Below, in pieces: positions 1 to 30,843 of a stretch of DNA of 30,843 nucleotides (the stretch's first letter is position 1; each line of letters opens with the position of its first letter). The translations under genes were made by a program, and so were the position numbers. The notes beneath the pieces are model-generated. The model searched no databases and was not told the DNA's origin. It saw nothing but the letters and a program-made list of their open reading frames with translations. The DNA is from a virus. Location: the IMG/VR virus record IMGVR_UViG_3300030380_000936, positions 1 through 30,843 of that record; one strand, written 5' to 3'.

Positions 1-1225
1 TATCTGTAGCTACTGTATTAATATTTGTTGTAGCGGCTGATTGAGCAATAGTAGCAATGTTACTTTGTATACTTGCAACAGCAGTAACATCAGAAGCTAT
101 TCCTGCAACAGTAGTTACATTTGATGATACACCACCAACAGCATTGACATTAGATATGTTTGTAGCAACTGTTCCAATATCGGTTGCATCGGCTGCAACA
201 GCATTAATATTAGAGTTGTTAGAAGCTACTGTATTTACGTTAGCAATGTTATTACCAACAGCATTTACGTTTGCAATATTAGTTGCAACAGTATCAATCT
301 CAGAAGTTGACTCAACAAGATCATTAGCAACAGTTTCTATTTCAGATACAGTTTCAGCAAGGTCAGAAGCAACAGCAACCACACTAGCAATGTTTGTTGC
401 TACAGAATTAACACTAGCAATATTTGTAGCTACTGTGTTTACATTGGCAACTGCTCCTGCAACTGTAGTTATATTAGAACTTATTGGACCTAATGCTTGT
501 ACATGCGTTGTATCTCCTGCAACTGTAGTAACGTTAGATGCTATACCTGCTACTGTCGTTACGTTTGCACTAATTCCTGCTACTGTTGTTACATTTCCAG
601 ATACTCCTGCAACTGTAGAAATGTTCGCATTATTACTTGCAGCAATAGTTATCGCATTAGTTGCTGTAGTTCCGTCTTGTATATCAGCAAGTAACGCTAT
701 GTCAGCAGACGCAGCAGAAACAGCTTGAGTATCAGAGATGCTCGGTCCTGCTTCTACCGCGCCAGTCGATGCGTTAAAAGCAAGAGTCTTGCCTTTACGA
801 GTGTCTACTGTAGGGAGGACAAGAGACACAGCAGCATCAAAATCTGTAAGTTGCAAAGCTCGACTAGCTTTATCTTCGAGGTCAGCAGCAATACCAACAA
901 TTCTATCTAACTCTGTATTCAAAGCTACAATATTAAATGCACCAGAAACAGGAAAGTCGGTTGTTCTCTCTAAGGCAATATCACGGGTAATAACAACAGT
1001 AGACCCACCAGTGATACCTGTGACAGAAATAGAAACAGTACCAGTAGAACCATCGCCACCCGAAACAGTGTAGTGATTAGTAATTGTTTTGAGTGTCCCA
1101 TCTACAAAAACATTAAGATCTGCATTATCAAAGAATTCGAATGGTACTGCAAAACTTGTTTGTGTTGCCCCCTGTGCTACTGCATAAGAAATACGTGGCG
1201 AATTGTCTGCAATGTTAATTGTCAT
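1..1225 (-). CDS. Tail fibre, T7 gp17-like N-terminal part (partial, runs off left edge)
   Basis: This minus-strand frame is open from an ATG at 1225 to the left edge, giving 408 codons with no stop. The ATG has a GAGGA ribosome site about 7 bases upstream. Residues 1 to about 150 resemble the T7-type fibre N-terminus that attaches to the tail: an early S-Y-A-V segment, a V-F-V-D-G-T motif, then I-T-R-D followed by a L-D-R-I segment. From about residue 195 the protein becomes a long run of 7-residue-phased N-x-x-T-V-A repeats, typical of a trimeric fibre shaft. It follows the gp16-like gene, as gene 17 does in T7. The missing C-terminus is probably the S74 fragment at the right edge of the window. 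The fibre assignment is strong; the host receptor cannot be read from the sequence. Confidence 0.88.
   Translation of the reverse strand, partial: MTINIADNSPRISYAVAQGATQTSFAVPFEFFDNADLNVFVDGTLKTITNHYTVSGGDGSTGTVSISVTGITGGSTVVITRDIALERTTDFPVSGAFNIVALNTELDRIVGIAADLEDKASRALQLTDFDAAVSLVLPTVDTRKGKTLAFNASTGAVEAGPSISDTQAVSAASADIALLADIQDGTTATNAITIAASNNANISTVAGVSGNVTTVAGISANVTTVAGIASNVTTVAGDTTHVQALGPISSNITTVAGAVANVNTVATNIASVNSVATNIASVVAVASDLAETVSEIETVANDLVESTSEIDTVATNIANVNAVGNNIANVNTVASNNSNINAVAADATDIGTVATNISNVNAVGGVSSNVTTVAGIASDVTAVASIQSNIATIAQSAATTNINTVATD
2..650 (-). repeat. Degenerate 21-base repeats coding for the fibre shaft
   Basis: The minus strand repeats a 21-base theme coding for N-V-T-T-V-A-G-like heptads, with variants such as N-I-A-N-V-N-T-V-A. 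At the plus-strand level it shows as recurring gcaac-agtagt and gttacatt words. Such repeats expand and contract by recombination and can misassemble, which matters because they run into the left edge of the window. Confidence 0.75.
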
Positions 1226-1303
1226 AGTAAATCCTCATTTGTGTGCAGAATATAAATCAATTGGAAAAGCTGCAACGCACAAAAAGCAATTCTATCCGCA
1301 CAA
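1226..1303 (-). promoter_or_regulatory. Intergenic spacer before the fibre gene with a paired CGCACAA motif
   Basis: These 78 bases lie between the stop of the gp16-like gene and the fibre ATG. They hold the fibre ribosome site and two copies of CGCACAA (1276-1282 and 1297-1303, 21 bases apart; TTGTGCG on the transcribed strand). The longer form TGCAACGCACAA at 1271-1282 recurs at 12319-12330 and, with one change, at 16032-16042. A late promoter is possible, but I see no convincing sigma70 -10 box at the usual spacing. Confidence 0.3.
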
Positions 1304-4300
1304 TTAAAATCTACCTATTCCTATAGATCCTACGTTGTCGTCTACAGCTCTAGTTAAATTATTAGTAAAACCTTTTAACCAAAATAATTGAGCAAAAGGG
1401 AGAACTCTACCTAAGTCTTTTGTTCCTTCACCAATGTTACCAGTTAAAAGATTTTGAAAACCTCTGTAATAATCCAATCCAACAGACGTTCCTGCACCTG
1501 TTAAGCCAGTAACAGCATCAGCTATGTTTGGTTCTTGTGGGTATTTAGCAGCAAGAAGACCACTAGTTACGTTAGGACCGCCAAGAGCAAGAGAAGTAGC
1601 CATAGAAGTATAAAACAAATCACTGTAAAGAGGAGCTAATCCAGAGTAATCAAATGCTCTAGCAAACTGATCTTGAAAACTTAAGTCTACATAATCAGGT
1701 GTTCTTATTTGCAATACCATATAGCCTAATCCAAGAGCAGCAGCACTACCAATAAACTGACTTTTTATTTGACCGTGAGCAAAAGCACCCATTGTCTTAT
1801 TAACAGCAGCAAGACTATAACTATAAAACTGAAATGGTAAGCCAAGCAATCCGCTTTCAATTCTAGCGTACCCTCTATACTTAGAGTCTTCTTTCATACC
1901 AAATTTTCTAGCAACGTGCATAGGAATATAAGCAATACCATCTGTAATAATTGGTTTGTCAGCAGGAGTACCCATTAGAATAGTGTTAGCAACGCCAGAT
2001 CCTAAAGCATTTCTAAATCTGTTTTGAGCAAGCTCATCTGTCCACTTATCTGAGTTTGCTAAATACAAACCAGACTGACCTTTTTCCCACTGACCATTTT
2101 GTTTAGCAATTCTATTTGCAATAGGAGCATCAATTAAATATCTTGCTAGATACTCTTGCTCCATCTTTGTTGCTTTGCCTTCAGAAAGCCGAACAGAGTA
2201 ATCAATCAAAGTATGACTGCGCATCATAGCGTCAAAGTCTTTAAATATTCTTGTAAGAGGAGCTAAACCATTAAGTAAATAAAATGCGTTTTTAGATTTA
2301 TCAAAGATGTTTGATCGAAGAGGGTTATTTCCTAAATCATCTACTAGTCTTAAATGCACACTACCAAAAAGTATTTCTAAAGCTTCTCCTGCTATTCTTG
2401 CTTCTTTGCCACCAAGTTTAATTTGACTATCTTGCATAACGCCAAACAAACCCCTCATGCTTTTACCAAGACCATGCTCCATAATTATTTTTGCAGGTTC
2501 AGTAAGTGTAGCTATTCCTGCCGAACCTAAATAACCAAGTTGTGCAGCTGTTCTTAATACTTCAGCAACTTGATAATCCCATGAACTTGGATCTCTATGT
2601 ATAACAGTTCCTGCTATTCTTTCATAAAGATGCCTTTGATCTCTTAGCACAGCATTTCTTTTTTTCTCTTTTACTCCTGCATCTATTAGATCTAGCTCTT
2701 GATCGTCTAACAATTCATCAATAGATCGACCACCAAACTGCTTAGAAAACTCATACCTAGATCCAGTTCTTGTAGTGTAAGCTCTCATTACTTGAATGGG
2801 ATTAGTGTGTATAAACTCTAATACTTCTGAGTTTGGTATATCAATCATTCGATGTTTAAAATGTTTTGATTTGCCCATGCCAAAAAACGCTTGGTCAAAA
2901 TCTAAAGGATCACCGTTGTTTATAATCCTATCAGTAATGTTTTTAACTCTAGCATTTACATCGCTTGTTCTTGTAGACAATGCAAAAGTTTCAACACCAT
3001 CTTTTGTCATTCTTTCTATTTCAGAAGGGTTGTCTTTAAACCATCTAGCCAAAACAGTTTCAAACTTATCTCTGTTCTTTTTAATATAGTCTCTATCCCA
3101 ATATCTAGGTCTAAATACAGATTCGTTTCTTGGATTTACTTTTGGTTCTGGTCCTGCTTCATCAAGAATAGATTGGTGCATTTCCATTGTTTGTTTTTGT
3201 CTTGCAATAGATCTTTTTATTGAAGCTTTCGCATCTTTATTTTTTGCTTTAGCAAGTTTCTTTTCAAGTAAATCAATTTTATTTTGACGTTTCTTGATGT
3301 CAGTTTTGTAAAAAGAGTTACTACCAATCATACCCTCTTCTCGTAATCGAATCTCCCAATCATCATAAAATTTATTAAGAGCAGACATTGCCCTTGACTC
3401 AAACGCATCAGAAGCCTTTTCTCCTTTGATTATTTTAGAGTCTACTCTTTCTATCCAAGATTCAAAATCTGACCTTTTGTGCAAATAGTCTAAAGGTTTT
3501 ATTGTACCTTTGCCTGTTGATTCTCCCCATATATTAACAAGATCATCATAAACCTTAACCATTTCACCATCTAATAATTTAGCGTTCTGATGCACAGAAG
3601 GCCTTAAGGCTTTACCTGCTTTATTTGCGGCAAGCAGTATCCCAGAATCATTTGCTATTTCTAATGTTGTAAGCTTTACGCTGTCAGGAATATTTTTATC
3701 TTGAAGTATTCTTTTCATTGGAGTTGTTACAGACTTGTAGAGCCATGAGTTCGTAAAAATGCTATCAGCAATATTTAAATCTGTAGTTGCTGTAGAAGGA
3801 TCTCCAACAGTATCGAAGTCAGATAACTTTTGATTCTTGTCAAAGCCTTTATCTACGATTGTAGGTTTGTATGTAGGATCAATAGACTGTCTAAGATTAT
3901 TTATTTCTATTTCTGCTTCTCTAGTTGCTCTTGCTCTTCTAGTTACAGGTATAGAAATCAAGCCTTGAAGAGCAGCACCAAAAACAAAAGCACTACTAAC
4001 GTTTATAGCAGCCTCTTGTTTTGTAGCCAAAGGATCAAATGGATATCGTATTGATTCTTGTGCAGCAACAACGCCACCAGTAGCAGTACCAGTTTTAAAT
4101 GCTTTATATGCTACACTACCACCTTTTATAAAATGGAGTGGTAAATAGTTTATAGCATCAAAAAACTCTGCGCCCATTTGCATACCCAAAGAAGCGTTTC
4201 CGTAAACATCTCTTCTAGCAATATTATCTCTTAGATCTTTTTCTAGTTGCCTTAAATGTTCCATGTTACTTGCTTTAGCAAGCTCAACAGAATACATTTT

Positions 4301-4516
4301 TAAATCATCAGAGATATTATCAACTGCGCTAAAGCCTTCTTCTATCTCAGGACGCCAACCAAATTTATTTACTTCTCTTATTTTATCAATCACAGGATCA
4401 TATCTCATAGCAAGCATAGATCCTACAACCTCCATAAACTCAGGACTTTCTTGTTCTTCTATTGGTCTGTCAGGAAGATAATCAACAATAGGGAAAGTTG
4501 TTAATCCGTTTTTCAT
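1304..4516 (-). CDS. Large internal virion / DNA-ejection protein, T7 gp16 position
   Basis: This encodes 1070 residues when started at the ATG at 4516, which shares one base with the upstream TAA (TAATG) and has a GGGAG ribosome site. A TTG five codons further up is in frame but less likely. Position and size match T7 gp16, the last core protein before the fibre, which enters the host envelope and helps DNA cross. The region around residues 410-450 is Lys-rich and likely coiled coil. The last 200 or so residues contain several hydrophobic stretches, for example around the F-Q-F-Y-S-Y-S-L segment, consistent with membrane insertion. I see no clear lytic transglycosylase motif such as T7 gp16 has. 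The assignment rests on gene order and architecture. Confidence 0.65.
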   Translation of the reverse strand: MKNGLTTFPIVDYLPDRPIEEQESPEFMEVVGSMLAMRYDPVIDKIREVNKFGWRPEIEEGFSAVDNISDDLKMYSVELAKASNMEHLRQLEKDLRDNIARRDVYGNASLGMQMGAEFFDAINYLPLHFIKGGSVAYKAFKTGTATGGVVAAQESIRYPFDPLATKQEAAINVSSAFVFGAALQGLISIPVTRRARATREAEIEINNLRQSIDPTYKPTIVDKGFDKNQKLSDFDTVGDPSTATTDLNIADSIFTNSWLYKSVTTPMKRILQDKNIPDSVKLTTLEIANDSGILLAANKAGKALRPSVHQNAKLLDGEMVKVYDDLVNIWGESTGKGTIKPLDYLHKRSDFESWIERVDSKIIKGEKASDAFESRAMSALNKFYDDWEIRLREEGMIGSNSFYKTDIKKRQNKIDLLEKKLAKAKNKDAKASIKRSIARQKQTMEMHQSILDEAGPEPKVNPRNESVFRPRYWDRDYIKKNRDKFETVLARWFKDNPSEIERMTKDGVETFALSTRTSDVNARVKNITDRIINNGDPLDFDQAFFGMGKSKHFKHRMIDIPNSEVLEFIHTNPIQVMRAYTTRTGSRYEFSKQFGGRSIDELLDDQELDLIDAGVKEKKRNAVLRDQRHLYERIAGTVIHRDPSSWDYQVAEVLRTAAQLGYLGSAGIATLTEPAKIIMEHGLGKSMRGLFGVMQDSQIKLGGKEARIAGEALEILFGSVHLRLVDDLGNNPLRSNIFDKSKNAFYLLNGLAPLTRIFKDFDAMMRSHTLIDYSVRLSEGKATKMEQEYLARYLIDAPIANRIAKQNGQWEKGQSGLYLANSDKWTDELAQNRFRNALGSGVANTILMGTPADKPIITDGIAYIPMHVARKFGMKEDSKYRGYARIESGLLGLPFQFYSYSLAAVNKTMGAFAHGQIKSQFIGSAAALGLGYMVLQIRTPDYVDLSFQDQFARAFDYSGLAPLYSDLFYTSMATSLALGGPNVTSGLLAAKYPQEPNIADAVTGLTGAGTSVGLDYYRGFQNLLTGNIGEGTKDLGRVLPFAQLFWLKGFTNNLTRAVDDNVGSIGIGRF

Positions 4517-7500
4517 TATGGCAACTCCCAACCATAAAACTTAACTATAGGAAGTCGTCTTAAAAAACTATCTTCAGATATAAATGGTTTCGCACCATCT
4601 TCTCTTGCTTTTTTCTCTACTTCTCTAGCATTAGCTTGAATTGATTTAAGTAATTGGTTGTGTTTATTTCTAGCAAACTCTTCTGTCATGCTAGTGTCAA
4701 ACATAGGCCATGTTAGTTCAGAAGAACCAAAATCATCAATTTGTTTGTCATATATTAAAGGTCGTATTTCATTGTTTTCATCCTTAAAATAAGCGTAGAA
4801 TTGAGGAACATCCCCACCATCAAACGGTACAAGAAATACTTCTTTTGTTTGGCCTGTTACTACAGTAGATTTTATTATTCTTTTTTGACCACTTCTTGTT
4901 GCGGCTTCAGTTTTTTGAATATAGGAAATATCTTGCGACTCCCCCAATCTAAATTCTCTAGGAAGCTCTTGATTAACAAGTTTAATAAACTCAGCTTTTT
5001 CTTCTGCGTCTGGGAATACTATGTCTAATGACATTTTAGAATAGCTTTCTCCGCGAACAAATGGGCTGTTTGGATCTATGACATGCTCAGAAGTTTTATA
5101 GTTTTCTTCAAAATAAGCATTAAGTTCATCAGATATTTCTTGAGGTGTTTTGCCCATTTCAGCATACATTTCTGCAATAGGTGCAAGATCTGACACAACT
5201 AAAGCGTCATTAGAAACTTCCTGCTCAACAAATTGAACAGGAGATAATTTGCTAAACACCCTGTCTTTATTTATTTTAGCAGCAGGAGAATTTCTTTGCT
5301 CTTTTATTTCTAACAATATTTCGTTGGCTGTTTTTTCATCTCCAAAATATGCTTTTTTTCGGGCAACTTCTCGTAAAAGAGCTTGATCTTTACCAAGTAT
5401 TTCACCGAATCTATTAACAGTACCAGATGCACTTTTATCATTCATTAAAACATTAGCATGTTTAAGTAACGTATCAGCATCTACTTCTGGACCAGTACCA
5501 TTTAAAAAGTTTTTGAGACCAGAAACAAGGCTTTGTGGTAATGTAACTCTTGAAAGCTCATAGAAAGCAGGAGTTGCAGAGTTAGGATCAGCCGCAGAAG
5601 AAATGCCTAAGTTTTCAAGCATTATCGTATCCATGTCTTCTCTATGCTCTTTAGTTTTATTTGTATTACCTGCTTTAATAGTTTCTCTTCTTAGCTTAAG
5701 AGCATCGTCTAATTTTTTCTTTTCTTTTGCACGATCTGTTTCAGCAGTTCTTATATCTGTTTCTCTTTTTTCGAGTGTTCTTATTATTTCTTTTTTACCT
5801 TCTGGAAAGTTACGAATAAGATTTGTAAGCTCTTCTGCTATCTCTTTATTGTTTTTACTTAAATTTGCTATTGCAGGATCATCATTTTTACCATCGCTTT
5901 GAATAAATAAACTTATTGCGTTAAGATCTTGAGAGCTTGCATTTTGAGTTCTATTTATTAATCCTTCTGCACCTGCTAATTTAATTCCATTTATAATATT
6001 ATCTTTTTCAGAATCACTTAAAATTTTGCTAGGTGTACTAACAACTGTACGCACAAAAGATGTCAAATCATCTTGTGTCAATGTGTTAGATCTGCCACCT
6101 TGAGCAATAGTATTACCCTGATCTTGCAAAACCTTTTTTGCAGCGTAGTTATTAATATTTTCTTGCGCTGTATTTTTAACTTCACTTAAAAAGTTTGTGA
6201 CAGTATTTGTTTGTTTTGAGTCATACAATGAAGAAGATTTTATTCTCCTTACTATTTCTTTTTGAAAAGATGTAAGGTTCTCAAAACCGTCACCATCAGG
6301 CGATATTATTGCTAATCGTAAAGAATCAATATTTCTATCTCTTGCTGCAATAGCTAAGTAGTTTCTTAATTCTTCTGCTTTAATATCTGAAAGTAAACTC
6401 TCATTTACATTTACTTCTTTGCTAGCAAAATTAAAAAAATCATCAGTGAGACTTTTCATTTTTTTTTCTGAGTGCTTTATTAATGCGTTTAAATCTCCTA
6501 ATGGATTAGCATTTGGATTTTCTGAATCATTATATTGGTTATAAATTAAATCTAGTTTATTATATCTTCCTGCACTAAAACCGCCAATATTTGTTTCAAC
6601 TTTTAATTCAAATTGATCGTACGCAATATTAGCTTTATCTTTTAAGTCTTGAATGTCATCTTTTTCATCATCGAGTACTCGTTGACGTTCAACAAGTTCA
6701 GCATTTTCTGCGCTGCGATAATCACTAGAAAGTCTTTCTGCATATGCCATGACATTATCTAAATCTTCGGAAGGCAAGTCTTTTGTGAATTGCAGAAGAT
6801 CTTCTAAATCATCAAGGTATTCATCATTAAGATTTGTTGTTACTTCACCACCAGTTCTAATGGCTAACTCAAATTGACTTCTCTGATAGTCATTCATCAT
6901 AAACTTAGGGTAAAGTCCTTCTATCTTTCCAAACACATAGGCAACTTGCAGCTCAACACCATGTCTTTTGCCAGTACCTTCTTTTAATAAATACGCTGCT
7001 TCACCATCTTCATTTTTGGCAACCCTTGCTTCTATAAAGGCTTTTAGTTTTTTAGAATCTTGATTTGTTTTACCAAACTCATAAGCTGTTTCTTTATCAT
7101 CTTTATTTGATAAAAGAATATGCTCACCAAGTTTTGTTCTTTGTCTACTAGCATTTAACTTGCCTAAAGATAGTTCTGTTTTGGCAAGCTCTAATGCTCC
7201 CTGTTGCTCTATATAATTTGTGTAAATAGTTGGCTTGCCGTTTTGCTCAGTACTAAACGCCATGTTCTTAAGGTATTCGTTTAAAGCACCAGTGACCTTA
7301 CCAACGTTATCAGGGTCATCTTGATATTTTAGAACAAGTTCATTTGTTTTTCTTTGTATATCAATTGATACTTCGTTCTGATACCTGTCTAGTATTACTC
7401 TTTGGTAAGCTTGTCCTGCTGTTCTTCCTAGAAAACCTTCCCCATTTAATTCGTTTAGTGCTTCTGGTTTTCCAGTTAAAGGATTAATATTAACAATAGA

Positions 7501-7695
7501 CTTTGAGTCAGCTTGAAACGCTAGTTCTGTACCTTCTTTAGTGGCTTGAGCACCCATTTCTTTAATAGATGCTTGAACAATTTGGTTGGCTGCTCGACCA
7601 ATACCACTATACTTTTCTACACCGCCAGTATTTACAGCCCTAACACCAACAGGTCCAACTGAAGTGCTTCCCAATCTTTCTCTTATTACTGGCAT
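4516..7695 (-). CDS. Large internal virion protein, T7 gp15 position
   Basis: This is a 1059-residue, highly charged, mostly helical protein with several likely coiled-coil stretches, for example the K/E/R-rich segment around residues 640-690. It starts with an ATG at 7695 that overlaps the stop of the preceding gene (TAATG). It lies between the small gp14-like protein and the gp16-like protein, the slot of T7 gp15, which forms the internal core and is ejected as part of a periplasmic tunnel. It is longer than T7 gp15 (about 750 residues). No enzymatic motif was recognised. The role is inferred from synteny. Confidence 0.6.
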   Translation of the reverse strand: MPVIRERLGSTSVGPVGVRAVNTGGVEKYSGIGRAANQIVQASIKEMGAQATKEGTELAFQADSKSIVNINPLTGKPEALNELNGEGFLGRTAGQAYQRVILDRYQNEVSIDIQRKTNELVLKYQDDPDNVGKVTGALNEYLKNMAFSTEQNGKPTIYTNYIEQQGALELAKTELSLGKLNASRQRTKLGEHILLSNKDDKETAYEFGKTNQDSKKLKAFIEARVAKNEDGEAAYLLKEGTGKRHGVELQVAYVFGKIEGLYPKFMMNDYQRSQFELAIRTGGEVTTNLNDEYLDDLEDLLQFTKDLPSEDLDNVMAYAERLSSDYRSAENAELVERQRVLDDEKDDIQDLKDKANIAYDQFELKVETNIGGFSAGRYNKLDLIYNQYNDSENPNANPLGDLNALIKHSEKKMKSLTDDFFNFASKEVNVNESLLSDIKAEELRNYLAIAARDRNIDSLRLAIISPDGDGFENLTSFQKEIVRRIKSSSLYDSKQTNTVTNFLSEVKNTAQENINNYAAKKVLQDQGNTIAQGGRSNTLTQDDLTSFVRTVVSTPSKILSDSEKDNIINGIKLAGAEGLINRTQNASSQDLNAISLFIQSDGKNDDPAIANLSKNNKEIAEELTNLIRNFPEGKKEIIRTLEKRETDIRTAETDRAKEKKKLDDALKLRRETIKAGNTNKTKEHREDMDTIMLENLGISSAADPNSATPAFYELSRVTLPQSLVSGLKNFLNGTGPEVDADTLLKHANVLMNDKSASGTVNRFGEILGKDQALLREVARKKAYFGDEKTANEILLEIKEQRNSPAAKINKDRVFSKLSPVQFVEQEVSNDALVVSDLAPIAEMYAEMGKTPQEISDELNAYFEENYKTSEHVIDPNSPFVRGESYSKMSLDIVFPDAEEKAEFIKLVNQELPREFRLGESQDISYIQKTEAATRSGQKRIIKSTVVTGQTKEVFLVPFDGGDVPQFYAYFKDENNEIRPLIYDKQIDDFGSSELTWPMFDTSMTEEFARNKHNQLLKSIQANAREVEKKAREDGAKPFISEDSFLRRLPIVKFYGWELP

Positions 7696-8201
7696 TAGGT
7701 TACGTCCTTATTGCTTTTAAATATATTACTAACAGAAGGAGAAAGATTAGTAGCTAGATCAGCTATATTAGTTAAGAAGTTAGCATTAGATGTAGCCCTC
7801 ATTCCTGCTGCTGCATTTTGACCATATGTATAAGATGTTGCAGCTTGGGCTGCATACTTTGCTTCAAGAAGTCCAGATTGTCTTTCTATATTACTAATGT
7901 CTTCCCCCATTATCTCTCTGTTTTTCTTAAGGTAAGCATCTACAGATCTTTGAGAAGAAGCAATCTTTGCGCTAAAGAAAGCAGTGTTTTGTTTTTCAGC
8001 TTCTAAGGCTTCATTTATTCTTCTATTACTTGCGTCTATAGCCTGAGCTTTTGCTAAGAATAACTCAGAAACATACTGACGAGCTTCAAGCTGACCAATT
8101 TTTTTTCTTTCTTCCGCAGCTTTTTTTTCTGCCGATCTTTGATCAAAAGTACTCTTAACACCTAAAAATGTTGAAAATACAGTAAGAGGATTAATAGCCA
8201 T
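7695..8201 (-). CDS. Small internal virion protein, T7 gp14 position
   Basis: This encodes 168 residues, helical and Ala-rich, with an alkaline heptad-like middle (residues 20-110) and repeated A-A-x-S/T-Y/G segments later. It is overlapped by TAATG junctions on both sides, so translation is probably coupled to tail tube B and to the gp15-like protein. Its length is close to that of T7 gp14 (196 residues), and it occupies the same place. In T7, gp14 is the first protein ejected and forms an outer-membrane pore. No signal peptide is visible. Confidence 0.6.
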   Translation of the reverse strand: MAINPLTVFSTFLGVKSTFDQRSAEKKAAEERKKIGQLEARQYVSELFLAKAQAIDASNRRINEALEAEKQNTAFFSAKIASSQRSVDAYLKKNREIMGEDISNIERQSGLLEAKYAAQAATSYTYGQNAAAGMRATSNANFLTNIADLATNLSPSVSNIFKSNKDVT

Positions 8202-10471
8202 TAGAAAGATACCTCCGCGACTAAACCATTAACTTGTATAAACATAGGTGCAGTTTGAGTTACTGTAATCTGAGGATCTTTATTATATCCCAATAAATAG
8301 AACTCCCTTTTGCCTGTGACCGCTTGCCTTGGTTGGCTAAAGTCATTGTTTACTTTTCTTATAATTAATTTTTTGTTGTTTACTGATACGGATAATGTTT
8401 CAGACATATCAAGTATAACCCTACTTAAACTTCTAGGCTGCCCTGTTTCTGGGCCGATTGCAGTATTAACATCTATAGGATTGGTCTTCAACTCTACATC
8501 AAAACCGAAACCTACCTGACAGCTTGTGAGAGAAGCGTCTACAGCCGAAACGTTAATCTGACCACCAGACACAGTAAACTTACCTAAGTAGTCTGTTGAG
8601 CTTATTACATCGACCTCTGCGCCATTCTCAAAAAAGTTTGATACAGTGAAGACTCCTGCCGTACCAGTATATGTGTTCCCAAGATCTAAACTTACATTCT
8701 GATTCAACTCAGTAAACACAAAACTTTTTGTTCCTGACCCTAGATTTGTTTTAATAACAGCAAAGACACGATTACCAATAGCAGTAACAGAATGAAATGA
8801 CCCATTAGTTTCAAACCTTGTCCATCCTGCAACTCCTTCAATGCGGTTAAGATTGTAGACAGCAATCTCACCAGTAAAATTCTGAGCAAACACAAATGAC
8901 TCAGCTGTGTTTACTGCGCCACTTATTACGCACATTTGAACAGGATCGCTTATTAAATGAGAAGAAAGCAATGAAATAGGATCAGCTTTATAAGCTTGCT
9001 CACTATCATCGAATACAAACTGACGTATCATCTTGCCGCCAATCTGACTGAAGATAGTAGCACCATAGAAAGGTTGCGGTCTTACAAACGTAGAACCAAA
9101 AGCAGTCTGTCTTTTTACCCTAGCATTTGTAGGCGTAATAGGTTGATTCTCAAATGTAGGAATAAAAAACTCAGAGCCTGCCGTAAAGATATGTATATCT
9201 CTATTAGAAACAAAGTGACGTATCGTAGCCACCTCGCCAATACTCATTACAAGTTCTAGAGAATCATCATCAGCAGCTTCACCAATGTCAAAGTTATAAT
9301 ACAACCCAGACTTACTAGCCCATACAGTATCAGGTTGTGCAAGCGTACCACCAAACCACAACCTATTCTCATGGAAGCCAACAGCAGCAGGATAACCACG
9401 CAATGAAGAATATGATTGCTCCATCCATTGTTGTGTGGGTGCATGAGTTACTACTTGTATATTACCACCACCATCTTCAGTAGTATTTGCTGATCCTCCT
9501 GCGGTAATCGTATATCTGTTTTCATCAATTACTTTTTGTATTGATCTTGAACCATTTATCTGTGTAGCAGTTACACCACCAACAGCAGAAGCATTTCTTA
9601 TAGTAATACTATCGCTTGCACTCATGCCATGATTTACATGCGTAATTTCTACTGTAGTAGAACCATCAATAGTTCTTAAAGCATTTGGAATTAACTCTAC
9701 AAATAATTCATCAACTACATTTCCTGTTGCCTGAGTAGCAGATTGAACAGAAGTAATTAGTATCTCAGCATCATGGTAAAGCAAAGTAAGGCCAACATGC
9801 TTAGAACTAGCGTAATTACCACCAGACTGACTTCCTGTTGTATCAAAGTATGCTGCGCTTGCTGTAACAGTAATACCATTTCCAGTAGTAGCGGAAGGAT
9901 CTAGCGTAACACCAGTTGCATGAAAGGGATAATATGGTTGATAAGTCTTAGCATCACCTGCTTGAAGTTGAAAAGTAAACTGCTCTACTTGGAAACTATT
10001 AAGTCCAGTTCTCACTATTTGCTGACACATAAAAGTATTATGACAAACAAATAATACATCACCACCTTGGGCATATGTCATTTCATGTAAGTATTCCTGA
10101 TCCCATTGTAATGCTGCACTATTAATATCTTGAGTAAGTGTCGTTGCTAAACTCAATGCACCAGTGGTCGGGTTAATAAAAAATATCTCACACTTCTGAT
10201 GGGAGAACGCTATTACATATTGCTCATCATCTGAGAATATAAAAGGTATAAGCCTTACTTGCTGACGTATTGCAGTATTTTCTGTTATTGCAGTAAAATC
10301 ATGCAGGGCTTGAAAGCCGCCACGTTTAGCTACACCACCCTCAGTTCTTATAAAGAAGTTCTTAACACTCTGAGCAGACGAGTTATAAATAGCAGAATCC
10401 GTCCTTGAAACCAAAGACGGACTAATCTCTCCATACTGAAAGTTTGTAATCGGTATTCGTGCTTTTTGCAT
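8201..10471 (-). CDS. Tail tubular protein B (T7 gp12-like)
   Basis: This 756-residue protein has an N-terminus typical of the family: a F-x-Y-G-E-I-S-P-S-L motif at about residues 11-21, a region on paired subunits (S-V-K-N-F-F), and then an R-x-G-G-F segment. Much of the rest looks beta-rich. T7 gp12 forms the nozzle of the short tail and is about 790 residues, so the length fits. It directly follows tail tube A with a TAATG overlap. Confidence in the family is high. Confidence 0.9.
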   Translation of the reverse strand: MQKARIPITNFQYGEISPSLVSRTDSAIYNSSAQSVKNFFIRTEGGVAKRGGFQALHDFTAITENTAIRQQVRLIPFIFSDDEQYVIAFSHQKCEIFFINPTTGALSLATTLTQDINSAALQWDQEYLHEMTYAQGGDVLFVCHNTFMCQQIVRTGLNSFQVEQFTFQLQAGDAKTYQPYYPFHATGVTLDPSATTGNGITVTASAAYFDTTGSQSGGNYASSKHVGLTLLYHDAEILITSVQSATQATGNVVDELFVELIPNALRTIDGSTTVEITHVNHGMSASDSITIRNASAVGGVTATQINGSRSIQKVIDENRYTITAGGSANTTEDGGGNIQVVTHAPTQQWMEQSYSSLRGYPAAVGFHENRLWFGGTLAQPDTVWASKSGLYYNFDIGEAADDDSLELVMSIGEVATIRHFVSNRDIHIFTAGSEFFIPTFENQPITPTNARVKRQTAFGSTFVRPQPFYGATIFSQIGGKMIRQFVFDDSEQAYKADPISLLSSHLISDPVQMCVISGAVNTAESFVFAQNFTGEIAVYNLNRIEGVAGWTRFETNGSFHSVTAIGNRVFAVIKTNLGSGTKSFVFTELNQNVSLDLGNTYTGTAGVFTVSNFFENGAEVDVISSTDYLGKFTVSGGQINVSAVDASLTSCQVGFGFDVELKTNPIDVNTAIGPETGQPRSLSRVILDMSETLSVSVNNKKLIIRKVNNDFSQPRQAVTGKREFYLLGYNKDPQITVTQTAPMFIQVNGLVAEVSF

Positions 10472-11058
10472 TAGCTGCGCCTATTCGTAATAAACCTCGA
10501 TGTTGTAACTTTTCTCGTTGTTTGTTGTTGTGAATCTGTAGATCTGGCCTTTGCTAAAAGTCTTGTATACTGATTTTCCATCAGACCTGCTAAAGATGGA
10601 TCTCTTATTAAAGCAGTAGCAAAGACAACAGCCATTGCGTATTCTACACATACAGAAAAATAAGAAGGCCAATCAACCTCATTAGCTCTATAAGTAAAGT
10701 CTACTACTAACTCATCTGTTGGAGCAGCATCACAGAATATCTTATTTCCATAAATATTATACTCTATTTGTAAATCTCTTACAGTTACAGCGTGAACAAA
10801 TAGATAGTCAGGAAGTTGATATGCCGCTTCAAACCTTCCAGTAGGAGCGTCAGTTAATCTATTTAATACAGCTTGGTTAGCTGAAAATCTCCATCTAGTA
10901 GATGTAAGATTTGTTCTTGCAATATCTTCATACATATTACCTGCAATTAATGCTTCAGTAGTGTCATCATCAAAAGAAGTAATAGGCTCTGCACCAACTA
11001 AGATGAGAGCACGACTGCATATGTCAATTGCACTATTTGCCGGTGAACTAATTGCCAT
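10471..11058 (-). CDS. Tail tubular protein A (T7 gp11-like, head-tail adaptor)
   Basis: This 195-residue protein matches the T7 gp11 type. It has an N-terminal I-C-S-R-A-L-I-L-V-G helix followed by a D-D-D-T-T-E-A segment, then a L-x-x-x-R-W-R-F-S-like helix, a Q-L-P-D-Y-L motif and a C-terminal helical region with V-x-F-A-T-A-L. It forms the dodecameric ring between portal and nozzle. AGGA precedes the ATG by 6 bases. A strong hairpin lies between this gene and the decoration-like gene upstream. Confidence 0.9.
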   Translation of the reverse strand: MAISSPANSAIDICSRALILVGAEPITSFDDDTTEALIAGNMYEDIARTNLTSTRWRFSANQAVLNRLTDAPTGRFEAAYQLPDYLFVHAVTVRDLQIEYNIYGNKIFCDAAPTDELVVDFTYRANEVDWPSYFSVCVEYAMAVVFATALIRDPSLAGLMENQYTRLLAKARSTDSQQQTTRKVTTSRFITNRRS

Positions 11059-11076
11059 AATATATCCTAAGTAAAG

Positions 11077-11094
11077 TGGGGGCCGAAGCCCCCA
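11077..11094 (-). terminator. Strong stem-loop between capsid/decoration genes and the tail genes
   Basis: A 7-bp perfect stem (TGGGGGC and GCCCCCA) closes a tetraloop that reads TTCG on the transcribed minus strand. It is followed by CTTTACTT rather than a pure T run, so it is probably a partial terminator or mRNA-stabilising hairpin. It would lower tail-gene expression relative to the capsid genes just upstream, a common arrangement in podoviruses. Confidence 0.6.
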
Positions 11095-11099
11095 ACTAT

Positions 11100-11363
11100 T
11101 TAGTCACCATCGGTTTCAGCAACAGCAGTACCATCAGATACATCTACAACTGTTCCAGTATTAGAAAGAACAGTACAGAAGTTAGTTGTTGGAACGTTTG
11201 TATCGCAAACAATAACCAAGTCACGAACAGAAAGCATATTAGCTGCACTGTTAAAATAACCCGATGTGTTTACAGTAGCGATAGCATCTGCAGATGTATA
11301 CATCCACAAGCTACCATTTGAGTCGCCACCGATACGAGCAAGACCACTTGCACTATAAGCCAT
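11100..11363 (-). CDS. Small putative head decoration or structural protein
   Basis: This encodes 87 residues beginning with M-A-Y-S-A-S-G-L, then R-I-G-G-D-S-N and a beta-rich T/V/D-rich body. It immediately follows the major capsid gene (14-base gap, GGAGG ribosome site). I recognise the sequence style from short proteins found after the capsid gene in environmental podoviruses, but I know no proven function. Decoration or head-stabilising protein is a positional guess. It is probably made in high amounts, because it lies before the strong hairpin. Confidence 0.6.
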   Translation of the reverse strand: MAYSASGLARIGGDSNGSLWMYTSADAIATVNTSGYFNSAANMLSVRDLVIVCDTNVPTTNFCTVLSNTGTVVDVSDGTAVAETDGD

Positions 11364-11377
11364 TTTAGATCCTCCTC

Positions 11378-12187
11378 TTAATTATTGTCTAGGACTTCGT
11401 AGATACCGTTATCGTCGATAGCTACTGATCCCATTGACATCATTGATGTTGCTAAGTGAGATACTTTCTCAGCAACATAGTTTACTTCAGTTTGAACATC
11501 AGAGTTCACACCAAGACCTATAGCAGTCGTATGGTAAGCAAAGTTCTTGCCTCCTGCTACAGCAGACGTTGAGAAGATCTTGAAGCCCAAAAACTCCTTC
11601 ATTGTCATGCCACCTGCGAACGGCAAGTTTTGAGGCCCAACAAAATCTGAAGATGCAAATTCATTGATTGAAAACAAATCAGCATAACCAGCAGGAGACA
11701 TCGCAAGATAACGCTGCCCATCTTCTGGAACACTTGCAGTACCCATTGTTTCAAACAATGTAAGCAAGTCTGCTTTTACAAGCGCACCGCCTGTGTCTGC
11801 AATCTGAGTTGAATTAGCACCTGCATCTAATGCAGCAATGATAAGTTCATCTGTTTTTCTACCAAGAGCAGCAGCAGCAGATTGAGTTACAGCTTGTCGC
11901 TCGTTGATATTTGTTTTCAACTCATCAAGCTTGTCAATGTATTCAGCAGCGTAGAAGTCGCTCATTGATACTTCGACATTGGTATGTGCAAGTTCCATTG
12001 GAGTTACATTACCATTGCGAGATTTTGTTGATGCTGATCCAGTGCCTATTTTCTGGAATCGTGCAGTTGAACCTGATACATTTGTAGAGCGAACAGTATT
12101 CCGTAGCTTAGAACCCATACGCTGATACGCCATGTGAACTTCAGTTTCAAACTGCTTTATAAAGGCTTGGTCTATTGTATTAGCCAT
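11378..12187 (-). CDS. Major capsid protein
   Basis: This encodes 269 residues. The N-terminal region has an I-K-Q-F-E-T-E-V helix, then R-x-T-V-R and a F-Q-K-I-G segment, followed by an E-Y-I-D-K-L-D-E helix. That pattern is typical of the small HK97-fold coat proteins found beside T7-type scaffold and portal genes. It lies right after the scaffold and gp13-like genes and before the tail genes. The ribosome site is AAGGAC. I cannot assign the exact Pfam family without a search, but the coat role is well supported by order and sequence style. Confidence 0.88.
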   Translation of the reverse strand: MANTIDQAFIKQFETEVHMAYQRMGSKLRNTVRSTNVSGSTARFQKIGTGSASTKSRNGNVTPMELAHTNVEVSMSDFYAAEYIDKLDELKTNINERQAVTQSAAAALGRKTDELIIAALDAGANSTQIADTGGALVKADLLTLFETMGTASVPEDGQRYLAMSPAGYADLFSINEFASSDFVGPQNLPFAGGMTMKEFLGFKIFSTSAVAGGKNFAYHTTAIGLGVNSDVQTEVNYVAEKVSHLATSMMSMGSVAIDDNGIYEVLDNN

Positions 12188-12265
12188 TTTACAGTCCTTA
12201 ATTGAGTTTCCGATTGCTACGAGTATCCACGTTTACACATCAATTCGGGTATCCATAAGGGCCGA
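12188..12265 (-). promoter_or_regulatory. Leader of the major capsid gene with a direct repeat
   Basis: This 78-base spacer precedes the capsid gene. On the minus strand it holds two copies of a GGATACyCG word, 26 bases apart (plus-strand CGGGTATCC at 12246-12254 and CGAGTATCC at 12220-12228), and then the AAGGAC ribosome site. It is longer than most junctions in this operon, so extra control of capsid expression is plausible. No clear sigma70 promoter was seen. Confidence 0.35.
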
Positions 12266-12802
12266 TCAGTGCACTACGGGTCGTAATAATTTATTATAAA
12301 CATCATCTTGCTCAGAATTGCAACGCACAAATTCAACAAATCTATTATCATTGCTCATTTCAATAGGCTCAAATCCAAGCCAACATGCCCAGTTTAGCAT
12401 ATGTTCGTTCTTAGAAAGGATAGTCATAGTAATAATTGGGTGTAGTTTATCAAACATATTTAACAAAGCTTTAGACATCTTAGCGGTTAAAATAACATTA
12501 TGCTCTAAGCTATTTGCAAATATAGTAAACATTTGCGGAGACTCTTCTAAGAAAGAAAGTCCTCCTACAAAAACTATATTACCATATTTATTCCTACAAA
12601 CGTAAGATTCTGTATCATTAAATATTTCAGAAAGAGCTTGATTTACAGAATGATAACCAAAATCTTTGATCTCTAGTTTGTTAGAAGAGTGCATAATATG
12701 TTCAAACTCTTCTACATGATAATCTAGCATTGGGGTAAGGTAAGCCCTACCCCTTTTAATTATTTGCTTTTCACTATCTATAGAGTTTTTGGAAACCATC
12801 AT
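12266..12802 (-). CDS. GNAT-like / T7 gp13-like protein
   Basis: This encodes 178 residues. The middle holds N-I-V-F-V-G-G-L (beta strand and turn) and the C-terminus holds a N-W-A-C-W-L-G-F-E-P-I motif. These resemble the last strands of GNAT acetyltransferases and of the T7 gp13 family. T7 gp13 is needed for particle assembly, and catalysis has not been shown for this type. It overlaps the scaffold gene by 29 bases and lies upstream of the capsid gene. The ribosome site is weak, and two tandem ATGs (12802 and 12799) are possible starts. Confidence 0.65.
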   Translation of the reverse strand: MMVSKNSIDSEKQIIKRGRAYLTPMLDYHVEEFEHIMHSSNKLEIKDFGYHSVNQALSEIFNDTESYVCRNKYGNIVFVGGLSFLEESPQMFTIFANSLEHNVILTAKMSKALLNMFDKLHPIITMTILSKNEHMLNWACWLGFEPIEMSNDNRFVEFVRCNSEQDDVYNKLLRPVVH

Positions 12803-13514
12803 TTACTTCTTGTATGAAATCATTGTTTCTTCGAGCAGGATGCCAGTACCTTTCATCTTGCATCATTTCCCTTAAACCCTGTTCTGTGATCTTTCCAGAT
12901 GGAGTACTGTCACTGCCCATAGATGGAGACTGAAGTTTTTCCATAACAAACTCAAGAGCCATAAGTCCTTCAGCAGTTTCGGTTAGCCTCTCAATAGAAT
13001 CCATATGTTCTTCTGGAAAAAACTGTTTAGAAAATAAAGCAGCAGCTTCTATCCTAGCATTGGCGTTATCACCAAGCTTTTCTATTTCAGCTTCAGTATC
13101 TACCATTTCCCCCTGAGTTGCTTGCATTACTTTCTCAATGCCTTGTTCAAACTCAGACTGACTAAAGCCATAAGTAAATGCGTGATCTGCCCACCACTTA
13201 AGAACTTCGCTGTCAATAGCACTTTCTTCATCTATATAATCAGGAAGTAAATAATCTCCTGCGCTATCTGGTCTATCCTTAAAGCTTTCTGCTTCTATTT
13301 CTTTTAAGACCTCAGAGCGAATATCCTCGTCTTTAGTGCCTAACTTGGACTCAAGCTCCTTGTAAGCCTTTGCTAAGTCCTCACCAGACTTATATTTTTC
13401 TGGCAACCATTCTGGTCTATCATCTGTTTTAGCTTCCACATCTTCTGCTACTACAAAATCTCTTTGCTCTTGAGGTGGTGTTGTTGGTTCTGTTTCTTGA
13501 ACTTCTTCATTCAT
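12774..13514 (-). CDS. Capsid assembly scaffolding protein
   Basis: This 246-residue, very acidic protein has a disordered N-terminus (E/T/P-rich) and a R-P-E-W-L-P-E-K-Y-K motif near residue 33, followed by L-A-K-A-Y-K-E-L-E. That motif is a hallmark of T7 gp9-type scaffolds. It should build the procapsid interior and leave before or during packaging. A short C-terminal helical tail ending in Y-R is consistent with coat binding. It lies between portal and capsid genes and overlaps the Bbp19-like gene by 8 bases. Confidence 0.88.
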   Translation of the reverse strand: MNEEVQETEPTTPPQEQRDFVVAEDVEAKTDDRPEWLPEKYKSGEDLAKAYKELESKLGTKDEDIRSEVLKEIEAESFKDRPDSAGDYLLPDYIDEESAIDSEVLKWWADHAFTYGFSQSEFEQGIEKVMQATQGEMVDTEAEIEKLGDNANARIEAAALFSKQFFPEEHMDSIERLTETAEGLMALEFVMEKLQSPSMGSDSTPSGKITEQGLREMMQDERYWHPARRNNDFIQEVNDGFQKLYR

Positions 13515-13770
13515 TATTCTTTACCTTATGTGATCTTTGGACATGACGTTCTATTAAGCCAACTAAATAACGCTGACCCTCTAAGTGACGCAACTCATCA
13601 GTAGAAATATTAGGACCACTAACCATTTCTATAGTTACACTACGCAAGTATTTAAGAATTTCTTGACCAGTAGGTTCGGAAAACAAAGAGCCAAAGTTAA
13701 GGCTTATTCTATCTTCTTCTGCTTTCTTTCTTGCTATTCCGTCTAAACCAATGTGACTATTCTGCGGCAA
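13507..13770 (-). CDS. Bbp19-like small protein between portal and scaffold
   Basis: This encodes 87 residues with a TTG start at 13770 backed by AGGA 7 bases upstream; I see no in-frame ATG. The E-I-L-K-Y-L-R-S-V-T motif and the L-R-H-L-E-G-Q-R-Y-L-V-G segment match what I recall of the Bbp19-like family found next to podovirus portal genes. It overlaps the portal stop by 14 bases. A structural or packaging role is likely but unproven. Confidence 0.7.
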   Translation of the reverse strand: MPQNSHIGLDGIARKKAEEDRISLNFGSLFSEPTGQEILKYLRSVTIEMVSGPNISTDELRHLEGQRYLVGLIERHVQRSHKVKNNE

Positions 13771-15301
13771 TAGGTGGTCCTGCTAATTGTTGCTGTTGCT
13801 GCATCTGTTGCATTTGCTGCATCATTGCAACTATCTCTCTACGCTCATCTGCGTCACGAATCAACCCATCAGGTACACCAAACTTTTTAGCTAGGTGAAT
13901 AGCAGTCTCTTCTGAGTTAATTAATACGTTAGTTGTATCAGGGCCAAAGTAAGCATTAACAAGCTCTAGAAATCTAGAAACGGAAGTAATGTCTTGATTA
14001 GATTGAGCTTGCGCTAAAGGTGAAGACGATCTTATTTTTACTTCTCGACCATTAACAGTAGGCATTTCTATACGGCCCTGTTTCTTAAGAATATAAATTA
14101 CTCTTTGCAAAACAGGCTGCACTAACTCAGCTTGCAGTCTACCAAATGCTGATCCTATCCTGCGTGACAAATCTGCCATACGTTCAGCAACTTCTGTAGC
14201 AGATGCAGGAGTTCTGTCTGGATTTCCTAGCATATCATTGTATAATGCGCGTTTTATATTCAAGCGCATATCGCTTAGAACTATATCAGCAACATCAAAT
14301 CTTCCTGCCGATTGGATTGGCTGCAATCCACCAGATTGAGGTGACTTTGGTATTATCGTGCCAGGGACTAAATTGATAGTATCTGGGTTAATAATGCCAT
14401 CATCATCCATTTGGTAAATGCCAGAGATAGCCATCTGTGCATTTTCTAATATTAACTGAATAGTAAGATTAGTAGTCTTGATAGCAGATAGAGCATTAAT
14501 CAATGGACCTCTGCCGTACACTTCTCCTGCACACTTAGACCATCTGAAACAAACATAAGGATTAGAACCTACGCCTTTAAACTTCTGCTCTTTAATATAA
14601 GTTTTAGTAGACATATCTATTACATAAAGGAGATAAGCTTCTTCATTTCGTTTGCTATAATCTTTGCAAAGAACTTCTAGCAAAGTACACTTACCCTCTG
14701 GATCTCTTTGCACTCTTTGCTGAACTTTAGGATCAAGCTTTGCATCAGGATACAAGATTACTATCTCAGAGTTCCTGATACCTTTTCTTTCTCTAAATAC
14801 ATGATCTATCTTATCATCAGGCCCAGTATCTAAAACAACATGAGGTAATGGTATCGCTGAAAATGTAACAGGATTTATTGCATCACCCTCATCTACACAC
14901 AGTACACCAGTACCTACTGCTAGATCCATGAACGCTTCATGTACTTCCTGAGAGAAGTTTGAGTTCTGTAGTATTTCAAATACATACTCAGTAATCTCAT
15001 CGAGATCATTATCTACAAAGTCACGTTCTTCTTTTGGTATTTCAGATCCTGCGATTAAATCTGCCCAACGTGCAAAGTTTGGAACTAATCCCGATTGTAG
15101 CCTCGAAGCAAACTCTTGAACGCCAACCACCGCTGTTTCGTCAAAGATCTTATCATCTCTACGCTGACCTGCAGTTTCATAATAAAAAGACTCACGCTGC
15201 GGTAGAGCATACTCATAACATTCCTCAAAGAGGTCAACAAAGTTTTGCCTATGTGCTTTAGCTTTTTCATATCGTTCTAACTTCTGTTTTGGATCTTGCA
15301 T
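13757..15301 (-). CDS. Portal protein (head-tail connector)
   Basis: This encodes 514 residues of the T7 gp8-type portal family. It has an opening helical region with Y-A-L-P-Q-R, then F-A-S-R-L-Q-S-G-L-V-P, R-W, and later a P-A-S-A-T-E-V-A-E-R motif. The C-terminus ends in a Gln- and Met-rich tail (residues about 490-507) and then a P-P-I-A-A-E end. The portal forms the dodecameric DNA gate and the packaging-motor dock. The length agrees with gp8 (536). The ATG at 15301 overlaps the stop of the preceding gene. Confidence 0.92.
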   Translation of the reverse strand: MQDPKQKLERYEKAKAHRQNFVDLFEECYEYALPQRESFYYETAGQRRDDKIFDETAVVGVQEFASRLQSGLVPNFARWADLIAGSEIPKEERDFVDNDLDEITEYVFEILQNSNFSQEVHEAFMDLAVGTGVLCVDEGDAINPVTFSAIPLPHVVLDTGPDDKIDHVFRERKGIRNSEIVILYPDAKLDPKVQQRVQRDPEGKCTLLEVLCKDYSKRNEEAYLLYVIDMSTKTYIKEQKFKGVGSNPYVCFRWSKCAGEVYGRGPLINALSAIKTTNLTIQLILENAQMAISGIYQMDDDGIINPDTINLVPGTIIPKSPQSGGLQPIQSAGRFDVADIVLSDMRLNIKRALYNDMLGNPDRTPASATEVAERMADLSRRIGSAFGRLQAELVQPVLQRVIYILKKQGRIEMPTVNGREVKIRSSSPLAQAQSNQDITSVSRFLELVNAYFGPDTTNVLINSEETAIHLAKKFGVPDGLIRDADERREIVAMMQQMQQMQQQQQLAGPPIAAE

Positions 15302-15984
15302 TATAAAAACCTACTGTAGTATCCGATTCCACCAGTAGAACCAGTAATTAAAGACCTTCTACCTGCACCGCCTCTACGACCTGTACCTGCTTGTCTGCTT
15401 TGAATATTAAGTTCTCTTTCAGATCCAGACAAGACTCTTCTTCCAGATCCAACTTCTCTATCTCTTTCTACTCTCCTTCTTAGCAAAGACTGTTTTGCCC
15501 TAGCTCTTTTTATTCTTTGCCGCCTTAACTCATCTTGAGCTAAAAGCTCTTGAGCCTTCATAGCTTCGTCGGGGTCTTTGGTGTAAATACTTTCTGCCGT
15601 TACAGATGTATCTCCAACATTATCACCTATAACTGTAGTATCTGTATCAGTTGTAGTATCAGTTGTGGTATCAGTTGTAGTGTCTGTAGTAGTATTGGTT
15701 GTAGTATCGGTTGTAGTATCGGTTGTAGTGTCGGTTGTAGTGTCAGTTCTTCTTTTTTTCTTACGTTTCTTACTACGAGCTTGCTGATCGGCTAAAGCTT
15801 TTTTAGATGCAGCACTACGACTTTCTAAGTCACGATAGTATGCTTGGTTTTTAGTTTTCAAACCTAGATCCATTTTAAGATCATCTGCGGCAGAGTTCTT
15901 TGGTGCTTGCGAACTAGAGTATTTCCCAGTTGCTATATCTTGTTTGTTGCTTTTTTTCTTAGCTGTAGACTTTGGTGTGCACAT
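15301..15984 (-). CDS. Unknown low-complexity protein with a TDTT repeat tract
   Basis: This 227-residue protein has three parts: a basic, Ser/Lys-rich N-terminus; a tract of about nine T-D-T-T units (residues about 80-117); and an Arg-rich, helical then Gly-rich C-terminus ending in Y-Y-S-R-F-L. The start ATG at 15984 has GGAG 8 bases upstream. It lies between terminase large subunit and portal, so a head or packaging accessory role is likely. I know no family. The repeat tract is built from 12-base units and could vary in length between relatives. Confidence 0.7.
   Translation of the reverse strand: MCTPKSTAKKKSNKQDIATGKYSSSQAPKNSAADDLKMDLGLKTKNQAYYRDLESRSAASKKALADQQARSKKRKKKRRTDTTTDTTTDTTTDTTTNTTTDTTTDTTTDTTTDTDTTVIGDNVGDTSVTAESIYTKDPDEAMKAQELLAQDELRRQRIKRARAKQSLLRRRVERDREVGSGRRVLSGSERELNIQSRQAGTGRRGGAGRRSLITGSTGGIGYYSRFL
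15634..15747 (-). repeat. Tandem 12-base repeats coding for TDTT
   Basis: The plus strand repeats a 12-base unit of the form GTATCAGTTGTA, with variants (GTGTCGGTTGTA, GTATTGGTTGTA). On the minus strand it encodes T-D-T-T units with one T-N-T-T. Multiples of three preserve the frame when units are lost or gained. Confidence 0.85.
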
Positions 15985-16031
15985 AACAAAACTCCTCGTT
16001 ACCTATTGGTAAACACAATTCAAAACAAATT

Positions 16032-17561
16032 TCAACGCACAAGTGACCAAACGCTAGGCTTGTTTGCCACACTTTTAGGTTTCCTATTAAATATATCATA
16101 GTCTTTTCTAGCTTGGACTACCTGAGAAGGTTTCTGATTTGACATCAAAGCTCGCCCTTCTCCTGCACCCAATAACAAATATTGTAACGCATCGTGTATG
16201 TGAGAGTACATATTCTTATCAGGTTTATCTGCGTATCTCTCACCACTTACTTCCATACGTTTGTAAGCATAGCCACCTTCAAAACCCTTAATAAGCTGTT
16301 GGCATCTTCTGTCCATTAAAAACGCAGGTTTACCCTCAACCATCTTGTTAAGTTGCTGCGCCACTGACTCCAAGCGGAGATCCACCGAATTGCTCGGAGC
16401 GGGAAAAGCACGTAGACCTGCACCTCTAAGTATGTGGAAAGGGGTAGATTCGTCCGTCTGCGCCCTAAAATCACCTGCTGGATCACCATATATATAGACA
16501 TCGGAAGCTTGAGAAAACCTAGTAGCAATTTCATTTCTTAGAACCTCTGCAAATCTAACAATGCCCATATCAAAAGCAACAACCTCTGACTGTATCAACC
16601 ATCTGTTTCTAACCTTTTGACCAATAACAGCGGCAGGAGTAAGCCCAAAGTCTATCCCTATATACAAGGGAAGCCCCGAAGCTACTGGTATTTCTTCTTT
16701 AGCAATATGTGTTTCACTAGCAAACATTGGATATACTGGCTTTCCGTCTTGTATCGTACCTAGTTTATTCATAACATAGACGTCAATCCAAGACTTTGTT
16801 TTACCTTGTACTAAGTTTTCATAATAATTACCAAGCATGTTCTTTTTATTTTCTGCGTAATCACTTGCTTTGTAATTTTCTACCTCACCATCTTCATTAT
16901 ATATTTCTTTCATACCAGATGGCTGTGTAAAAAACTGCCAGTTGTCAGGCTTGACTAACATCTTAGCTTGTTCTCTAGGAATATGATCTGGCACTGGCAC
17001 TTCACCAGACATGATAGGCCACCAATGATCTTCTTCTGGTGCGTTTGTATCTGCAATAACTCCTGTCCAACTTGGTCCACCGTCTCTCATCGAAGGAAAA
17101 CGACCAACCCTCATAGTACAAGCGTCAATAATGCTCTTAGGTATCTCCCTTGCCTCGTTAATCCAGATGCCTGTTAGTTCGAGGGACAGTAGTTTTTTAA
17201 CATCTTCTGGACGATCAAGAGCAAGGAAGATTACCTCAAGGTCTATGTCACCTTTCTTTATGTGATGTGTATAAGGCACAGACCAAGTAAACTTACCCCA
17301 TTCATTCTCAGGAAACCAATCAAGCCAAGTCTTAATAGTAGTTGTTCTAAGTTGTGGGTTTGTATTTCTTATGATTGCCCACCGACTTTTCCTAACACCG
17401 TCAGGACTTTTCTCTTGAGCAAGCGATCTTCTGAATACTTCAATGCAGCAGCCAACAGACTTGCCAGATCCTACTGGTCCTCTTATGCCGCGAAAGAAAG
17501 TGTTGTCTTTCATAAACTTCTTTAAGACTTCACCATCAGGTTTGTATTTAAAGTTTATCAA
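16032..17561 (-). CDS. Terminase large subunit
   Basis: This 509-residue protein is the packaging motor and nuclease. The Walker A motif is GPVGSGKS at residues 28-35, and the Walker B region is G-I-W-I-N-E-A-R-E at about 131-139, followed by a T-N-A-P coupling segment near 172. The RNase H-like nuclease has G-I-D-F-G (302-306), Y-G-D-P-A-G (358-363) and H-D-A-L (456-459), giving three acidic residues. The start is TTG at 17561, sharing a TTGA overlap with the upstream stop and preceded by AAGGG. The residues before Walker A look conserved, which supports this start over the internal ATG at residue 17. Confidence 0.93.
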   Translation of the reverse strand: MINFKYKPDGEVLKKFMKDNTFFRGIRGPVGSGKSVGCCIEVFRRSLAQEKSPDGVRKSRWAIIRNTNPQLRTTTIKTWLDWFPENEWGKFTWSVPYTHHIKKGDIDLEVIFLALDRPEDVKKLLSLELTGIWINEAREIPKSIIDACTMRVGRFPSMRDGGPSWTGVIADTNAPEEDHWWPIMSGEVPVPDHIPREQAKMLVKPDNWQFFTQPSGMKEIYNEDGEVENYKASDYAENKKNMLGNYYENLVQGKTKSWIDVYVMNKLGTIQDGKPVYPMFASETHIAKEEIPVASGLPLYIGIDFGLTPAAVIGQKVRNRWLIQSEVVAFDMGIVRFAEVLRNEIATRFSQASDVYIYGDPAGDFRAQTDESTPFHILRGAGLRAFPAPSNSVDLRLESVAQQLNKMVEGKPAFLMDRRCQQLIKGFEGGYAYKRMEVSGERYADKPDKNMYSHIHDALQYLLLGAGEGRALMSNQKPSQVVQARKDYDIFNRKPKSVANKPSVWSLVR

Positions 17562-17749
17562 CGCAATCCCTTATCTACGCCAAACTTAATCATCTTCTCT
17601 ACAATCTCTGGACCAATGCTTTCTATTAACTTATCGCACTGGTCATTCGTTGCTAATCCTTTTGCATCAACATGTGCTAGATGTACTTTGCGAACTATGC
17701 CTCTAAGTAAATCTAAATCTTGTTGGGATATAGTAGTTATAAAACTCAT
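17558..17749 (-). CDS. Small helical protein upstream of terminase
   Basis: This encodes 63 residues, mostly helical, with a D-L-D-L-L-R-G-I segment and an I-V-E-K-M-I-K-F-G end. It is coupled by ATGA/TTGA overlaps to the genes on both sides, which supports it being expressed. I do not recognise the family. The position just before the large terminase suggests a packaging accessory. Confidence 0.6.
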   Translation of the reverse strand: MSFITTISQQDLDLLRGIVRKVHLAHVDAKGLATNDQCDKLIESIGPEIVEKMIKFGVDKGLR

Positions 17750-18165
17750 TTGAATATATTAAACTTCTCTATTGGTATTTCAGCTACAGCTTCAATGTCG
17801 GCAGGATCTCCCCTATCCGTTCTGCCGCCTATTGTTATTTTATACATCTCAGTCAAAGATGCCCACCCGATACAATCTTTCCATCCGACTAAGAATATAC
17901 ACGGTAAGCCAGTGGCAAGACGCATAGAAAAGGCAGCTTGCACTTTGTTAGCCGATACAAAACAGGTAGGATAAGTACCCTTTATATGTGTCCTTGTTCT
18001 GATTTCTACAAAAGCTTTTACGTCCTTTCCCTTTATTATCAGGTAGTCAAACTGATTGTACTTATCTTGTTTACGCATGGCGCAATCCCACTTACGCGCT
18101 GCATATCTAGCAATGTTTTCTTCTCTACTTAGGTCAGCTTCAGTTTCGTATGTAGGTCTAACCAT
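17746..18165 (-). CDS. Unknown protein, possible degenerate PD-(D/E)XK-like fold
   Basis: This 139-residue protein has E-E-N-I-A-R-Y-A-A near the start, F-D-Y-L-I-I at 39-44, F-V-E-I-R at 52-56 and then F-V-S-A-N-K and P-C-I-F-L-V-G-W. This order (helix with Glu, strand with Asp, strand with E-x-R) recalls restriction-endonuclease-like folds. The usual E-x-K lysine is Arg here, so activity is uncertain. It overlaps both neighbours (TAATG upstream, ATGA downstream). Fold assignment is inference. Confidence 0.6.
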   Translation of the reverse strand: MVRPTYETEADLSREENIARYAARKWDCAMRKQDKYNQFDYLIIKGKDVKAFVEIRTRTHIKGTYPTCFVSANKVQAAFSMRLATGLPCIFLVGWKDCIGWASLTEMYKITIGGRTDRGDPADIEAVAEIPIEKFNIFK

Positions 18166-18398
18166 TATTTTTTCTTAGACTTACCTTTGCCCTTGGGTTT
18201 TTCATAAGCTTCGTTTATATCAATCGTGGAGGGGTCGTCACCTTTGAGTCTGCCATTGGAGCTTCTGGCTCTCGTTGGTTCTGGCCCTTCCACGAGTCGG
18301 CGTGACTCAGGAGTTCTTGTCTTACCACTATAAGTATTACCTGCTAGAACGTGAGTTTCGCCTTCATACAATTCACCGCTTGTTAAATATAAAGCCAT
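18165..18398 (-). CDS. Small basic protein of unknown function
   Basis: This encodes 77 residues. The first half has M-A-L-Y-L-T-S-G-E-L-Y-E-G and T-H-V-L-A-G-N-T-Y, probably beta structure, and the second half is disordered with a Lys-rich C-terminus. AAGG lies upstream of the ATG. It belongs to the run of small proteins between the two terminase genes. No function is assigned. Confidence 0.6.
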   Translation of the reverse strand: MALYLTSGELYEGETHVLAGNTYSGKTRTPESRRLVEGPEPTRARSSNGRLKGDDPSTIDINEAYEKPKGKGKSKKK

Positions 18399-18402
18399 GT
18401 TA

Positions 18403-18642
18403 TTACCTTGAATAAAAATTCTTTAGAGTTTGTCTTTGTTTTTTCATCTTAGAAAAAGAAACATTGCTTTCACTAGGAGGAGGCCCAACTCTCATATCAC
18501 TTGTACCAAGCTTTTTAGTCATTGCTTTTTTGTATGGAATCCTTTTAGGCTTAGAAGATTTAAAAGGTTCTGCGACTGGATCATTAGGAAATGAGGTTTT
18601 AGAACCACCGCCCCTAATAAATTCTAATAAACTAATACCCAT
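18403..18642 (-). CDS. Small basic protein of unknown function
   Basis: This encodes 79 residues. A short G-I-S-L-L-E-F-I-R start is followed by a long Lys/Ser/Pro-rich, probably disordered region. Its ATG shares one base with the TAA of the 41-residue gene upstream, suggesting coupled translation. Family not recognised. Confidence 0.55.
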   Translation of the reverse strand: MGISLLEFIRGGGSKTSFPNDPVAEPFKSSKPKRIPYKKAMTKKLGTSDMRVGPPPSESNVSFSKMKKQRQTLKNFYSR

Positions 18643-18767
18643 TAATAACTTCCTGACATTAGGCTTTTCTTTTTCTTCATAGGTTTCTTCTTTTCATCTG
18701 AAGCTTTCTTAGCCGCAGCTATTCCCTTCTTAGTGTAGGGAAACTTCTTTCCATTTACATTAGGCAT
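18642..18767 (-). CDS. Tiny Lys-rich protein (41 residues)
   Basis: The frame runs from an ATG at 18767 to TAA at 18642. The product starts M-P-N-V-N-G-K-K-F-P-Y-T and continues K-K-G-I-A-A-A-K-K-A, with a Lys cluster before S-G-S-Y. The N-terminal word resembles short proteins of environmental phages of the form G-K-K-F-P-Y-T. It starts inside the end of the gene upstream and its stop overlaps the next start, so it fills an otherwise odd gap in a packed operon. Confidence 0.6.
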   Translation of the reverse strand: MPNVNGKKFPYTKKGIAAAKKASDEKKKPMKKKKSLMSGSY

Positions 18768-18999
18768 TTCTATAACTCCTTACTTTGTTAGCAATCTTTT
18801 TCGGTTGAGCCACAAACTGTTTACCCTTTGCCTTACCCTTTCGTTTGGCTCTGGTTGTAGCGCGATACTCAGCATCACTAAGAGCAGCGATAGCTTTAGA
18901 AGGTAAGTAACGTTCACCAGTTTCACTAGACTTCTTACCAGATTTGGTTCTCCATTTCTGTTTACCCCAGTTTAGTAATGAACGTTGTGGTGCTTTCAT
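18760..18999 (-). CDS. DUF5872-like small basic protein
   Basis: This encodes 79 residues. Hallmarks are K-W-R-T-K-S-G-K, then G-E-R-Y-L-P-S-K-A, A-T-T-R-A-K-R and a basic K-G-K-Q-F-V-x-Q-P-K-K-I-A tail. I recall this set from DUF5872-type proteins of phages and large eukaryotic viruses, where it follows a Q-W-S-A-R-K-A-Q-L-L segment in one chain. Here that segment is in a separate gene at 19160-19333. Its ATG shares a base with the upstream TAA. Function unknown; nucleic-acid binding is plausible from the charge. Confidence 0.7.
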   Translation of the reverse strand: MKAPQRSLLNWGKQKWRTKSGKKSSETGERYLPSKAIAALSDAEYRATTRAKRKGKAKGKQFVAQPKKIANKVRSYRNA

Positions 19000-19163
19000 T
19001 ATGACCCAACCTGTTGTTGCGCTTTCTTATGAGCAGCAGAGAAAGTAGTCCCACTCTTCATAAGTCTTTTCATTAGAGACATATGCTTTTTAGTATGATG
19101 CTTACTATGTTTCCCTAATGTTTTCTTTTGTCTTTTACTTAAAGATTCGTCTACACTCTTCAC
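18999..19163 (-). CDS. Tiny His/Lys-rich protein (54 residues, GTG start)
   Basis: The frame starts at a GTG at 19163 that overlaps the previous stop as GTGA, with GGAGG about 9 bases upstream. It ends at 18999, sharing a base with the next ATG. The product has L-S-K-R-Q, K-H-S-K-H-H-T-K-K-H-M, L-M-K-R-L-M-K and F-S-A-A-H-K-K-A. I recall similar short His/Lys-rich proteins in environmental virus contigs. The overlaps and ribosome site make it a convincing gene despite its size. Confidence 0.7.
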   Translation of the reverse strand: MKSVDESLSKRQKKTLGKHSKHHTKKHMSLMKRLMKSGTTFSAAHKKAQQQVGS

Positions 19164-19333
19164 GATCTGTATCCTCCACCTCTAGCCTTGTAAGTCTTAG
19201 CAAGCAACTGAGCTTTTCGAGCAGACCATTGTCCTGCCGCAGTACCATGAGTAGCCCTTGCCTTTATTGAGTTGAACAAACTCTTTCGCATCTTAGGCTT
19301 AGTGTAAACTCCTGCTTTGTTTACTGTACTCAT
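19160..19333 (-). CDS. Tiny basic protein with QWSARKAQLL segment (57 residues)
   Basis: The frame runs from ATG at 19333 (ATGA overlap with the upstream gene) to TGA at 19160. The product has A-G-V-Y-T-K-P, R-K-S-L-F-N-S-I-K and then G-Q-W-S-A-R-K-A-Q-L-L-A-K-T-Y-K and G-G-G-Y. The Q-W-S-A-R-K-A-Q-L-L to G-G-G-Y unit is a recurring one in phage and large-virus small proteins, often joined to the T-K-S-G-K unit found two genes downstream. No function is known to me. Confidence 0.75.
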   Translation of the reverse strand: MSTVNKAGVYTKPKMRKSLFNSIKARATHGTAAGQWSARKAQLLAKTYKARGGGYRS

Positions 19334-19605
19334 GGGAATTTATCTCCACTTGGATCAGGCATATCATCTACCCTATTACTTAAGAAGTGCCATCGCTTCA
19401 AGAGTTTCTTTCTCTCAGGTGTCATTTCAATCCCACCGCTTACCTCAGTATTGCCAGTAGCAAAGTCGAACAACTTACTAAAAAACCCCTTAGGCTGTGG
19501 CTTGGGATCTATCTTCTTCTCAATGTCATCCAACTCTTTGATGTACTTATCTCGTAACTTAAGCTGCACACCACGGTTAACTAAACTCTGACTCTTCTTC
19601 TTCAT
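19330..19605 (-). CDS. Small protein of unknown function
   Basis: This encodes 91 residues. A Lys-rich helical N-terminus is followed by F-F-S-K-L-F-D-F-A-T-G, M-T-P-E-R-K-K-L-L and R-W-H-F-L-S-N-R. It is joined to neighbours by ATGA overlaps on both sides. The family was not recognised. Length and charge fit the surrounding cluster of small basic late proteins. Confidence 0.6.
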   Translation of the reverse strand: MKKKSQSLVNRGVQLKLRDKYIKELDDIEKKIDPKPQPKGFFSKLFDFATGNTEVSGGIEMTPERKKLLKRWHFLSNRVDDMPDPSGDKFP

Positions 19606-19871
19606 GTCTGTCTGTTCCTTGCAACAAATGATCTAGCCGCAGCAACACTGCCAAAGCCCCACTTCTTCAATGCCAAAGCCTTTCTAGTAGGCCGACCCTT
19701 CTCATCCTTCATCGGACCCTTCATTCCTGCAAACCTAGCAGCAAAAGATACACGCCTCGGATTCTTGCCCTTGGGAACAGGCCTCTTTAAATTAGCACCC
19801 TCAGTTTTCTTGAAATGTCTTCTACCTGCTTCAGTCAAACCGCCCGATGGACTCTTGTGGATCTTTCGCAT
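19602..19871 (-). CDS. DUF6321-like small basic protein
   Basis: This 89-residue protein has the pattern G-L-T-E-A-G-R-R, T-E-G-A-N-L-K, R-R-V-S-F-A-A-R-F-A-G-M and G-P-M-K-D-E-K-G-R-P-T-R-K-A-L-A-L. This matches DUF6321 as I remember it, a widespread phage family of unknown function. It is the second gene after terminase small subunit. Strongly basic; a DNA-binding or assembly role is a guess. Confidence 0.78.
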   Translation of the reverse strand: MRKIHKSPSGGLTEAGRRHFKKTEGANLKRPVPKGKNPRRVSFAARFAGMKGPMKDEKGRPTRKALALKKWGFGSVAAARSFVARNRQT

Positions 19872-19991
19872 TACATCGGACCTTTCTAACTAAAAAATAT
19901 TTTGCAAGGTTGTTGTAAACCTTTTTGAAGAAAAATGCTAGTGAGGTACTACTTGCCACTATAACTTTGCAACTTTTGACCCACCCCCCTA
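19872..19991 (-). other. Spacer after terminase small subunit with a weak stem-loop
   Basis: These 120 bases lie between terminase small subunit and the DUF6321-like gene. A 6-bp stem (AAGGTT and AACCTT at about 19908-19925) is followed on the minus strand by GCAAAATATTTTTTAG, which could be a weak terminator. A C7 run lies beside the terminase stop. No clear promoter was identified. Confidence 0.35.
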
Positions 19992-20369
19992 CTATGACAA
20001 GTCAATGCTAACCTTAATATCTCCTGCAACTTGCACCTGTGATCTATCTATCGGTTTATATCCTGCACGGTCGAGCAGATCTTTCGCAGCCTCAAGCTGT
20101 ACGTATTCGCTCTTAGCTCCTGTCACCAGTCTGCGTAACTGTCCTGCGGCTACCGTAGCACTGAGTCCAAATTCCTCTCCCATCCTCTGCATCATATACT
20201 GCTGCACATGTGGGAGCTTTAACGCCTTGGACGCAGTGACTCTTCCGCTCTCACCGTTTGCATACCCAGCTTGCGTGGCTGCTTCTGTAATACTACATCC
20301 ACTTGCTACGATGGTGTCTACCAAAGCAGTCTGTTTATCAGTCAGCTTTCTCTCAGTGAATTGACCCAT
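19992..20369 (-). CDS. Terminase small subunit
   Basis: This 125-residue protein has an N-terminal helix-turn-helix (L-T-D-K-Q, then C-S-I-T-E-A-A-T-Q-A-G-Y at about 25-36 and a recognition helix with A-S-K-A-L), followed by a helical oligomerisation region and a short beta end. That is the layout of small terminases that recognise the packaging site. It is first in the late operon, with a AAGGATG ribosome site. Separation from the large subunit by about 2.4 kb of tiny genes is unusual but seen in some phages. Confidence 0.8.
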   Translation of the reverse strand: MGQFTERKLTDKQTALVDTIVASGCSITEAATQAGYANGESGRVTASKALKLPHVQQYMMQRMGEEFGLSATVAAGQLRRLVTGAKSEYVQLEAAKDLLDRAGYKPIDRSQVQVAGDIKVSIDLS

Positions 20370-20910
20370 TCAACATCCTTTTCTATGTTCTGTAAGCTTC
20401 ACATTGAGTCTAAGTCAAGCAAGCGTTACATCTACTGTATCGAGGCAAGCATCAAAACAATCATCTAGAGTGTATTATCCATTGCTACCATTGCTAGCCC
20501 CCCTCTCCCTCTCTCCCCCCATTGATGCCAGTTTTGTCAATTGCTTGTCAATATGTGACGTAGGGTAACTATGTAAATGACGTAGCGTCCTATGGGTTGA
20601 CATGTTTGGGCGTCCGAGACGGCTGTCGTGAATCGAGCCTGTAGTCTCGACCCTATCGGGCTTCCATCCTGACGCAAGAGAAGAGAGAAGAGAGATAGAG
20701 TCTCGCTGACGCTCGACGAGGTGTAAGGGATTTGACCAACTCGAAGATCGCGTGCGGCCATCCCCGTCATGGAACAACCAGAACCTTATGTCAACACGGA
20801 CGTGGTTGCGTATTGACATCAGAACCATGGCAATTCCCTGTCGTTGCTGTCCACCCCCTCACTTCGGGTCGGGCAAATTTGATAAGAAAGACATATAAAC
20901 GGAGAAAATC
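20370..20910. other. Divergent non-coding control region (candidate promoter/origin region)
   Basis: No convincing gene occupies these 541 bases, which separate the minus-strand late operon from the plus-strand early operon. They contain a tandem CCATTGCTA pair (20479-20496), a 23-base pyrimidine tract (20498-20520), helically phased TTGTCAA and TGACGTAG pairs, a set of nested hairpins (20612-20660), a 20-base purine tract (20676-20695) and an inverted ATGTCAA/TTGACAT pair (20788-20819). The stretch from about 20580 to 20870 is visibly richer in GC than the genes beside it. Location and repeats suit an origin, packaging site or shared regulator region. Which of these it is cannot be told from sequence alone. 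Confidence 0.6.
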
Positions 20911-21408
20911 ATGTCAAAAATTATACAAGCAATCGTAGATACATACACTCATAGTACAGAACTATACATCACTACCAATAACCTAGATCGCCACGCTTCA
21001 AACGATGGATGGAAAGTTATAGATACTCTCAAGTTTCATGCAGAGCGTAAACTCAAGAGAGAGATCCAAGATCTAGAGTTCTGGATTTCCAGACAGTCAG
21101 AGAGAGAGACCACCGCTAAAACTTGGATGAACAGATATAGAAGTCAATTCAATGGTGATGAGATAAGCACTAACAACCTTCAAGCGTCAGTTGCTAAGTA
21201 TAAAGCAGAGAGCTTTGCTCTCATGTTAATGCAGTCTGAACTTTCAGAAGCCCAGTCAGCATATAAAGAAATGACCGGAGCAACCTACACAAGCATTGAG
21301 AGCAAACCAGATGCAGAGATGCCAGATGATATCAAGGCAATGTTTGCAGAGCTAGATGCTCTTGAAGCAGCCAACGAGCCAGAGGTCAAAGCTAAGAAGA
21401 AAGCTTAG
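20911..21408 (+). CDS. First early protein, unknown function
   Basis: This encodes 165 residues, predicted largely helical, with a likely coiled coil over residues 45-120 and an acidic region followed by a Lys-rich tail. GGAG lies 8 bases before the ATG. As the first gene after the divergent region it is probably expressed early. I do not recognise it. The stem-loop directly after it (21417-21436) may set its mRNA end. Confidence 0.7.
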   Translation: MSKIIQAIVDTYTHSTELYITTNNLDRHASNDGWKVIDTLKFHAERKLKREIQDLEFWISRQSERETTAKTWMNRYRSQFNGDEISTNNLQASVAKYKAESFALMLMQSELSEAQSAYKEMTGATYTSIESKPDAEMPDDIKAMFAELDALEAANEPEVKAKKKA

Positions 21409-21416
21409 ACATTGGA

Positions 21417-21436
21417 GGGAGGTCGAAAGGCCTCCC
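21417..21436 (+). terminator. Perfect 8-bp stem-loop with GAAA tetraloop
   Basis: GGGAGGTC and GGCCTCCC (one G-U pair) close a GAAA loop right after the first early gene. The following bases are AAAAATTT and then a duplicated CGCTCGCTT word ending in TTTTTA at about 21455, so it is not a classical terminator. It could be an mRNA-stabilising or attenuating hairpin. The same two arms occur in swapped order in the terminator at 25702-25725. Confidence 0.55.
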
Positions 21437-21486
21437 AAAAATTTCGCGCTCGCTTCGCTCGCTTTTTATACTCTTGCGGAGAGGGC

Positions 21487-21515
21487 TTGACTTGCTGCAT
21501 ACGTGCAGTTACTAT
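21487..21515 (+). promoter_or_regulatory. Sigma70-like promoter with an operator-like inverted repeat in the spacer
   Basis: TTGACT (21487-21492) and TACTAT (21510-21515) are 17 bases apart. Between them lies CTGCA-TACG-TGCAG (21495-21508), a perfect 5-bp inverted repeat. A repressor bound there would block polymerase directly. It would drive the early genes from 21547 on. Candidate binders are the small HTH proteins of the same arm. Confidence 0.5.
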
Positions 21516-21546
21516 CATATTGAAACCAATACAAAAGGAGAAGATA

Positions 21547-21780
21547 ATGTTGGAATCAGCTACATCAAAACAACTATGGAAGATCAATCAACTTGCTTGG
21601 GAATACTCTGAGCTTGTTGAGCAATTGCGAAACAAGGGAGATCTCAAGTTAATTACTGAGGCTTTCTTCCCAATGTCAAAGCCGATTGCAATTGAATTAA
21701 TAAAGTCAATGATAATAACAAATGGAAAAATTGCTGAGCTAGTAGCAATGGAAAAGGAGAATGAAAATGTTAATGCTTAA
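21547..21780 (+). CDS. Small helical protein of unknown function
   Basis: This encodes 77 residues from the ATG at 21547, which has AAGGAG 7 bases upstream. The frame is open further up but would include the promoter and hairpin, so that start is unlikely. The product begins with S-K-Q-L-W-K-I-N-Q-L-A and has a hydrophobic-phased helical body. The S-x-x-Q-L-x-x-I start is common in small phage DNA-associated proteins, but I make no functional claim. Confidence 0.65.
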   Translation: MLESATSKQLWKINQLAWEYSELVEQLRNKGDLKLITEAFFPMSKPIAIELIKSMIITNGKIAELVAMEKENENVNA

Positions 21781-22114
21781 TCCAGATATTGATTCACCTT
21801 CAGATCATATTGTACAAGCATTAGGTTTCTTACCATATTGGGTAAGAGACTTTTGCCTTCATTACTCAGATGAAGAAGGCAAGAACTGTGATTTGGTTGG
21901 GTACATGACAGAGCAGTATGGTTTTGGTAAGCTGTATAAGTTTGGCTCAAAGCTAGTCGGCAAGAAACTCATATCAGAATACGAAGAAGATGAAGATATG
22001 GATTATCTTGCTGCATACGATACGCCAGTGGGAACAGTTTACTTTTTCCAGTACGCTATCATTGCACTGCCAAGACCAGAAGAGAATGATTACTTTATAA
22101 CGAGGATGGATTAA
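21767..22114 (+). CDS. Early protein of unknown function
   Basis: This encodes 115 residues from the ATG at 21767. The in-frame ATG at 21761 is only 1 base from the AAGGAG site, whereas 21767 has 7 bases of spacing. The product is acidic, with W-V-R-D-F-C, Y-M-T-E-Q-Y-G-F-G-K-L-Y and a C-terminal T-V-Y-F-F-Q-Y-A-I-I strand. It overlaps both neighbours. Family not recognised. Confidence 0.65.
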   Translation: MLMLNPDIDSPSDHIVQALGFLPYWVRDFCLHYSDEEGKNCDLVGYMTEQYGFGKLYKFGSKLVGKKLISEYEEDEDMDYLAAYDTPVGTVYFFQYAIIALPRPEENDYFITRMD

Positions 22115-22326
22115 TGGCACGTTGGACTAGACAAGACTTTGAATTTGTTGCTGATGAGATAGCACCTTTCTTGCATTGGCCTACTAACATCAAAGAACTA
22201 TCGCAAAAACTTAAGCGCATGAACCCAAGATTCGATGCGGATAAGTTTGAACGCAGAGCAATAGCTGCTTGGGAAGAACGCTATCAAGAAAGCTTGGAGG
22301 AGTTACAAGATGAAATCCCATATTGA
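22114..22326 (+). CDS. Small early protein, unknown function
   Basis: This encodes 70 residues starting at a TAATG overlap. W-T-R-Q-D-F-E-F-V-A-D-E-I at the start and F-D-x-x-K-F-E-R-R-A-x-x-A-W-E later are typical of a small helical family found in marine phage early regions, as I recall. No function is known to me. Confidence 0.65.
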   Translation: MARWTRQDFEFVADEIAPFLHWPTNIKELSQKLKRMNPRFDADKFERRAIAAWEERYQESLEELQDEIPY

Positions 22327-22564
22327 TGCAATGGATCACATGTTAAATGACATATTCAAAAAGGTTTTCTGGGAACCTCTCGAACAGAAAGAGAAAGAAG
22401 AAATCTTTTGCCCCAACTGTAGTGGTTGGGGATATGTTGAGCATGAGGTCACTGTACCTATGAGCTTTGATCGTGACGTTGGTTACATCGACACTGATCA
22501 TATCGATTGTCCTGACTGTCTGGGAACAGGGCAAAACTTAACTGAAATAACAGAGGAGGAATAA
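22310..22564 (+). CDS. DnaJ-type zinc-finger small protein
   Basis: This 84-residue protein has two C-x-x-C-x-G/W-x-G motifs: CPNCSGWG at 34-41 and CPDCLGTG at 67-74. They should form one DnaJ-like zinc-binding module. GGAGG lies 8 bases before the ATG. Such proteins in phages may bind nucleic acid or act as chaperone-like adaptors; there is no J-domain. It overlaps the preceding gene by 17 bases. Confidence 0.72.
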   Translation: MKSHIDAMDHMLNDIFKKVFWEPLEQKEKEEIFCPNCSGWGYVEHEVTVPMSFDRDVGYIDTDHIDCPDCLGTGQNLTEITEEE

Positions 22565-22576
22565 CAACAATGTCAT

Positions 22577-22605
22577 GGGCAGTAGCACATCCCCCTTTAC
22601 TGCCC
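22577..22605 (+). promoter_or_regulatory. 8-bp inverted repeat, possible terminator or operator
   Basis: GGGCAGTA (22577-22584) and TACTGCCC (22598-22605) form a perfect stem with a 13-base loop. It stands just after the zinc-finger gene and directly before a TTGACA box. It could end the upstream transcript or serve as a binding site for the regulator encoded next to it. Confidence 0.5.
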
Positions 22606-22637
22606 TTGACATCTTACTTTATGTTGCTCCATATATG
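22606..22637 (+). promoter_or_regulatory. Possible promoter of the HTH regulator gene
   Basis: A consensus TTGACA lies at 22606-22611. The best -10 candidates are CATATA (22630-22635, spacing 18) and TATATG (22632-22637, spacing 20), both weak. They overlap the palindrome CATATATG (22630-22637). If active, transcription would start almost at the ATG at 22642, giving a nearly leaderless mRNA. Confidence 0.35.
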
Positions 22638-22641
22638 CAGT

Positions 22642-22926
22642 ATGAAAGCATACTTAGATACTGTCAGAGATCAAGCAAAACTAAAGGGCGTAGATTTATT
22701 TACCGCCTTTAAATATGCAGGGCTTCCGACATCTACATACTACCGAACGATCAATGGGCAAACTGAAATGCGGTTCAATACTGCGTGTTCTGTTTTAGAT
22801 GCGATAGATGAGCAACACAGAAAAGACGAAGCCGCCAAGCGTACCAAACAACTACGAGACTCTGGTCAAGTTGTTGATAGACGCTCGGCACGAAAGGGCA
22901 TTAAGCCAAGAAAGCTTAGCGCGTAA
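22642..22926 (+). CDS. HTH DNA-binding protein, probable regulator
   Basis: The product is 94 residues from the ATG at 22642. It opens M-K-A-Y-L-D-T-V-R-D-Q-A and has an HTH-like F-T-A-F-K-Y-A-G-L-P-T-S-T-Y-Y-R segment, then a charged tail. An in-frame ATG at 22570 with a strong AGGAGG site would add 24 residues, but that stretch is encoded by a hairpin and a promoter-like box and does not look like protein. Both starts remain possible. It likely binds DNA as a phage regulator. Confidence 0.65.
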   Translation: MKAYLDTVRDQAKLKGVDLFTAFKYAGLPTSTYYRTINGQTEMRFNTACSVLDAIDEQHRKDEAAKRTKQLRDSGQVVDRRSARKGIKPRKLSA

Positions 22927-23047
22927 GATTGGTTGCACTGAATCTTTGGTTCACAAGTGGGAACAGTTCAAGCGGATGCCTTCTGGGTTTATGTTAATGT
23001 GTTGGTTAGAGGCATTGGAGTATGACATCGAAGCGATTAAGAGGTAA
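22808..23047 (+). CDS. XRE-type HTH protein
   Basis: This encodes 79 residues. L-S-Q-E-S-L-A-R-K-I-G-C-T-E-S-L-V-H-K-W-E at about 33-52 is a clear Cro/CI-type helix-turn-helix. It overlaps the preceding regulator gene by 119 bases in another frame, which is long, and the ATG has no strong ribosome site. The helix before the HTH needs the upstream residues, so a start close to 22808 is likely. Probably a Cro/CI-like repressor or early regulator. Confidence 0.65.
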   Translation: MSNTEKTKPPSVPNNYETLVKLLIDARHERALSQESLARKIGCTESLVHKWEQFKRMPSGFMLMCWLEALEYDIEAIKR

Positions 23048-23342
23048 GGCTGCGGTATGCAAACTATGTGGAGACAAAACATATTGGTATGTTGCAATAC
23101 TAAAAGGCAACCATGAATCATCAATGCAAAAGTGTTGGTTCATTTGTTTGCACTGCTATGAGGAAGAGCCGTGGTCAATAGAAACAAAAATAAAGGAACT
23201 TACCATGAGAAGTGGTTCGTCAAATGGCTTACAGAAATCGGTATCAAAGCGAAGAGGCAACCACTCTCAGGCAGCTTGGGAGGAGAGTATTCGGGAGACA
23301 TCAAGCTCGAACTCAAGGGAAAAGAATTGGTGGGAGAAGTAA
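23022..23342 (+). CDS. Zinc-ribbon protein overlapping the nuclease gene
   Basis: This encodes 106 residues. C-K-L-C near residue 13 and C-L-H-C near 42, with aromatic residues between, suggest a zinc ribbon. The first 50 residues look like protein; the rest, overlapping the nuclease gene by 172 bases, is Ser/Glu/Lys-rich and may be a passive tail. The start overlaps the XRE gene and has GGAG very close, so translation is likely coupled. Confidence 0.5.
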   Translation: MTSKRLRGKAAVCKLCGDKTYWYVAILKGNHESSMQKCWFICLHCYEEEPWSIETKIKELTMRSGSSNGLQKSVSKRRGNHSQAAWEESIRETSSSNSREKNWWEK

Positions 23343-23524
23343 AGTATAGGGATGTATCAAACTTCCCAAGCCCATTCAAAGTATTAGAAGGTCGAGACAT
23401 AGCTTTCTATAAAAGACGGAGAGGAACTCCGCAAACTTTAGTCATTATGTCTGGTGAAATGTTTGAACAACTAATGGAGAATCAAGATGGAATCACAGAA
23501 CAAACAGATCAAAGCTTACCTTGA
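23171..23524 (+). CDS. PD-(D/E)XK nuclease, Holliday-resolvase-like
   Basis: This 117-residue protein has the order G-T-Y-H-E-K-W (E13), S-G-S-L-G-G (33-38), G-D-I (D43) and V-G-E-V-K-Y-R (E56 and K58), which fits the PD-(D/E)XK fold of archaeal-type Holliday junction resolvases and similar enzymes. GTG is the start, with AGGA 7 bases before it. It likely resolves recombination or replication intermediates before packaging, together with the exonuclease and ERF protein encoded downstream. Confidence 0.75.
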   Translation: MVNRNKNKGTYHEKWFVKWLTEIGIKAKRQPLSGSLGGEYSGDIKLELKGKELVGEVKYRDVSNFPSPFKVLEGRDIAFYKRRRGTPQTLVIMSGEMFEQLMENQDGITEQTDQSLP

Positions 23525-23687
23525 AGAAGGTAACAGCATCACTGCAATACAAGCATTAGAAAAGTTTGGATGCTTTAGATTGGCAGCACGTATCAAAGAT
23601 CTAAAAGAAACTGGCATGGTCATTGACAAAGCTATGATTACTAACAATGAGGGCAAGCATCATGCTGTATATTGGGAGGTAGTTTAG
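23487..23687 (+). CDS. Small HTH protein (phage HTH_39-like)
   Basis: This encodes 66 residues with Q-I-K-A-Y-L-E-E-G-N-S-I-T-A-I-Q-A-L, F-G-C-F-R-L-A-A-R-I-K-D-L. This is the winged-helix pattern I know from HTH_39-like phage proteins. It overlaps the nuclease gene by 38 bases. A DNA-binding role is likely; the target is unknown. Confidence 0.72.
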   Translation: MESQNKQIKAYLEEGNSITAIQALEKFGCFRLAARIKDLKETGMVIDKAMITNNEGKHHAVYWEVV

Positions 23688-23986
23688 TGGCTCAGTTTAA
23701 AAGACTATCAGGTAACGCATCATCTTGGGATGCACATGTTAAACGAGCAAGCACCTCGCCAAGTCTTGCTGCGGAATATCGTAAGTCCTCTTGGAGAATA
23801 GATACACACAGAATTATGGCTAACAGAATTAAGAATGGGGAGGGAGTGGGACACTACTGGCTCGAAGGTAAGCTCAAGAAAGAGTTACTTGAGATGACAA
23901 CAATAACTGAAGATGACTTCAAGAAATACCTTGACCCTACTGCACAAACGCAGTACACAAGACCTTACAATGATGGAGAAAATTAA
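23687..23986 (+). CDS. Early protein of unknown function
   Basis: This encodes 99 residues from the GTG at 23687, which shares a base with the upstream TAG and has GGGAGG about 7 bases before. An earlier in-frame start at 23672 lies before the ribosome site and is less likely. The product is basic with W-R-I-D-T-H-R-I-M-A-N-R-I and H-Y-W-L-E-G-K-L. It precedes the exonuclease with a TAATG overlap. Family not recognised. Confidence 0.6.
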   Translation: MAQFKRLSGNASSWDAHVKRASTSPSLAAEYRKSSWRIDTHRIMANRIKNGEGVGHYWLEGKLKKELLEMTTITEDDFKKYLDPTAQTQYTRPYNDGEN

Positions 23987-24756
23987 TGGAACGTAAGGGT
24001 TTTATCGGTGGCTCTGACTGTGTAAAAATTATGCAGGGCAACTGGTTGGAGCTATGGCAGGTCAAGACAAGTCGCGTTGAACCTGACGATTTGTCTGACA
24101 ATATTGCGGTGCAGCTTGGTGTGCATACTGAGCAGTTCAATTTGGATTGGTTTGCAAAGCAGCATGATTGTGTTCTTGGTGGCTTTCAGTCTGCTTACAA
24201 AAAACAAATCGGTGATGTACCTGTCAAGGGTACAGTCGATGCAATGAATGGAAGTAATCCAGTAGAAGCAAAGCACACTAATGCTTACAACAGTATGGAC
24301 GATGCGATCAAATACTACATGCCGCAATTACAAATGTATTCTCATTTGGCTCAGTCGGATGGTATCTGGGTATCAATAATTTTTGGGAATAATAAATGGG
24401 AGTCAGCATTTGTCTCATATGATGAAGAGTATTTCAATTCAATGTGGGCAGTGGTGTCAGACTTCTGGGGTTATGTGTTACGCAATGAAGAGCCAGTTGG
24501 TATTGACACACCGACACTCTCAACGAACCACATCCCGATTGATGATATGGTCATACGAGACGCAAGCAGGGACAACCAGTTCTGTTATGCCGCAATTACA
24601 TACGTCAACTACTACGAAAAGAATAGGGTCTTTGACAACGCAAAGAAAGACCTTAAACAAATGGTCGGTGATAACGAACGAGAAGTATACAACGACCAGA
24701 TCTCGGTCAAACGAGACAAACGTGGATCACTTAGAATAACAAGGAGAAATCAATGA
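23986..24756 (+). CDS. YqaJ/lambda-exonuclease-like recombinase nuclease
   Basis: This 256-residue protein has I-G-G-S-D (7-11), G-V-H-T-E-Q-F (E49), G-T-V-D-A (D85), V-E-A-K-H (E94 and K96) and Y-M-P-Q-L-Q-M-Y (111-118), the full set for a YqaJ-type PD-(D/E)XK exonuclease. It would resect dsDNA 5' to 3' and hand single strands to the ERF protein, whose gene overlaps it as ATGA. It is near the length of lambda exonuclease (226). Confidence 0.88.
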   Translation: MERKGFIGGSDCVKIMQGNWLELWQVKTSRVEPDDLSDNIAVQLGVHTEQFNLDWFAKQHDCVLGGFQSAYKKQIGDVPVKGTVDAMNGSNPVEAKHTNAYNSMDDAIKYYMPQLQMYSHLAQSDGIWVSIIFGNNKWESAFVSYDEEYFNSMWAVVSDFWGYVLRNEEPVGIDTPTLSTNHIPIDDMVIRDASRDNQFCYAAITYVNYYEKNRVFDNAKKDLKQMVGDNEREVYNDQISVKRDKRGSLRITRRNQ

Positions 24757-25184
24757 AAGACCACATAAAATTACTAATCAAAGTACGCAATGAAATACAG
24801 CCTATCAAAAAGAAAGGCAACAATCCTCACTTCAAGAGTCAGTACGCTACACTTGAGGATGTTATCGAGGCGGTTACTGAGCCACTACAAAACAATGGCT
24901 TCTTCCTCAGTCACATTTGTGGCAAGGATGAGTTCGGTGCGTATGTATCTACTGAACTATTCCATGAAAGCGGGTTTACTTTGCAAACCAAAGTTCCTGT
25001 TGTCTTGAGCAAACAAGATATGCAGGGCTTGGGCAGTGCTATTACCTACGCTAGACGCTATGGTATACTATCTATTCTCAATCTTCCTACTGAAGATGAT
25101 GATGGTAACGATGCTTCCCGAAAGGTGAGCGGCTCTCCAAGTAAGCCGCGAACAGGAGGGAATGTTCAAGAGATTAATTTCTAA
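24753..25184 (+). CDS. ERF-family single-strand annealing protein
   Basis: This encodes 143 residues. I-Q-P-I-K-K-K-G-x-N-P-H-F-K-S-Q-Y-A-T-L and G-L-G-S-A-I-T-Y-A-R-R-Y are classic ERF core motifs. The C-terminal tail is short and ends N-F. It should anneal single strands made by the exonuclease encoded just before it. AGGAG precedes the ATG. Together the pair forms an ERF recombination module, which may also circularise or replicate the genome. Confidence 0.9.
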   Translation: MKDHIKLLIKVRNEIQPIKKKGNNPHFKSQYATLEDVIEAVTEPLQNNGFFLSHICGKDEFGAYVSTELFHESGFTLQTKVPVVLSKQDMQGLGSAITYARRYGILSILNLPTEDDDGNDASRKVSGSPSKPRTGGNVQEINF

Positions 25185-25277
25185 TTCTTGGGGACACATC
25201 CTTAACGACAATTGGACCTGATGGGTGGCAGGTTTCCCCAAGAACCACCCGCTTAACTTTGAAAAGGAGCCAGAAGC
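25185..25277 (+). promoter_or_regulatory. Predicted pseudoknot leader of the SSB-like gene
   Basis: This 93-base leader begins right after the ERF stop. Stem 1 pairs ACCTG (25216-25220) with CAGGT (25229-25233), extendable by two G-U pairs. Its loop GGGTGG (25223-25228) pairs with CCACCC (25245-25250). The connecting loops are 1-2, 0 and 11 bases, the geometry of a classical H-type pseudoknot. A separate perfect 10-bp inverted repeat (25185-25194 with 25235-25244) uses the 11-base loop, so it may compete with or enclose the knot. The ribosome site AAGGAG (25264-25269) follows 13 bases later in unpaired sequence. Function is inferred from analogy with T4 gene 32. Confidence 0.6.
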
Positions 25278-25646
25278 ATGGCAGATTATGATAACACAAA
25301 CACAGGCGCAGCTTTCACACCATTTCCAACACAAAGACTTATCTTGCAGGGTAAGATCAACAGTGATGGTACTGACATGAAAGTTACTTGTGTTATGGAT
25401 GAGACAAAAGATGGCAGTCAGATAGTTGAGATATATCAGAAAGTTGGTGTCTTATTTCAGAATGAAGGTATGAAAGAAGGAGCACCAGATTATACTGGAC
25501 CACTTTTTGACAACAAAAGACTTGCAGCTTGGAAGAAAATGAAGGACGATAAACCGTATATGTCTTTTTCGGTATCGGACAAGTTGGATAAGGGTCAATA
25601 CTCAGAAGGTAAGTCATCAATAGGAAATGATGATATACCATTTTAA
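25278..25646 (+). CDS. Putative single-strand DNA-binding protein
   Basis: This encodes 122 residues. The start M-A-D-Y-D-N-T-N-T-G-A and a beta-rich body with L-Q-G-K-I-N and Y-M-S-F-S-V-S-D-K suggest an OB-like fold. The last residues, N-D-D-I-P-F, match the acidic tip by which bacterial SSBs recruit partner proteins. It directly follows the ERF gene, as expected for a recombination module. AAGGAG is 8 bases from the ATG. The family was not proven; the acidic tip and context give the call. Confidence 0.7.
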   Translation: MADYDNTNTGAAFTPFPTQRLILQGKINSDGTDMKVTCVMDETKDGSQIVEIYQKVGVLFQNEGMKEGAPDYTGPLFDNKRLAAWKKMKDDKPYMSFSVSDKLDKGQYSEGKSSIGNDDIPF

Positions 25647-25659
25647 TAGCGGTCACGCT

Positions 25660-25701
25660 TAGTAGGTTTTTCTTCTCCGTTCCCTACTAGTTGACACAAC
25701 T
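25660..25701 (+). other. Two small inverted repeats before the terminator
   Basis: TAGTAGG (25660-25666) pairs with CCTACTA (25683-25689), and just after it AGTTG-ACA-CAACT (25689-25701) forms a second small hairpin. The second contains TTGACA but no -10 box at the right spacing. They lie between the SSB-like gene and the terminator and may be mRNA 3'-end structures. Confidence 0.45.
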
Positions 25702-25731
25702 GGCCTCCCTTTAATCGGGGAGGTCTTTTTA
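25702..25731 (+). terminator. Rho-independent terminator after the SSB-like gene
   Basis: GGCCTCCC and GGGAGGTC (one G-U pair) form an 8-bp stem with an 8-base loop, followed immediately by TTTTTA. This is the clearest intrinsic terminator of the window. It should close the recombination operon. The next gene has its own GGAGG site 10 bases on. Confidence 0.85.
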
Positions 25732-25743
25732 TCAGGAGGTATT

Positions 25744-26085
25744 ATGAAACTATATAAATCAAAAAGCAAAGGACAGTGGGTAGGAACTCAAAGGGATGCC
25801 CAGAAAAACTTTCCCCGTGATTGGAAAGAGACGGACGTTCCGACTAGCAAAGCTGAATTGATAGCTTTTCTGAACAGGCATCAGGTAGGTGCTATGCAGA
25901 TTGAAAAACGTACAGATGTTTACACTCATCCATATGGGAAACCCATAGCACCTGACCCAGAACAGCTAAATCCAGAAGCAAGCTCTTGGGTCTGGTGGGC
26001 ATACGAAACTCTTAGAAGAGGTGACAAAAAAGAAGCAGAGGCAATGCTACTCAGAGGATTAGAAAAACAAAAAAAGGAAAGATAA
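25744..26085 (+). CDS. Early protein of unknown function
   Basis: This encodes 113 residues with AGGAGG upstream of the ATG. It has K-S-K-G-Q-W-V-G-T-Q-x-D-A near the start, F-P-R-D-W-K, a middle S-K-A-E-L-I-A-F-L-N segment and a Lys-rich end. The opening recalls small phage proteins of unknown function with a W-x-G-T-Q-x-x-A motif. It is followed by an overlapping TAATG start. Confidence 0.65.
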   Translation: MKLYKSKSKGQWVGTQRDAQKNFPRDWKETDVPTSKAELIAFLNRHQVGAMQIEKRTDVYTHPYGKPIAPDPEQLNPEASSWVWWAYETLRRGDKKEAEAMLLRGLEKQKKER

Positions 26086-26336
26086 TGGAAACATATGCAC
26101 AAATGAAAGTACGCCATGAGCGAGAAGTAAAAGAGCTAGTTCTAAAGTTTAGCGGAAAACACACAATAGCAGAAGCAGCAAGAAAAATTGGTATGGACAA
26201 AGACAAGCTGAGACGTTTTGCACATTATCACGGAGTATCATTTAAGAAAAAATATGGAGATGATATAACAAAATGTGATACAGTATATAAAAAAAGATCA
26301 GTTACACTCTCAGCAGCGCCTTGGGAAATACAATGA
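26085..26336 (+). CDS. Small HTH-like protein
   Basis: This encodes 83 residues. H-T-I-A-E-A-A-R-K-I-G-M-D-K-D-K-L-R-R-F-A at about residues 26-46 forms a helix-turn-helix of the resolvase/homeodomain type. The tail is Lys-rich and ends W-E-I-Q. It overlaps its neighbours by TAATG and ATGA. A transcription regulator is likely. Confidence 0.65.
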   Translation: METYAQMKVRHEREVKELVLKFSGKHTIAEAARKIGMDKDKLRRFAHYHGVSFKKKYGDDITKCDTVYKKRSVTLSAAPWEIQ

Positions 26337-26578
26337 TTAATTTATTTTGGACATTTCTTGTTATTCACTACTGGGTTGAAGGTGAAAGATTATCAACTAG
26401 CATCCTCTTCCCGAGCGAAGAACAATGTTACTCTGCCATGAACAGGGGAATACTAGATGATGTATACTTTGAATTGCTTAACACCTACGGCAAAAAAATA
26501 ATGATGACTTGCCAGCGGACTCCGCTCATATCAAAGCAGTTAGTTAAGCCAATGCCAAGACCAACAGATGCCGATTAA
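26333..26578 (+). CDS. Small membrane or secreted protein with two cysteines
   Basis: This encodes 81 residues from the ATG at 26333 (ATGA overlap); an in-frame TTG lies 4 codons up. A hydrophobic N-terminus (residues 2-13) is followed by F-P-S-E-E-Q-C and a second Cys about 30 residues later, then a Pro-rich end. It resembles the small protein at 28878-29051 in layout. It may sit in the inner membrane with its body in the periplasm. Function unknown. Confidence 0.55.
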   Translation: MINLFWTFLVIHYWVEGERLSTSILFPSEEQCYSAMNRGILDDVYFELLNTYGKKIMMTCQRTPLISKQLVKPMPRPTDAD

Positions 26579-26918
26579 AGACCCAGTAAAAAGAAAAGAA
26601 TATGCAAAAGAGTACGGACGCAAATGGTATCGACGCAATAGAGAAAAAGTTATTGCAGCAAATAAAAAAAATAAAAGAAAAAGACACAACGCTTGGTTGG
26701 AATTTAAAGCTTCACTCAGCTGTCAACATTGTGGTATACAGCATCCTGCTTTGATTGATTTCCACCATATAGGTGACTCAAAAAAAGAAGCAGAAGTAAG
26801 CACATTTGTAAATCAAGGGCAATACTCAAGGGCATATAAAGAAGCGGGGAAATGTATTCCACTTTGCCCCAACTGTCATAGAATATTACATTGGAATGAA
26901 AGACATGGATCTACCTGA
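26568..26918 (+). CDS. HNH endonuclease
   Basis: This 116-residue protein has a basic, DNA-binding-like N-terminus and an HNH core: C-Q-H-C (52-55), D-F-H-H (64-67) and C-P-N-C-H-R (100-105), where the cysteines bind structural zinc and the histidines metal. It could be a free-standing homing endonuclease or take part in packaging. It is not next to the terminase, so a packaging role is less likely. Confidence 0.85.
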   Translation: MPIKDPVKRKEYAKEYGRKWYRRNREKVIAANKKNKRKRHNAWLEFKASLSCQHCGIQHPALIDFHHIGDSKKEAEVSTFVNQGQYSRAYKEAGKCIPLCPNCHRILHWNERHGST

Positions 26919-27114
26919 GTACTTTAACACTGCAAATAAAATTATTGAAAGAGCACATAGAGGCTTACCACATGACCGGTGGATGATTGGCAATAAAGAA
27001 ATGGAACACTTTCTCAAGGCTTACATGAGCTTGTTAGATGTATGCCACACAATGAATAAAGACATAATACAACGTGGCACAGACTCGATGAGTACAGATC
27101 CAAATAATACTTAG
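26896..27114 (+). CDS. Small protein of unknown function, end of the early arm
   Basis: This encodes 72 residues, helical, with E-Y-F-N-T-A-N-K-I-I-E-R-A-H and F-L-K-A-Y-M-S-L-L-D-V. It overlaps the HNH gene by 23 bases. Its stop TAG shares two bases with the TAA of the convergent endolysin gene. Family not recognised. Confidence 0.6.
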   Translation: MKDMDLPEYFNTANKIIERAHRGLPHDRWMIGNKEMEHFLKAYMSLLDVCHTMNKDIIQRGTDSMSTDPNNT

Positions 27115-27584
27115 ATGATTAGCTCAAAATGTGGTCCATCAATAAATGGCCTTCGTCCTTGTGATCTTCTCAGATCAACGTATGTATTCATTGCTTCTTC
27201 CATTGACCCACTCCATTTAGATATGTCCATTGGGTATGGATCAGATGGTGTTGCCCATGCAGCCCCCCAACATACGCCGATGTCAAACTTACGTGCAGCT
27301 TCTGCCATTGCGTCAGCAATATCATCATATAGATTGAGTTCCCAACTGGCTCTTGACCCGACGTAAGCCATAAGGTCAACGGCTATTCCATCAAGATGTT
27401 TACTTTTCATTGTCTGGCTTGCACCAGACTCAACTAATTTACGTTGCTCTGCTTCAGTTCGCTTGCCGCAAATTACTCCAAAATCAATTTTAGTTATTTT
27501 GATTGCTTCTCGAACAACATACTGCATACGAGGATCAACAGTATTTAGCCTGTTATTACTTCTTTTAGATAGTTGAAATGTCAT
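27111..27584 (-). CDS. Endolysin, M15-type peptidase
   Basis: This encodes 157 residues. R-T-E-A-E-Q near 42-47, S-K-H-L-D-G-I-A-V-D (61-70; H63 and D70) and G-P-H-F-E-L (150-155; H152) form the zinc site of M15 peptidases such as VanY and phage L-alanyl-D-glutamate endopeptidases. It should cut peptidoglycan peptides. It has no signal peptide, so it needs a holin, and holin-like genes lie upstream in the same operon. AAGG precedes the ATG. Confidence 0.88.
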   Translation of the reverse strand: MTFQLSKRSNNRLNTVDPRMQYVVREAIKITKIDFGVICGKRTEAEQRKLVESGASQTMKSKHLDGIAVDLMAYVGSRASWELNLYDDIADAMAEAARKFDIGVCWGAAWATPSDPYPMDISKWSGSMEEAMNTYVDLRRSQGRRPFIDGPHFELII

Positions 27585-27595
27585 TTAACTTTACC

Positions 27596-28084
27596 TTAAT
27601 CGCAAGAATAATTTTCATCAGTTACACAAACCAAAGTATTTGATGAGCTAGTAGAAGTGTTTGTTACAATTGTTGCTTCTGCAATTGAGTTCATTGTAGA
27701 GTTTGTTGAAATTGCAACATCTTTATTATTATTACTGCTATTCATAGAAATCTCTTTACTGTCCTCAGATTGCAACACTGATACAGCACCATTAACAGCA
27801 ACACTCAAGCCCTGAGTTATCGATGGGACAAGCACTCCTGCCCACTGTAAAGCAGTTCCAGAACCAGTATTGGGTGCAGAATGATTTGCTTGGTTAGTGT
27901 TCTGCATCATCATAGCAGCCGCTACAGCGCCTGTTTCTCCTTGTGAGGCTATCTCCGCGATTGCATTTAACCTAGCCCTCTCGCGCTCTATAACAGCTCT
28001 CTGATAGTGTTCATTCATTGCAACATCATTCTTAGTAGAGCAAGAAGCTAAGAGAAGTGTTGACATTAAAATAATTTTTTTCAT
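27596..28084 (-). CDS. Phage lipoprotein, possible outer-membrane lysis protein
   Basis: This 162-residue protein has a lipoprotein signal: M-K-K, a hydrophobic core and a lipobox L-L-A-S-C with the Cys at 15. The mature part is helical, then Gln/Asn/Ser-rich, with a few cysteines at the end. Its position between holin-like and endolysin genes fits a spanin-type or other envelope role, but it lacks the small Pro-rich form of classical Rz1. Overlaps the upstream gene as TAATG. Confidence 0.65.
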   Translation of the reverse strand: MKKIILMSTLLLASCSTKNDVAMNEHYQRAVIERERARLNAIAEIASQGETGAVAAAMMMQNTNQANHSAPNTGSGTALQWAGVLVPSITQGLSVAVNGAVSVLQSEDSKEISMNSSNNNKDVAISTNSTMNSIAEATIVTNTSTSSSNTLVCVTDENYSCD

Positions 28085-28542
28085 TACGGTTTACCCTTCA
28101 TGTATTTTGAGACTGCTCTGCCGCCAAACCAAAAGCTAATGATAGCCGCAAACAGGCCAGAAGTTGCATCGTCCCAAATTAAATTTATAGACCCTGCCAG
28201 ATCGTTCCCCTCCTTCATCAAAGACATTAAAGCTGTGACTTTGACGGCAATGAAAAGGCCAAAAAAAACATAAGTGATAACAGGCCTGACAGACCCCCTA
28301 AGTGCGTTAATAAAACCTCCTGCATCCATACTGGCATGTTGATATAATCCTTTTGTTTCTTCGATACCTGCTTGCATGTCGGTTAAACGCAAAGTCATTT
28401 CGTTACGCTTTTCCATAAGCTCAAATTCAAGTTTCATTTGTTGAAGTTTATGTTTCTGGTCTTGCCCTGCTTTAAAATAATTTAAAACTTCTGGCAGAAA
28501 TGAAGTCCCAAAACCAAGCAAGCTACCTAAAAGAGTTATCAT
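28084..28542 (-). CDS. Three-helix membrane protein, holin-like
   Basis: This encodes 152 residues. Hydrophobic segments lie at 1-20, about 87-108 and about 126-142, with a charged coiled coil (28-60) after the first. The pattern S-V-R-P-V-I-T-Y and the later F-W-F-G-G-R recall the three-TM holin family of phages and gene-transfer agents. It lies two genes from the endolysin, so a holin is likely. The stop abuts the next ATG (TAATG). Confidence 0.65.
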   Translation of the reverse strand: MITLLGSLLGFGTSFLPEVLNYFKAGQDQKHKLQQMKLEFELMEKRNEMTLRLTDMQAGIEETKGLYQHASMDAGGFINALRGSVRPVITYVFFGLFIAVKVTALMSLMKEGNDLAGSINLIWDDATSGLFAAIISFWFGGRAVSKYMKGKP

Positions 28543-28800
28543 CTACTTGCCCTCGTAACTTTGCTCATGAGTAACAGCAGCCTTTGATACTGTAGTCTTA
28601 GAAGATTGGCTTTCTTTACCCATCCAAATACCAAAGCAACCAGTTAAAGCACCCATGCAAACACTGACTAAACCACTCTGAGAAATTGAAGGGTCAGGCA
28701 AAGACATAAACCAATGCACTGCTTGATATGTTAGTATAGTGACTGCAAGCATCATTAGCCTTGGTATTATTTTCCAATCATCAATTACTGTGTGAGCCAT
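28543..28800 (-). CDS. Two-helix membrane protein, holin-like
   Basis: This 85-residue protein opens with D-D-W-K-I-I-P-R-L and has two hydrophobic segments, about 13-34 and 42-60, then a charged Ser/Thr-rich tail in the cytoplasm. I recall the D-W-K-x-x-P-R-L start from small membrane proteins of marine phages. It may be a holin or antiholin. AAAGGA lies 7 bases before the ATG. Confidence 0.6.
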   Translation of the reverse strand: MAHTVIDDWKIIPRLMMLAVTILTYQAVHWFMSLPDPSISQSGLVSVCMGALTGCFGIWMGKESQSSKTTVSKAAVTHEQSYEGK

Positions 28801-28835
28801 TGACTATCCTTTTAGCTATATTTTTATACGTTGTT

Positions 28836-28863
28836 ATTATAACGATTTTACCATTATCGTCCA
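28836..28863 (-). promoter_or_regulatory. Sigma70-like promoter before the lysis genes
   Basis: On the minus strand TGGACG (28863-28858) is followed 16 bases later by a perfect TATAAT (28841-28836), giving transcripts into the holin-like genes. A small inverted repeat ATCGT-CCAGA-ACGAT (28856-28870) covers the -35 box and could be an operator. This is the only long enough spacer in the block. Confidence 0.45.
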
Positions 28864-28877
28864 GAACGATGTATTTA

Positions 28878-29051
28878 CTATTTCTTTCGATCAACCTCAA
28901 AGCAATGCACTGCCGTATTATTTTTTACAACCATCACTTTCGCCTTACTTTTTTCTATTTCGCACTGCTCTTGTGAACCGTAAACCCCAACTTGATAATA
29001 TTCAAACTGACCTGTCGCAGAAACAAAATGCATCCAGACAAGAAACCACAT
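28878..29051 (-). CDS. Small secreted or membrane protein with two cysteines
   Basis: This encodes 57 residues from the ATG at 29051, which overlaps the upstream stop as TGATG. A longer in-frame start at 29084 overlaps more and is less likely. The N-terminus is hydrophobic and aromatic (M-W-F-L-V-W-M-H-F), followed by G-S-Q-E-Q-C and a second Cys about 25 residues on. Layout resembles the protein at 26333-26578. Periplasmic location is likely; function unknown. Confidence 0.55.
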   Translation of the reverse strand: MWFLVWMHFVSATGQFEYYQVGVYGSQEQCEIEKSKAKVMVVKNNTAVHCFEVDRKK

Positions 29052-29527
29052 CACCAACGGCCTTGCTGTCGGCCTATAAGCCAAAACATAAAACCAAGTG
29101 CAGCCGCACCGCCAAGAAATAATAAGAAACCTATAGTAAAATTAATCATAGCATCTATGCGCTCTTGCTTTTTATATAACTCCTCCTTGCGTTGCTTGCG
29201 CATACGAGCCTCAATCTGCAAAACTTCTTCCCAAGCACTAGGCCCATAGTTCCAAGAAATGTGATCTTTGATCTCTGCTCTCATCTGTTCCATTTTCTTT
29301 TTGTTTGCAAATATTTCTATTGCTGTTTCTTCATCCGATCCTTTGAAAGTTCTTTGCCAAAACGGAGGATTCTTTTGTCTTTCCTCAAGGTTTGTAAAAT
29401 CAGAAAAAGCTTTGCCCCAAGTGGAAAGCTGAGAAGTCATATCTTGTATGTCTTTCCCCGCCCCGATTGCTCCCTTGAGCGCCTTAAACGCCCCTGTGGC
29501 CATCATAACACAACTTACTGGGTCCAT
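29051..29527 (-). CDS. Conserved phage protein with a C-terminal membrane helix
   Basis: This 158-residue protein has a Gly/Ala-rich N-terminus (residues 10-25), P-F-W-Q-R-T-F, A-I-E-I-F-A-N-K-K-K, Y-G-P-S-A-W and a basic coiled coil before a hydrophobic segment (about 128-150). I know similar sequences from marine phage genomes, where they are usually annotated as hypothetical. A structural or envelope role is possible. It overlaps its neighbours by TAATG and TGATG. Confidence 0.68.
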   Translation of the reverse strand: MDPVSCVMMATGAFKALKGAIGAGKDIQDMTSQLSTWGKAFSDFTNLEERQKNPPFWQRTFKGSDEETAIEIFANKKKMEQMRAEIKDHISWNYGPSAWEEVLQIEARMRKQRKEELYKKQERIDAMINFTIGFLLFLGGAAALGFMFWLIGRQQGRW

Positions 29528-29757
29528 TAGTCAGCCGCCATTTTCTCCAATGTTTCACGGATAGCTTTAATATTCTCATCAATTCGAGCAGACATTAGAG
29601 CTTGAGCTTGGGCTGTGTTTTCTAACTTATCGATACTAATTTCATGTCGTGCAATATTACGAGCATTCTCGTCAACGTCGCTCCCAAGGGTACTTACATA
29701 CCAAACAACCCCACCTACTTGAAGTGTAATTGCAATTATAAGAGCGACCTTTTCCAT
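29527..29757 (-). CDS. Small membrane-anchored coiled-coil protein
   Basis: This encodes 76 residues: one N-terminal membrane helix (about 3-23) and then a heptad-patterned acidic coiled coil. That is the layout of inner-membrane spanin subunits and of other small phage anchors. It starts right after the preceding stop (TAAATG). Specific function not established. Confidence 0.6.
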   Translation of the reverse strand: MEKVALIIAITLQVGGVVWYVSTLGSDVDENARNIARHEISIDKLENTAQAQALMSARIDENIKAIRETLEKMAAD

Positions 29758-29955
29758 TTAGTCAATCAATTCATTTTTTAATCTTTGCACAAAAGCCTCA
29801 CGACCTACTTGCAGTTGCGTTAAATTAAACTGAGTGCTGGCTATCTTTTGATCCAAAGATCCAATATGATTTAGACAGCCCTTTGCTTCATCAGATAGCT
29901 GATTTTCAGTGTATTCTATCTCGTCAATCGTAATGACCTTTTTATCTTCAGTCAT
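29758..29955 (-). CDS. DUF6447-like small protein
   Basis: This encodes 65 residues. I-T-I-D-E-I-E-Y, then L-S-D-E-A-K-G-C-L-N-H-I and a coiled-coil with L-Q-V-G-R-E-A-F match DUF6447, a phage family of unknown function. AAGGAG lies 7 bases from the ATG. It is often found near fibre genes, as here. Confidence 0.75.
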   Translation of the reverse strand: MTEDKKVITIDEIEYTENQLSDEAKGCLNHIGSLDQKIASTQFNLTQLQVGREAFVQRLKNELID

Positions 29956-29973
29956 GTTGATCTCCTTTCTAAG

Positions 29974-30282
29974 TTATGCAGCCCAAGGTGTCCCAGAGCC
30001 TGTTGTTGGTGCTTTTTGGATACCAATATTATCAGCGATACCTGCTTCAATCGCATCCTTGTCTAAAGCAGCTTGCGCCCAAGCAATGCAATTTTCCTCA
30101 GTTACGCTGTCGTAAGCAATGAAACCGCTATCTGATGCATTTGGCGTGTGGCCTGTTGTGCCATAGCTAGACGCTGAGTGATCGCCATCTACCCCTGTGC
30201 ATCGCCAATGAATTACAGTAATACCACCGTCAGACAGATTGCGTTCTACTGTGGGGATAGTCCAAGTGTATGTTACAGCCAT
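29974..30282 (-). CDS. DUF7936-like small protein
   Basis: This 102-residue protein has T-Y-T-W-T-I near the start, V-I-H-W-R-C, S-A-S-S-Y-G-T, T-P-N-A-S and a K-D-A-I-E-A segment, ending G-T-P-W-A-A. I recall this order from a family found just after tail-fibre genes of environmental phages. A fibre-associated or assembly role is a guess. AAGGAG precedes the ATG. Confidence 0.68.
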   Translation of the reverse strand: MAVTYTWTIPTVERNLSDGGITVIHWRCTGVDGDHSASSYGTTGHTPNASDSGFIAYDSVTEENCIAWAQAALDKDAIEAGIADNIGIQKAPTTGSGTPWAA

Positions 30283-30285
30283 GTG

Positions 30286-30843
30286 TTATACTCCTTCTAA
30301 TGCTGTTATTCTTGCTTCTAGCTCTTGAATTGTTTTTACTAGCAATGGCACAAGATGACTGTGATCAATGCCTTGCATTACTGCATTCCCCTCATCATCG
30401 ACCTCATCTTTTATGCCAGTAATTGCCTGTGGAACAACTGTCTGCACTTCGTGCGCTAGGAAGCCATCAACTGAAGTGTCAGCATCAGCAATAAAATTAA
30501 ATCGTGCTGGCTTGAGTTGCTTCAGGCGAGTGGTTGCATCCCAAGAATAAGTTACGTTTTCTTTAAGGCGGTAGTCTGATGAAGTGTTGTAGGCTGTAGC
30601 TGAACCTGACATTGCTATTGAACCTACAGTATTATTAGTATTTGTAAAAACTATACCAGTACGGCTAGATGAGGAGTCAGCCGCTACATTTATAGCAGGT
30701 CTGTTTCCGTCATTTACGACAACAATTTCACCAGATGAAGAATTTACTGTTGAGCTAGTTGTGTTTCGCAAAAATTGACCACCGCTGTCTACACGGAACG
30801 CCTCCGTAGCATTAGTACCAACACGTAACGAATTTGTTCCGTG
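30286..30843 (-). CDS. Tail fibre/spike C-terminus with S74 chaperone domain (partial, runs off right edge)
   Basis: The minus-strand frame is open from the right edge (186 codons including stop). Only TTG and other weak starts lie inside it, so the true start is beyond the window. The end carries the S74 intramolecular chaperone: S-S-D-Y-R-L-K-E-N-V, then L-K-Q-L-K-P-A-R-F-N-F, G-F-L-A-H-E-V-Q, V-P-Q-A-I and a C-terminal helix with L-x-A-R-I-T-A-L-E. This domain trimerises the fibre and then cleaves itself off before the S-D-Y-R-L-K motif. It is probably the C-terminal end of the fibre gene cut at position 1. Confidence 0.85.
   Translation of the reverse strand, partial: HGTNSLRVGTNATEAFRVDSGGQFLRNTTSSTVNSSSGEIVVVNDGNRPAINVAADSSSSRTGIVFTNTNNTVGSIAMSGSATAYNTSSDYRLKENVTYSWDATTRLKQLKPARFNFIADADTSVDGFLAHEVQTVVPQAITGIKDEVDDEGNAVMQGIDHSHLVPLLVKTIQELEARITALEGV

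What the first reader, a model, noticed from the sequence alone, without database searches (positions are those of the whole stretch)
25185..25277. Pseudoknot leader of an SSB-like gene: possible independent counterpart of the T4 gene 32 autoregulatory pseudoknot
Seen: the 93-base gap between ERF and SSB-like genes has ACCTG/CAGGT (25216-25220, 25229-25233) as stem 1, with its loop GGGTGG (25223-25228) complementary to CCACCC (25245-25250). The loops of 1-2, 0 and 11 bases are those of a textbook H-type pseudoknot. Unpaired sequence with the ribosome site follows. Known: T4 gp32 (SSB) binds a pseudoknot upstream of its own ribosome site and blocks translation. Inference: this SSB-like protein, with its DDIPF tail, may regulate itself the same way in an unrelated ERF/exonuclease module.
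Basis: partly seen in the sequence, partly recalled or inferred. Interest (0 to 1): 0.85.

Follow-up and report, generated by a model that had tools for sequence, protein, structure and literature searches.

The report
Pseudoknot leader before phage SSB-like gene
Just upstream of a gene for a likely single-stranded-DNA-binding protein, many uncultivated phages carry the same intricately folded RNA knot, kept by matching mutations although its letters change freely; it is a new RNA family placed like the classic self-regulating switch of phage T4, but with an extra helix that T4 lacks and with its function still untested.

Summary
The pseudoknot is real. The supposed free 11-base loop is mostly the 3' strand of a third helix, A (TTCTTGGGGA 25185-25194 / TCCCCAAGAA 25235-25244), giving the order A-B-C-B'-A'-C'. 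In 18 homologous leaders aligned by sequence alone, 98.8% of cells pair and 9 of 19 pairs show double-sided changes (0/500 shuffles); with 52 rows, 13 of 19. About 60 distinct leaders hold at least 20 A, 13 B and 10 C helices. Hits, including two scans that did not use the protein, lie directly upstream of this SSB-like gene, behind several unrelated genes. C' ends 26-29 nt before the start codon in 52/53; helix A usually starts right after the upstream stop codon. T4's gene 32 pseudoknot, parsed the same way, shares the B/C geometry and A/U-rich tail but lacks helix A. A translational control element is well supported. SSB autoregulation is plausible but untested; identical SSB-like proteins occur with and without the element.

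The parts
25182..25184 (+). stop codon of the ERF gene (24753-25184); helix A starts on the next base
   Evidence: the same 0-nt distance in 34 of 53 parsed leaders, 3 nt in 12
   Evidence: covariation
25195..25214 (+). variable insert between A and B (10-84 nt across homologues, often with its own hairpin); in the window clade it carries TCCTT, complementary to the Shine-Dalgarno sequence
25215..25220 (+). helix B, 5' strand GACCTG
25221..25221 (+). loop 1: starts with A in 53/53 parsed leaders
25222..25228 (+). helix C (pseudoknot), 5' strand TGGGTGG
25229..25234 (+). helix B, 3' strand CAGGTT, directly after C
25235..25244 (+). helix A, 3' strand TCCCCAAGAA, directly after B'
25245..25251 (+). 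helix C (pseudoknot), 3' strand CCACCCG
25252..25263 (+). A/U-rich unpaired spacer CTTAACTTTGAA with a UUAA element
   Evidence: spacers 77% A+U, TTAA or CTAA in 49/52
25264..25269 (+). Shine-Dalgarno AAGGAG of the SSB-like gene
   Evidence: conserved AGGAGCCAGAAGCATG in homologues
25278..25646 (+). SSB-like gene (122 aa, ends DDIPF): PHROG 'single strand DNA binding protein', DUF736-like
25702..25725 (+). intrinsic terminator-like hairpin after the SSB-like gene
24753..25184 (+). ERF single-strand annealing protein gene
   Evidence: Pfam PF04404, E 5.9e-22

Best explanation
It is a cis-acting structured RNA in the leader, between two genes, of the phage SSB-like gene. Three helices (A enclosing B, and the loop of B paired with bases just 3' of A) form a compact pseudoknot ending 26-29 nt before the start codon. 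Its most likely job is to control translation initiation of the SSB-like gene. It separates that start site from the upstream gene, and it offers a folded nucleation site from which the SSB-like protein, when free, could spread over the unpaired A/U-rich spacer and ribosome site and shut off its own synthesis. Shown: the structure, its conservation by compensation, its linkage to this gene, and its fixed distance to the start codon. Inferred: that it acts on translation. Inferred with less certainty: that the SSB-like protein is the ligand.
For: Covariation of all three helices and 0/224 shuffles reaching the descriptor score. Linkage: two scans of 2.9 million viral contigs that did not use the protein gave 26/27 and 24/24 hits upstream of this gene. 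One strong model hit per phage record; records with diverged leader types (G002, G015, G020) are missed by the model. The leader follows the SSB-like gene behind different upstream genes: ERF, Sak, a PHROG 'exonuclease' family and an unrelated 75-aa ORF. C' end to ATG is 26-29 nt in 52/53 while the insert varies from 10 to 84 nt. Non-Watson-Crick pairs on the sense strand are nearly all G-U (23 cells), pointing to RNA. The T4 gene 32 leader parsed identically has B 4 bp, loop 1 = A, C 7 bp, no base between them and an A/U-rich UUAA tail. T4 and RB69 gp32 bind such a pseudoknot and repress translation although the operator sequences diverge (PMC535899). The nearest isolate by terminase has a canonical SSB with a DVPF tail at the matching position after YqaJ and a recombination-type gene, supporting the SSB role.
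Against: No experiment shows binding or regulation. The SSB assignment rests on profile matches; the AlphaFold model (pLDDT 78.7) has no clear OB-fold match in PDB. About 60% of distinct homologous loci lack the leader, identical SSB-like proteins occur with and without it, and at least 9 gains or losses are forced on the tree, so the protein does not need it. Leaders start at the upstream stop codon, which fits ribosome-coupling models at least as well.
Confidence: 0.5

Rival explanations
1. Translation-coupling insulator or upstream-translation sensor without a protein ligand. Helix A abuts the stop codon of the upstream gene, so a ribosome terminating there covers A5 and melts A; without it A, B and C form. 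The element sets how SSB-like translation depends on translation of the recombinase gene.
For: A5 starts 0 nt after the stop codon in 34/53 and within 3 nt in most others. Leaderless homologues typically have about 24 nt between the genes; leaders push this to 72-177 nt. With A5 held unpaired the nested fold changes from the A+B hairpin (-21.0) to a C hairpin (-14.5 kcal/mol). Some leaderless ERF loci carry a simple G/C hairpin instead.
Against: An insulator would not need three covarying helices, an invariant loop-1 A and a zero-base C-B' junction. The tightness against the stop codon could be phage genome compaction.
Confidence: 0.27
2. mRNA-stability or exonuclease-blocking element. The topology (helix, 5' bulge, helix, apical loop paired with the 3' flank) is that of plant-virus exoribonuclease-resistant RNAs, so it could protect or process the SSB-like mRNA against 5' decay.
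For: The same helix order as the xrRNA_D class (P1, L1, P2, L2 paired downstream; PMC6299227). A terminator-like hairpin follows the SSB-like gene, so a stable short mRNA could result.
Against: xrRNA_D has L1 and L2B sequences that are >97% conserved; here the corresponding insert is 10-84 nt and variable. Fixed 26-29 nt spacing to the start codon is not needed for stability. No Rfam match.
Confidence: 0.11
3. Binding site for another ligand: a small molecule (riboswitch), or a host protein such as a ribosomal protein.
For: Compact pseudoknots are common riboswitch and r-protein operator folds (general knowledge); a few unpaired or unvarying positions are conserved (A of loop 1; GAA before C' in most).
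Against: Very few conserved unpaired bases, unlike known aptamers. Always the same downstream gene.
Confidence: 0.07
4. A DNA-level signal (origin, recombination or packaging site) that happens to fold.
For: It sits in a recombination module.
Against: Strand-specific, tied to the start codon by fixed spacing, and with sense-strand G-U pairs (23 cells).
Confidence: 0.03

Closest known systems
T4 / RB69 gene 32 translational operator
   Same: Pseudoknot upstream of the ribosome site of a phage ssDNA-binding protein gene. Stem 1 short, loop 1 starts with A, stem 2 of 7 bp, no base between stems, then an A/U-rich spacer with UUAA elements. Operator sequence diverges while structure stays (PMC535899).
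   Different: An extra covarying helix A pairs nearly all of 'loop 3' with bases next to the upstream stop codon (T4 loop 3 is 5 nt). Spacer to ATG 26-29 nt against 39 in T4. The downstream protein is DUF736-like, not gp32. Autoregulation not shown.
STAXI motif (tandem pseudoknots near SSB, topoisomerase and antirestriction genes)
   Same: Pseudoknots associated with single-stranded-DNA-binding protein genes (PMC2864571, section 26).
   Different: STAXI is repeated two to three times and lies near several gene types. Here there is one copy (two in L008/L083 only), at one gene and one spacing. No Rfam match.
Dianthovirus/luteovirus xrRNA_D
   Same: Same helix topology: two stems with a 5'-side bulge, apical loop paired with the 3' flank (PMC6299227).
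   Different: Conserved loop sequences missing, bulge of 10-84 nt, phage mRNA next to a ribosome site; exonuclease resistance untested.

Membership tests
T4-type gene 32 translational operator | pseudoknot 5' of the ribosome site of a phage SSB gene | tested here: met
   protein annotation
T4-type gene 32 translational operator | less structured A/U-rich segment with UUAAA/UAAA elements between the pseudoknot and the start codon | tested here: met
   spacers 77% A+U, TTAA or CTAA in 49/52; shorter than in T4
T4-type gene 32 translational operator | downstream protein is a gp32 homologue | tested here: not met
   PHROG 18154/7364 and DUF736-like; no gp32 family among Pfam matches
T4-type gene 32 translational operator | plain H-type pseudoknot with a free loop 3 | tested here: not met
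   loop 3 is the 3' strand of covarying helix A; T4 loop 3 is 5 nt
T4-type gene 32 translational operator | SSB protein binds the operator and represses its own translation | not testable with these tools
   needs binding and reporter assays
STAXI motif | match to a curated Rfam covariance model | tested here: not met
   no Rfam 15 family matched in the window or in 20 homologous loci; that STAXI is in Rfam is from memory
STAXI motif | two or three tandem pseudoknots | tested here: not met
   single copy in nearly all loci; two only in L008/L083
xrRNA_D | P1-L1-P2-L2 with L2 paired to the 3' flank of P1 | tested here: met
   order A-insert-B-C-B'-A'-C'
xrRNA_D | more than 97% conserved L1 and L2B sequences | tested here: not met
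   insert 10-84 nt and variable
xrRNA_D | blocks a 5'-3' exoribonuclease | not testable with these tools
   in vitro assay needed

The most novel reading that the evidence does not exclude
An independently evolved phage SSB autoregulatory operator. A DUF736-like ssDNA-binding protein represses its own mRNA by nucleating on a three-helix pseudoknot whose outer helix is opened by ribosomes terminating at the adjoining upstream stop codon, so one RNA integrates SSB feedback with translation of the recombination module.
Probability: 0.25. Interest if true: 0.85.

Novelty: new variant of a known kind. Interest (0 to 1): 0.63.

Why it matters
SSB autoregulation through an mRNA pseudoknot is, to my knowledge, established only in T4-like phages. 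Here is a separate, sequence-diverse RNA family (dozens of natural variants with compensated helices) in the same place before an unrelated kind of SSB-like gene. If the protein is the ligand, the mechanism arose at least twice, and natural pairs of identical proteins with and without the element give ready-made controls. Even if not, it is a new covariation-supported structured RNA absent from Rfam, with an unusual knot in which three helices follow one another with almost no spacer bases.

Tried and rejected
Chance pairing: rejected. Known Rfam RNA: no match at gathering threshold; the best sub-threshold hits near the site (a fungal snoRNA, the sodium riboswitch, an HCV element; E 1.6-6.9) are taken as chance. 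HDV-like ribozyme on the opposite strand: the strand order does not fit, because the partner of the first strand lies inside the hairpin loop instead of after it (reasoning). Stop-codon readthrough signal: the reading frame after the ERF stop meets TAA within seven codons. Promoter between ERF and the SSB-like gene: none found by the consensus scan. Shine-Dalgarno sequestration by the insert (CUCCUU) as a general mechanism: enriched (23/46 with >=5 nt against 9.5 expected) but confined mostly to the window's clade and absent in many types, so not general. Association of leader presence with an ERF upstream gene: suggestive in raw counts, not significant on the tree. Cultured-phage homologues: the SSB-like protein was not found in the phage collection at the thresholds used, and two isolates, the terminase-nearest relative Hodr and MEP301, gave no model hit. 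Prophage search: four genomes with related proteins had no model hit. Fold search for an OB fold: no clear match, inconclusive.

Full report
Observation. GGGTGG and CCACCC within 4-30 nt occur once in the window, against 0.01 expected.

Homologues. The SSB-like protein finds 65 loci in IMG/VR. Their upstream regions, laid side by side, show the same architecture with different letters. Further scans and a covariance model of A and B only extended this to about 60 distinct leaders among 164 distinct loci. Examples are A = TTCGTAGCTA/TAGCTACGAA with C = GGGGCGG/CCGCCCC (L031), A = GCAGGAAC/GTTCCTGT (L010), A = TTGTGG/CCACGA against TTGTAG/CTACGA (L224, L238), and C = GAGGGG/CCCCTC (L210). Counts among homologues are affected by how they were collected: one scan asked for CCNCC near the start site.

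Statistics. On 18 leaders aligned by sequence only, 98.8% of cells pair, 9/19 pairs carry double-sided changes, and the covariation score is 0.354 against 0.135 +/- 0.016 shuffled and <=0.057 for slid versions. On the model-built alignment (52 distinct rows; the model knows A and B, not C), 13/19 pairs are double-changed, and helix C, unknown to the model, still has 3 of 6 pairs with double changes. Pairs 1-3 of helix A (UUC/GAA) hardly vary and so say nothing for pairing. A descriptor of the whole knot scores >=43 in 34/112 real upstream regions and 0/224 dinucleotide shuffles. In 53 parsed leaders: loop 1 starts with A in all 53, the C-B' gap is 0 in 52, B'-A' is 0 in 44, A'-C' is 0 in 40, and C' end to ATG is 26-29 nt in 52. 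Related sequences are not independent, but the number of helix types (at least 20 A, 13 B, 10 C) is far beyond inheritance of one sequence.

Linkage. Scans not using the protein found 27 sites (26 before this gene, one chance match in L077) and 24 sites (all in loci with this gene). In 21 phage records the model gives one strong hit per record, at this gene; records with diverged leader types are missed by the model. The gene upstream is ERF (PF04404), Sak (PF06378), a PHROG 'exonuclease' family or an unrelated 75-aa ORF. The leader thus belongs to the SSB-like gene, not to the gene before it. Helix A begins directly after the upstream stop codon in 34/53 and 3 nt after it in 12. L008/L083 carries two elements of different types in tandem.

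The protein. It matches PHROG 'single strand DNA binding protein' families (18/18 members, best 1.6e-10) and weakly DUF736 (10/18, best 3.6e-4), and ends DDIPF. The model is all-beta (pLDDT 78.7) without a clear PDB match. Pelagibacter phage Hodr, nearest by terminase among isolates (65.5%), has a canonical SSB ending DVPF at the matching place after YqaJ and a recombination-type gene, and no leader. The SSB role is therefore likely, not proven.

Comparison with T4. Parsed by the same script, the T4 gene 32 leader gives B = 4 bp, loop 1 = A, C = 7 bp, no base between B' and C, loop 3 = AAGTG, and 39 nt to ATG with repeated UUAA. The published operator is a pseudoknot plus a less structured UUAAA/UAAA segment, and RB69 keeps the structure while the sequence diverges (PMC535899). 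The window element shares the core and the spacer character (77% A+U, TTAA or CTAA in 49/52), but pairs loop 3 into helix A. A short A-containing loop 1 across a 6-7 bp stem is a general trait of H-type pseudoknots, so this is likeness, not descent.

Mechanism. Fixed spacing to the start codon and exclusive linkage argue for action on translation of the SSB-like gene. Autorepression is the most economical ligand model by analogy. Against it, identical proteins occur with and without the leader and at least nine gains or losses are required, so the element is an optional regulator. The contact with the upstream stop codon makes a coupling or insulating role a strong rival: with A5 held unpaired, as under a terminating ribosome, the nested fold changes from the A+B hairpin to a C hairpin. 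Whether A, B and C coexist or alternate cannot be decided from covariation; the invariant loop 1 and zero-base C-B' junction favour B and C coexisting. STAXI and xrRNA_D were considered as families and fail defining features.

Verdict. A real, new, covariation-supported RNA family of uncultivated phages; function probably translational control of an SSB-like gene; autoregulation open.

Noticed in passing
L008 2824-2981 (= L083): Two leader elements of different sequence types in tandem before one SSB-like gene, suggesting that the elements recombine as modules.
   Followed up: partly
L133, L137, L148, L155, L159, L173 upstream of the SSB-like gene: Leaderless ERF loci, some with SSB-like proteins identical to leader-bearing ones, carry a simple G4/C4 hairpin with a TTAATT loop instead; in L148/L159/L173 the loop GTTAATT is complementary to the AATTAAC that follows.
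   Followed up: partly
L201, 131-nt gap before the SSB-like gene: A larger leader that seems to keep A-B-C but with an extra domain inside the loop of B.
   Followed up: no
L036, L037, L030, L162 and similar loci, 149-161 nt gap: Instead of the leader a small ORF seems to lie between the recombinase and SSB-like genes, perhaps encoding a mini zinc-ribbon (CPKC...C, CPRC...C patterns read by eye).
   Followed up: no
window 25199-25203 with 25264-25268: The insert of the window's clade carries CUCCUU/UCCUU complementary to the Shine-Dalgarno sequence, a possible clade-specific sequestration.
   Followed up: partly
window 25702-25725: Terminator-like hairpin with a T run after the SSB-like gene.
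   Followed up: partly
window 15644-15748: 12-bp tandem repeat, 8.8 copies, coding for a TDTT-rich stretch in the minus-strand ORF 15301-15984.
   Followed up: no
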